A stretch of 51,194 bases of DNA from Sphingobacteriia bacterium. GTDB lineage: Bacteria; Bacteroidota; Bacteroidia; B-17B0; Aurantibacillaceae. The position numbers were made by a program, and so were the translations under genes. The notes under the pieces were generated by a model that was not told the origin of the DNA, searched no databases, and saw only the letters and a list, made by a program, of their open reading frames with translations. The DNA lies in NCBI GenBank assembly GCA_009927275.1, contig RFNG01000043.1:1-51194 (forward strand), in the 5' to 3' direction. This document shows positions 1 to 51,194 of this stretch, piece after piece. How positions within the stretch are numbered: the stretch's first letter is position 1; the number at the start of each line of letters is the position of its first letter.

Positions 1-837
1 AACATAAATGCTGCAGCAAGTGACACTAATTACAAACCCATGCAAATTAGCAATGGAAAAGGGCGCACAACCTGCAGTTATTTTTTAAAAAACAATACAG
101 AAATTTTATATGCATCCACGCATTTAAAACAGGATTCGTGTCCTAAACCTATTAGTATTAAAGGAAAATACTTGTGGTCTGTTGATGCGGATTATGATAT
201 TTTTGTAAGTGATATTAAAGGTAAAATAAAACGTCAATTAACATCCCGTTTAGGATATGATGCCGAGGCTACGGTGTCTCCAAAGGGCGATTTAATTGTT
301 TTTACATCTGATAGAAGCGGCGATTTAGAACTTTGGACCATGAAACCGGATGGCTCCAATCTTAAACAGATTACAAATGGTTTGGGTTATGATGGAGGTG
401 CATTTTTTTCACCAGATGGTGAACGTATTGTGTTTCGTGCATCCCGACCCAAAACCCCCGATGAGATTACAGAATATCAGGATTTGCTTCGGCAGCATCT
501 GGTTGCGCCTTCTAATATGGAATTGTATACCTGTTCAAAAGATGGTTCCAATTTAAAAACGTTAACACAATTGGGAAAAGCCAACTGGGCTCCTTTTTTT
601 CACCCTGACGGAAAACGAATTATTTTCTCTAGCAACCATCACAGTCAACGCGGTTATGATTTTCAGCTTTATATGATCAATGATGATGGAACGGGACTTG
701 AACGTATAACCAATCAAAGTTATTTCAATGCCTTTCCCATGTTTTCTGCCGATGGAAAATATTTAGTGTTTTCATCTAATCGAAACAATCATGGCACACG
801 GGACACCAATGTATTTATTGCCGAATGGAAAAATTAA
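1..837 (+). CDS. TolB-like PD40 beta-propeller protein (5' end cut by window)
   Basis: The frame is open from base 1 with no stop before the first ATG at 40, so the gene almost certainly begins upstream of the window. The visible part has repeated PD40/TolB-type strands: SPKGDLIVFTSDRSGDLELW, then SPDGERIVF, HPDGKRIIFSSN and SADGKYLVFSSN, each followed by a phrase such as LKQIT or LERIT. This is the hallmark of a WD40-like TolB propeller, usually periplasmic or surface-associated in Bacteroidota. The missing N-terminus would hold any signal peptide or further domain. It ends in tandem TAA stops 19 bases before the next start. The family assignment is firm; the exact role is unknown. Confidence 0.8.
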   Translation, partial: NINAAASDTNYKPMQISNGKGRTTCSYFLKNNTEILYASTHLKQDSCPKPISIKGKYLWSVDADYDIFVSDIKGKIKRQLTSRLGYDAEATVSPKGDLIVFTSDRSGDLELWTMKPDGSNLKQITNGLGYDGGAFFSPDGERIVFRASRPKTPDEITEYQDLLRQHLVAPSNMELYTCSKDGSNLKTLTQLGKANWAPFFHPDGKRIIFSSNHHSQRGYDFQLYMINDDGTGLERITNQSYFNAFPMFSADGKYLVFSSNRNNHGTRDTNVFIAEWKN

Positions 838-858
838 TAAATTGTGTAATTTAGAACT

Positions 859-2718
859 ATGAAATATATTTTAAGTCTTTTTTTAATCAGCTCCGTTTTA
901 ATTTTTAAAAGTCAAAATCCTACCTGGGTTAAAGGCGGCAATGCTATAAACCAAGCAGGTATATATGGCACTCTGGGAACCGCTGCAGCAGCAAACACAC
1001 CAGGTTCTCGTGAGGGCGGTGCTACATGGAAAGACAGTACGGGTTGCTTTTGGGTTTTTGGCGGAAATGGTCAAGACTTTTTAAATAACAATGGTTTATT
1101 AAATGATTTATGGAAATATAATCCTGCTACCAATCAATGGACCTGGATTAAGGGCGATCAAATAATCAATCAACTTGGTACATACGGGTCTTTGGCAGCT
1201 CCAAATGCAACCAATAAACCAGGAGCCCGTCAAACGCCATGCACTTGGACTGATGCCAACGGAAACTTTTGGATGTTTGGAGGCTGGGGTTACGGTGCCA
1301 ATGCCAGTTTAGGATACTTAAACGATTTATGGAAATTTAATCCCGGAACAGGACTATGGACCTGGATGGGCGGCAGTACCATTCCTTATCAAGGTGCAAC
1401 ATATGGCACCCAAGGCGTTCCCTCTGCACTTAATATTCCTGGTGCACGTACTGGACATTCTGCGTTTTCAGATGCACAGGGTATGTTATGGTTATTTGGT
1501 GGTTTAGGTAATACTACCAATAGTATGACCGTTGGATACCTTAATGATTTATGGAAATACAATCCAACCACCGGCGAATGGACCTGGGTAAGCGGTAACA
1601 ATTCAATAAATCAAAACGGAATCTATGGATCAATTGGAATTTCCAATTCCAATAACAAACCCGGAAGTCGCTTAAATTGTACCTCTTGGAAAGATAATTC
1701 TGGTAATTTCTGGGTTTTTGGAGGTTTGGGTTACGATGCTTCAAATACGCTAACACAACCGCTAAACGATTTGTGGAAATATAATCCCAGTACCAATCAA
1801 TGGACTTGGATGAAAGGGAGTACCAATTGCTGCCAGGCCGGTCAATATGGAACTATGGGTATAGCGTCGCCTTTAGGCACCCCTGGTGCACGTACACGCG
1901 GTATTTCTTGGGTAGATCCGGCCGATAACTTATGGATTATGGGGGGTGAAGGATTTGCAGCTGGAACATTTACCACCGGTGCATTAAACGATTGGTGGCG
2001 CTACAACATAACAACCAATGATTGGTTATGGATTCGAGGTGGAAACTTTATAGGTGCTGCAGGATTTTATGGTACTCAGGGCCTTTCAGCCCCCGGAAAT
2101 GTTATAGGTGCTCGTAGAATGGGACATGGATGGATAGATCAAAGTAATAATTTATGGCTACTGGGCGGAAATGGCAAAGGTAATTCATCTGCAACGGGAT
2201 ATTTAAATGATTTGTGGAAATACCCGGATTGTTTAGTTAACCCAATAACCTTAACCATTACAAGTTTAGACAGCGTGGTTTGTGCCGGTGAAACCACCAC
2301 ATTGGTTGTTAACGGTGCCAGTTCCTATTCTTGGAGTAATGGCAGCACATCCTATTATAATATTATTATTCCAACAGTTACTACACAGTATACAGCTTCT
2401 ACAACTACTAGCATAGGCTGTGTGTTTTCATCCGTATTTACACAATCTACATTACCTTGCACGGGAATTGAAAATTTAAATGATTCCCATATGTTATCTG
2501 TTTACCCACAACCCAGTTCGGGTACAATTCAGTTTTCAAAACCTGTATCGGGTATTTTTCAGCTCATGGATATAAATGGTAACTGCATAAAAGAAATAAA
2601 ACAAATTGAAAATAAAATAAAACTTGAATTAAACGATGTAACTCCGGGTTTGTATTTGTATCGAATTTATTCCGAAACCCGTAAACCCATTACAGGAAAA
2701 CTGATTCTTTGTCCTTAA
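859..2718 (+). CDS. Secreted kelch-repeat protein with T9SS type A sorting domain
   Basis: A 619-residue secreted protein. Residues 1-19 form a signal peptide (MKYILSLFLISSVLIFKSQ). Six imperfect repeats of about 74 residues follow, each with a W-x-FGG or W-x-LGG strand and the phrase LNDLWKYNP..W.W, as expected of a kelch/galactose-oxidase-type six-bladed beta-propeller. An Ig-like segment (around residues 465-535) and a C-terminal T9SS type A sorting domain (SVYPQPSSGTIQF ... GLYLYRIY) come next. T9SS would carry it across the outer membrane to the surface. Its TAA overlaps the stop codon of the convergent aspartokinase gene by 3 bases. No catalytic residues were recognised; the propeller may serve binding. 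Confidence 0.88.
   Translation: MKYILSLFLISSVLIFKSQNPTWVKGGNAINQAGIYGTLGTAAAANTPGSREGGATWKDSTGCFWVFGGNGQDFLNNNGLLNDLWKYNPATNQWTWIKGDQIINQLGTYGSLAAPNATNKPGARQTPCTWTDANGNFWMFGGWGYGANASLGYLNDLWKFNPGTGLWTWMGGSTIPYQGATYGTQGVPSALNIPGARTGHSAFSDAQGMLWLFGGLGNTTNSMTVGYLNDLWKYNPTTGEWTWVSGNNSINQNGIYGSIGISNSNNKPGSRLNCTSWKDNSGNFWVFGGLGYDASNTLTQPLNDLWKYNPSTNQWTWMKGSTNCCQAGQYGTMGIASPLGTPGARTRGISWVDPADNLWIMGGEGFAAGTFTTGALNDWWRYNITTNDWLWIRGGNFIGAAGFYGTQGLSAPGNVIGARRMGHGWIDQSNNLWLLGGNGKGNSSATGYLNDLWKYPDCLVNPITLTITSLDSVVCAGETTTLVVNGASSYSWSNGSTSYYNIIIPTVTTQYTASTTTSIGCVFSSVFTQSTLPCTGIENLNDSHMLSVYPQPSSGTIQFSKPVSGIFQLMDINGNCIKEIKQIENKIKLELNDVTPGLYLYRIYSETRKPITGKLILCP
1102..2223 (+). repeat. Tandem kelch coding repeat, period about 219-222 bp, six copies
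   Basis: The codons for N-D-L-W-K-Y recur starting at 1102, 1321, 1543, 1765, 1987 and 2206, giving spacings of 219, 222, 222, 222 and 219 bases. The copies are diverged at the third codon position, so this is an old protein-level repeat rather than a recent DNA expansion. The fifth copy is the most divergent (NDWWRYN). Confidence 0.8.
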
Positions 2719-4004
2719 ACATCATCGGGTAATACAAACTGACATGTTTGCCTGCTGCGCTGTTCAAGTAATATAGTCTTACCTTCCAGCACTTGTGCAC
2801 TTTTTGATTCTTGATAATTTCGAATGGTTAATAACTGCACAGGACTATTATATTTAACTGTATAGGAATGCGATAATTCTTCAATGAAAGTATCCATATC
2901 CGTAAACCGATCGCAACAAAAACTAAAACTTACTGCAGAAATTTGCATTACATGAATTTTAGCACGTTTCATCCACAATAAATGGTAAATCATACTTATA
3001 TGTGCTTCTGTTATAAAACTTAAATCATTACGTTGTGCCGTAATTAAAACCAGGTTTTTTTTTAGTATATAGCTCGATTTCGGCTTATAGGTAGCGTAGG
3101 CATAATTTGAAATGCATGTTCCTGTATGGTTTAAATCTAAAAATGAACGTACATACAATGGAATTGCTTTATTTTGCAAAGGTTTTATGGTTTTAGGATG
3201 TAATACCGTTGCACCGTAATAGGTTAATTCAACCGCATCCTGATAATTTAGCTGTTCAATTAATCGGGCATTTTGAAAATACCGCGGATCAGCATTTAAA
3301 ACACCGGGTACATCTTTCCATACCGTGAGTTGTTGAGCATTTAAAAAATTGGCTAATAGTGCTGCTGAATAATCACTGCCTTCACGGCCTAAGCTGGTAG
3401 AATAATTATCTGAAGTTGAGCCTATAAATCCCTGTGTTACTACTATATGATTGGATAATAAGGGTTGAATAACTTCAATTGCTCTTGCCTCACTATAATC
3501 TAAATCAACGGCAGCATCACGATAATGATCGTCTGTTTTAAACACATTACGTATATCCACATAATGCGCGTTAATACGATTTAAGCAAAGGGCGTGAAAA
3601 ACAATTGTACTTGAAAACAGTTCGCCAAAAACAATAAGTTGATCATAAACAGCATCCGCAGAAGATAAATGCTCGTCTAAACTCCAACGCATGGTAGTTT
3701 TTAAATTATGTATATCCTGATACACAGGATGGGATTGTAATTCAAACAAGTTATTTACAATATCATCATGGTATTTAAAAAATATTTCAAGTTCAGTGTC
3801 TCTGCGTTTTACATCATCGGTTGTATGGGCCTCAATAAGTTTTTCCAATTGATTGGTCATTTTTCCCATTGCAGATACCACTACAACCAAAGCACGGCTT
3901 GGATGTTCAGCAATTATTTGTACAACGTTTTTAATTGCATCTGCATTGCATAATGCAGCACCACCAAATTTAAATACCTGGGATGTTACACTTGTGGCAC
4001 TCAA
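2715..4004 (-). CDS. lysC: Aspartate kinase (monofunctional)
   Basis: Aspartokinase phosphorylates L-aspartate, the first step to lysine, threonine, methionine and diaminopimelate. At 429 residues it fits the single-function class with no homoserine dehydrogenase fused. Motifs seen: KFGGAA near residue 12 (the family usually has KFGG[TA]S), VDIRNVFKTDDHYRDA, VTQGFIG, the substrate loop STSLGREGSDYSAAL, and VWKDVPGVLNADPR. The C-terminal 130 residues would hold the ACT regulatory region and look divergent. It lies 21 bases downstream of secG at the end of the miaB-secG unit, and its TAA overlaps the stop of the convergent kelch gene. The symbol is by function; allosteric type cannot be read. 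Confidence 0.88.
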   Translation of the reverse strand: MSATSVTSQVFKFGGAALCNADAIKNVVQIIAEHPSRALVVVVSAMGKMTNQLEKLIEAHTTDDVKRRDTELEIFFKYHDDIVNNLFELQSHPVYQDIHNLKTTMRWSLDEHLSSADAVYDQLIVFGELFSSTIVFHALCLNRINAHYVDIRNVFKTDDHYRDAAVDLDYSEARAIEVIQPLLSNHIVVTQGFIGSTSDNYSTSLGREGSDYSAALLANFLNAQQLTVWKDVPGVLNADPRYFQNARLIEQLNYQDAVELTYYGATVLHPKTIKPLQNKAIPLYVRSFLDLNHTGTCISNYAYATYKPKSSYILKKNLVLITAQRNDLSFITEAHISMIYHLLWMKRAKIHVMQISAVSFSFCCDRFTDMDTFIEELSHSYTVKYNSPVQLLTIRNYQESKSAQVLEGKTILLEQRSRQTCQFVLPDDV

Positions 4005-4025
4005 GTTATAAGGTAAAAAACCTGT

Positions 4026-4355
4026 TTAGGGGTTTGCTTTTGGAACTGCAGGCAATGTACCGGGATTGGTATTTTGTGGTGTTTGAATTGCCGATTGTGC
4101 ACGTTTTTTAGTTGAGGAAGCATTATTGGCGTTAACCTCGGTTGAATTGGTTGTTGGTGTTAATAATAAACTAAAAAACAATAATGCACCGGCAAATCCC
4201 CATGTAAGCTTTTCAATAATATCTGAGCCGCGCTGAACACCCATTATTTGATTGGCTGCGCCAAACTGACTTTGAATACCTCCACCCTTAGAGTTTTGTA
4301 CTAATACTACTAATATCAATAATATTGAAACTATTATAACTAAAACGGACATCAT
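4026..4355 (-). CDS. secG: Preprotein translocase subunit SecG
   Basis: SecG is the small accessory membrane subunit of the SecYEG channel. The 109-residue protein has two hydrophobic helices (about residues 2-20 and 50-66) joined by the conserved cytoplasmic loop with LVQNSKGGG and FGAANQ. The C-terminal tail from about residue 70 is rich in Thr, Asn, Gln and Pro and is longer than in E. coli, which is common in Bacteroidota. The start is one base after the stop of the upstream TPR-like gene, so it is probably translationally coupled. Confidence 0.93.
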   Translation of the reverse strand: MMSVLVIIVSILLILVVLVQNSKGGGIQSQFGAANQIMGVQRGSDIIEKLTWGFAGALLFFSLLLTPTTNSTEVNANNASSTKKRAQSAIQTPQNTNPGTLPAVPKANP

Positions 4356-4356
4356 A

Positions 4357-5160
4357 TTACAACTGTTTTAAGCGGTTAATTTGTTCCGAAAAATACAAAT
4401 TTTTTTCGGGATATTTTAAAATTAATATTTCATAGGCTCGAAGGGCTTTTTGTAGGTTTCCTTGACTCTCATAGATTCGAGCCAAAGTTTCAGAAACCAA
4501 ATCTTCATGCTCTAACAAACTTGCTTTTGCCGAGGTTTCGGCATTATAAAAACGTTCTTTTTTTACACGTATTGGGCCGGGGTTTTGTTTTATGATATTG
4601 TCTATTATATTTTTATTCTGTTTTTTTTGCGGGCTTTCATTTTGTGAAACAACCGGGGCATGTTGTTCGGATTTATTTTCAGAGGTGTAGCAATTAAGCC
4701 AATCTGAAAAAGATTGAGGCTGCTTCCATTTTACATCGTCTAAAAATAGTTCTGACGCCTCATGGGATTGAAGCTCTTGGTTCACAAGATTTTTAAATAA
4801 GGTTGCCCCCATTTCTTGTTCAACTTCGGCAGATGTTTCAACTTCGACAGATGTGTTTTCTTGCTGCAATACCGTAGTGGTTGGCACTGCATCCTGCGGT
4901 GGTAATACGTTTTCATTAGAAGCTTTATATTCTAACAGATTATACCAATGTACTCGATTTGACAAGCGTGCTGACGTGGCAGGTATTGATTCTTGAAACC
5001 ATGTAATGTTAAATTTTTTGGCAGCTATGCTGTACAATATTGAAGCAACTTGAAAATATGGAAACTGGGTATAAATCACTTTCAAAAGATGTAAATCATC
5101 TTCTGTAACGGCTTGGGGATGCTGAATAAGATATAAATAACGTTCTTTACGCATTACCAA
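4357..5160 (-). CDS. TPR-like protein of unknown function, between lptE and secG
   Basis: A 267-residue protein with no signal peptide. The N-terminus (HPQAVTEDDLHLLKVIYTQFPYF) resembles a protein commonly found beside secG in Bacteroidota. The middle (about residues 85-190) is low-complexity and rich in Glu, Gln and Ser. The C-terminus (about residues 220-260) has one clear TPR-like helix pair (ETLARIYESQGNLQKALRAY). It overlaps lptE by 7 bases and lies one base before secG, so all three are probably cotranscribed and may serve the envelope. No specific function is known to me. Confidence 0.75.
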   Translation of the reverse strand: MVMRKERYLYLIQHPQAVTEDDLHLLKVIYTQFPYFQVASILYSIAAKKFNITWFQESIPATSARLSNRVHWYNLLEYKASNENVLPPQDAVPTTTVLQQENTSVEVETSAEVEQEMGATLFKNLVNQELQSHEASELFLDDVKWKQPQSFSDWLNCYTSENKSEQHAPVVSQNESPQKKQNKNIIDNIIKQNPGPIRVKKERFYNAETSAKASLLEHEDLVSETLARIYESQGNLQKALRAYEILILKYPEKNLYFSEQINRLKQL

Positions 5161-5675
5161 TTATTAAAAGCTCTATTAAAAATATCTTCGGTAATTTGCC
5201 TAAACACCTCCCTCATCAATTCATCTTGTCTGTTTTGAAAATTATCAGTAGCCGGAAAGTCTGTAAACCGGGTAAAACGATCTTCAAAATTAAGTTGTGC
5301 TTTTTTTAAACAACTATATTTTACAAAAACCGTAATACTGAGTCGCGATTGTGCGGCTTTATCATTTCCCTGAATGGCCACCGGCGTAATTTGAAAATCA
5401 CTAATAGTTCCCTCAAAAACCAAATCTCCATTGGATTTAAAAAGTTTTAAAGGTGTTTGCCGGGACACCACATCCCGTAAGGTTTCCGAAAACAAAGGTG
5501 CCATAGTGGGGGGTCCAAGTGTAGTTTTATTTTCAAAAAAATCAATTTGAACCGTTTTAGCAAATTCTGGTATAGTTGCACCATTTAAGCTGAATTGAAC
5601 CTTGCATGAATGCAACATACAACTTAAAGTACACCAAAAAAATAAAATAAAATTATTCATCAATTTTATATTCAT
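5154..5675 (-). CDS. lptE: LptE-family outer-membrane lipoprotein
   Basis: Bacteroidota-type LptE, thought to plug the LptD barrel that inserts lipopolysaccharide into the outer membrane. The sequence has a signal peptide with lipobox LHSC (Cys at residue 24), then a domain containing FSLNGATIPEFAKTVQIDFFEN, which is typical of this family. The C-terminus (DELMREVFRQITEDIFNRAFNNW) is the usual helix. The first ATG lies 23 bases inside the sigma-54 activator gene; a second ATG five codons on (5660) gives a shorter overlap and is an equally good start. It also overlaps the next gene by 7 bases. Confidence 0.85.
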   Translation of the reverse strand: MNIKLMNNFILFFWCTLSCMLHSCKVQFSLNGATIPEFAKTVQIDFFENKTTLGPPTMAPLFSETLRDVVSRQTPLKLFKSNGDLVFEGTISDFQITPVAIQGNDKAAQSRLSITVFVKYSCLKKAQLNFEDRFTRFTDFPATDNFQNRQDELMREVFRQITEDIFNRAFNNW

Positions 5676-6846
5676 TTATTTTTCGATACAGCGTACGTTC
5701 ACTTATTCCCAATTCATGAGCAGCATGTTTACGTTTACCCTTGTGTTTAATTAAGGCCTTTAAAATCATATCCTTTTCTTTATCCTGAAGGGATAAACTT
5801 TCCTCAACTTCAATAATGTCTGAACTGCGATGAATGGCAGGAGCTATACTCAATACAGCATCACCATGTGACGCCGATACAACATCCGTTTTTAAATTAC
5901 CTATGGGCGAACCTTTAGAAATCCATTCGTAAACTACCGCCTTTAATTCATTGAGTTCCGTGCGGTATTCTCTTAAAATTTTTAAAATAATGTCACGGTC
6001 CTGTATATCTGAGCTGGCACCAGATTGAGAAACATCAGGACGAATGGCCGGCACATGCATAGAGTTAAATTGAGGCAAATAGGTACGTAACACCTCCGCA
6101 CTTACCTCTCTTTGATTTTCGATAATTGAAATTTGTTCAGTTATATTTTTTAACTGACGTATATTACCAGGCCAATAATAATGTTGTAAAACATTTTCAG
6201 CTTCCGGCAATAATCGAAGCACAGGCATTCGATATTTTCCGGCAAAATCCAAAGCAAATTTTTTAAAAAGCAGCGGAATATCTTCTTTACGTTCTCTTAA
6301 CGGCGGTAAATGTACGGGAACAGTGTTTAACCGGTAATATAAATCGGCTCTAAACTTTAATTTTTCTATTGCTTGAAAAAAATTAATGTTGGTTGCTGCC
6401 ACCACACGTACATCTGTTTTCAGCACTTTGGAACTACCCACTCTAAGATACTCCCCCGATTCTAAAACCCTAAGTAATCGGGCCTGCGTAGCCAGTGGCA
6501 ATTCACCCACTTCGTCCAAAAAAATTGTACCGCCGTTAGCAACTTCAAAATACCCTTTACGAGCTTCTGTTGCGCCGGTAAATGCCCCTTTTTCATGTCC
6601 AAAAAGTTCACTATCTATTGTGCCCTCGGGTATGGCGCCGCAATTTACAGCAATGTACGGTCCGTGTTTACGTGAACTAAAGGCATGAATAATTTGAGGA
6701 AAAACTTCTTTTCCTGTTCCACTTTCCCCATTTATTACAACATTTAAATCTGTTGGTGCAACCTGTGTTGCAATTTCAACAGCTCTGTTTAATAAGGGAT
6801 GATGCCCAATGATACTGTATTTTTGCTTAATATCTATAATATTCAT
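5653..6846 (-). CDS. Sigma-54-dependent transcriptional activator lacking a receiver domain
   Basis: An AAA+ bacterial enhancer-binding protein that uses ATP to open sigma-54 promoters. Walker A is GESGTGKE (residues 40-47), the sigma-54 contact loop GAFTGA is at 87-92, Walker B is GGTIFLDEV at about 105-113, and WPGNIRQLKN is the sensor II region. The C-terminus has a Fis-type helix-turn-helix (HAAHELGISERTLYRKINEY). Only about 35 residues precede the ATPase core, so there is no receiver, GAF or PAS domain and its input signal is unclear. Its start overlaps the miaB stop (ATGA) and its end overlaps lptE, an arrangement seen in other Bacteroidota. Confidence 0.92.
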   Translation of the reverse strand: MNIIDIKQKYSIIGHHPLLNRAVEIATQVAPTDLNVVINGESGTGKEVFPQIIHAFSSRKHGPYIAVNCGAIPEGTIDSELFGHEKGAFTGATEARKGYFEVANGGTIFLDEVGELPLATQARLLRVLESGEYLRVGSSKVLKTDVRVVAATNINFFQAIEKLKFRADLYYRLNTVPVHLPPLRERKEDIPLLFKKFALDFAGKYRMPVLRLLPEAENVLQHYYWPGNIRQLKNITEQISIIENQREVSAEVLRTYLPQFNSMHVPAIRPDVSQSGASSDIQDRDIILKILREYRTELNELKAVVYEWISKGSPIGNLKTDVVSASHGDAVLSIAPAIHRSSDIIEVEESLSLQDKEKDMILKALIKHKGKRKHAAHELGISERTLYRKINEYKIDE

Positions 6847-8240
6847 AAAATGCGGTTTCCCAATAATGCGGTATACGTTGACGAAGTAATAGAAACATTA
6901 ACACGATCTCCTTTTTTTTCATCCAGTTTGGGAAAAATTACCACCGCATTTTGTGAGTTACGTCCCATCCAAAAGGCATTAGATTTTTTGGAATCGCCCT
7001 CAATTAAAACCCATTGATTGGTACCAACGTATTTTTGAAGTGCGTTTTTGCTATGTTCCCGTTGTAATGCAATTACCTCTTGTAAACGAATGTGTTTTTC
7101 CGTTTCAGGTACATCATCTGTGTATTTTCGTTCGGCTAATGTTTTAGGACGTTCGGAATACATAAACATGTAGGCAAAATCAAAATTTACCGTTTTCATT
7201 AGTTGTAGTGTTTCCTGATGATCAGAGGGGTTTTCTCCGCAAAATCCAGTTATTATATCCGTACTTATTGCACAATCAGGTATAAAATGGCGTATAGCCT
7301 TAATACGATTTAAATACCAAGCACTTGTGTATCCCCTATTCATACGCTCTAATACACTATCACTTCCGCTTTGAACCGGAAGATGAATGTATTTGCAAAT
7401 ATTAGGGTAAAGCGCCATAACCTGTAATACATCATCGGTCATATCTTTAGGATGTGACGTGCTAAAGCGAATCCACAAATTTGGTAAATGTTCTGCAATT
7501 AGTTTTAAAAGATCTGAAAAAAGCGCAATACCCGTATTTGATGAAAATTTATAACTGTCTACATTTTGACCCAGTAAAGTAATTTCACGATACCCTTGAT
7601 TGTATGCATCCTCACATTCTTGAAGAATAGATTGGGGATCTCTACTTCGTTCTCTGCCTCGGGTAAAAGGAACAACACAAAAACTACACATATTGTCACA
7701 GCCACGCATAATGCTTACAAATCCACTTACACCATTTTGATCCAGACGAAGTGGCGCAATGTCAGCATAGGTTTCTTCCTTACTTAATAAAACGTTTATA
7801 GATTGTCGACCCGATTCGGCTTCGTGTAACAAACGCGGCAAATCACGGTAGGCATCTGGTCCCACAACAACATCCACCAGGCGTTCTTCCTCTAAAAATT
7901 GTTTTTTTAAACGTTCGGCCATACAACCCAAAACACCGATTAGTACTGGTTTATCACTTTTTGATTTTATTTTTTTATAGTCTTGCAATCTTTGTCGTAC
8001 ACGAATTTCAGCATTGTCGCGAATGGCACAGGTATTTACTAAAATCAAATCTGCTGAACCGGCTTGCGTTGTTGTGGTATAGCCTTCGTTTTGTAAAATG
8101 GATGCTACAATTTCACTGTCACTAAAATTCATTTGGCATCCATAGCTTTCAATAAATAATGTTTTTGTAGCACTTGGATTATCTTTTAGTTTTAAACTTG
8201 AGCCTTGAAGGGCTTCTGGTAATAATTCATTAGAATTCAC
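6843..8240 (-). CDS. miaB: tRNA-2-methylthio-N6-dimethylallyladenosine synthase MiaB
   Basis: A radical-SAM methylthiotransferase that converts i6A37 to ms2i6A37 in tRNAs reading UNN codons. The N-terminal domain has the three cluster cysteines C35 (SYGCQMN), C72 (NTCAIRDNAE) and C106 (GCMAER). The radical-SAM cluster CxxxCxxC is C181, C185 and C188 (RGCDNMCSFCVVPFTRGRERS). A TRAM-like segment closes the protein. Its length of 465 is typical. It appears to be the first gene of the minus-strand unit running to aspartokinase, and shares a 111-base divergent upstream region with topA. I saw no promoter there that matches both consensus boxes. Confidence 0.95.
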   Translation of the reverse strand: MNSNELLPEALQGSSLKLKDNPSATKTLFIESYGCQMNFSDSEIVASILQNEGYTTTTQAGSADLILVNTCAIRDNAEIRVRQRLQDYKKIKSKSDKPVLIGVLGCMAERLKKQFLEEERLVDVVVGPDAYRDLPRLLHEAESGRQSINVLLSKEETYADIAPLRLDQNGVSGFVSIMRGCDNMCSFCVVPFTRGRERSRDPQSILQECEDAYNQGYREITLLGQNVDSYKFSSNTGIALFSDLLKLIAEHLPNLWIRFSTSHPKDMTDDVLQVMALYPNICKYIHLPVQSGSDSVLERMNRGYTSAWYLNRIKAIRHFIPDCAISTDIITGFCGENPSDHQETLQLMKTVNFDFAYMFMYSERPKTLAERKYTDDVPETEKHIRLQEVIALQREHSKNALQKYVGTNQWVLIEGDSKKSNAFWMGRNSQNAVVIFPKLDEKKGDRVNVSITSSTYTALLGNRIL

Positions 8241-8351
8241 AACATAAAGTTACGCATTGTATGACAAAATGTCGTGTATTGAAAAATTAAAATTAGTGAA
8301 AGTGTAAATATTTTTTTTTCTTTGCCGCTTAAATAACTAACAAACCGCAGT

Positions 8352-10943
8352 ATGAGTAAAAATCTGGTTATTGTAGAGTCCCCAGCTAAGGCTAAAACTA
8401 TAGAAGGGTTTTTAGGAAAAGATTTTACAGTAAAGAGTAGCTTTGGGCATGTTCGAGATTTAGTTAAAAAAGGTTATGGGGTAGATATTGAACATAATTT
8501 TAAGCCCACTTATGAAATATCCGAAGACAAGCTGCAGGTTATATCCGAACTAAAAAAATTAAGCAAAAAAGCTGAAATGGTATGGCTGGCATCCGATGAA
8601 GACCGTGAGGGTGAAGCAATTAGTTGGCACTTATTTGAAACGCTTGAACTTGAAAAATCAAAAACCCGACGCATTGTGTTTCATGAAATTACCAAACCAG
8701 CCATTTTAAATGCAATTGCCAAGCCTCGTGAAATAGATGAACATTTAGTTAATGCCCAACAGGCACGCAGAATTCTGGATAGACTTGTTGGTTTTGAATT
8801 GTCTCCCATATTATGGAAAAAAATTAAACCAAGTTTGTCTGCTGGTAGAGTGCAGTCTGTAGCTGTAAGACTTATTGTTGAGCGGGAACGGGAGATTATA
8901 AAATTTACTAGCACGGCTGCATTTAAAGTAGCTGCTGAATTTATAACAACTTCCAACGAAGTGTTGAAAGCCGAGCTGAACAAACGCTTTTCAACTGCTG
9001 ATGAGGCATATGATTTTGTAAACGCCTGTATAAAAGCATCCTTTACAGTTAATGCCGTTGAACAAAAACCTGCAAAACGTACGCCCAGTGCTCCGTTTAC
9101 AACCTCCACCTTACAACAAGAAGCCTCACGTAAACTGGGTTTTAGCGTAGGCCAAACAATGACGCTTGCGCAACGACTTTACGAGTCTGGAAAAATCACT
9201 TACATGCGTACCGATTCTGTTAACTTATCTGAAACTGCGCTAACACAAGCACGCGAATGTATTACTGAACTTTACGGTGCTCCTTACTACTTCAAAAGGC
9301 AGTACAAAACAAAAAATAAATCGGCGCAAGAAGCACATGAAGCTATTCGACCAACACAATTAAAAAATGCATCGGTTTCAGGTGAACGAAATGAACAACG
9401 ACTATACGATTTGATTTGGAAACGAACAATTGCAAGTCAAATGTCTGATGCAGCTTTAGAAAAAACCCAAATAGCTATTGATGTTACCAACCGTAAAGAA
9501 CAATTTACCGCTCAGGGTGAGGTTATTATATTTGATGGTTTTTTAAAAGTTTATAATGAAAGTCGTGATGAAGATCCCAATGAAAATTCAGAATCAGAGG
9601 GTTTATTGCCGGCATTAAAAATTAATGACGTTTTACAATACCGGCAAATACATGCCACAGAACGCTTTAGCCATCATCCAGCGCGATATACAGAAGCCAG
9701 CCTCGTAAAAAAAATGGAAGAATTAGGAATTGGAAGGCCAAGTACATACGCACCAACAATTAGTACCATTCAAAAACGAAATTATGTTGAAAAAGGTGAC
9801 CGTGAAGGAAAAACCAGAACCTACACACAACTTTTACTAGAAAATTCTAAAATTACCGAACTTAAAAAAACCGAACTCACGGGTGCTGAAAAATCTAAAT
9901 TGTTTCCTACCGATATGGGATTGGTTGTTACGGATTTTTTAATGCAATATTTCCCTACCATATTAGACGTTCATTTTACAGCACGCGTTGAAGAAGAATT
10001 TGATGAAATAGCAGAAGGTAAATTAAGCTGGACTAAAATGCTTCAGGCTTTTTATAAACCGTTTCATAAAACTGTGGAACACACTTCTGAAACCGGTGAG
10101 CGCGCAAGTGGTGAACGTATACTGGGTAAAGATCCTAAATCAGGAAAAACCATTTTAGTTCGAATTGGACGTTTTGGTCCATTAGCACAATTAGGGGACA
10201 GTTCTTCAGAAAACAATTCAGCTGATACAGTTCAGTTTGCCAGTTTAAGAAAAGATCAACGTATTGAAACCATTACTTTAGAAGAAGCATTAAACTTATT
10301 TAAATTACCGCATCATTTAGGAACGTATAAAGAGGCTGAAATTATAATAAATGCTGGCCGATTTGGACCCTACATAAAATATAACGAGGCTTTTATATCC
10401 ATACCAAAAAACGAAGATCCCCTTCAAATTACAAGTGCTCGTGCAATAGAACTTATTGAAGAAAAACTACAGGCAGATGCTCCAGTGGCCCTATACCAAT
10501 CTAAACCTGTAACCAAAGGAAAAGGCCGGTTTGGACCCTATTTAAAATATGATGGTATATTTATAAATATACCCCGTGCTTACAACCCAGATCAACTAAG
10601 CGAATCAGATATAAAAACGCTTATTGATCAAAAACTTGAAAAAGAATCCAAACGATTTATACAACAATGGCCGGAAGCCTCCATATCCATTGAAAATGGA
10701 CGCTGGGGACCGTTTATACGATATAAAAAACAAATGCTGAAATTGGGTAAACCCACTACAGGTACTGCCTGGACCGAAGATTTATTAAAATCACTGGCAT
10801 TAGAATCTGTTAAAGCAATCATAGAACAGCAAATACCAGGTGCATTTAATGCCGCAGTAAAAAAATCTAAAAAAACGGAGCATCCAAAAAAATCAACCAA
10901 AAAACCGACTTCTAAAACAAGTCGTGTTAAAAAGGGTAAGTAA
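8352..10943 (+). CDS. topA: DNA topoisomerase I
   Basis: Type IA topoisomerase that relaxes negative supercoils. The Toprim domain starts at residue 4 (LVIVESPAKAKTIEGFLG) and has the acidic motif ASDEDREGEAISWH. The catalytic tyrosine is Y284 in ITYMRTDS. GIGRPSTYAPTIS is conserved. The C-terminus carries no Cys4 zinc fingers; instead there are four repeats around GRFGPY or GRWGPF (from about residue 600 to 800), ending in a very Lys-rich tail of about 25 residues. This form is usual in Bacteroidota. The final codons and stop are antisense to the 3' end of tRNA-His. Confidence 0.95.
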   Translation: MSKNLVIVESPAKAKTIEGFLGKDFTVKSSFGHVRDLVKKGYGVDIEHNFKPTYEISEDKLQVISELKKLSKKAEMVWLASDEDREGEAISWHLFETLELEKSKTRRIVFHEITKPAILNAIAKPREIDEHLVNAQQARRILDRLVGFELSPILWKKIKPSLSAGRVQSVAVRLIVEREREIIKFTSTAAFKVAAEFITTSNEVLKAELNKRFSTADEAYDFVNACIKASFTVNAVEQKPAKRTPSAPFTTSTLQQEASRKLGFSVGQTMTLAQRLYESGKITYMRTDSVNLSETALTQARECITELYGAPYYFKRQYKTKNKSAQEAHEAIRPTQLKNASVSGERNEQRLYDLIWKRTIASQMSDAALEKTQIAIDVTNRKEQFTAQGEVIIFDGFLKVYNESRDEDPNENSESEGLLPALKINDVLQYRQIHATERFSHHPARYTEASLVKKMEELGIGRPSTYAPTISTIQKRNYVEKGDREGKTRTYTQLLLENSKITELKKTELTGAEKSKLFPTDMGLVVTDFLMQYFPTILDVHFTARVEEEFDEIAEGKLSWTKMLQAFYKPFHKTVEHTSETGERASGERILGKDPKSGKTILVRIGRFGPLAQLGDSSSENNSADTVQFASLRKDQRIETITLEEALNLFKLPHHLGTYKEAEIIINAGRFGPYIKYNEAFISIPKNEDPLQITSARAIELIEEKLQADAPVALYQSKPVTKGKGRFGPYLKYDGIFINIPRAYNPDQLSESDIKTLIDQKLEKESKRFIQQWPEASISIENGRWGPFIRYKKQMLKLGKPTTGTAWTEDLLKSLALESVKAIIEQQIPGAFNAAVKKSKKTEHPKKSTKKPTSKTSRVKKGK

Positions 10944-11009
10944 TCGGATTCGAACCGACGACCCTCAGAACCACAATCTGATGCTCTAACCAACTGAGCT
11001 ATACCTACC
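10935..11009 (-). tRNA. tRNA-His (anticodon GTG)
   Basis: A full cloverleaf is visible on the minus strand. The acceptor GTAGGTA pairs with TACTTAC, the D stem is GCTC/GAGC, the anticodon loop TTGTGGT holds GTG, and the T arm is GTCGG-TTCGAAT-CCGAT. The extra G at position -1 (11009) opposite C73 (10935) is the identity element of bacterial tRNA-His. CCA is not encoded. The last 9 bases overlap the 3' end of topA on the other strand, including its stop codon. Confidence 0.96.
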
Positions 11010-11021
11010 GTTAATGGAGTA

Positions 11022-11054
11022 CAAAGATACAAGAAAAAAAATCATCTCAACAAA
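11022..11054 (-). promoter_or_regulatory. Bacteroidota-type promoter for tRNA-His
   Basis: On the minus strand, TTTG (11054-11051) is followed after 21 bases by TATCTTTG (11029-11022). This matches the Bacteroidota primary-sigma consensus TTTG / 19-21 bases / TAnnTTTG. The -7 box ends 12 bases before the mature tRNA. The -33 box lies within the last codons of the upstream T9SS gene. Confidence 0.75.
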
Positions 11055-14000
11055 GTGACATTTCCTTTTTTAAAGGTTTTACGACCGTTAAAGCATTCTG
11101 CTTCGATATACCAGCCGTAAACGCCTTGTTCTGCATTGGATGTATTAATAGTGCCATCCCATCCAGAATTTAAATTACGGGTTTCAAAAACACGTTCACC
11201 CCAACGGTTATAAACTGCAAAGTAAATAGATTGTAATGCATTTGAACGAACCAATAACACATCATTTATACCATCTCGATTTGGTGTAAAGGTATTGGGA
11301 ATAAAAATCACATCTGGATTACACGCATCTGAATAAACTTCTACCAGAACCGTTCGCGTTTCAATGCATTGACCCTTAGAAATTTGAACCGTATATATTT
11401 GTGTTATCTGTGGACTTGCATTAACGGTATAACCACTTACTGGTTGAGTGGCTGGCATCCAGTAAATAAATGCTCCGGGATCACCTAAATAACTTAAGGT
11501 TGAAGTTTCTCCTTGACGTATTTTAACCGGATTAGATACTGCTGTAATAGGTTTTACCTGAGAAATATAATCAACCGTTACTTGAGTAGTGAGTGTATAC
11601 AAACAGGCCGAAGATAAGGTATTGGCTTTTATAATTACCGTATAAGATGTAGATGTTAAAGGCTTAACAAATCCAGAAGCTAAAAACGGGTTTTTAAAAT
11701 CCTCTAATGGTTGCCAGGTATATGATTGACCACCACTTGCAAAAAGCAATGCAGAATCGCCACTACATATATAAGAACCTGAATTTATTGCCAGTTGAGG
11801 CGCTACACCGGCATTTAGGGTTGTTTGAAATGCAGATGAACATCCAAAAGCATTTGTTACTATCAGCTTTACCAATTTTACACCTCCACCAGAAAAAAAG
11901 AAATAGGGGTTTTGTACGGTACTAGTTTGGGTAGCATTAAATTGCCAATACCATTTTTGTACATCCGCACTTGATGCGTTAAAAAAATTTACGCCTCCCC
12001 CACAACTGCTAACACTATAGTTAAATTGCGCAATGGGTGATGGCTTAACATCAACAACCAACGTTTGTGAAGTTTGACACGTTTGTCCCAGGGTTTGCTG
12101 CTGAACGGTGAGTGTGTATTGTGTATTTACTGAACCGTTAAATACTGTTGTACCGTTTGTATAATTTGATAATCCAAGTGAGGGCTGCCACAAATACGTG
12201 TTACCACCACTAGCCTCCAGGGTTAATTGTTGGCCTGCACAAACACTGCCTCCAGTGGGTAAAGTTGGAGAAAATTGAATAATGGCTACTGTTTGAAATT
12301 GTGTAGCACTGCATCCATATACATTAGTCCCTGTAAGATTTACAGAATAAATTCCACTAACCGAATACGTATTTAATTGTTGGGTAGTAACAGTATTGGT
12401 TTGTAAACCATTTCCCCAATTTAAATTATAGGTTTGACCTGTTAAGGTATTTACCAGTACAGCAACCGTTGAACTGCAATTACTGTGCTGGGTAGTAAAC
12501 TGTACAATTGGCGATGGCCATACATTAAATACAAGTGCTGAACTGTCCTTAATATTGCATGCCGCGGGGTCTTTTACCACCAATGCAACCGTGTATTGTC
12601 CGGCAGCGGTAAAGGTTAAATTAGGATTTAATAGTGTTGTATTTGTTTGCGCATTTGCCAAATACCAGGTAAACGTTGCGTTGGCCCCTAAAGGTGGTGT
12701 GGCGTTTGATAGGGTTGCCGTAAAAGGCGAACAACCCGATAAGGTATTTGTATTGATTGTGGAAATTGCAAGTGGAAGCTGAAAATCAATTTTTAAAACA
12801 CCGTTGTTACAATTACCACTATGATTTGGATTTCCGGGTGAATTAGGCCATGCACCCGGAGTTACTGGAAAATCGTCGTGACCGCCACAACCTGCACAGG
12901 CAGATTGATATATTTTTCCACGGGCATCAAAACGAGACGTACCACCGTCAACATGTTCCTGACTTAATCCACCCCCAAAATATGTACCGTATTGTAAAAC
13001 CCAAGAGGAATCCATACCCAAAATGTAAAAATCAAATCCATCGGTGGTTGATTGTGTAGCAGCCATCAATGGCATGTTTTGTAAAGGCGGACCGTTTGTA
13101 ATAATATTACCCCCCCAGCCGGAAAGATAGATATTTGAACACCGGTCCACTGCAAAGGCCGATGGTGCGATATCCACCTGTGTAGTGTAATTTCCAAAAA
13201 CAGTAGCTTTATTAAGTTGGGATAGAGCCGCATTAAAACGTGCAATAAATTGATGACGTCCAGGATTATGCAAGGGTGTAATAGTTGATGTATTAAGTAC
13301 AGGAAAACTTCCCATACTTTGACCAAAAACATAGATTCTGTTTTTAGAATCACTCTGAACAAAATACGATTGATCATAATCAGATGTACCAAAATACGTG
13401 GATGCTATAATTTGGTTTCCTGATGCATTTAAATGCACTAAAAAAGCATCGGATTTACCGCCTAAATACTGATTACTGTAAGCAGCACTAGTAACCGGAA
13501 AATCACTACTGCAGGTGCCTCCTGTAAAATAAACTGAGCCATCTGATTCTTTTATGAGAATGCTGTTTCCACAATCGTTTTGTGAACCTCCAATAAACGT
13601 ACTAAAAAGTAATTGATTTAACGAGGGATTAAATTTAAATACAATTGCATCTTGTTTTCCGCCAAGTGTATTATCAAATGCATTTAACGTTGGAAAATCT
13701 GAGGATCGTGTACTGCTGCAAACAAATATATTATTATACCGGTCCACCTGTATTTCACCTCGATATTGATCTCCGTAATTATATTGCAAAGAATCAATAT
13801 AATATTCCCAATAGGTATTGGCAATAAAGGTTAAATGATTAACATGGTTTACACCATCGTTTTGAGAGCCTCCAATATATGTACTACCTAATAACTGACT
13901 GCCTGTAGAATTAAATTTACTAACAAAAATATCTGTTCCAGAACTGTAACTAGTTCCGTTCATTACAAAACTTAAAGCCGGACCACCATTAAAAGAATTA

Positions 14001-15070
14001 TCAAATGCATTGGCCAATACCGGAAAATTTGAGGATCCCGTTGCGCCGTAAAGGCATAAATTATTATTGTTATCTACTATCATACTCGAAACCACCTCGT
14101 AATTTGAGCCACCCAAATAAGTTGAATACAATAAGGCATTTCCATTGGCATTGTATTTAGTAATTACCACATCCGTGCCATTTTGAGGACCGTTAAAAGC
14201 AGTTTGAAATGCACCTAGTGTGGTAGGATAACCGACACTGTATGCGGTGCCACCGGCATATAAATTTCCTGCTGCATCGTAGGTTGCTGTCATTCCAAAA
14301 TTATCTGCTGTAGATCCCGATTGTGCAGCAAATACTAATACCGGATCAATAATTAACGGGCATGATGGATTATAGCCATTTGGAAAATCAAAACTCAAAC
14401 AGTGTTTTTTTAATGTATAATTACATGTTACAGTTTTTACAATGCCGTTAATAAGCTGATACGCGTAAGGTTTCTGCTCAATAATGTCGCCGAGATTTGT
14501 TTGAATAATTAGCCTGCCCTTATCAATACGTATATGATCAACACCGGTATATTGCATTTGTATTACAGATGGTGAATGACCGGGATTCACTGTAAATGTG
14601 TACTTTATACCCTGCGTTAAACCTGTTAACTCCACTGCTATACCGGGATATAAATTTGGATTTACAATACGTTCGTAGTGGTGTATATTATTAACCCATT
14701 GTTGCGGATTATTACCTAAATAATAATTCACATAATCTGAACTTTGCAAATAGGTATTCCATGAATTAAGTGACGACGCATTTAAAAATTCTGTTTTATA
14801 GGCATAATGTTGCAAAGAAATATTTTTAGGACGCTTTGTAATTCCTGCATGATGCCATTGTCTGTATGTTTTAGCATCATAAAAATGATACGTCCATGAA
14901 TTGTTTTCAATAAAAACTGCTCCGCCATCCACTTGAGCCCTATAAAGAATCCCTGCAGGCCATTGACCTTTATTTTCTGTAAATCTAACAGTTGGTACTG
15001 ATGCAAACATAACATACAAGCCAAAATTTGTAACTGCAAGCACTAGCCATATACATAGCCTAAATTTCAT
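11042..15070 (-). CDS. Giant secreted PKD-repeat protein with T9SS type B (gliding-associated) C-terminal domain
   Basis: A 1342-residue secreted protein. A signal peptide (about residues 1-23) is followed by a domain starting FTENKGQWP of the type found in large Bacteroidota surface proteins. A long propeller-like section then has repeats such as LLYSTYLGGS, LLGSTYIGGS and LLFSTFIGGSQNDCGNSI (SBBP-like, about residues 250-700). PKD/Ig-like modules follow. The last 85 residues (NTFTPNRDGINDVLLV ... VYNRWGERVFET ... VYGWYIEAE) form the type B sorting domain. Its ATG overlaps the TGA of the SPOR gene, so the two are probably coupled. It likely acts at the cell surface in adhesion or matrix; the ligand is unknown. 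Confidence 0.9.
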   Translation of the reverse strand: MKFRLCIWLVLAVTNFGLYVMFASVPTVRFTENKGQWPAGILYRAQVDGGAVFIENNSWTYHFYDAKTYRQWHHAGITKRPKNISLQHYAYKTEFLNASSLNSWNTYLQSSDYVNYYLGNNPQQWVNNIHHYERIVNPNLYPGIAVELTGLTQGIKYTFTVNPGHSPSVIQMQYTGVDHIRIDKGRLIIQTNLGDIIEQKPYAYQLINGIVKTVTCNYTLKKHCLSFDFPNGYNPSCPLIIDPVLVFAAQSGSTADNFGMTATYDAAGNLYAGGTAYSVGYPTTLGAFQTAFNGPQNGTDVVITKYNANGNALLYSTYLGGSNYEVVSSMIVDNNNNLCLYGATGSSNFPVLANAFDNSFNGGPALSFVMNGTSYSSGTDIFVSKFNSTGSQLLGSTYIGGSQNDGVNHVNHLTFIANTYWEYYIDSLQYNYGDQYRGEIQVDRYNNIFVCSSTRSSDFPTLNAFDNTLGGKQDAIVFKFNPSLNQLLFSTFIGGSQNDCGNSILIKESDGSVYFTGGTCSSDFPVTSAAYSNQYLGGKSDAFLVHLNASGNQIIASTYFGTSDYDQSYFVQSDSKNRIYVFGQSMGSFPVLNTSTITPLHNPGRHQFIARFNAALSQLNKATVFGNYTTQVDIAPSAFAVDRCSNIYLSGWGGNIITNGPPLQNMPLMAATQSTTDGFDFYILGMDSSWVLQYGTYFGGGLSQEHVDGGTSRFDARGKIYQSACAGCGGHDDFPVTPGAWPNSPGNPNHSGNCNNGVLKIDFQLPLAISTINTNTLSGCSPFTATLSNATPPLGANATFTWYLANAQTNTTLLNPNLTFTAAGQYTVALVVKDPAACNIKDSSALVFNVWPSPIVQFTTQHSNCSSTVAVLVNTLTGQTYNLNWGNGLQTNTVTTQQLNTYSVSGIYSVNLTGTNVYGCSATQFQTVAIIQFSPTLPTGGSVCAGQQLTLEASGGNTYLWQPSLGLSNYTNGTTVFNGSVNTQYTLTVQQQTLGQTCQTSQTLVVDVKPSPIAQFNYSVSSCGGGVNFFNASSADVQKWYWQFNATQTSTVQNPYFFFSGGGVKLVKLIVTNAFGCSSAFQTTLNAGVAPQLAINSGSYICSGDSALLFASGGQSYTWQPLEDFKNPFLASGFVKPLTSTSYTVIIKANTLSSACLYTLTTQVTVDYISQVKPITAVSNPVKIRQGETSTLSYLGDPGAFIYWMPATQPVSGYTVNASPQITQIYTVQISKGQCIETRTVLVEVYSDACNPDVIFIPNTFTPNRDGINDVLLVRSNALQSIYFAVYNRWGERVFETRNLNSGWDGTINTSNAEQGVYGWYIEAECFNGRKTFKKGNVTLLR

Positions 15071-15312
15071 TTGTTAAATAGGCGTGTTTTAAAATGGTAC
15101 TCAACAATAAAAGCATCGGTATTATAACGTTTTTTAAAATCTTGCAGGGCCTTAATAGCTTCTTCTTTTGTTGTGTAGGCACCGTAAAGAATTACCTTAA
15201 AATCCGATTCTTGCTGTAATGTGTATGTTTTAATACCCAGTTGTTTTACAAAAATTCTAATGCGTTTATTACTGGCTTGTTCAAAACGACCAAATTGAAT
15301 GCTAAAACACAA
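15067..15312 (-). CDS. SPOR-domain protein, C-terminal part (frameshifted)
   Basis: This reading frame encodes a SPOR-type segment: SIQFGRFEQASNKR, then FKVILYGAYTTKEEAIKALQ, and a final strand AFIVEYH. SPOR domains bind denuded septal peptidoglycan. There is no good start: the only nearby initiator is TTG at 15312 and the frame is closed by a TAA a few codons upstream. Adding one T to the run at 15304-15307 (read as AAAA on the plus strand) joins it to the 15902-15246 frame, giving one protein of about 278 residues. Its TGA overlaps the ATG of the next gene. Confidence 0.75.
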   Translation of the reverse strand: MCFSIQFGRFEQASNKRIRIFVKQLGIKTYTLQQESDFKVILYGAYTTKEEAIKALQDFKKRYNTDAFIVEYHFKTRLFNK

Positions 15313-15902
15313 GGATCTTTAAATAATCGCGGCGTACGTTGATGCTGTTTTGGTTTTTGAATGGCTACGGCACCCTCTGCCCTGTCTTGTTTTAAAATTC
15401 TTGAGGTAATGCGCAAGGTGTCTTGTATTTGAGATGCATTTACATAACTTAAAGGCACGCTGGATTCGGTAGGTTTTGCAAGTTGTAAGGAAGTTGTTAT
15501 GGCAGGCTTTACAAAAAAAGATTCAAATCCGTAATCAAGTTTATATTTACCAAAACTATTTTTTGAAAACCATTGGGCTTGTATAAAAAGGGTATCCCTG
15601 AGGGGTTTAATGACACCCGTTAAACGTTTATAAAAATTTACATTGTAAAAGTTTACTGCATTGGGCTGAATTGAAGTATTTGGCGCATTTAGTGCAATCC
15701 ATGAAAATGTAGGAGAATTATAAATTGTTAAGGTGTTTTGGGAGTTTGCCGAAGTATCAGAAGATTGAATTATTAACGTATCTGTAATACCCAATTGCAG
15801 GGAATCACTAAATTTTAAATTCCATTGCGAAAAAAGTTCTTGAGAAAACACATTACATGCGCTAAGTATAAAAATAACAAAGCCCACAAGGCATCTTCGC
15901 AT
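15246..15902 (-). CDS. SPOR-domain protein, N-terminal part (frameshifted)
   Basis: I chose the ATG at 15902 because it begins a clear signal peptide (MRRCLVGFVIFILSACNVFSQ); an earlier ATG at 15956 would overlap the SDR gene and weaken the signal. The body is a beta-rich domain of unknown type (about residues 22-170), then a basic linker. After FKDPCV this frame runs into unrelated residues and stops, while the -1 frame continues as a SPOR domain. The frame break is at the T run at 15304-15307. It is either a real 1-bp deletion or a sequencing error. Confidence 0.75.
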   Translation of the reverse strand: MRRCLVGFVIFILSACNVFSQELFSQWNLKFSDSLQLGITDTLIIQSSDTSANSQNTLTIYNSPTFSWIALNAPNTSIQPNAVNFYNVNFYKRLTGVIKPLRDTLFIQAQWFSKNSFGKYKLDYGFESFFVKPAITTSLQLAKPTESSVPLSYVNASQIQDTLRITSRILKQDRAEGAVAIQKPKQHQRTPRLFKDPCVLAFNLVVLNKPVINALEFL

Positions 15903-15927
15903 ACCTATAAAAATACATATTAATAAT

Positions 15928-16701
15928 CTAAAGTGAAAGCGTACGCCCCCCATCAACAGGCAAATTAATGCCGGTTATATATGAGGCCGCTTCACTACAT
16001 AAAAAAGATACTACCGATGCTATTTCTTCGGGTTTTGCAAACCGACCTGTAGGAATTTCAGAAAGCATTTCAGCCTCAATAGCTGAAACTGATTTTTGTT
16101 CTGTATTTGCTTTATTTTCAATTATTTGTTTAAGACGTGAAGTTAGTGTAGCCCCGGGCAATACGTTATTTACCGTAATTCCAAAAGGCGCAAGCTCACG
16201 CGATAAGGTTTTTGACCAATTTGCAACAGCTGCACGAATGGTATTACTTACACCCAATCCCGGTAGAGGTTGTTTTACAGAAGTTGAAATAATATTAATA
16301 ATGCGTCCAAAGCACTGTGATTTCATTGAAGGAACTACTGCCTGTACCAAAATTTGATTTGCAATAACATGTTGTTCAAATGCCTTTCGAAACGCATCTG
16401 GAGTAGCCTGCATAATTGAACCAGGCAAGGGACCACCGGAATTATTTATTAAAACCGAATACGGACCGTTTAAACGACATTCTTCTTGAATTGCAGAAGA
16501 TACCAATGAAGATGAATTTAAATCAATTTGTAAATGCCTAAAACGATTTTCGGTGTTTACGCCTTCAACCGTTTTAAAATCTTTTAAATCAGGCTCTGAA
16601 CGCGAAATTGCAAGAACGGAATATCCCTTTGAAAGCAGTTCAAGCGAAATTGCTTTTCCAATGCCCTGTGAACCTCCACAAATAATGGCTTTTTTATGCA
16701 T
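15928..16701 (-). CDS. Divergent short-chain dehydrogenase/reductase (SDR) family protein
   Basis: A 257-residue Rossmann-fold SDR. The cofactor motif GGSQGIG (residues 9-15) and NNSGG (86-90) are present, and the C-terminus (LCSEAASYITGINLPVDGG) is typical of FabG-like enzymes. At the active site Ser129 is present, but the expected Tyr and Lys are Ser142 and Arg146 (GVSNTIRAAVANW). I recall this NTIRAAV version in other Bacteroidota SDRs, so it looks like a subfamily trait rather than a mutation. Its substrate is unknown. It lies 8 bases after recX and 25 before the SPOR gene, probably in one operon. Confidence 0.85.
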   Translation of the reverse strand: MHKKAIICGGSQGIGKAISLELLSKGYSVLAISRSEPDLKDFKTVEGVNTENRFRHLQIDLNSSSLVSSAIQEECRLNGPYSVLINNSGGPLPGSIMQATPDAFRKAFEQHVIANQILVQAVVPSMKSQCFGRIINIISTSVKQPLPGLGVSNTIRAAVANWSKTLSRELAPFGITVNNVLPGATLTSRLKQIIENKANTEQKSVSAIEAEMLSEIPTGRFAKPEEIASVVSFLCSEAASYITGINLPVDGGRTLSL

Positions 16702-16709
16702 GATTAAAC

Positions 16710-17123
16710 TTATTTAGAAATTAAAGATACTATTAATTGATATTCAAAACCTTTCCCCATAAGCCAACGTATTAATTGCTCACGCGACACTTGATGTATT
16801 CGTGACGCTATATGTGCATTTAATATTTTTAAATACTCATTTTCCTCAACCTGATTTAATGCTAGGTCTATACATTCTGCAGCGATGTGGTGTTTGTATA
16901 AACCTGCTAAAACCTTTTGTTTTCCCCATTTGTTGATTCGAATTTTACCAGAAACATAGGCGTTGGCAAATCGACAATCGTTAATTAAATTTTCATGGGT
17001 TAGATGTTTTAAAATGTGCTCCGCATCAGTTTTTGAAACCCCTTTTGTTGTTAAATAGGTTCGTGTTTCAAATATAGAACGTTCGCGATACAAGCACCAC
17101 TGCGAAATGGAATCTAATTTCAT
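16710..17123 (-). CDS. recX: RecX family regulatory protein
   Basis: RecX modulates RecA filaments. The 137-residue protein has the three-helix repeats of the family: CLYRERSIFETRTYLTTKGVS, then a second with ENLINDCRFANAYVSGKIRINKWGKQKV, and a third ending EYLKILNAHIASRI. RecA is not in this window. It appears to be the first gene of the minus-strand unit recX-SDR-SPOR-T9SS protein; the SDR gene follows 8 bases downstream. The 42-base gap to the divergent methyltransferase gene must hold promoters for both. Confidence 0.88.
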   Translation of the reverse strand: MKLDSISQWCLYRERSIFETRTYLTTKGVSKTDAEHILKHLTHENLINDCRFANAYVSGKIRINKWGKQKVLAGLYKHHIAAECIDLALNQVEENEYLKILNAHIASRIHQVSREQLIRWLMGKGFEYQLIVSLISK

Positions 17124-17165
17124 AGAAACTGTATTTTTATAAAAGTATTAAAAACTTAAGCCATT

Positions 17166-18503
17166 ATGCAAGTTCCAAAACAGCTTACAAATCAATTACT
17201 CCATTTGAATGGCTTTGAACTTAAAGATTTTTGTAATGCACATTCAGTTCCTCTGAATTACAGATCCATTCGGTTAAATCCAAACAAGCCTGTCCCCCTT
17301 CCTTTTGAACATAAACATCCTATTCCTTGGACAAAACAGGGCTATTATACAGATTCCACTGTCAAATTTACCACAGATCCAAATTTTCATACAGGTGCAT
17401 ATTATGCACAAGAGCCCTCAAGTATGTTTATTGAATATGTGATTTTACAATTACAATTGCATTTAAAGCCTATTAAAGCCTTGGATTTATGCGCAGCGCC
17501 TGGAGGTAAAACTACCATTTTATTGGATGTATTATCCCAGGAATCTCTTGTTTGGGCTAACGAGCCTCATTCTACCCGAGCTATGACCTTAACTGATACT
17601 TTAAACCGCTGGGGCCATGATAATATATGTGTTAGCAATGCAAACCCAAGCACGCTTAAAAAGGCATTACCCTTTCAATTTGATTTAACACTGGTTGATG
17701 CCCCTTGCAGTGGAAGCGGTTTATTTAGAAAACAGCCTGGTTTTATTAATGAATGGCATAATGGCATGGTTAAAGAATCTCGTAAAAATCAAGAATTAAT
17801 TTTACATGAAGCTTTTCAACTAACTAAAATTCAAGGATTTATAATTTATTCGACCTGTTCGTTTTCACCTGAAGAAAACGAAGACCTTACACAATGGTTT
17901 TTAAAGCATTATCCTGTTAAACACATTCAAATTAATGTTCCAGACGCTTGGAATATTAAAATTTCAGAGGGCGCATACCGCTTTTGGCCACATTTATTAA
18001 AAGCTGAGGGTTTTTATTGCAGTATTTTTCAAGTAATGGAACAATCTGAAATTAAACCAGTAAAACATAAAAAAATGCACTGTATTAATACAAAGCCAAA
18101 ATTAAATTTACCCTTTGAAATTAAAATTAACGATGTAAATCAATCCTATATTGAGTTTAATAAATCTTTATGGGTAATATCTAACAATTTAATTGATATA
18201 TTAAATATAATTGATAATCAATTACTTATATTAAAAATTGGAACCTGTTGCCTAACATTAAATAATAAAGATATTCCTGAACATCAATTGGCGCAGTCTT
18301 TTAAAATTAAAACCGATTTACCTGATTTTGAATGTGCATTAGAATTAGCGTTAAGCTATTTAAAACGAAATAGTTTTAAAAATACAATTTCAAAAACGGG
18401 ATGGCATGCCATGACTTATAATAAATTGGGTATGGGCTGGGCAAACTTTCTTAACAACCGCGTAAATAATGCCTATCCTAAAATTTTAAAAATTCTTCAT
18501 TAG
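17166..18503 (+). CDS. rRNA cytosine-C5 methyltransferase, RsmF/RsmB (NOL1/NOP2/Sun) family
   Basis: A SAM-dependent RNA m5C methyltransferase of 445 residues. Motif I is LDLCAAPGGKTT, the motif IV cysteine is in DAPCSGSG, and the motif VI catalytic cysteine is in STCSFSPEENE; RFWPHLLKAEGFY is conserved. The C-terminal 140 residues look like the extra RNA-binding (PUA-like) domain of RsmF and are noticeably more AT-rich and divergent. The domain order favours RsmF (16S C1407) over RsmB, but I would not fix the target base. It stands alone, divergent from recX and before the tRNA promoter. Confidence 0.85.
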   Translation: MQVPKQLTNQLLHLNGFELKDFCNAHSVPLNYRSIRLNPNKPVPLPFEHKHPIPWTKQGYYTDSTVKFTTDPNFHTGAYYAQEPSSMFIEYVILQLQLHLKPIKALDLCAAPGGKTTILLDVLSQESLVWANEPHSTRAMTLTDTLNRWGHDNICVSNANPSTLKKALPFQFDLTLVDAPCSGSGLFRKQPGFINEWHNGMVKESRKNQELILHEAFQLTKIQGFIIYSTCSFSPEENEDLTQWFLKHYPVKHIQINVPDAWNIKISEGAYRFWPHLLKAEGFYCSIFQVMEQSEIKPVKHKKMHCINTKPKLNLPFEIKINDVNQSYIEFNKSLWVISNNLIDILNIIDNQLLILKIGTCCLTLNNKDIPEHQLAQSFKIKTDLPDFECALELALSYLKRNSFKNTISKTGWHAMTYNKLGMGWANFLNNRVNNAYPKILKILH

Positions 18504-18516
18504 AAATGCGTATTTA

Positions 18517-18548
18517 TTTGTTTGATAATAAAAGTTTTAATACATTTG
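18517..18548 (+). promoter_or_regulatory. Bacteroidota-type promoter of the tRNA-tuf operon
   Basis: TTTG (18517-18520) is followed after 20 bases by TACATTTG (18541-18548), matching TTTG / 19-21 / TAnnTTTG. The first tRNA starts 43 bases downstream. A second TTTG at 18521 gives 16-base spacing and is less likely to be the -33 box. This probably drives the four tRNAs and tuf, and possibly the genes beyond. Confidence 0.75.
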
Positions 18549-18551
18549 CGT

Positions 18552-18579
18552 CCCCTAATTTAGGGGGCGTTCCTTTTTT
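18552..18579 (+). terminator. Small hairpin at the start of the tRNA-tuf transcript
   Basis: CCCCTA (18552-18557) pairs with TAGGGG (18561-18566) around a 3-base loop, followed 7 bases later by a T-run (18574-18579). It could end transcription from the upstream methyltransferase gene, or form the 5' end of the operon transcript since it sits just after the -7 box. The T-run is not immediately adjacent, so a terminator role is uncertain. Confidence 0.45.
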
Positions 18580-18591
18580 ATTGAACGAATT

Positions 18592-18664
18592 GCCGAAGTA
18601 GCTCAGCTGGTAGAGCAGCTGATTTGTAATCAGCTGGTCGGGGGTTCGAGTCCCTTCTTCGGCT
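18592..18664 (+). tRNA. tRNA-Thr (anticodon TGT)
   Basis: A 73-base cloverleaf: acceptor GCCGAAG/CTTCGGC with T73, D stem GCTC/GAGC, anticodon loop TTTGTAA with TGT, and T arm GGGGG-TTCGAGT-CCCTT. CCA is not encoded. It is the first of four clustered tRNAs before tuf. Confidence 0.96.
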
Positions 18665-18671
18665 CTCAGTT

Positions 18672-18752
18672 GGGGCAATTCCAGAGTGGCCAAATGGGGC
18701 AGACTGTAAATCTGCTGCGATAGCTTCGGTGGTTCGAATCCATCTTGCCCCA
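18672..18752 (+). tRNA. tRNA-Tyr (anticodon GTA)
   Basis: An 81-base class II tRNA with the long variable arm expected of bacterial tRNA-Tyr. Acceptor GGGGCAA/TTGCCCC with A73; anticodon loop CTGTAAA holds GTA. CCA is not encoded. Confidence 0.96.
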
Positions 18753-18769
18753 CCCCAAAACGGATATCA

Positions 18770-18845
18770 GCGGAAGTAGCTCAATTGGTAGAGCTCCAGC
18801 CTTCCAAGCTGGAGGTTGCGGGTTCGAGACCCGTCTTCCGCTCCA
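18770..18845 (+). tRNA. tRNA-Gly (anticodon TCC)
   Basis: Acceptor GCGGAAG/CTTCCGC with T73 (18842); anticodon loop CTTCCAA holds TCC. It is followed directly by CCA (18843-18845), the only tRNA in this window that encodes CCA. Confidence 0.96.
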
Positions 18846-18882
18846 AAGCGCTTTGATAATGCATGTTGGGACTGTCAGACTT

Positions 18883-18954
<72 letters not shown>

Positions 18955-19014
18955 CAAAAAAATAAATTGATAAAAAAATAACATATAAAACAAAAAAATA
19001 AAAAATAAACAACT

Positions 19015-20202
19015 ATGGCAAAAGAAAAATTCGACCGTTCCAAACCACATGTTAACATTGGAACCATTGGACACGTAGACCACGGTAAAACCACTCTTAC
19101 TGCGGCTATTACAACCGTATTAGCAACTAAAGGACTTGCTGAAGTACGTGATTTCTCTTCTATTGATAATGCACCCGAAGAAAAAGAACGTGGTATTACA
19201 ATTAATACTTCACACGTGGAGTATCAAACAGAAAAACGTCACTATGCACACGTAGATTGTCCAGGTCACGCCGATTACGTAAAAAACATGGTTACAGGTG
19301 CTGCACAAATGGACGGTGCCATTTTAGTGGTTGCCGCAACAGATGGACCTATGCCACAAACCCGCGAACATATTCTGTTAGCGCGTCAGGTAGGTGTGCC
19401 CCGTATAGTTGTTTTTATGAATAAAGTTGACATGGTTGACGATCCAGAATTGTTAGACCTAGTTGAAATGGATGTTCGTGAATTATTAAGCTTTTATAAG
19501 TTTGACGGTGATAACACTCCCATTATTAGAGGTTCTGCTTTAGGCGGATTAAACAATGATGCCAAATGGGTTGATAAAATTATGGAATTAATGGCCGCTG
19601 TGGATGATTTTATTCCATTACCTCCACGTGACAAAGACAAGGCGTTTTTAATGCCTGTTGAAGATGTATTTACCATTACAGGTCGTGGAACGGTGGCTAC
19701 AGGTCGTATTGAAACAGGAATCATCAATTCAAACGATGCGGTAGAAATAATTGGAATGGGTGCTGAAAAGCTAACCTCAACCGTTACCGGTGTTGAAATG
19801 TTTCGTAAAATATTAGATTCTGGTGAAGCTGGAGATAATGTAGGATTATTACTTCGTGGTATTGAAAAAAGTGATATACGCCGCGGTATGGTAATTTGCA
19901 AGCCCGGTTCTGTTAAACCGCATAAAAAATTTAAAGCCGAGGTATATATCCTTAAAAAAGAAGAAGGCGGTCGTCATACACCATTCCAAAACAAATACCG
20001 TCCTCAGTTTTATTTCCGTACTACCGACGTAACTGGTGAAATTGAACTTGAAGCCGGTCGTGAAATGGTTTTACCTGGAGATAATGTAACCATTACTGTA
20101 AACTTGATTAATTCCATCGCCATGGATAAAGGTCTTCGTTTTGCTATTCGCGAAGGTGGACGTACCGTTGGTGCTGGTCAGGTAACAGAAATATTAGACT
20201 AA
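19015..20202 (+). CDS. tuf: Elongation factor Tu
   Basis: EF-Tu delivers aminoacyl-tRNA to the ribosome as a GTP complex. The 395-residue protein has G1 GHVDHGKT (residues 19-26), the switch I sequence [13 protein letters not shown]3 DCPGHADY, G4 NKVD, and domains 2 and 3 with the usual [11 protein letters not shown] and [19 protein letters not shown]. It is complete and of normal length. It sits between tRNA-Thr(GGT) and tRNA-Trp, the common Bacteroidota arrangement. An A-rich stretch rather than a Shine-Dalgarno sequence precedes the ATG. Confidence 0.98.
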
Positions 20203-20221
20203 GCCATAGTTTAAAATTTCG

Positions 20222-20256
20222 GCAAAATGGCCTCCGTAATTCGGTAGCCATTTTGC
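20222..20256 (+). terminator. Hairpin between tuf and tRNA-Trp
   Basis: GCAAAATGGC (20222-20231) pairs perfectly with GCCATTTTGC (20247-20256) around a 15-base loop that can itself form CCG/CGG. It is followed by TGTTT rather than a long T-run. It may be a partial terminator or a processing site separating tuf mRNA from the tRNA-Trp/secE transcript. Confidence 0.6.
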
Positions 20257-20281
20257 TGTTTAATAAAATAAATGAATAAAA

Positions 20282-20352
20282 ACGGGCATAGTTCAATGGC
20301 AGAATAGCGGTCTCCAAAACCGTTGATGGGAGTTCGAATCTCTCTGCCCGTG
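20282..20352 (+). tRNA. tRNA-Trp (anticodon CCA)
   Basis: A 71-base cloverleaf: acceptor ACGGGCA/TGCCCGT with G73, anticodon loop CTCCAAA with CCA, and T arm GGGAG-TTCGAAT-CTCTC. CCA end not encoded. It lies 22 bases before secE. Confidence 0.96.
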
Positions 20353-20374
20353 CGAACCAACCGTAAAAAATATT

Positions 20375-20569
20375 ATGAGCAAAATATCAAATTATCTTAC
20401 CGAAAGTCGAAACGAGTTGTTTAATAAGGTAAGTTGGCCTACATGGAGTGAATTACAAAACAGTGCCTGGGTGGTAATGGCCTCTGCAATAATAATAGCT
20501 TTAGTGGTTTTTGTTTTGGATTTTGTTTTTGAGTTTGGTATGACCATGCTTTATGATTTATTCAAATAA
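20375..20569 (+). CDS. secE: Preprotein translocase subunit SecE
   Basis: The essential small subunit of SecYEG. The 64-residue single-helix form has the amphipathic segment with NKVSWPTWSEL, the SecE signature, then one transmembrane helix (about residues 29-52). It is in the universal secE-nusG order, seven bases before nusG. Confidence 0.95.
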   Translation: MSKISNYLTESRNELFNKVSWPTWSELQNSAWVVMASAIIIALVVFVLDFVFEFGMTMLYDLFK

Positions 20570-20576
20570 TTGAATT

Positions 20577-21140
20577 ATGACAACATCCAGCACAATTGAG
20601 CAAACAAAAAAATGGTACGTTGTTAGAGCCATTAGCGGTCAAGAAAAAAAAGTCAAACATTATATTGAAGTTGAGATTGCCCGACTCAAATTAGAAAGTT
20701 TTGTGAGTCAGGTTTTAATTCCAACTGAAAAAGTTATTCAAATACGAAACGGAAAAAAAACCACCAAAGAGCGTTCCTTTTACCCCGGATATATTTTAAT
20801 TGAAGCGCAACTAACTGGTGAAATTCCTCACGTAATTAGAAACATTACCGGTGTAATTGGTTTTTTAGGTGAGTCTAAAGGCGGTGACCCTGTTCCCATG
20901 CGTATTGGAGAAGTTAACCGAATTTTAGGAAAAGTGGATGAACTTACTGAAAGTGAAGGCACCATGACTACACAATACACAGTAGGAGAATCGGTAAAAG
21001 TAATAAACGGACCGTTTAACGGTTTTAATGGCATTATTGAAGAAATTCTTGAAGATAAACGTAAAATAAAAGTTACCGTAAAAATATTTGGGCGCAAAAC
21101 CCCGCTTGAATTGAATTATGGTGAAGTAGAAATTGAATAA
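20577..21140 (+). CDS. nusG: Transcription termination/antitermination protein NusG
   Basis: NusG binds RNA polymerase and controls pausing, termination and coupling to the ribosome. The 187-residue protein has the NGN domain (KKWYVVRAISGQEKKVKHYIE, FYPGYILIEA) and a C-terminal KOW domain (VGESVKVINGPFNGFNGIIEEI). It is complete and immediately follows secE. Confidence 0.97.
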   Translation: MTTSSTIEQTKKWYVVRAISGQEKKVKHYIEVEIARLKLESFVSQVLIPTEKVIQIRNGKKTTKERSFYPGYILIEAQLTGEIPHVIRNITGVIGFLGESKGGDPVPMRIGEVNRILGKVDELTESEGTMTTQYTVGESVKVINGPFNGFNGIIEEILEDKRKIKVTVKIFGRKTPLELNYGEVEIE

Positions 21141-21153
21141 TATGAATTATCGC

Positions 21154-21227
21154 ATTGAATTGAAGAGGTATTTTAACGAGACGCTTTGCTGCTTCCAACT
21201 CAAAGCAAGTACCTCTCTAAATTCAAT
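21154..21227 (+). promoter_or_regulatory. Structured leader upstream of rplK
   Basis: In the 113-base gap before rplK, ATTGAATT plus GAAGAGGTA (21154-21170) can pair with TACCTCT plus AAATTCAAT (21210-21227). Inside is a second stem, GCTTTG (21183-21188) with CAAAGC (21201-21206). In other bacteria rplKA mRNA is bound by L1 near its start for feedback repression, so this is a candidate for that element; I could not verify an L1-site match. Confidence 0.5.
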
Positions 21228-21253
21228 TTTAAAACCAATAAATAAAAAATACC

Positions 21254-21691
21254 ATGGCTAAAGAGTTAAGTGCAATTGTTAAATTGCAAATAAAAGGCGG
21301 AGCTGCTAACCCCTCTCCTCCAATTGGACCTGCTTTAGGCGCCAAGGGTGTAAACATTATGGAGTTCTGTAAGCAGTTTAATGCTCGAACTCAAGAAAAC
21401 CCTGGAAAAATACTTCCGGTAATTATTAATGTTTATACCGACAAATCGTTTGATTTTGTTATCAAAAGACCGCCTGTTGCAATCCAAATCATGGAACTGG
21501 CAAAAATTAAATCCGGATCAGCAACCAGTAACCGCAAAAAAGTAGGTTCATTGTCTTGGGATCAGGTTCGAAAAATTGCCGAAGATAAAATGGTAGACAT
21601 GAACTGTTTTACTGTTGAATCTGCCATGTCAATGGTTGCTGGTACTGCACGCTCTATGGGTGTTACAGTATCCGGAACCAAACCCTTTTAA
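21254..21691 (+). CDS. rplK: 50S ribosomal protein L11 (uL11)
   Basis: L11 binds the GTPase-associated centre of 23S rRNA. The 145-residue protein has the signature [22 protein letters not shown] and a typical C-terminal RNA-binding domain ([18 protein letters not shown]). Normal length. It opens the rplKAJL-rpoBC block after a structured leader. Confidence 0.97.
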
Positions 21692-21719
21692 TTTATAAAT
21701 GTTTAATTAAAGCTTAAAA

Positions 21720-22412
21720 ATGGCAACGTTGACTAAAAAAAGAAAGACTGCAGAATCAAAGTATAATGCAGCAAAGTCGTATTCCATGACAGAAGCCTCA
21801 AGTATTGTAAAATCAATAACGTTTACAAAATTTGATGCATCAGTTGATTTGGCAATACGTTTAGGAGTTGATCCACGTAAAGCGAATCAAATGGTACGGG
21901 GCACAGTAACATTGCCGCACGGTACCGGTAAAACCTTGCGCGTATTGGCACTTGTTACTCCTGACAAAGAACAGGAAGCAAAAGAAGCAGGTGCTGATTT
22001 TGCTGGTTTAGATGAATTCGTAGAAAAAATCAAAGGTGGATGGACTGATATTGATGTAATTATTACCATGCCTTCCGTTATGGGTAAAGTTGGTGCCCTT
22101 GGTAGAATTTTAGGACCAAGAGGTTTAATGCCGAATCCAAAAACGGGAACAGTAACCATGGATGTTGCAAAAGCGGTTCAGGATGCCAAAGGTGGAAAAA
22201 TTGACTTCAAAGTTGATAAATCAGGTATTATACATGCTAGTATTGGAAAAGTTTCCTTTGATGCACAAAAAATAACAGAAAATGCCCAAGAACTTATGCA
22301 AACTGTTATGAAATTAAAACCTTCAAGTGCAAAAGGCACCTATATCCGATCGGTAACCATGAGCTCCACCATGAGTCCCGGAATTCAAATTGATACAAAA
22401 CTGTATTCATAA
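21720..22412 (+). CDS. rplA: 50S ribosomal protein L1 (uL1)
   Basis: L1 forms the mobile stalk at the E site and is a known translational repressor of the L11-L1 mRNA in other bacteria. The 230-residue protein contains [20 protein letters not shown] and the conserved [18 protein letters not shown]. It lies 28 bases after rplK. Confidence 0.97.
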
Positions 22413-22424
22413 CACATTGGACAC

Positions 22425-22922
22425 ATGAACAAAGCTGAAAAAACCAAACAAATCGAACATTTAACAGAACAATTAAATGCAAATGATAAAATTTACCTTG
22501 CGGATTGTTCTACGCTAACGGTAGAAAAAGTTAATGCTTTTCGCCGTATGTGTTTTCAAAAAAACATTACTGTAACAGTTGTAAAAAACACCCTATTAAA
22601 AAAGGCTTTGGAGCGTGCAAACGACTCAAAGCTTACGGAATTAATACCAGCATTAAAAGGGGAAACAGCATTAATGTTTACAGACACATCCAATGCACCA
22701 GCAAAAATTATTAAAGATTTTCGTAAAAACGGAAACAAACCTGCTTTAAAGGGCGCCTATGTAGAACAAATGATTTTTATAGGCGATCAACAACTTGAAG
22801 CACTGGCATCGTTAAAATCTAAAAACGAATTAATTGCTGATGTAATTGCACTTCTTCAATCCCCTATTAAACGCGTCATAGGTGGATTAGAACACAAATT
22901 TAAAAATCAAGACGCCGCTTAA
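22425..22922 (+). CDS. rplJ: 50S ribosomal protein L10 (uL10)
   Basis: L10 anchors the L7/L12 stalk. The 165-residue protein has the N-terminal YLADCSTLTVEKVNAFRR and VVKNTLLKKAL segments and a C-terminal helix for L12 binding. Only 12 bases separate it from rplA, so the L10 leader seen upstream of rplJ in other phyla is absent here. Confidence 0.96.
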   Translation: MNKAEKTKQIEHLTEQLNANDKIYLADCSTLTVEKVNAFRRMCFQKNITVTVVKNTLLKKALERANDSKLTELIPALKGETALMFTDTSNAPAKIIKDFRKNGNKPALKGAYVEQMIFIGDQQLEALASLKSKNELIADVIALLQSPIKRVIGGLEHKFKNQDAA

Positions 22923-22947
22923 TTTAAATTATTAAAAAACAAATCCT

Positions 22948-23319
22948 ATGGCAGATATAAAATCAATCGCAGAAACCTTAGTTAACTTAACTGTTAAAGA
23001 AGTACAAGAATTAGCAACATTATTAAAAGATGAGTACGGTATTGAACCCGCTGCTGCAGCTGTTGTAATGGCTGGTGGCGGAGGCGGCGCCGATGCTGCA
23101 GAAGCAAAAACCAGTTTTGACGTAATTTTAAAAGAAGCTGGAGCTGCCAAATTAGGGGTAGTTAAAGTTGTAAAAGATTTAACAGGACTTGGCTTAAAAG
23201 AAGCTAAAGATCTTGTTGATGGTGCACCAAAACCCGTAAAAGAAGGCATTGGCAAAGAGGAAGCTGAGGCTATTAAAAAAGCTTTGGAAGAAGCTGGTGC
23301 TAAAGCTGAAATTAAGTAA
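22948..23319 (+). CDS. rplL: 50S ribosomal protein L7/L12 (bL12)
   Basis: The stalk protein that recruits translation factors. The 123-residue protein has an N-terminal dimerisation segment, an Ala/Gly-rich hinge (about residues 36-50) and the C-terminal domain with [21 protein letters not shown]. Normal length and start. Confidence 0.97.
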
Positions 23320-23328
23320 CTATGATCC

Positions 23329-23363
23329 CCCTGATATCTGCTGTATGCTGATATCAGGGTTTT
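23329..23363 (+). terminator. Hairpin between rplL and rpoB (attenuator candidate)
   Basis: CCCTGATATC (23329-23338) pairs perfectly with GATATCAGGG (23350-23359) around an 11-base loop and is followed by TTTT. It lies between the rplL stop and the rpoB start. By analogy with the E. coli rplL-rpoB attenuator it may lower rpoBC expression relative to ribosomal proteins, or be an RNase processing site. Confidence 0.7.
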
Positions 23364-23405
23364 GTTCTCGTTATTCTTAAATATTCACTACTAATATTAA
23401 ATACC

Positions 23406-26400
23406 TTGGCAACAACTCAAAAAAACCTAAAACGAATTAATTTTTCATCTAACAAATTTCCTATTGAGTATCCTGATTTTTTAGATATTCAAATAAAGTC
23501 GTTTCAAGACTTTTTTCAACTTGAAACCACACCAGAAAACCGTAAAAAAGAAGGCTTATTTAAAGTATTTGCTGAAAATTTTCCGATTTCAGATGCTCGA
23601 AACAACTTTGTATTGGAATTTAAAGACTATTACATAGATCCTCCTCGGTATTCCTTAGAAGAATGTATCGAACGAGGATTAACGTATTCCGTACCATTAA
23701 AAGCCAAGTTATATTTATATTGTACCGATCCTGAACATGAAGATTTTGAACCTATAATTCAGGATGTTTATTTAGGAACAATTCCCTACATGACTCCTAA
23801 AGGATCATTTATTATAAATGGTGCTGAACGTGTTATTGTATCACAGTTACACCGTTCACCTGGTGTGTTTTTTGGTCAGAGCCGACATGCCAATGGCACC
23901 AAACTTTACAGTGCCCGCGTTATACCGTTTAAAGGCAGTTGGATAGAATTTGCAACAGACATAAATAATGTAATGTATGCATACATAGACCGTAAGAAAA
24001 AGTTACCCGTTACCACTTTACTTCGTTCTATAGGTTTTGAAAGTGATAAACAAATTTTAGAAATTTTTGGATTATCAGATGAAGTTAAAGTAAGTAAGGC
24101 CGGTTTAAAACGTGAGGTAGGTCGTAGACTTGCGGCCCGTGTATTAAAAACATGGCTTGAAGATTTTGTTGATGAAGATACCGGAGAAGTAGTTTCAATT
24201 GAACGTAATGAAGTTTTAATTGACAGGGAAACAATATTAGAAGATCAACATATTGATTTAATCGTTGATGCCGGTGTAAAATCTATTATTTTACATAAAC
24301 AGGATGTTAATACGGCAGATTTTGCGATTATTTATAATACGCTGCAAAAAGATTCTACAAACTCTGAAAAAGAGGCAATTGAATTTATATACCGCTTATT
24401 ACGAAATGCCGAACCACCAGACGAAGAAACGGCACGCAGTGTTATTGATAAATTATTCTTTTCAGATAAACGTTATGATTTAGGGGAAGTAGGAAGGTAT
24501 CGAATAAATAAAAAATTTGGCATTGATATTCCTGCTGAAATTAGAGTATTAACAAAAGAAGATATCATTCTTATTATAAAATATTTAATTGAGCTTATTA
24601 ATTCAAAAACCGATGTTGATGATATTGATCATCTTTCAAATCGACGTGTTCGTACTGTAGGCGAACAATTATACGCTCAATTTGGTGTTGGTTTAGCGCG
24701 TATGGCGCGTACCATTCGCGAACGTATGAATGTACGCGATAACGAGGTATTTACACCAACCGATTTAATAAATGCCAAAACCTTAAGCTCCGTAATTAAT
24801 TCGTTTTTTGGTACCAATCAACTTTCACAGTTTATGGACCAAACCAATCCCCTGTCGGAAATTACACATAAACGCAGGCTATCTGCACTCGGGCCAGGCG
24901 GCTTAAGTCGTGAACGTGCAGGTTTTGAGGTACGCGATGTGCATTACACACACTACGGTCGTTTATGTACTATTGAAACGCCTGAAGGTCCCAATATTGG
25001 TTTAATTTCTTCATTGTGCGTTTATGCAAAAGTTAACAAACTTGGATTTATCGAAACCCCCTATCGTGAAGTAAAACAGGGTAAAATAAATCCAAATTCA
25101 GAAATATTATATCTCACCGCAGAAGAAGAAGATCGCAAAAATATAGCACAAGCAAATTCAAAGCTGGACGACAAAGGTCGTATGACCGGAACTAAAATAA
25201 CAGCACGTTTTGAAGGTGATTTTCCAATTACAGAGGCTGAACAAATCCATTTAATGGATGTGGCTCCTAATCAAATTGCTTCTATTGCAGCTTCTTTAAT
25301 TCCGTTTTTGGAGCATGATGATGCAAACCGTGCTTTGATGGGCTCTAACATGCAACGTCAGGCAGTGCCCCTTATGCGTCCGGAATCACCAATTGTTGGA
25401 ACTGGAATTGAAGGCCGAGTGGCAGAAGACAGCCGCGTGTTAATTAATGCAGAATTTGATGGGCATGTAGAATATGTAGATGCGCGTGAAATTGTAATAC
25501 GTTACCAACGCAGTGAAGAAGATAAGCTTATTAGTTTTGAGGGTGATGTTAAAACCTACCGTTTAACTAAATTTCAAAAAACCAATCAAAGTACCTGCAT
25601 GAATCTTAAACCCATTGTAAAAAAGGGTGATAAAGTAACCAAAGGACAAGTACTTTGCGAAGGTTATGCAACTCAAAACGGTGAATTGGCATTAGGCCGT
25701 AATCTGAAAGTGGCGTTTATGCCCTGGAAAGGTTATAATTTTGAAGATGCCATCGTTATCAATGAAAAAATTGTACGCGATGATATTTTCACATCCATTC
25801 ATATAGATGAGTACAATTTAGAAGTCCGTGATACAAAACGCGGCATGGAGGAACTAACCCCTGATATCCCAAATGTAAGCGAAGAGGCAACCAAAGATCT
25901 TGATGAAAAGGGATTAATCCGTATTGGTGCAGAAGTTAAAGAAGGTGATATTTTAATTGGAAAAATTACACCGAAAGGCGAAACCGATCCGTCACCTGAA
26001 GAAAAACTATTACGTGCCATTTTTGGCGATAAGGCCGGAGATGTTAAGGATGCATCCTTACGCGTATCCCCTTCTATTAAGGGTGTAGTAATTGATAAAC
26101 GTTTGTTTTCAAGGGTTATTAAAGATAAAAAAGCAAAAGCCGAAGAAAAACCTTTAGTTGAAAAACTGGATTCGGAATTTGAAAAAAACATAAATAACCT
26201 TAAACTTAAACTGGTAGATAAACTTTTCACCTTAGTTAATGGCAGAACATCTCAGGGTGTAACCAATATTTTAGGAGAAGAAGTTGTAGCTAAAGGCACC
26301 AAGTTTACCCAAAAAATTCTTGAACGAATCGATTATACCGAAATTAATCCTGTTAATTGGACAAGCGATAAAGATAAAAACATATCGATTGAGCAAATGC

Positions 26401-27218
26401 TGCACAATTACATGATACATTTCAACGATTATTTAGGAAAATACAAACGTGAAAAGTTTCAGATTACGGTGGGCGATGAATTACCTAATGGTATTGTTAA
26501 AATGGCCAAGGTATATATTGCTCAAAAGCGTAAACTAAAAGTTGGCGATAAAATGGCCGGACGTCATGGTAACAAAGGTATTGTTGCCCGTATCGTAAAA
26601 GCCGAAGACATGCCGTATTTAGAAGATGGTACCCCCGTAGATATTGTGTTAAATCCGTTAGGAGTTCCCTCGCGTATGAACCTGGGCCAAATATATGAAA
26701 CTGTACTGGGTTGGGCGGGTGAAAAACTGGGATTAAAATTTGCAACACCTATTTTTGACGGAGCCAGTATGGACCAAATAGATGAGCAGGTTAAAAAGGC
26801 CGGATTGCCCCAATTTGGTCGCACATTTTTGTACGATGGAGAAACCGGGGAGCGATTCCACCAACCAGCAACAGTGGGTATTATTTACATGTTAAAACTA
26901 TCACATATGGTTGATGATAAAATGCATGCACGTTCTATTGGACCGTATTCATTAATTACACAACAACCTTTAGGTGGTAAAGCCCAATTTGGCGGTCAAC
27001 GCTTTGGTGAAATGGAAGTTTGGGCACTTGAAGCATACGGAGCAGCAAATGTATTACAGGAATTATTAACTGTTAAGTCGGATGATGTAACCGGAAGAGC
27101 CAAAGCCTATGAGTCCATTGTAAAAGGTGACAATATTCCTACACCGGGTATTCCTGAATCTTTCAATGTACTGTTGCATGAGCTAAAAGGATTAGCTCTT
27201 GATGTAAATATGGATTAA
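23406..27218 (+). CDS. rpoB: DNA-directed RNA polymerase subunit beta
   Basis: The beta subunit of RNA polymerase, 1270 residues, full length. The N-terminus [23 protein letters not shown] fits the Bacteroidota form. The start is TTG at 23406; no in-frame ATG lies close upstream. The rifampicin region begins at residue 472 ([20 protein letters not shown]) and has the ordinary residues for a rifampicin-sensitive enzyme. The C-terminus ends in the usual [19 protein letters not shown] clamp segment. It is 22 bases before rpoC. Confidence 0.98.
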
Positions 27219-27240
27219 TCATTAAAAACGAAAAAAAAAC

Positions 27241-30200
27241 ATGGCTTTACGTCGCGATATAAAACAAAAATCAAATTTTTCAAAAATAACCATCAGTTTA
27301 GCTTCGCCTGAAACGATTTTACGCCGTTCTCATGGAGAAATTCTTAAACCTGAAACCATTAATTACAGAACCTATAAACCCGAACGAGATGGTTTATTTT
27401 GTGAGCGCATTTTTGGCCCGGTAAAAGATTACGAATGCCATTGCGGAAAATATAAACGTATTCGTTACAAAGGAATTGTATGTGACCGCTGTGGTGTTGA
27501 AGTAACCGAAAAAAAAGTACGCCGTGAACGAATGGGGCACATCAACCTTGTAGTTCCTGTGGCACATATCTGGTATTTCCGTTCGCTTCCCAACAAAATG
27601 GGATATTTACTTGGATATCCAACTAAAAAATTAGACATGGTAATTTATTACGAACGCTATGTGGTAATAAATGCCGGTATTACAGCCGAAAAAGGAATTC
27701 AAAAAGATGATTTATTAACCGAAGAAGAGTATTTAAATTTGGTTGATACACTACCTAAAGAAAACCATTTATTAGACGATAAGGACCCCCATAAATTCAT
27801 CGCAAAAATGGGGGCTGAGGCCGTTCAAGATTTACTTTCAAGACTTGATTTAGATGCCCTTTCCTATGAATTACGAGATAAAGCAAATAAAGAAACATCT
27901 CAGCAACGCAAAAATGAGGCATTAAAACGTTTGCAAGTAATTGAGGCCTTCCGTCAAGCCAATCAAAATGTTGTTAACCGTCCCGAGTGGATGATTATTA
28001 AAGTGGTACCGGTTATTCCTCCTGAGTTACGTCCCTTAGTTCCATTGGACGGAGGACGATTTGCAACTTCCGATTTAAATGATTTATACCGTCGTGTCAT
28101 TATTCGTAACAACCGTTTAAAGCGCTTAATTGAAATCAAAGCACCAGACGTGATATTGCGAAATGAAAAACGTATGCTTCAAGAATCGGTTGATTCTTTA
28201 TTTGATAATTCACGTAAAAGCAATGCTGTTAAAACCGATAGCAACCGTCCGTTAAAATCACTTTCCGATTCATTAAAAGGAAAGCAAGGTCGTTTTCGTC
28301 AAAATCTGTTAGGTAAACGGGTTGATTATTCTGCACGTTCTGTTATTGTTGTAGGACCTGAATTAAAACTACACGAGTGCGGCTTACCCAAAGAAATGGC
28401 TGCCGAATTATTTAAACCGTTTATCATACGTAAAATGATTGAACGGGGAATTGTAAAAACTGTAAAATCTGCTAAAAAAATAGTAGATAAAAAAGATCCT
28501 ATTGTATGGGATATATTAGAAAATGCCTTAAAAGGCCATCCGGTTTTATTAAACCGTGCTCCTACCCTACACCGTTTGGGTATTCAGGCATTTCAACCTA
28601 AATTAATTGAAGGTAAGGCCATTCAGTTGCATCCTTTGGTTTGTACCGCATTTAATGCTGACTTTGATGGTGACCAAATGGCCGTACACGTGCCTTTGGG
28701 TAATGCTGCTATTTTGGAAGCCCAAATATTAATGTTGGCTTCTCATAATATCTTAAACCCTTCTAATGGAGCACCCGTTGCTGTGCCGTCACAAGACATG
28801 GTATTGGGCTTGTATTATCTAACCAAGTCTAAAAAAAATCTGGCTAATGATCCCGTTCGCGGTGAAGGCAAGTTGTTTTACAATGCCGAAGAGGTTATAA
28901 TTGCCTACAACGAACGTGCTGTTGATTTGCATGCCATTATTAAAGTAAAGGTTCCAAATGCATTAGAAAACGGTAAGTTGGTTTCTAAAATGATAGAAAC
29001 TACTGTTGGCCGTGTTTTATTTAATGCTGTAGTACCGCAAGAGGTTGGGTATATCAACGAATTACTAACAAAAAAATCCTTACGTGATATCATCGGTAAT
29101 GTTGTAAAACAAACCGGTATGGCAAAAACTGCCAAATTTTTAGATGATATCAAAGAATTAGGTTTCCGTACTGCATTTCGCGGAGGTTTATCTTTTAATT
29201 TAGGTGATATTCAAATTCCTGCAGATAAATTTACCATTATAGACGACGCCCATAATCAGGTGGATGAAGTTGTAAATAATTATAATATGGGTTTTATCAC
29301 CAATAATGAGCGTTACAACCAAATCATTGATATCTGGACCCACACCAATTCAAAGGTTACTAAAAAAGTACTTGATACATTAAGTAATGACCGTCAGGGA
29401 TTTAATCCAGTGTACATGATGCTAGATTCTGGTGCTCGTGGTAGTAAGGAACAAATTAAACAGCTGAGTGGTATGCGTGGACTTATGGCTAAACCCCAAA
29501 AAGCGGGTGATACCACAACGTCTATTATTGAAAACCCCATTCTTTCAAACTTTCGTGAAGGGTTAACCATTCTTGAGTACTTTATTTCTACTCACGGTGC
29601 ACGAAAAGGTTTAGCAGATACGGCATTAAAAACAGCAGATGCAGGTTACTTAACCCGTCGATTGGTGGATGTGGCTCAAGATGTAATTATTAACGAAACC
29701 GATTGTGGTACGTTACGTGGCTTATCTATGTCGGCACTAAAAAATAATGATGATGTGGTTGAAAGCCTGTACGATCGTATTTTGGGCCGTACGGCATTAA
29801 ATGATGTGTACCATCCTACCAGTGGCGAATTAATTATAAACGGTGGAGAAATTATTACTGAAGAATTTGCCCTGCAAATTGATAAATCACCTTTGGAAAC
29901 CATTGATATACGCTCCGTATTAACCTGCGAAAGCAAATCGGGTGTATGCGCTAAATGTTACGGTCGCAATTTGGCCAATGGTCGCTTGGTTCAACTTGGC
30001 GAAGCTGTAGGTGTAATTGCCGCTCAATCCATTGGTGAACCTGGAACACAGTTAACATTACGTACATTTCACGTGGGTGGAACGGCCTCAAACATTGCAG
30101 CATCTTCAAGCTTAATAGCCAAATATGATGGTATTATGGAGATTGATGAATTGCGTACAGTAGAACGACTCAATAACGAAAACCAAAAAGTTAATGTAGT

Positions 30201-31542
30201 TATAGGGCGTTCAACCGAAATGCGGATAATTGATTCCAATACCGGCATTACACTTACTACCGGAAATGTACCTTACGGATCTAGCTTGTATATTAAACCC
30301 GGTTCAAAAGTTAAAAAAGGAGATTTAATTTGCGATTGGGATCCCTATAATGCGGTAATCGTTTCTGAATTTGGAGGTAGTGTTGAATTTAAAAACATTA
30401 AAGAAAATGTAACGTACCGCGAGGAAAGTGATGAGCAAACAGGATTTAAAGAAAAAGTAATAATTGAAAGCCGCGATAAAACCCTTAATCCGGTTATAAG
30501 TATTGTTGATAAAAAAGGTTTAGGTTTAAAATCGTACAATATCCCGGTGGGTGCACATATTGTCATCAATGAAAATGCAAAAATTGAACCCGGTCAGGTA
30601 TTAGTAAAAATTCCAAGACTTTCAGGAAAAACGGGAGATATTACAGGTGGTTTACCACGTGTTACCGAACTCTTTGAAGCTCGTAATCCAAGTAATCCTG
30701 CAGTTGTAAGTGAAATTGATGGTGTGGTTAGTTTTGGAGAAAAAATTAAACGCGGTAACCGTGAGGTTATTGTAGAAGCCAAAACAGGTGAACGACGCAA
30801 TTACCTTGTGAATTTAAGCAAACACATCCTGGTTCAAGAAAATGATTTTGTTAAAGCAGGAGATGCGCTATCTGATGGCGCTATTAGTCCGGGTGATATT
30901 TTATCTATTAAAGGACCAACCGCTGTACAAGAATACCTTGTTAATGAAATACAAGAAGTGTACCGTTTACAGGGACAAAAACTAAACGATAAGCACTTTG
31001 AAGTTATTGTACGTCAAATGATGCGTAAAGTTGAAATTGTTGATGCTGGTGATACAATATTTCTTGAACAGCAATTAGTAAACAAGGCCGATTTTATGCT
31101 GGAAAACGATCAGCTGTTTGGTAAAAAAGTGGTTACAGATCCGGGTGATAGTCCAGAATTTAAAGCCGGACAAATCATTACAGCAAGACGTTTACGTGAT
31201 GAAAATTCAATACTTAAACGTAAAGATAAAAAATGCATAGAGTCCAGAGATGCGGTTCCAGCTACTGCAAATCCTATACTTCAGGGTATTACCCGTGCTT
31301 CATTGCAAACCAGCAGCTGGATTTCTGCAGCTTCATTCCAGGAAACTACCAAAGTACTTAATGAAGCAGCCGTTAATGGTAAAGTGGACCGTCTATTAGG
31401 TTTAAAAGAAAACGTAATCGTTGGGCATTTAATTCCAGCCGGTACCGGTATGCGGGTTTATGACAAACTTGTAGTTGGCAACAAGGAAGAATACGAATTG
31501 TTGATGGCAAGTAAGGCGGAAGTTGGTGAAGACGTGTTATAA
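27241..31542 (+). CDS. rpoC: DNA-directed RNA polymerase subunit beta'
   Basis: The catalytic clamp subunit, 1433 residues. It has the N-terminal zinc finger ([20 protein letters not shown]), the catalytic Mg site NADFDGD at residues 472-478, and the second zinc site ([13 protein letters not shown]). The trigger-loop area ([15 protein letters not shown]) is intact. Full length, and followed by a strong terminator 17 bases after the stop. Confidence 0.98.
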
Positions 31543-31559
31543 ACAATAACAGTACATTT

Positions 31560-31586
31560 AAAAAAGCCCCAAAAAGGGGCTTTTTT
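31560..31586. terminator. Bidirectional intrinsic terminator after rpoC
   Basis: AAAAAAGCCCC, a 5-base A loop, then GGGGCTTTTTT form a perfect GC-rich stem with T-runs on both strands. It ends the rpoBC transcript and can also end the convergent FAH-family gene, whose stop codon overlaps its last two bases. Confidence 0.93.
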
Positions 31587-32190
31587 AGTTTATAGTAATA
31601 TTAAAAATTATACGACTATCGTATAATCCTTGTAATACATCACCTGCATTTACTTTACCAACACCTGCGGGAGTACCAGTAAAAATTAAATCACCAGCTT
31701 GTAAAGTAACAAATTTGCTTACGTATGAAATTAGATATGCAGGAGCAAATAACATTTCTTTTAAATATCCTCTTTGTACATATTTAGAATTGCACATTAA
31801 AGCAAATTCCTTGTCAGGAAGTATATAATCTGTTATTTCTGTAAATGGAGCACAAAAAGCACTGTTATCAAAAGCTTTGGCTTTTTCCCATGGCAATCCT
31901 TTGGCTTTTAAAACATCCTGTATATCGCGTGCGGTAAAATCAATTCCCAAAGACCACGCATCTATATAATGGAGCGCCTGAGACTCTGAAATTGTAAAGC
32001 CTGTTTTGCAAACACGAAAAACCAGTTCAATTTCATGATGTAAATTTGTAGTAAAGTTTGGTATTGTAATTTGGCTACCAGTACTAAGTGCCGTTTGTGG
32101 TTTAAAAAAAAACACCGGTTCACTTGGGGCCTGCGCATGCATCTCTTTAGCATGATCTGCATAATTTCGACCAATACAAATAATTTTCAT
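31585..32190 (-). CDS. Fumarylacetoacetate hydrolase (FAH) family protein
   Basis: A 201-residue single-domain FAH-fold protein. It shows CIGRNYADHAKEM near the start, a metal-site region with HHEIELVFRV (H-x-E-x-E), a GIDFTARDIQD segment, and GDLIFTGTPAGVGKV at the end, as in fumarylpyruvate hydrolases and oxaloacetate decarboxylases of this family. I start at the ATG at 32190; six codons further upstream there is another in-frame ATG. The substrate cannot be told from sequence. It is divergent from lhgO. Confidence 0.88.
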   Translation of the reverse strand: MKIICIGRNYADHAKEMHAQAPSEPVFFFKPQTALSTGSQITIPNFTTNLHHEIELVFRVCKTGFTISESQALHYIDAWSLGIDFTARDIQDVLKAKGLPWEKAKAFDNSAFCAPFTEITDYILPDKEFALMCNSKYVQRGYLKEMLFAPAYLISYVSKFVTLQAGDLIFTGTPAGVGKVNAGDVLQGLYDSRIIFNITIN

Positions 32191-32228
32191 ACAACTAAAA
32201 TAAATCAATTTAAATCAAATAACTAATT

Positions 32229-33449
32229 TTGGGTGTGCAAAAAACATACGATATATGTATCATCGGAGGCGGTATTGTGGGATTAGCAACAGCCTATAAA
32301 TTAAGCTTACAAAAGCCTGATTTAAAAATATTATTACTTGAAAAAGAACCTCAGCTGGCCGCACATCAAACCGGTCATAACAGCGGTGTAATTCACAGCG
32401 GTATATACTATAAACCCGGTTCGTATAAGGCACTTAAATGTGTTGAAGGACGCCGCGCATTGGTAGCTTTTGCTAAATTACATCATATCGCTCATGACAT
32501 TTGCGGTAAAATAATTGTAGCTACAGACAACTCCGAACTTAATCATTTAAATAAGGTTTTTCAACACGGTCAACAAAATGGTGTAGAAGACATTGAAATG
32601 ATTTCGTCTGAAACAATTACCGAAATTGAACCCCACTGTAAAGGTATATCAGGTATTCGCGTGGGCTGTACAGGAATTATAGACTACCCTGCTGTTACAC
32701 AAACACTCGCAAACCTGGTAGTATCAAAAACACAAAATAAAATTAATACCGGTACCGCTGTTACAGGTTTACAATTTGAATCTGATACTTACACCATCGT
32801 TTGTAATTCAGAGCGCTTTTATGCTAAGCATATTATAAATACTTCAGGTTTACAAGCCGACCGCACAATAAAAAAAACCGGACAATCAAGCAAAGCGAAA
32901 ATTGTAGGTTTTAGAGGCGATTACTACGACTTAACACCAGAGGCACAACATAAAGTAAAACACCTCATATATCCAGTTCCAAATCCAAAATTTCCATTTT
33001 TAGGGGTACATTTTACACGTATGGTTCATGGAGGTATAGAATGCGGTCCCAATGCGGTATTTGTATTTGACCGGGAGGGGTATTCCAAAACAGCATTTCG
33101 TTTAAAAGACACCCTTGATGCATTTGCTTTTAAAGGCACCTGGAAATTTTTTGCCAAACATTGGAAATTTGGACTGGATGAATATAGAGGCGCTTTTTCA
33201 AAAGCCTATTTTTTAAAACGTCTTCAAAAACTATTACCTGATTTAAAATCGGAAGATATTGTAGCAAGCCGTTGTGGCATTCGTGCTATGGCTCTGGGCC
33301 CAGAAGGTGAAATGTTAGATGATTTTCACATCGAATGGGGACCACATGCCATGCATGTTATAAACAGTCCCAGTCCTGCCGCAACTGCATGCTTAGCATA
33401 CGGTGAAGAAATTGCAATACAAGCCATATCAAGATTTAATATTCAGTAA
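32229..33449 (+). CDS. lhgO: L-2-hydroxyglutarate oxidase
   Basis: An FAD enzyme of the DAO family that oxidises L-2-hydroxyglutarate to 2-oxoglutarate, passing electrons to the quinone pool in E. coli. The 406-residue protein has the dinucleotide motif GGGIVGLATAY (from residue 12), the diagnostic HNSGVIHSGIYYKPGSYKA, and a C-terminal FAD strand (HVINSPSPAATACLAYGE). No ATG is available: the start is TTG at 32229 or GTG at 32235. It is divergent from the FAH-family gene and 2 bases before ung. Confidence 0.9.
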   Translation: MGVQKTYDICIIGGGIVGLATAYKLSLQKPDLKILLLEKEPQLAAHQTGHNSGVIHSGIYYKPGSYKALKCVEGRRALVAFAKLHHIAHDICGKIIVATDNSELNHLNKVFQHGQQNGVEDIEMISSETITEIEPHCKGISGIRVGCTGIIDYPAVTQTLANLVVSKTQNKINTGTAVTGLQFESDTYTIVCNSERFYAKHIINTSGLQADRTIKKTGQSSKAKIVGFRGDYYDLTPEAQHKVKHLIYPVPNPKFPFLGVHFTRMVHGGIECGPNAVFVFDREGYSKTAFRLKDTLDAFAFKGTWKFFAKHWKFGLDEYRGAFSKAYFLKRLQKLLPDLKSEDIVASRCGIRAMALGPEGEMLDDFHIEWGPHAMHVINSPSPAATACLAYGEEIAIQAISRFNIQ

Positions 33450-33451
33450 AG

Positions 33452-34132
33452 GTGTGCCGCCTTCAAGAGTTAAATACCGAATGGAGTCGTTTTTTAAATC
33501 CACTGTTATCAGATGCCAGTTGGGCATCCTTACTAGCAAATACAAAATCCGTTTATCAATCGCAAAACGTATATCCACCTGCAGCGCTATTATTTAATGC
33601 CTTTAATTCCTGCCCTGTAAACAAACTTAAAGTTGTAATACTGGGGCAAGATCCCTATTATAATGCCGGTCAGGCAAATGGCCTAAGTTTTTCTGTACCC
33701 AAACAATTACCCTTACCGCCCAGTTTAAAAACTATTTATAATGAATTGCATCAGGATATAGAAACATTTAAAATTCCCAAGCATGGAGATTTAACCGCTT
33801 GGGCCCATCAAGGGGTTTTGTTATTAAATGCTATTTTAACGGTACAATCTAAAAAACCGGGCAGTCATAAATTTCTAAACTGGGAAACCTGGACAAATGC
33901 GGTGATTCAACATATAAGTTTAAACCGTAATCACATTGTTTTTATGTTATGGGGTAATTATGCCCGAAAAAAAAACATCTTTATAAATCCTCATAAACAC
34001 TTTGTTTTAGAGGCGGCACATCCCTCTCCCCTCGCCCGAGGCGCTTTTAAAGGATGCCGGCATTTTAGCTTGTGTAACTCGTATTTAAAAACACATCACC
34101 AAACTGTTATAGATTGGAATCTGCCCGATTAA
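33452..34132 (+). CDS. ung: Uracil-DNA glycosylase (family 1)
   Basis: Removes uracil from DNA to start base-excision repair. The 226-residue protein has the water-activating loop GQDPYYNAGQANGLSFSV and the DNA-intercalating HPSPLARGAF. It starts with GTG, 2 bases after lhgO, so it is probably cotranscribed with it. Its last 26 bases overlap the convergent acyltransferase gene. Confidence 0.96.
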   Translation: MCRLQELNTEWSRFLNPLLSDASWASLLANTKSVYQSQNVYPPAALLFNAFNSCPVNKLKVVILGQDPYYNAGQANGLSFSVPKQLPLPPSLKTIYNELHQDIETFKIPKHGDLTAWAHQGVLLLNAILTVQSKKPGSHKFLNWETWTNAVIQHISLNRNHIVFMLWGNYARKKNIFINPHKHFVLEAAHPSPLARGAFKGCRHFSLCNSYLKTHHQTVIDWNLPD

Positions 34133-34979
34133 TTGTTTTTAAATATGCATCAAAAGTAATACCATTACGAATAGCATCACTGTATACGTAACTGTTTAGG
34201 TATAAGACCCAAATATCAGGCTTTAAATCTAAACCCCAGTACTCTGGCGCTATACCAAAACCAAAAAATAAGGAAATATGACGGTTGGCTGATTTAAACA
34301 TTTCATCAGGTAATAAAAACATTTCAAGATTTAACTTAATACCCAACCGTTTACGCCATAATGCAAGCGAATAAAAAGCTTTTGAATTATTTCCATTAAT
34401 AAAAACCGGAACAATGGTACGTTTGTATTTAACAGACTGTGTAATACAGCTTTTTTTCCAAGTTAAATCGCGTATACCTGACCGGGATGCTCTGGAAACT
34501 AGTCCTGCAGGAAATAATATTACAACACCGTCATGTTTAAAAGCTTGCTCCATTTCACGAACATGTTTAACCGATGATCTACCAAAAGAATTTACCGGCA
34601 CAAAAACATTTCCAAAATTATGAATTGAAGTTAATAGGTCATTTACAAAAACCTGAACATCAGAACGAATTTTAGAAACTGCATCCAATAATGCCATACC
34701 ATCCAAGCCCCCTAGAGGATGGTTAGCAACAATAGTAACTGGTCCTGTTTTAGGAATAGATTCCAATCCTACATGCCGGGTTTCAATTTTTAAACGGGCC
34801 AACACCTTACTGTTAAAGGCTAAGCCATTAAAGGCTTGTAATTCATTTATTGTTGCGTTTATTTCATCTTCATGAATTTTTTGTTTTATATAGCGAATGA
34901 CACTGCAGGGCAAAATAGAAAACCAAAAAGGGGCTTTGGCCTTAAATAATTTTTCTATATCTATAAATTTAGTTGTCAT
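34107..34979 (-). CDS. PlsC-like acyltransferase (LPLAT superfamily)
   Basis: A 290-residue acyltransferase with the catalytic motif NHPLGGLDG (the NHx4-5D box) and the second motif FPAGLVSR. This NHPLGGLDG form occurs in the hemolysin-type/OlsB-like branch, which in Bacteroidota includes enzymes making N-acyl amino-acid lipids such as glycine lipid; it could equally acylate glycerophosphate. No signal peptide. Its ATG overlaps the TGA of the CDF gene, so the two are coupled. Confidence 0.82.
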   Translation of the reverse strand: MTTKFIDIEKLFKAKAPFWFSILPCSVIRYIKQKIHEDEINATINELQAFNGLAFNSKVLARLKIETRHVGLESIPKTGPVTIVANHPLGGLDGMALLDAVSKIRSDVQVFVNDLLTSIHNFGNVFVPVNSFGRSSVKHVREMEQAFKHDGVVILFPAGLVSRASRSGIRDLTWKKSCITQSVKYKRTIVPVFINGNNSKAFYSLALWRKRLGIKLNLEMFLLPDEMFKSANRHISLFFGFGIAPEYWGLDLKPDIWVLYLNSYVYSDAIRNGITFDAYLKTINRADSNL

Positions 34980-35968
34980 GGCGCAATACGATGTTTATGA
35001 TCTGTTATCAGATTGTCTATAGTCCATGGTAATTGCCTTTCAAAATTGAAAATACGGTGCTTGCAAGTGCTTATACTGCATATTTTACAAGAATCTGGTA
35101 TGCAGGGATCGGCATGAATATTAAATTCAAGTTCTTGTTTGTGTAAATTAGAAATTTTTGATTCTAATGACGCTGTATTTTGGTGTACCTGATTTAACGT
35201 ATAATACCAGGGCAAGGTCATGTGTGCATCAATATGTAAAACGGCTCCATGCTTTTGAATTCGTACATGATGTAAATCAATCCAATCGGACTCACGAATT
35301 GAATTTAGTAGTTTAATAACATTTTCTAGTTGTGAAATATCGGCTTTATCAAGCAAATGAAATATGGACTCGCGAACCAATTTAAATCCGGTCCAAATTA
35401 TTAAGGCCCCTAAAATTATCGTTAAAATGGAGTCAATAATTACCCAAGAAGTAAATTGAATACATATCAAACCAATAACTAAACCTAAACTACTCCATGT
35501 ATCGGTAAGCAAATGTGTGCCATCTGCCACCATGCTAGTGGATGACAAGGCCTTTCCGGTTTTTATTAAGCGCCGGGCCAAAATAAAATTAATAAATCCT
35601 GAAAATACCGTTAAAAAAATTCCGAAATGTAGTGCTTGTAACTGCGGAGGGTATAAAAAACCATGAATGGCTTTATAAATCATAAATAAACCTGCCAGCA
35701 AAATCATTCCACCTTCAAATGCGCTAGCAAAAAACTCTATTTTTCCATGACCGTAAGGATGGTTTTTATCTTTAGGTTGCGCCGCAAAATATAAACTCCA
35801 TAGGGTAAAAGCACCTGCTAAAACATTAACAATTGATTCCAATGCATCTGTTAATATGGCATTTGAAGCGGTTAAAAAAAAGGCCAAAAACTTTATCCCC
35901 ATAAGTAGTATTCCAATACCCAACACCCATTTCATGGTTGAAATCTTTGTTTCAATATGAATTTGCAT
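34976..35968 (-). CDS. Cation diffusion facilitator family metal transporter
   Basis: An inner-membrane metal/proton antiporter, probably for Zn2+ or a similar divalent ion. Six hydrophobic helices are visible, with metal-site motifs TDALES, HPYGHGKIEFF and ADGTHLLTD, and a C-terminal cytoplasmic domain (about residues 210-285). The tail carries extra His and Cys residues (CIPDSCKICSISTCKH). I chose the ATG at 35968; a GTG two codons upstream (35974) is also possible. It is divergent from the small membrane gene at 35999. Confidence 0.92.
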   Translation of the reverse strand: MQIHIETKISTMKWVLGIGILLMGIKFLAFFLTASNAILTDALESIVNVLAGAFTLWSLYFAAQPKDKNHPYGHGKIEFFASAFEGGMILLAGLFMIYKAIHGFLYPPQLQALHFGIFLTVFSGFINFILARRLIKTGKALSSTSMVADGTHLLTDTWSSLGLVIGLICIQFTSWVIIDSILTIILGALIIWTGFKLVRESIFHLLDKADISQLENVIKLLNSIRESDWIDLHHVRIQKHGAVLHIDAHMTLPWYYTLNQVHQNTASLESKISNLHKQELEFNIHADPCIPDSCKICSISTCKHRIFNFERQLPWTIDNLITDHKHRIAP

Positions 35969-35998
35969 GCTCACAATTTAGTAATAATATTGTATGAT

Positions 35999-36229
35999 AT
36001 GACCGATAACTCAAAACCAAAAGCCCCTAAAAGCTGGAAATTTGCATTTTTAGTATGGTGTTTTATTTATCCAGCAATAACAGTATTAAATTTGACATTA
36101 GGCCCGTATGTAGCAGCATTTCCTTTGGCTGTTAAAACGCTTATTATGAGTTTAATTTTAGTGCCCCTGATGGCATGGATGTATATTCCATTTATTAATA
36201 ACCGGTTTTACCATTGGATGCGCCGTTAA
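35999..36229 (+). CDS. Small two-helix membrane protein
   Basis: A 76-residue protein with two transmembrane helices (about residues 10-30 and 40-60) and a short conserved-looking tail (PFINNRFYHWMRR). The pattern WCFIYPAITVLN..LGP resembles the membrane tail found on some antibiotic-biosynthesis monooxygenase-family proteins, here without the monooxygenase domain. The ATG at 35999 is chosen over a longer frame from 35957 that would overlap the CDF start. It is one base before the DUF1003 gene. Confidence 0.7.
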   Translation: MTDNSKPKAPKSWKFAFLVWCFIYPAITVLNLTLGPYVAAFPLAVKTLIMSLILVPLMAWMYIPFINNRFYHWMRR

Positions 36230-36230
36230 C

Positions 36231-36938
36231 ATGAATCCCTCGTTATATTTTACCAGCGACTATTCGCAAAAACAATTTCACTGTCATGAACAAACACAGT
36301 TAAATTATTCAAAATCTGCTTTTGCAAATTTTATCAAGGCCAGGTATCCACAACTTAATGAAAATTCAAAAATTGCTTATACAGAGTTAAATCAAATTCG
36401 AATAGCGTATATTCAATCAACTCTAGAATCAGAATTTGGAACCTTAAATAAACTCGAACAATATGTGGTTTCCACATTGCATTCCAGCTCTCCCATACAA
36501 GTTCGTATTGAAGAAGAAAAAAAACCTACTTATGCACAAAAATTAGCAGACGGTGTAGCACGTTTTGGAGGTAGCTGGACCTTTATTATAAGTTTTGGAA
36601 TATTTATAGCTATCTGGATTATTGCCAACGCATATTTATTTTTACGATTTGCATTTGATCCGTTTCCATTTATATTATTAAATCTGATTTTATCATGTAT
36701 TGCTGCAATACAAGCTCCTATTATTATGATGAGTCAAAACCGTCAGGAAGAAAAAGACCGTGAACGTGCAAAACAAGATTATATGATAAATTTAAAAGCA
36801 GAACTTGAAATTAGACTCCTTCATGACAAAATAGATCATTTAATTATTAACCAACAACATGCACTTTTTGAAATCCAATCCATACAAATGGATATGATGA
36901 ATGAAATTATTGAACACTTACATAAACCCACTACTTGA
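36231..36938 (+). CDS. DUF1003 domain membrane protein
   Basis: A 235-residue protein whose core (about residues 95-185) is DUF1003: VARFGGSWTFIISFG, two transmembrane helices, then SQNRQEEKDRERAKQDYMINLKAELEIRLLHDKID. DUF1003 proteins are inner-membrane proteins of unknown function. The N-terminal 90 residues are soluble and not recognised. It forms a likely two-gene operon with the small membrane protein upstream. Confidence 0.88.
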   Translation: MNPSLYFTSDYSQKQFHCHEQTQLNYSKSAFANFIKARYPQLNENSKIAYTELNQIRIAYIQSTLESEFGTLNKLEQYVVSTLHSSSPIQVRIEEEKKPTYAQKLADGVARFGGSWTFIISFGIFIAIWIIANAYLFLRFAFDPFPFILLNLILSCIAAIQAPIIMMSQNRQEEKDRERAKQDYMINLKAELEIRLLHDKIDHLIINQQHALFEIQSIQMDMMNEIIEHLHKPTT

Positions 36939-36948
36939 TTTTTTTAAA

Positions 36949-37851
36949 TCAATTTAAATGCTCAATATTTAATTTATAACGACTCTCGTAACAACGGTTG
37001 GCCTGCAAGCCCCCCGTATGAATTAATAATATTCGATCCGTTGATTTAAAATATCCGGAATTTGCAGCAAATTTAAATGCCCATAAAACCCGTGATGTAT
37101 AATTATAATCCCATTTAAAATGATGTATTTGTTCATGATGTCTGGTATATGATATACGGTTTTCATCCCATTCCGAAAAGTGCTTTCCGGCAAAATCATG
37201 CGTCCATATAAAACTAGAATCAGGAAAATTAAAATTTTTATACCATTCTTTAAGATTTAAAATTTGCTTTGAAATATTAGTAAATCCTGATTGCATGGCT
37301 CGCACCGCGCTAATTGCTATAATTTGCTGCTTAGCATGCATAAGCTGGTGCAAGGCAAGGGCTGTGGTTCCTGTTCCTGCTGCACACATAATATGGGTGT
37401 AGGGCATCAAAAACGGCTTTAACACTTTAAATCCCGGTAAGCCTTGTGCTCCCATTGCTCCTGCTGGTACCCACAACCAGTTGGCATCCAAATCAGGTGT
37501 GGTTGAAAAAATATTATGTGGTTTTATCCATTGTACATCAGTTCCCCAATTTAAAATATCGTTTAATGTGGGTGTAAGTACTTTTGTATGCGAGTGAACA
37601 AATACTTTAGTTTTAAATCCAAATACAGTACCAGCTGCACTTAGGGCGTGTAAATGATTAGAACACGAACCTCCTGTACTGGCTAATCCTAAACCTTGCT
37701 CAAGCGCAGTATCTATAAAACCCTTTAACTTAAATATCTTATTTCCGGAAATAATATTATGTACTGCATCTAAGCGCAATACATCTGCCGAAATACCGTT
37801 TATAGCTTCAAGGCTATGAATGTTTAATTCGTTATGAATTGCCGACCACAT
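36949..37851 (-). CDS. PLP-dependent ACC-deaminase/D-cysteine desulfhydrase-like enzyme
   Basis: A fold-type II PLP enzyme of about 300 residues. The cofactor lysine is in SGNKIFKLKGF and the phosphate/substrate loop is STGGSCSNHLHALS. A Gly-rich cofactor loop (CAAGTGTTAL) follows. Substrate choice between D-cysteine, 1-aminocyclopropane-1-carboxylate and other amino acids cannot be made. The ATG at 37851 shares a base with the TAA of the TPR gene (TAATG), which favours this start over one 12 codons upstream. It is the last gene of the long minus-strand run. Confidence 0.86.
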   Translation of the reverse strand: MWSAIHNELNIHSLEAINGISADVLRLDAVHNIISGNKIFKLKGFIDTALEQGLGLASTGGSCSNHLHALSAAGTVFGFKTKVFVHSHTKVLTPTLNDILNWGTDVQWIKPHNIFSTTPDLDANWLWVPAGAMGAQGLPGFKVLKPFLMPYTHIMCAAGTGTTALALHQLMHAKQQIIAISAVRAMQSGFTNISKQILNLKEWYKNFNFPDSSFIWTHDFAGKHFSEWDENRISYTRHHEQIHHFKWDYNYTSRVLWAFKFAANSGYFKSTDRILLIHTGGLQANRCYESRYKLNIEHLN

Positions 37852-39677
37852 TAGGGTACCAGAGATTGCTCTAGCCGTTTTATACAATTTTGAACTTGAG
37901 GGATATAAATACTTCCCGGATAGCGTTCTAAAAATGTATACGCTTTAGTACGCACGTCGGTGTTAGAATAGTGTAATTGTTCATATATGCAAATAATTTG
38001 CCACAAGGCATCGTCACCATACAAATCAAATGCATAATATAAATGTATTTGATTAAACATGTCTAATGCTTCCGTATAACGCTGTAATTTTAAATAAATC
38101 TGTGCTTTTTGAAACATCACGTCATCTGCAAGTGTATGAGAATTAAACTGACTGTTTACAGAATCATAAACAGCAAGCGCAACATCAAAGCGCCCTTGAA
38201 CCGTATGCAGCATTGCTCTTGAAAAAACACGTAACGGGGCATCATTACTGTCAATAGCTAAGGCATCTCCTATTAAAAGACTTAGTGCAATAGCATCATT
38301 CGATATAAGTTTACTGGTTGCCCCTTTTAATATATCCGCTTGCGTTTTAGACCAATTAAATTCACCCTGATAAAAAGAAATTTGTGCATTTTTAAATTTG
38401 GCTTCCTGAGCAAGTGATTCGTATTTAAAGTCTTTTTCAACCTGTGCATTGTATAACTGAGCATCCCAAAGTAAATTATTCATAACATACCGGTCACTGA
38501 GTTTTAATTTATACTCCGCACGTTGCATCGGAGTTAATGCCGGCCATTGTATTATTTCAGATGCAATCGCAAGCGCCTTGTCGGGATTTAAATACCACCA
38601 AACATTACAGCGTAAATCTTCCAGTTTAACTTTATTAAGAATATCATGGCAATCCTGTTGCAGTTGAATAATTGTGGTATTTAACGAATCGGCTTGTGCC
38701 CATGTTAAATATTTACAGCGCTCTATAGGCGTAAGTTTGTATTCTAAAATCCGAAGCGATGCTTCTAAATAATACGGATTTAATTTACCCTTTTTTAAAA
38801 GTGCCGCATAGGCCAAAAACATGGTTTCTGTTTGATTTAATTCAGAGGCTGCATGTGCGATATTTAAAAAGCGAAAGCCGTTTTCCTGATAACGACGATC
38901 CAGCGTTTCGGCATGTTTTAAAGCCGCAGATAATTCTCCACGATGTAAATACAAAAACTGTAAAAATTCCTGAAAGGCCCTTTGGTCTGGATTACGCTGA
39001 ACACGTTCGTAAACCTGTTCAATTAAAATTGGATTTTTAAATCCTCCATTATGATCATCATAACCTAGGCAAGTTTGAAATCTTTGGTAAATTTCAGGCC
39101 AAGGTATAATCTGTGATTCGGCTGCATCTAAATACCGTTTTACCATTGCTTCTATATCGCCTTTTTTATAGAGCAAGTCGGCTTCGTCTAAAATTAAAAT
39201 ATCCGTATGTTGGGCCTCGCGAATAGAGTTTAAAAATTTAATACCGGCATCATACATCATAAAATCGGAAAATACCAAGCACAGCTGATGAATTTTATCA
39301 GTATTATTTTGAAACCGTTTATACAGTTTTCGTTCAAGTGATTTTAATTTACGCCCGCTAATATTTTTAAAATTGTATAAACGCATTTGGTAGGCATAAG
39401 CGTAAATTTCATCAGGAAAATATTTTTGCATCTCAACACATACAGTTTCAAGTTCATCTAATTTTTTTAAATTCCATAGTACCTTTACATAGGATGAAAA
39501 GTAATATTCAGGCTGACTGTAAAATATTGGTTTTAAATACACGTAACAACTATCCCATTGTTCCTGATTGCAATACACCTCATGTACATTTGACGTTGAT
39601 GTACCCATTACTATTTGTTGACCGTAGAATGGACAAACACATACAAACAAAATACTACAGGCTAGGGCCCTTAACAT
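37851..39677 (-). CDS. Secreted/periplasmic TPR-repeat protein
   Basis: A 608-residue helical repeat protein with a signal peptide (MLRALACSILFVCVCPFYGQ). Alternating helices fill its length; clear TPR-like units lie near the C-terminus (ADDVMFQKAQIYLKLQRYTEALDMF and the following unit). TPR proteins of this size often serve as scaffolds in the envelope. No partner is identified. It starts four bases after the RsbW-like gene stop. Confidence 0.8.
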   Translation of the reverse strand: MLRALACSILFVCVCPFYGQQIVMGTSTSNVHEVYCNQEQWDSCYVYLKPIFYSQPEYYFSSYVKVLWNLKKLDELETVCVEMQKYFPDEIYAYAYQMRLYNFKNISGRKLKSLERKLYKRFQNNTDKIHQLCLVFSDFMMYDAGIKFLNSIREAQHTDILILDEADLLYKKGDIEAMVKRYLDAAESQIIPWPEIYQRFQTCLGYDDHNGGFKNPILIEQVYERVQRNPDQRAFQEFLQFLYLHRGELSAALKHAETLDRRYQENGFRFLNIAHAASELNQTETMFLAYAALLKKGKLNPYYLEASLRILEYKLTPIERCKYLTWAQADSLNTTIIQLQQDCHDILNKVKLEDLRCNVWWYLNPDKALAIASEIIQWPALTPMQRAEYKLKLSDRYVMNNLLWDAQLYNAQVEKDFKYESLAQEAKFKNAQISFYQGEFNWSKTQADILKGATSKLISNDAIALSLLIGDALAIDSNDAPLRVFSRAMLHTVQGRFDVALAVYDSVNSQFNSHTLADDVMFQKAQIYLKLQRYTEALDMFNQIHLYYAFDLYGDDALWQIICIYEQLHYSNTDVRTKAYTFLERYPGSIYIPQVQNCIKRLEQSLVP

Positions 39678-39681
39678 GGTT

Positions 39682-40083
39682 TTAGATTTTGAATTCCATT
39701 AAAACGGTTGATCCAGAATTCTTAAATTCTATATAATCTGAAAGTTGACGCATTAAAAAAATACCACGACCATGCGGCTTAATAAGTAAATCGGAGGGAT
39801 CAGGTTCAAATTGGGTTAATTGCAAATCAAACCCCCCTCCCATGTCAGCTACTGTACAAATAACTTTAGTAGGTGTATATGAAAACACAAGCTTAACATG
39901 TTTAATAATATCATTTTGATTTCCATGTAAAATGCCATTTGTAACAGCTTCCGTTACGGCAATTAACATATTTCCATAAACGCCTTCATGTATACCGTAT
40001 TCTTCCGAAAATTTAATTATAAAACGCTCAACCTCAGTTATTTGACTTAAATCTGAAACAATCTGAAGGTCCCGTTCAATCAT
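39682..40083 (-). CDS. RsbW-like anti-sigma/serine kinase ATPase (HATPase_c_2)
   Basis: A 133-residue GHKL ATPase. The N box is E45-x3-N49-x3-H53 (EAVTNGILHG), the G1 box is DMGGGF (from D80), and the G2 box is GRGIFLM (105-111). Such proteins phosphorylate anti-anti-sigma factors or bind sigma factors. In Bacteroidota this gene is commonly found directly after DUF4175, as here (1-base gap). No STAS-domain partner or sigma factor is nearby. Confidence 0.9.
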   Translation of the reverse strand: MIERDLQIVSDLSQITEVERFIIKFSEEYGIHEGVYGNMLIAVTEAVTNGILHGNQNDIIKHVKLVFSYTPTKVICTVADMGGGFDLQLTQFEPDPSDLLIKPHGRGIFLMRQLSDYIEFKNSGSTVLMEFKI

Positions 40084-40084
40084 G

Positions 40085-40747
40085 CTATTGCACTTTTAAT
40101 TGTAATAAGCGTTGTTGGTAATAGGGTACCAAATCTATCGGTAACTCTAATATAGGTTCCCATTCTGATGCTTTTCTACGTTTATACTCTAAAAACGGTT
40201 TTAGGTTACGATTTTGTTCGGAATCTAAATATTGACTTTCCCTTTTAAAATCTTCATCCTGTTCGCGTTCAGCCTGTTCTTGTTCCAATAATCGCGTTAC
40301 TATCTCTTGTTGACGTCGCAAAAGTTCCGGGCTAAGCTGTTTATGTACAAGCTCGCGTTCTGTTTGTTCCATCAATTGACTCAAATCTTGTCCGGCATTT
40401 CCAGAATGCTGCTTCATGCGCCTTAATGCTTCTTCAAGTTGCCTTCGGATAACCTCCTGCTGAGCAGCCATTCGGGCAAATTGCTCAGAACTTCCAACAC
40501 CGCCCTGCCCCTGGCCTTTTTTAGAAGAGGGATCTTGTTGCTGGGAAGTGCCTTTTTGTCCGCCCTGCTGTTTACCCATTTGCTCTTTTAATTGACGCAT
40601 TTGCTCATTTAACTGCTCTTGTAATTTTCGGGCTTGTCCTAATTGACCGGTAGATCCCGGATTTTTGCCTTTACTTTTACCAGGTTTTTTACAAGCACCG
40701 TTTTTAGAAGATTTACTTTGCATTTGTTGACGCATTTGTTGTTGCAT
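40085..40747 (-). CDS. DUF4175 family protein, C-terminal part (frameshifted)
   Basis: A Gln-, Lys- and Gly-rich low-complexity region followed by a helical region (QEVIRRQLEEALRRMKQ) and the end NRNLKPFLEYKRRKASEWEPILE, which matches the C-terminus of DUF4175 proteins. Upstream of its ATG the frame reads S-L-E-A and meets the preceding frame at Q-E. Adding one A at plus-strand 40759-40760 joins it to the 40753-42213 segment. Confidence 0.8.
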   Translation of the reverse strand: MQQQMRQQMQSKSSKNGACKKPGKSKGKNPGSTGQLGQARKLQEQLNEQMRQLKEQMGKQQGGQKGTSQQQDPSSKKGQGQGGVGSSEQFARMAAQQEVIRRQLEEALRRMKQHSGNAGQDLSQLMEQTERELVHKQLSPELLRRQQEIVTRLLEQEQAEREQDEDFKRESQYLDSEQNRNLKPFLEYKRRKASEWEPILELPIDLVPYYQQRLLQLKVQ

Positions 40748-40752
40748 GGCTT

Positions 40753-42213
40753 CTAAACTTCTTGAAGTAAAACCGTGATAGCGTTTAAATCTGTCATTGC
40801 ACTTTGCATATACAGCCTGGCGTGATTAGGTTCGCGATCAACCAATTTTGTTACAGATTGTGAAATGTATTTTTGAATTCCGTTTAAATGTTTTCGAAGT
40901 TGTGGTGCAATTTGTGGCGCTTTTCGGCTTAACGCATATAAACTGTCAGATGCATTTTTAACCTCCCCTCGTAACTGACTTTGTAAACGTATTACCTCGT
41001 TATAGGAGGGCTGTGCCGGATTAAGCGTTTTAGATTGCTCCATTATTTTTTCTTGTCGAAATGAAGCTTGTAAAAGCGCGTCCATGATTTCACGAAGTTG
41101 TTGAATATTAATTTCCTGTTGGTTTTCATCAGCTGTACTTGCTGCTTCATCCATCGTTTTTTGCATTTCAGACATTTCATCAGCAGCCTGGTTTTGCTGT
41201 TGCGAGGCCCCTTTAGTATCGCCATGCTGCAAATCTTGTTGTGCCTGATTCATAGATTGTTTAATTGCGTGTTCTGATTTTGAAGTTTCGGGCACATCCA
41301 TGGGTTGCGGAAGCATGTTGTTTTCGTCTTTTATACGATTAAGCTCTTTAAGTGCGTCCTGTATCTGATTTTGTATGTTTTGATGCTGTTGCTTTAATGT
41401 TTCCTTAGATTCAGGATTTGATTTTTGAGTTTGTTCTGCCAATGAACGTAGTTCTGATTCAAATTGTTTTAATTGGTCTCTAATATGTTCGTATTGTTGG
41501 TCAAGTTGTAAGGCTTTTAACTGATCGCGTTGAAGATCAAGCTCGTTTTGAAGCTCATCTTGTTTTAATTTTAACTCATCAAGTTTTTCAGCAACAGCCT
41601 CACGATTCTGTTGCTTCATCAATGCTTTAATCTCTTCAATCATTTTTTTCAACTCTGGAGTTAAAATCTGTTCTAATAATGTTTCAATTTCTTTTTGACG
41701 TTCTATTAATGTTTGGTCATCCGCTAACGAATTGCGCTCTGTTTGTTGCCTTTGTTGATCTTGAACCGATTTTACCTGCTGTTCAAGTTGATTAAATTGT
41801 TCTAAAATATTTTGTACACGTTTTTGATCTTGAGCGTCAAACTGTTGCTTTTGTGCCATTTCACGTTTAAGTGTTTCAATTTCACGTTTTATATTTTGCG
41901 CCTGTTGTATACCTTGGTTAAAGCTATTATCTGTTTGTTGCTGTATTTGACGCTCTTGCTTAAGTATGTCATTTATGGTGGGAATTACATATTCAAATGT
42001 ATTAGACGTAACAGTTTTTGGACCGTTTACAGCATCGTTGTCTGAAACACTGAAATAATACTGAATTCGGGAGCCAGGCTTTAAATCATAGGTACTTAAA
42101 TCTACGTGGTGATAAAACACGTGCTGACCTTTTGAAGCATTAAACGCAAGCTGCTGTGTTTTTAATTTAAAATCTGTTTTTGGATGTGCAGCGTACAAAA
42201 CAGATAATTTCAA
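40753..42213 (-). CDS. DUF4175 family protein, central part (frameshifted)
   Basis: A large Gln/Glu-rich coiled-coil region (about residues 80-330) preceded by a beta domain with YFSVSDNDAVNGPKTVTS, typical of DUF4175. The frame is open upstream of its ATG, reading about 28 more codons (to about 42302) with good DUF4175 sequence (IYVNGVYTDDYGFSDLK), so the ATG at 42213 is not the real start. It continues the 43472 frame after one missing A near 42309-42310 and loses frame again near 40759. Confidence 0.82.
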   Translation of the reverse strand: MKLSVLYAAHPKTDFKLKTQQLAFNASKGQHVFYHHVDLSTYDLKPGSRIQYYFSVSDNDAVNGPKTVTSNTFEYVIPTINDILKQERQIQQQTDNSFNQGIQQAQNIKREIETLKREMAQKQQFDAQDQKRVQNILEQFNQLEQQVKSVQDQQRQQTERNSLADDQTLIERQKEIETLLEQILTPELKKMIEEIKALMKQQNREAVAEKLDELKLKQDELQNELDLQRDQLKALQLDQQYEHIRDQLKQFESELRSLAEQTQKSNPESKETLKQQHQNIQNQIQDALKELNRIKDENNMLPQPMDVPETSKSEHAIKQSMNQAQQDLQHGDTKGASQQQNQAADEMSEMQKTMDEAASTADENQQEINIQQLREIMDALLQASFRQEKIMEQSKTLNPAQPSYNEVIRLQSQLRGEVKNASDSLYALSRKAPQIAPQLRKHLNGIQKYISQSVTKLVDREPNHARLYMQSAMTDLNAITVLLQEV

Positions 42214-42296
42214 ATCTGAAAACCCGTAATCATCGGTATATACTCCGTTTACATATATTTGACCGGGATGTAAACTATCCTGCTCTGATTCAACTG

Positions 42297-43472
42297 TTAA
42301 TGCAGGGATTGATCTGCTAAAACCTGAACCTGCATATTTACAGAGTCTGCATGAACGCTTTTATAAAGTGCATTTAAACGTATGGCCATTGTAAAAGGGT
42401 TTAAAACATACTCTGAAAATGTAAAGTTGTGAGCGGCATCCGGTGTTATTTGCCTTAGAGATTGACCATTATAAACTTGACAATGGGATGTGTTTTCAAT
42501 ATTTATAAACCATTCCATTTGAGATCCCTGAGGAACTACTACTGAATTTGAATACTCCATATCGTATTGCGGTAAATGTGTATACCGCGGCGGTGATATG
42601 CGGATGTTTATAGTTTTAAATTGAGGCCGCGGTAATACCCGTAATACAAAAGATTCAGAACTGCGGTCGGCATACCGAAATCTAAACATTTTATTTTGTT
42701 GTACATCCGAAAAAATAAATTGAAAGGTGTCTGAGTTTAAACGCTGCATTCTATGAAAAACGCCATCTACATCAATGGTTAAATCCGAGGGCATAACAGC
42801 ACCCTGCGTTTTAATTTGTAATAAAAAATTAGTATTATTTTGACATTCCAGCGGATTACTTAAAATTTGAATTCCAAACGGTAAAGGTTTTGGAAATTCA
42901 CGATTGTAAAACACTATTTTTTTTGTACCTAACACATACACATCCGGCCACAACAAAAATGAAATTAAAAATAAAGTATAAAGCAATAATGAAATTTTAA
43001 GAAAATACCCGATTTTTTTAAATTCAATAGCCTTAGAAAAATCGTACCCTTCAAATGATTGTATACGCTGCTCTAATCCCTGCGAAACTAACACATTATT
43101 GGGTTGCATAAACAACATTTGTTCAAGTTGCAAGGTGTTTAACAAGCGATCGCTTATACCTTCAATATGGTTACCAATAATTTGAGAAGTTTTTTCAATG
43201 CTCATTTGCCGAGACTTTAACAAATAGGCAATTAACGGCATACCCATCCAATAAAAAAAACCCAAAAGTGTAATGCTTAAATTAGAAATCAACAGCGTAA
43301 GTCTCCAAACTGGTGAATCTAATCTGTAACCAATTAGGCTATAAACAGTAAATAATATTACAAGTACAATGCCAAACTTTAAAGTACCACGTAATAAACG
43401 CTCTAAAAATAATCGCTTACGAAATTGTACTATGTTATTTTGTAAATGTAAAAAAGACCTGTCGGAATGCAT
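42297..43472 (-). CDS. DUF4175 family protein, N-terminal part (frameshifted)
   Basis: The true start of the DUF4175 gene. It has two N-terminal transmembrane helices (about residues 30-55 and 60-85), a third near 155-175, then the beginning of the periplasmic beta domain (FKTINIRISPPRYTHLPQYD). It stops early after VQVLADQ. With one base added here and one near 40759, the three segments make a single protein of about 1129 residues, the normal size of the family. DUF4175 proteins are inner-membrane proteins of unknown function. Confidence 0.82.
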   Translation of the reverse strand: MHSDRSFLHLQNNIVQFRKRLFLERLLRGTLKFGIVLVILFTVYSLIGYRLDSPVWRLTLLISNLSITLLGFFYWMGMPLIAYLLKSRQMSIEKTSQIIGNHIEGISDRLLNTLQLEQMLFMQPNNVLVSQGLEQRIQSFEGYDFSKAIEFKKIGYFLKISLLLYTLFLISFLLWPDVYVLGTKKIVFYNREFPKPLPFGIQILSNPLECQNNTNFLLQIKTQGAVMPSDLTIDVDGVFHRMQRLNSDTFQFIFSDVQQNKMFRFRYADRSSESFVLRVLPRPQFKTINIRISPPRYTHLPQYDMEYSNSVVVPQGSQMEWFINIENTSHCQVYNGQSLRQITPDAAHNFTFSEYVLNPFTMAIRLNALYKSVHADSVNMQVQVLADQSLH

Positions 43473-43498
43473 GTGTTGGCATGTTAATATTACGAGAT

Positions 43499-44272
43499 TT
43501 AACGCTTATATGTACAAACCGAATCCTTAAAAATATTAAAAATATGCTGGGGACCAATATATAGATGTTGTGCCTTTTGGGGAAGTGAAACCGAATCCAA
43601 TACGGCCGTAGTAAACACATACCGAAATTGGTATGTGTCAGTAGTGGATATTATATCCTGTGCCCCTATGGTTATGTAATCAACATTTGGAAAGGAGATT
43701 TGCTGTTTTAATGCACCGAACTGATCAAAGACCCAAATACCCAAATTTTTAAAAAGGACATACAAAAAAGAATTGTATTCACTCATAACTAGAGGCTCAA
43801 AATAATGCCTATGATACTGGGCTAAATTTCCAGTTTTTACCATACAATTACCAAATTTGTTAAGCTTTAGCAGTTCGGCATTTGCCTGATTATAAATCCA
43901 AATACCTTGCAGTTGACTGGAACATACCAGTTCAACTTGAGGATACCCTAATTCATCTAGCCGTAATGCTTCTGCTTTTTGTACCAACAAATTATCTAAA
44001 AATAATACGGTTTGATAGGCCTTAAAATATAGTACTGTAGACATTGGATTTTGTATATCCATTTGGGTTAAGGCACCATACTTTAACGTAGAAAAAAACT
44101 GCTGACGAGGCATTTGAGCGCCTCCTTTAATAAGTTTATTTTGAGTATAACAATACCAGTTTTGTAAATGATCTTCACGGATTAAATCAACGGTACCCTT
44201 TACAATACATTGTGACCTGAGTTGCATTAGAATTAAACTGCAAAAAACAAATACAATACTACTTACTTGCAT
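43499..44272 (-). CDS. Secreted protein of unknown function between GH3 and DUF4175
   Basis: A 257-residue protein with a signal peptide (MQVSSIVFVFCSLILMQLRSQ). The body is beta-rich with repeating motifs such as GIWIYNQANAELLKLNKFG and LGIWVFDQFGALKQQISFPNVD, suggesting a small propeller-like fold. I recognise no family. It overlaps the GH3 gene end by 10 bases and precedes DUF4175 by 26, so it is very likely coexpressed with both. Confidence 0.72.
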   Translation of the reverse strand: MQVSSIVFVFCSLILMQLRSQCIVKGTVDLIREDHLQNWYCYTQNKLIKGGAQMPRQQFFSTLKYGALTQMDIQNPMSTVLYFKAYQTVLFLDNLLVQKAEALRLDELGYPQVELVCSSQLQGIWIYNQANAELLKLNKFGNCMVKTGNLAQYHRHYFEPLVMSEYNSFLYVLFKNLGIWVFDQFGALKQQISFPNVDYITIGAQDIISTTDTYQFRYVFTTAVLDSVSLPQKAQHLYIGPQHIFNIFKDSVCTYKR

Positions 44273-45780
44273 GTGGATATATTAAGCAATTCCTCGGCCA
44301 TGGTTCGGGTATTTGAAAGACGCGGTACTTTATGCTGTCCGCCAAGTTTATGCTTTGATTTTAACCATTTTAAAAAGGTATTTTCAGATAGTATTTGAAG
44401 TTTTGGAAAACTTAATACAAAATCATTATATCGTTTGGCCTCGTAATCGCTGTTGTTTGATTTTAAAAATTGATCTACTAAACTCATAAAGTAAGATGGA
44501 TGTTCGGGCACTTTGTCAAATTCAATTAACCATTCATGTGCACCAGAGTGTTGGGACATGTATATGGGAGCTACTGTATATTCACGCATGCGACTATGGG
44601 TTTTTTGACAAGCATATGCCATGGCTTCATCTGTATTATGAATCATAAGCTCTTCACCAAATACATTTAAATATTGTTTTGTTCTGCCACTTATAATAAT
44701 TCTATAAGGATGCAAAGATGTGAAACGCACAATATCTCCAATTTGGTATCGCCACAAACCTGCATTGGTTGTAATTATTAATGCATAATCGGTATGTAAT
44801 TTAACACCCGACAATGGCACAACCGGCGATACCTTGGTACTATGATGCCCCATTACCTCCTGAAATTCATAAAATATGCCATAATCAAGCATTAAAAGCA
44901 TATCGTTTGCATCCCGTTGGTCTTGTATACCAAAAAAACCTTCAGAGGCATTATAAACTTGTAAGTACCGTAATGGTTTTAAACCATTAATACGATCAAA
45001 ATGTTCACGGTACGGCGTAAACCCAACGCCGCCATGAAAATAAACTTCTAAATCTGGCCAAACCTCACATAATTCTTTAGATTGCCGTACTTCTAAAACA
45101 CGATTTAATAAAACCAACATCCAACTGGGAACACCGGCCAAACTGGTTACATTCTCACGACACATTTGCTGCGCCATGTGTTCAAGTTTTTCAGACCATT
45201 CATCCATTAAAGCAATAGATCGGTCCGGTGCTCTAAAATATTCGGCCCAAAAAGGTAAATGCTGAATTATAATAGCACTTACATCACCTTGTAAACTGGT
45301 AAAAGTACCACTGCGATGTGATTTTAAAGAGCCTCCCAATGCTAAATTTTTACCCGTAAACAATTTAGTTTCAGGATAATTTGAGCAATATAACGTTACC
45401 ATATCCATGCCCGCTTTATAATGGCAATTTTCTAAGCTTTCAGAGCTTACAGGTAAAAATTTACTTTTATCGGTAGTTCCACTACTTTTGGCAAACCATT
45501 GAATTTCTCCAGGCCACAATAAATTTTGAGACCCCTGTTGCATAAGCGTAATATATGGCTTTAACTGTTCGTAATCCTGTAATGGAATTTGTGCACTAAA
45601 CTGATCGTAATTGGTAATATGCTCCATATTAAACAACCTGCCAAATTCAGTTTTTGAACCCTCACGAAGCAATTGTTGCAACCATTCTTGCTGAACATCA
45701 AAAGGGTATTTAATAAATAATTCAATTTGGTGCATACGTTTTTTCATTAACCAACTTGCTATTGAATTAAGTATGCTCAT
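44263..45780 (-). CDS. GH3 family acyl-adenylate/amidosynthetase-like protein
   Basis: A 505-residue member of the GH3 family, first known from plant auxin- and jasmonate-conjugating enzymes and widespread in Bacteroidota. The ATP-binding loop is SSGTTDKSKFLPVS (around residue 105), followed by VYNASEGFFG and the adenylation motif YQIGDIVRFTSLHPYRIIISGRTK. The bacterial substrate is unknown. Its ATG overlaps the TGA of the upstream PolX-like gene (ATGA). Confidence 0.9.
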   Translation of the reverse strand: MSILNSIASWLMKKRMHQIELFIKYPFDVQQEWLQQLLREGSKTEFGRLFNMEHITNYDQFSAQIPLQDYEQLKPYITLMQQGSQNLLWPGEIQWFAKSSGTTDKSKFLPVSSESLENCHYKAGMDMVTLYCSNYPETKLFTGKNLALGGSLKSHRSGTFTSLQGDVSAIIIQHLPFWAEYFRAPDRSIALMDEWSEKLEHMAQQMCRENVTSLAGVPSWMLVLLNRVLEVRQSKELCEVWPDLEVYFHGGVGFTPYREHFDRINGLKPLRYLQVYNASEGFFGIQDQRDANDMLLMLDYGIFYEFQEVMGHHSTKVSPVVPLSGVKLHTDYALIITTNAGLWRYQIGDIVRFTSLHPYRIIISGRTKQYLNVFGEELMIHNTDEAMAYACQKTHSRMREYTVAPIYMSQHSGAHEWLIEFDKVPEHPSYFMSLVDQFLKSNNSDYEAKRYNDFVLSFPKLQILSENTFLKWLKSKHKLGGQHKVPRLSNTRTMAEELLNISTCK

Positions 45781-47360
45781 GTTCTATTAAAAAAATTGAA
45801 TATTTGTTGTGTATCGAGTGCATTTAAACATTGTGCTGATGATAATAAGGTTTTTTGAGCCATACATACCCCATAAAACATATCATCTATTCCTGCACAT
45901 GAATGTGCATCGGGATTAAGTGCAATCCAAACCCCCTGCTCTAAGGCATAATCAATCCAACGCCAGTCTATATCTAACCGGTAGGGATTTGAATTAAGTT
46001 CAATAGCAACATTGTGTTGTGCACAGGCTTGAATAATTTTAGGAACATTGACCGGATATCCCGAACGGTTTAAAAGCAAACGACCGGTTAAATGACCTAA
46101 AATTCGAGTTGACGGATGTTCTATGGCTTTAATTAAACGGCTGGTAGCCTTGGCTTCATCCATTTGTAAGCCGCTATGTACCGATGCTATAACAAAATCA
46201 AAGCTGTTTAAAATATCGTCGTCATAATCTAATGAACCATCTGCACGAATATCAGATTCAATTCCCTTAAACACAAAACAATCCGGATGCTTTGTATTCC
46301 ACATTTCAATTTCGCGCCATTGATCATACAGACGATTAAGTGTTAAACCATTTGCATAAAATGCCGATTGGGAATGGTCTGTAATGCCTAAATACGAATA
46401 GCCTTTATTTATAGCATATTGTGCCATTTCTTCAATACTGTTTGCGCCATCGCTGTAAGTTGTATGTACATGTAAAACACCTTTGAGTTGATTGCTGTCA
46501 AGCGTTTGAGATGCATACCGTGCCAAATCTTGTTTTTGTTTAACAGCATCTCGTCGTGTCGGCGGCACATAGGCACAATCCAGCAGGGCATGAAGTGTTA
46601 TTTCATCAGCTTTGAGGTGTTGATGTAAATGCAGTTCTAAAACATCAAGGTACAATTCCGGACCGATGGTTTTTAAAAGGTTATAGCCCCAATCGTCTGC
46701 ATTAGATACAACTACCTTAACAGGAACCGTTAGCGGTATGGTGCTAATTGCATTTTGAAATACAAGTTCGTCTGAAACCAAATACTCAATACAATCTATC
46801 ACTTCTAAATGCCTGGCAAAACTACCCGTAACGGCATACTTAAAATGCGGAATGGATTTAAGTATCGTATCAATACATACATGCTGCTTATAGGCTTCTG
46901 AAAATAAATACTTATTATTATTTTGTTTTAAAAAATGTAGTTGTTCTAAAATTTGTGTTTGTGTTTTAATGCCAAATCCTTTAAGTGCTGAAAGTTTTAA
47001 ATCTTTACAGGCCTGTTCTAAAGCAACTACATCCTCTATGCCTAAGTCATCGTATATCAAGCGCCATTTACGAGGACCTACACCTTTAATTTTAAAAAAA
47101 TTAAGTATTCCTGATGGTATTTCGTTTTTAGCGTGTTCTAATTCTGTAAATACGCCTTGTTGTAAGGCATTTTTAATCCATATTCGGGCCTGATCTGAAA
47201 ATAAGTGGTCATAGGTGCCCGCTAACACAGCATCTGTACTTAACGGTTTTAGCGTTAATGCAATTTTTTGTAATGCTTTAACTTTAAAAACAGAGGCTTT
47301 TTGCCAGTCGCGAATTGCAGCCAAAAGGGCAATAGCTTTGGATAATTCTCGGGTATTCAT
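45777..47360 (-). CDS. polX: PolX-like protein: HhH plus degenerate Pol X domain plus PHP domain
   Basis: A 527-residue protein with the domain order of bacterial PolX. Helix-hairpin-helix motifs are IKGVGPRK (91-98) and LKGFGIK (126-132). The nucleotidyltransferase site GSFARH (179-184) is followed by VIDCIEYLV, where the family has a D-x-D pair; here the aligned residues look like Cys190 and Glu192, so polymerase activity is doubtful. The C-terminal PHP domain is intact: HVHTTYSDG (297-305), ITDHS, SVHSG, GHLTGR, ELNSNPYRLD and NPDAHS, as expected for a 3'-5' exonuclease. Start and stop overlap both neighbours. Confidence 0.85.
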   Translation of the reverse strand: MNTRELSKAIALLAAIRDWQKASVFKVKALQKIALTLKPLSTDAVLAGTYDHLFSDQARIWIKNALQQGVFTELEHAKNEIPSGILNFFKIKGVGPRKWRLIYDDLGIEDVVALEQACKDLKLSALKGFGIKTQTQILEQLHFLKQNNNKYLFSEAYKQHVCIDTILKSIPHFKYAVTGSFARHLEVIDCIEYLVSDELVFQNAISTIPLTVPVKVVVSNADDWGYNLLKTIGPELYLDVLELHLHQHLKADEITLHALLDCAYVPPTRRDAVKQKQDLARYASQTLDSNQLKGVLHVHTTYSDGANSIEEMAQYAINKGYSYLGITDHSQSAFYANGLTLNRLYDQWREIEMWNTKHPDCFVFKGIESDIRADGSLDYDDDILNSFDFVIASVHSGLQMDEAKATSRLIKAIEHPSTRILGHLTGRLLLNRSGYPVNVPKIIQACAQHNVAIELNSNPYRLDIDWRWIDYALEQGVWIALNPDAHSCAGIDDMFYGVCMAQKTLLSSAQCLNALDTQQIFNFFNRT

Positions 47361-48034
47361 CCCCTTTGTAATAATTCTATTAATTTAAAATCAATGGGAG
47401 TAGTGATTTTTAAATTTTCTACATTACCCTCAACTAAATAAATGAAATGACCGGCATTTTCAAAAACAGTGGCATCATCTGTAAACTGCGTTAATGTTGT
47501 AATATGATAGGCATTCAGTATTTCTGTTCGGCTAAAACATTGCGGTGTTTGTATACGCTTGTATTCATTACGATTTACAGAACTATTTGCATTGTTATTA
47601 ATTTTACGAAGACTGTCGGCTACTTCAATACAGGGTACGGCATTACCTAATTTTAAGCAGGTAGTTAAACACCGGGTTATTGTAGCTGCACTTACCATGG
47701 GACGCGCCGCATCGTGTATAGCAACATGCGTATAGGTTTCGGGAACTGCTTTTAATCCGCGAATAACTGATTCGGCGCGGCTTGCTCCTCCGGTAATAAT
47801 ATGAATTTTAATATGACTTAATTGGTGGTTTCGTAAGGCATCGTATAGCCAGCTTTTGTAATTTTCATGTACGGAAATAACAAATTCAAAGTTTGAATCT
47901 ACATTTAAAAATGCACGCATTGTACGAATGATCACCGGTTCGCCATTTAAATTTAAAAACTGTTTGGGAATATCGGTTTTCATACGAGAACCGGAACCAC
48001 CCGCAACAATTAAAATGCAAAATTTAGAATTCAT
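47357..48034 (-). CDS. ispD: 2-C-methyl-D-erythritol 4-phosphate cytidylyltransferase
   Basis: IspD makes CDP-methylerythritol in the MEP isoprenoid pathway. The 225-residue protein has the CTP-binding loop VAGGSGSRMKTDIPKQF (9-25), HDAARP, and TDDATVFE near the C-terminus. Its ATG overlaps the xth stop and its own stop overlaps the PolX-like start. Confidence 0.95.
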   Translation of the reverse strand: MNSKFCILIVAGGSGSRMKTDIPKQFLNLNGEPVIIRTMRAFLNVDSNFEFVISVHENYKSWLYDALRNHQLSHIKIHIITGGASRAESVIRGLKAVPETYTHVAIHDAARPMVSAATITRCLTTCLKLGNAVPCIEVADSLRKINNNANSSVNRNEYKRIQTPQCFSRTEILNAYHITTLTQFTDDATVFENAGHFIYLVEGNVENLKITTPIDFKLIELLQRG

Positions 48035-48786
48035 AGGATGTCTAAAACTACCGGACAGTGATCACTATGTACATCTTGATCCCACATATCTGCAGATTTA
48101 ATTCGATGTTTAAGTGTATTGGAAACCATGTGGTAATCAATACGCCAGCCTAAATTTTTTTGACGTGCTTGCGCACGGTAACTCCACCATGAATAGCGAT
48201 GCGGATTTGCATTTACATACCGAAAGGCATCGGTATATCCCAATGCTAAAAACCGATCCAACCACTGCCGTTCTTCGGGTAAAAAACCACTCGACTGCGC
48301 ATTTGAAATTGGATTATGAATATCTATAGGTTTATGACAAATATTAAAATCCCCAGAAATGATTATATCTGAATCTTTAAATGTTTGGATGTAGCTGGCA
48401 AAATCATCAAGCCATTTCATTTTAAAGGCCTGTCGTTCGTCACCACTACTTCCACTGGGGTGATAAACACTCATTACCGAAAACTCATTAAAATCGGCAC
48501 GAATAATACGCCCTTCAAAATCATACGCATCGATCCCACAGCCGTAGGTTACCGCATTGGGTTTTTGTTTACTAAACAAAGCCACTCCGCTATAGCCTTT
48601 TTTTTGAGCAGGATACCAATAGTGGTGGTATCCTAATTCCTCCAGCTCAAACGTGCCAATTTGATCGGGCAAGGCTTTAATTTCCTGTAAGCATAACACA
48701 TCAATTTGACGTTCTTGTAACCATTTCCAAAAGCCTTTGGATATGGCTGAACGTAATCCGTTTACATTGTATGTTACTATTCGCAT
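48031..48786 (-). CDS. xth: Exodeoxyribonuclease III (AP endonuclease)
   Basis: A Mg2+-dependent AP endonuclease/3' exonuclease of base-excision repair, 251 residues. Motifs: YNVNGLRSA with the metal-binding Asn, LCLQEIK with the metal Glu, SGDFNICH, and the catalytic SDHCPV at the C-terminus. It is complete. Its ATG shares one base with the TAA of the upstream T9SS gene (TAATG). Confidence 0.95.
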   Translation of the reverse strand: MRIVTYNVNGLRSAISKGFWKWLQERQIDVLCLQEIKALPDQIGTFELEELGYHHYWYPAQKKGYSGVALFSKQKPNAVTYGCGIDAYDFEGRIIRADFNEFSVMSVYHPSGSSGDERQAFKMKWLDDFASYIQTFKDSDIIISGDFNICHKPIDIHNPISNAQSSGFLPEERQWLDRFLALGYTDAFRYVNANPHRYSWWSYRAQARQKNLGWRIDYHMVSNTLKHRIKSADMWDQDVHSDHCPVVLDIL

Positions 48787-50607
48787 TACAGTTTTAATAT
48801 TTTGCCTGAAAGATACTGATTTTCATTTTTGTAAATATGAATTTGAAAAACACCTTGATCTGAAAAATCTAAATCTAATTCTTTGTAAGCCAATTTACCC
48901 GCTTGCATTACTTTGCCTGTGTTATCAGTTATAGTGTATGTGTATATATTGGATGCGTCTGTATCCATATCTATACAAATGCGGTGCAATGCAGGTTGTG
49001 GATAAATGAGTAATTGCGAAACTTTATGCGTTTGAATATTTAAACAGGATTGAACCTGAATTACGACAGAAGCCGAATGCGTACAACCAAAAATATTTTG
49101 TCCAATAACACTATAAACAGAACTTGAAAGTGGACTTAAGGTTTGGGTGTTTCCAACAAAACCATTAGACCAGGTATAACTTACAGCTCCGCCAGCCAAA
49201 ACAGCACATGACTCTTTAATACAGATTAAAGAACGGCTGGCTTGCGCCATTACCGTTGGACTTGGCTGAACTATAAGTGTACTAATAGCTGATGAACTAC
49301 AAGATGAAGATCCGGTACCCGTAACCGTATATTGATACGTTCCTGTAAAACTAGGATTTACTATTGCAAAGGGACTCGAAAACGTATAGGATGTTGCGCC
49401 CGATGGATTTAAATTGAACTGTTGTCCCAAACAAATAGAACCACTGCTAACGCTAATACTTGGGCTTGGTAACACCTGAACATTTGCCGTAGGTGGTAAA
49501 GTTGTTGTGCAACCGTTGCTGGACGTGCCATAAACGGAATATACAGCGGACCCCAATGGTATAAATGAAACCGGAGAGTTGCCACTTATATTTACAGGCA
49601 AAACGGTATACCCTAAAACAGATCCCGACATGGATAAGGTTAGTAATTGCCCTGCACAAACAACTGGCGGACTTACACCTAAAATGGAAATTAGGGGTTG
49701 TGGCAACACCGTAACTGAAAGTGTTTGCGTGGCTGAATTTCCACATGTATAATTTGTACTAACTGAAAGCTGTCCGCTAACCCCAGCCGTTGTTGTAATA
49801 ACATTAGAGTTTCCACTAACCCCCCATCCGCCACCAGGTAATGACCAAGAGTAAGATAGTGCACCCGGCATTAACGTACATGAATACGTATGCACTTGTC
49901 CATTGCATACCATTGTATTTCCCAAAATAGAAACCGGTGCTGTGCCTAAAATTTGTTTTTGCCATTTATGTGAAGAATTACTTGCCGTCCATAAACTTAA
50001 ATTACGTCCTGAAACCGATAGACCCGAACTGCCATTTCCATTTTCAATACCTTCGCTATGCGTTAACCATCCATTATTTAAGGCATTTCCTATATGAACC
50101 TCAATACTGTTGTCTAATTCATTTAAAACGATTTGCCCCGAATTTGAACCGCCATAACTCCAAAGGGGTATATTTGTGTACGTAACAATAAATTTCTGAT
50201 TGGGGCTATTTCCAATAGTAGTATAGGTTATTAATCCGCCTGCTGTGGGATCTAAATCATTCCAGTTAAAGGCTATAACGGCGTTAGGTTGTGCCGGATC
50301 TGGTAATTGCTGTGCGTAGGGACTTAATGATGTTGTAAATGGTAAACCTGAAAAAGTAATAAATCCGTTAGAACATACTTTAACTGTATTGTAATTTTGG
50401 CAATAAAAATTAAAATTAAATCCAATAGGAATGGCAGCAGAGGTATCATCATCGCCTAAATACACGTAATTCCCTGTGTTGGGATATACCGAATATACAA
50501 TGGAACTGAGGTTATAAACGGAACAAGATTGAACACATTGAGATTTTAAAAGATAGATAAAAAAAAACCAATATGAAACAAACCAATACCTTAAATTTAA
50601 TTTCCAT
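48786..50607 (-). CDS. Secreted Ig/PKD-like protein with T9SS type A sorting domain (frame broken in signal peptide)
   Basis: The long frame has no ATG start near its beginning; its first initiator is GTG at 50465, inside a conserved-looking domain. Extending it upstream reads KSQCVQSCSVYN ... NTGNYVYLGDDD. An ATG at 50607 in another frame starts a perfect signal peptide (MEIKFKVLVCFILVFF). The two join if the nine-base T run (plus strand 50559-50567) had eight bases, giving about 606 residues. After the N-terminal domain come four or five Ig-like modules with CAGQ/CLGQ motifs and a C-terminal sorting domain (LIYPQPALHRICIDM ... GVFQIHIY). It is the first gene of the long minus-strand run. 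Confidence 0.8.
50559..50567. repeat. Nine-base A/T homopolymer in signal-peptide coding region
   Basis: Nine A on the plus strand (nine T in the coding strand) lie in the hydrophobic core of the signal peptide of the T9SS protein. Eight T would keep the ATG frame open through the mature protein; nine put it out of frame. Confidence 0.8.
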
Positions 50608-50657
50608 TATTATTAATAAATGTACGTTTTTTCTGTACTTTTAAAAAAAAATACCTT

Positions 50658-51140
50658 ATGAAAAATCTAATAAAAACCTGCATTTTAATATCTGCTTTAC
50701 TTTTTAATTCCTGTATTGGCGAACAAGGACCACAAGGGCCTGCCGGAAAAGACGGCAATGCGAACGTACAATCATCCTCACTTACCACATCCAGCTGGTC
50801 CTATTTATCACCCGATTGGTATATTAATTTTACATATCCTGCCATTACACAAGATATTTTAGATAAGGGAGCCGTTTTAGTATATGTACAATCCGGATCG
50901 AATTATTTTCAACTTCCCTACACTTTTTATCCTTCAAGTACATATTCCAGAACTTATACATTTAAACATTATTTAGGTGGACTAAGTGTTTATGTTACAG
51001 ACTCAGATCTAACACAGCCCGCAAATCCCGGATTACTAACATTTAAGGTAGTTGTTATAGCTTCAAGTGCTTTAGCTAAACATCCAAATGTTGATTTAAA
51101 CAACTATAATGAGGTTAAAAAAACATTTGAACTAAATTAA
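50658..51140 (+). CDS. Lipoprotein with short collagen-like stretch
   Basis: A 160-residue lipoprotein. The signal peptide ends in LLFNSC (Cys19), directly followed by a short collagen-like Gly-X-Y run (GEQGPQGPAGKDG). The rest is a beta-rich domain (about residues 40-160) with YINFTYPAITQDILDKGAVLVYV. Similar proteins are common in Bacteroidota and probably face the cell surface or periplasm; their function is unknown. It is divergent from the T9SS protein, with 50 bases between the two start codons. Confidence 0.82.
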   Translation: MKNLIKTCILISALLFNSCIGEQGPQGPAGKDGNANVQSSSLTTSSWSYLSPDWYINFTYPAITQDILDKGAVLVYVQSGSNYFQLPYTFYPSSTYSRTYTFKHYLGGLSVYVTDSDLTQPANPGLLTFKVVVIASSALAKHPNVDLNNYNEVKKTFELN

Positions 51141-51194
51141 TTTTTTAAAAGACCTCTTTTTAGTTTTTATTTATGTAGTAGTATCAGATTAACA

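Follow-up and report, generated by a model that had tools for sequence, protein, structure and literature searches.

Three adjacent minus-strand reading frames in contig RFNG01000043.1 of a Sphingobacteriia bacterium (assembly GCA_009927275.1; positions 1 to 51,194 constitute the window referred to below) would together make up one DUF4175-like protein, with a frame change at each of the two junctions. This arrangement raises the question of whether the gene is interrupted in the bacterium itself or only in its deposited sequence.

Layout of the gene and its two breaks

The pieces and the junctions between them, in the order in which they would be translated, are as follows:

42297..43472, minus strand: first piece, 391 aa; hydrophobic N-terminal stretches (judged by eye) and start of the conserved protein; out of frame after ADQ
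42299..42310, minus strand: break 1, in the one-base-lost direction, past the conserved DQ
40753..42213, minus strand: second piece, 486 aa from a TTG within an open frame of 535 aa; middle of the protein
40753..40761, minus strand: break 2, in the one-base-lost direction, past LLQE
40085..40747, minus strand: third piece, 220 aa from an ATG; conserved C-terminal part

A single protein is matched jointly by these frames, with the switch falling past ADQ at about 42308 and past LLQE at about 40757. In the family alignment, the frame change at the first site comes directly past ...VQVLADQ, where the family pattern is DQxP, and that at the second comes past ...LLQE, where the pattern is NESLEQMQ. 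Aligned with 29 relatives (a contig end truncates one of them), the first piece fits as far as DQ, the second from the next P to LLQE, and the third from SLEAM. By homology, both breaks are point changes, each placed within about one codon. The second piece includes a long Q/E/K-rich stretch that appears coiled-coil-like by eye.

The coding signal follows the same path. Scored in 90-base bins with a hexamer model trained on the long open frames of the same genome, every bin from 43420 to 40091 has one positive frame and two negative ones. The first frame scores 2.9 to 11.8 from 43420 to 42341; the signal moves to the second frame in bin 42340-42251 and to the third in bin 40810-40721. The frames, the order in which they come and the two junctions, as described in an earlier note made from the letters of the DNA, are thus confirmed by the frames themselves, the family alignment and the coding score. 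That note had also proposed that one A be added at each site; homology fixes the break codon in both cases, but the letter A cannot be derived from it.

The gene in relatives

When 60 genomes, that of the bacterium included, were searched with the second piece, 59 gave a match, the exception being G057. One open frame of at least 1088 aa is present in 55 of the 58 relatives with a match, and the shorter frames in the others measure 881 aa (G008, at a contig end), 907 aa (G012) and 669 + 548 aa on two contigs (G002). From 228 loci found, 80 named Bacteroidota ones were kept, and 79 of these show no break anywhere in the match. In the remaining one (L175, 2501-6048), the DUF4175-like copy is also broken. 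The three pieces are collinear in all 15 relatives whose loci were fetched, with a HATPase gene next in each of them, and no sister locus carrying the window's piece alone was found in genome_contigs or viral_contigs. Because relatives possess the gene in one frame, the split is not an inherited one; the finding that by the earlier note would have refuted its reading, close relatives with the same three-way split, was looked for and did not appear.

The family label needs some qualification. All four relatives scanned match PF13779 (DUF4175), with E values from 5.4e-18 to 2.1e-10, and the second piece is homologous to the relatives, with E down to 9e-65. In contrast, the pieces themselves reach the model only through the first, at E 0.23 and 9.8 bits, below the 27.3 cut-off; neither the second nor the third piece matches PF13779, nor did a PF13779 search of the whole genome yield a match. 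The assignment to DUF4175 made in the earlier note accordingly holds by descent and not by the model's own threshold. With all three pieces in order and the HATPase neighbour shared, the gene is the DUF4175-like gene of Bacteroidota relatives. The term DUF4175 was absent from the literature turned up for DUF4175 or Bacteroidetes, a search that papers with DUF4175 alone may escape.

Similar breaks in the window and elsewhere in the assembly

The genes around the broken one had been described as intact. This is correct for the immediate neighbours and too generous for the window as a whole, in which another gene looks broken:

15070..15974, minus strand: probable second broken gene, consisting of an upstream frame (15249-15974) and a SPOR-domain frame (15070-15318), with the break near 15300

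The one-base frame change in this gene is in the same direction as those in the DUF4175-like gene. Its second piece matches Pfam SPOR and its first piece matches nothing, so the join was read by eye. Also within the window is a PolX-like protein (45777-47360, minus strand) that contains HHH and PHP domains and no polymerase domain (Pfam, E 0.001); of the 15 relative loci fetched, four contain it, with identities of 38 to 42%.

In a sample of 660,035 bases of the genome, which includes the window and of which 35,584 bases were withheld, 13 breaks are supported by homology. Two are those of the DUF4175-like gene, and the rest lie in atpD, purH, sucA, rluD-like, rluA-like, PHO4, EamA, pyruvate dehydrogenase E1 and pyrG genes and in the genes for a 263-aa family protein and a PorP/SprF protein. 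The direction is that of one lost base in 11 of the 13 and the other direction in two (sucA and PorP/SprF).

Among these genes, atpD and pyrG are generally indispensable. In atpD (L073, 10369-11918), the match to the solved beta subunit 5cdf ends at residue 90 in the first piece and resumes at 90 in the second, which has a single match in the genome; the atpD frame measures at least 454 aa in 37 of 38 relatives with a match. In purH (L053, 327-1897), the initial half of the MGS domain lies in a short frame, which is followed by one of 446 aa, where 38 of 40 relatives have at least 505 aa. The two adjacent pyrG frames (L097, about 17736), of 431 and 145 aa, correspond to residues 3-407 and 397-532 of the protein in the control relative G026. 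Searches of the genome for another copy of atpD, purH or pyrG found none.

The remaining cases rest on domain content or on comparison with G026. The sucA gene (L081, 15311-18176) is cut close to where its E1 domain begins and EamA within its first domain, the first EamA piece falling below the Pfam cut-off. In the rluD-like, rluA-like and PHO4 genes, adjacent frames hold complementary parts of one Pfam family. Pyruvate dehydrogenase E1, the 263-aa family protein (L072) and the PorP/SprF protein (L073) are broken relative to G026. The first of these is the least sure of the 13 breaks and could be a real split: G026 has one 666-aa frame and the second piece here lacks a start near the junction, while the alpha and beta domains recognized by Pfam could, taken alone, mean two genes.

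Of the 44 listed junctions of the genome, 21 were scanned with Pfam, as were 10 of 15 control junctions. Complementary parts of one family were found at three of the 21 (the rluD-like, rluA-like and PHO4 junctions named above) and at none of the 10 controls scanned; at the control pair L122 (15637), each piece matches rotamase models, but the parts matched overlap. For EamA, atpD, purH, sucA, an aldose epimerase and both junctions of a UvrD-type helicase, Pfam recognized either a family that is cut or consecutive domains of a single protein, and ordinary neighbours with different families were seen at four of the 21 (L049, L050, L034 and L089 at 3857). Pfam gave no decision at the ActB (two), ActF, amidotransferase, glycosyltransferase and SPOR junctions. 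These junctions, together with those of the epimerase, the helicase, a PD40-type protein and an adhesin, were left out of the 13. Additional breaks, that of the window's SPOR-domain gene included, could be made out by eye only. The names ActB, ActF, rluD-like, rluA-like, amidotransferase and PD40-type are ones that we presume to be appropriate.

Specificity of break detection

In a scan for frame switches from sequence alone, the adjacent pairs that lacked a start codon numbered 34 of 215 in this genome, 12 of 79 in G026 and, across 14 other relative loci, 11 of 71. Such a scan does not separate the genome from the controls and is thus unspecific, so that homology was required. Translated searches (tblastn) with the open frames of G026 as queries covered 67,101 bases of the bacterium's genome and revealed four distinct break places; those with the 14 other loci covered 38,441 bases and revealed the DUF4175 site, as two neighbouring records. 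Against these five distinct places stand none in G026, either in 28,011 bases covered by the 14 loci or in 61,884 covered by the open frames of the broken genome. At the rate of the latter, about four breaks would be expected in the control, an estimate that is approximate in that the bases covered by the two runs per genome may overlap. The filter applied to these searches caught site 1 and missed site 2.

The comparison yields a rough break rate of one per 20 kb, at which two breaks in one 3.4-kb gene would be uncommon for any given gene, yet across a genome this large such a case is to be expected. Breaks are thus present elsewhere in the assembly and absent or rare in the assemblies of relatives, as indel error leads one to expect on both counts. 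Ribosomal RNA genes could have revealed errors outside coding DNA. No match to 16S or 23S rRNA was found in the genome (G000), although it is rated 99.3% complete; the rRNA searches gave a match in only 7 of 25 and 8 of 25 genomes, most of the others being without one too.

Alternative explanations

Conceivably, the gene died recently, through two real deletions in a long-branch lineage with a small genome. At 2.29 Mb, the genome is indeed smaller than those of genus-mates rated at least 90% complete (2.5 to 5.7 Mb), and the second piece shares about 28% identity with genus-mates, against about 65% within that group, a gap somewhat larger than that of the intact neighbours. However, several intact neighbours are nearly as diverged (32 versus 63% for the TPR gene, 32 versus 64% for the gene at 43499, and 39 versus 66% for the PHP gene), and others are less so (43 versus 66% for HATPase and 62 versus 76% for GH3). 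The lineage is long-branched, with the DUF4175-like gene at its fast end and somewhat more diverged than its intact neighbours. RpoB is about 90% identical to that of the genus, while for most proteins of the DUF4175 region the divergence far exceeds that among genus-mates.

The gene itself does not look decayed, because the coding signal is continuous over both junctions and 106 of 168 near-invariant residues are retained, including those on either side of both breaks (a count that leaves out the out-of-frame tails). Moreover, atpD and pyrG, single in this genome as far as the searches go, are broken in the same way; gene death is not credible for these two, which counts against it for the DUF4175-like gene. 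We therefore regard a dead gene as improbable. Of the two explanations offered in the earlier note, sequencing error or a recently dead gene, the former is the one favored.

A second possibility is real biology, in which a ribosomal or transcriptional frame change at many sites allows the genes to work as written. Breaks in generally indispensable genes, mostly in one direction, are what such a process might leave, and the sequence GGTTTTA lies three codons upstream of the break at both DUF4175 sites. Its role as a slip site was considered and dropped: it lies near only 3 of the 18 junctions and is frequent in intact frames, with 147 occurrences in 317 long open ones, and slippage at that point would cost the protein its conserved DQ at site 1 and its E at site 2. 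Nor did the 18 junctions, which were placed by hand and seven of which are known by eye only, have any 4- to 7-mer in common beyond chance, the strongest being GTTTTA in five of them, a level reached among 6-mers in 53 of 500 random sets. The shared slippery motif to be expected of programmed frameshifting is thus absent from the junctions. Genome-wide recoding is unlikely, and there is very little chance that frame changes of this kind operate at many sites. Equally hard to credit is a bacterium that truly lacks bases in many ordinary genes, atpD and pyrG among them, and reads through them by a frame-restoring mechanism that needs no motif.

Weakest of all, and scarcely to be entertained, is a genuine division of the gene into three proteins, each translated separately, for although the third frame has an ATG 8 bases past the first base of the site 2 stop, nearly all relatives have a single frame, the nearest listed start of the second frame is a TTG located 86 bases past the initial base of the first stop, and the second piece, if made on its own, would be devoid of the N-terminal hydrophobic stretches.

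Origin and meaning of the breaks

The breaks and their direction, the intact relatives and the like breaks elsewhere, in genes for which the searches gave no second copy among others, are direct observations. Because the same slip hits other genes, some of them usually indispensable, the fault most likely lies in sequencing or assembly. It is very probable that the deposited consensus holds residual single-base deletions and that the gene is intact in the cell. In the living bacterium, one intact open frame would encode a membrane-anchored DUF4175-like protein, its membrane location being suggested by the hydrophobic stretches seen by eye. One base would be absent from the consensus at each of the two sites, the single-base deletions having presumably stayed uncorrected in the assembly, and raw reads would be expected to give continuous frames. 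The cause would then be sought in the sequencing platform or the assembler. Runs of one base average 3.06 in length at the 18 junctions versus 2.81 at random coding positions, a value reached by 214 of 1000 random sets. Run lengths are thus not significantly raised, and the homopolymer signature usual for errors of the long-read or pyrosequencing type is absent or weak, which counts against the error reading.

A comparable situation is described in the Kastor paper, according to which indels in draft assemblies fragment bacterial genes (PMC12007338). There, as here, many unrelated genes in a single bacterial assembly have their frames shifted by single-base indels, with deletions prominent; the errors were detected through reference genomes and read information. 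In contrast, the assemblies treated in that paper are long-read ones in which deletions follow homopolymers, whereas here the homopolymer signal is not significant.

Overall, the broken DUF4175-like gene is most likely an ordinary artefact rather than biology. The rated completeness of 99.3% does not expose frame breaks, and short or broken frames in this genome should not be taken for pseudogenes or split genes unchecked.
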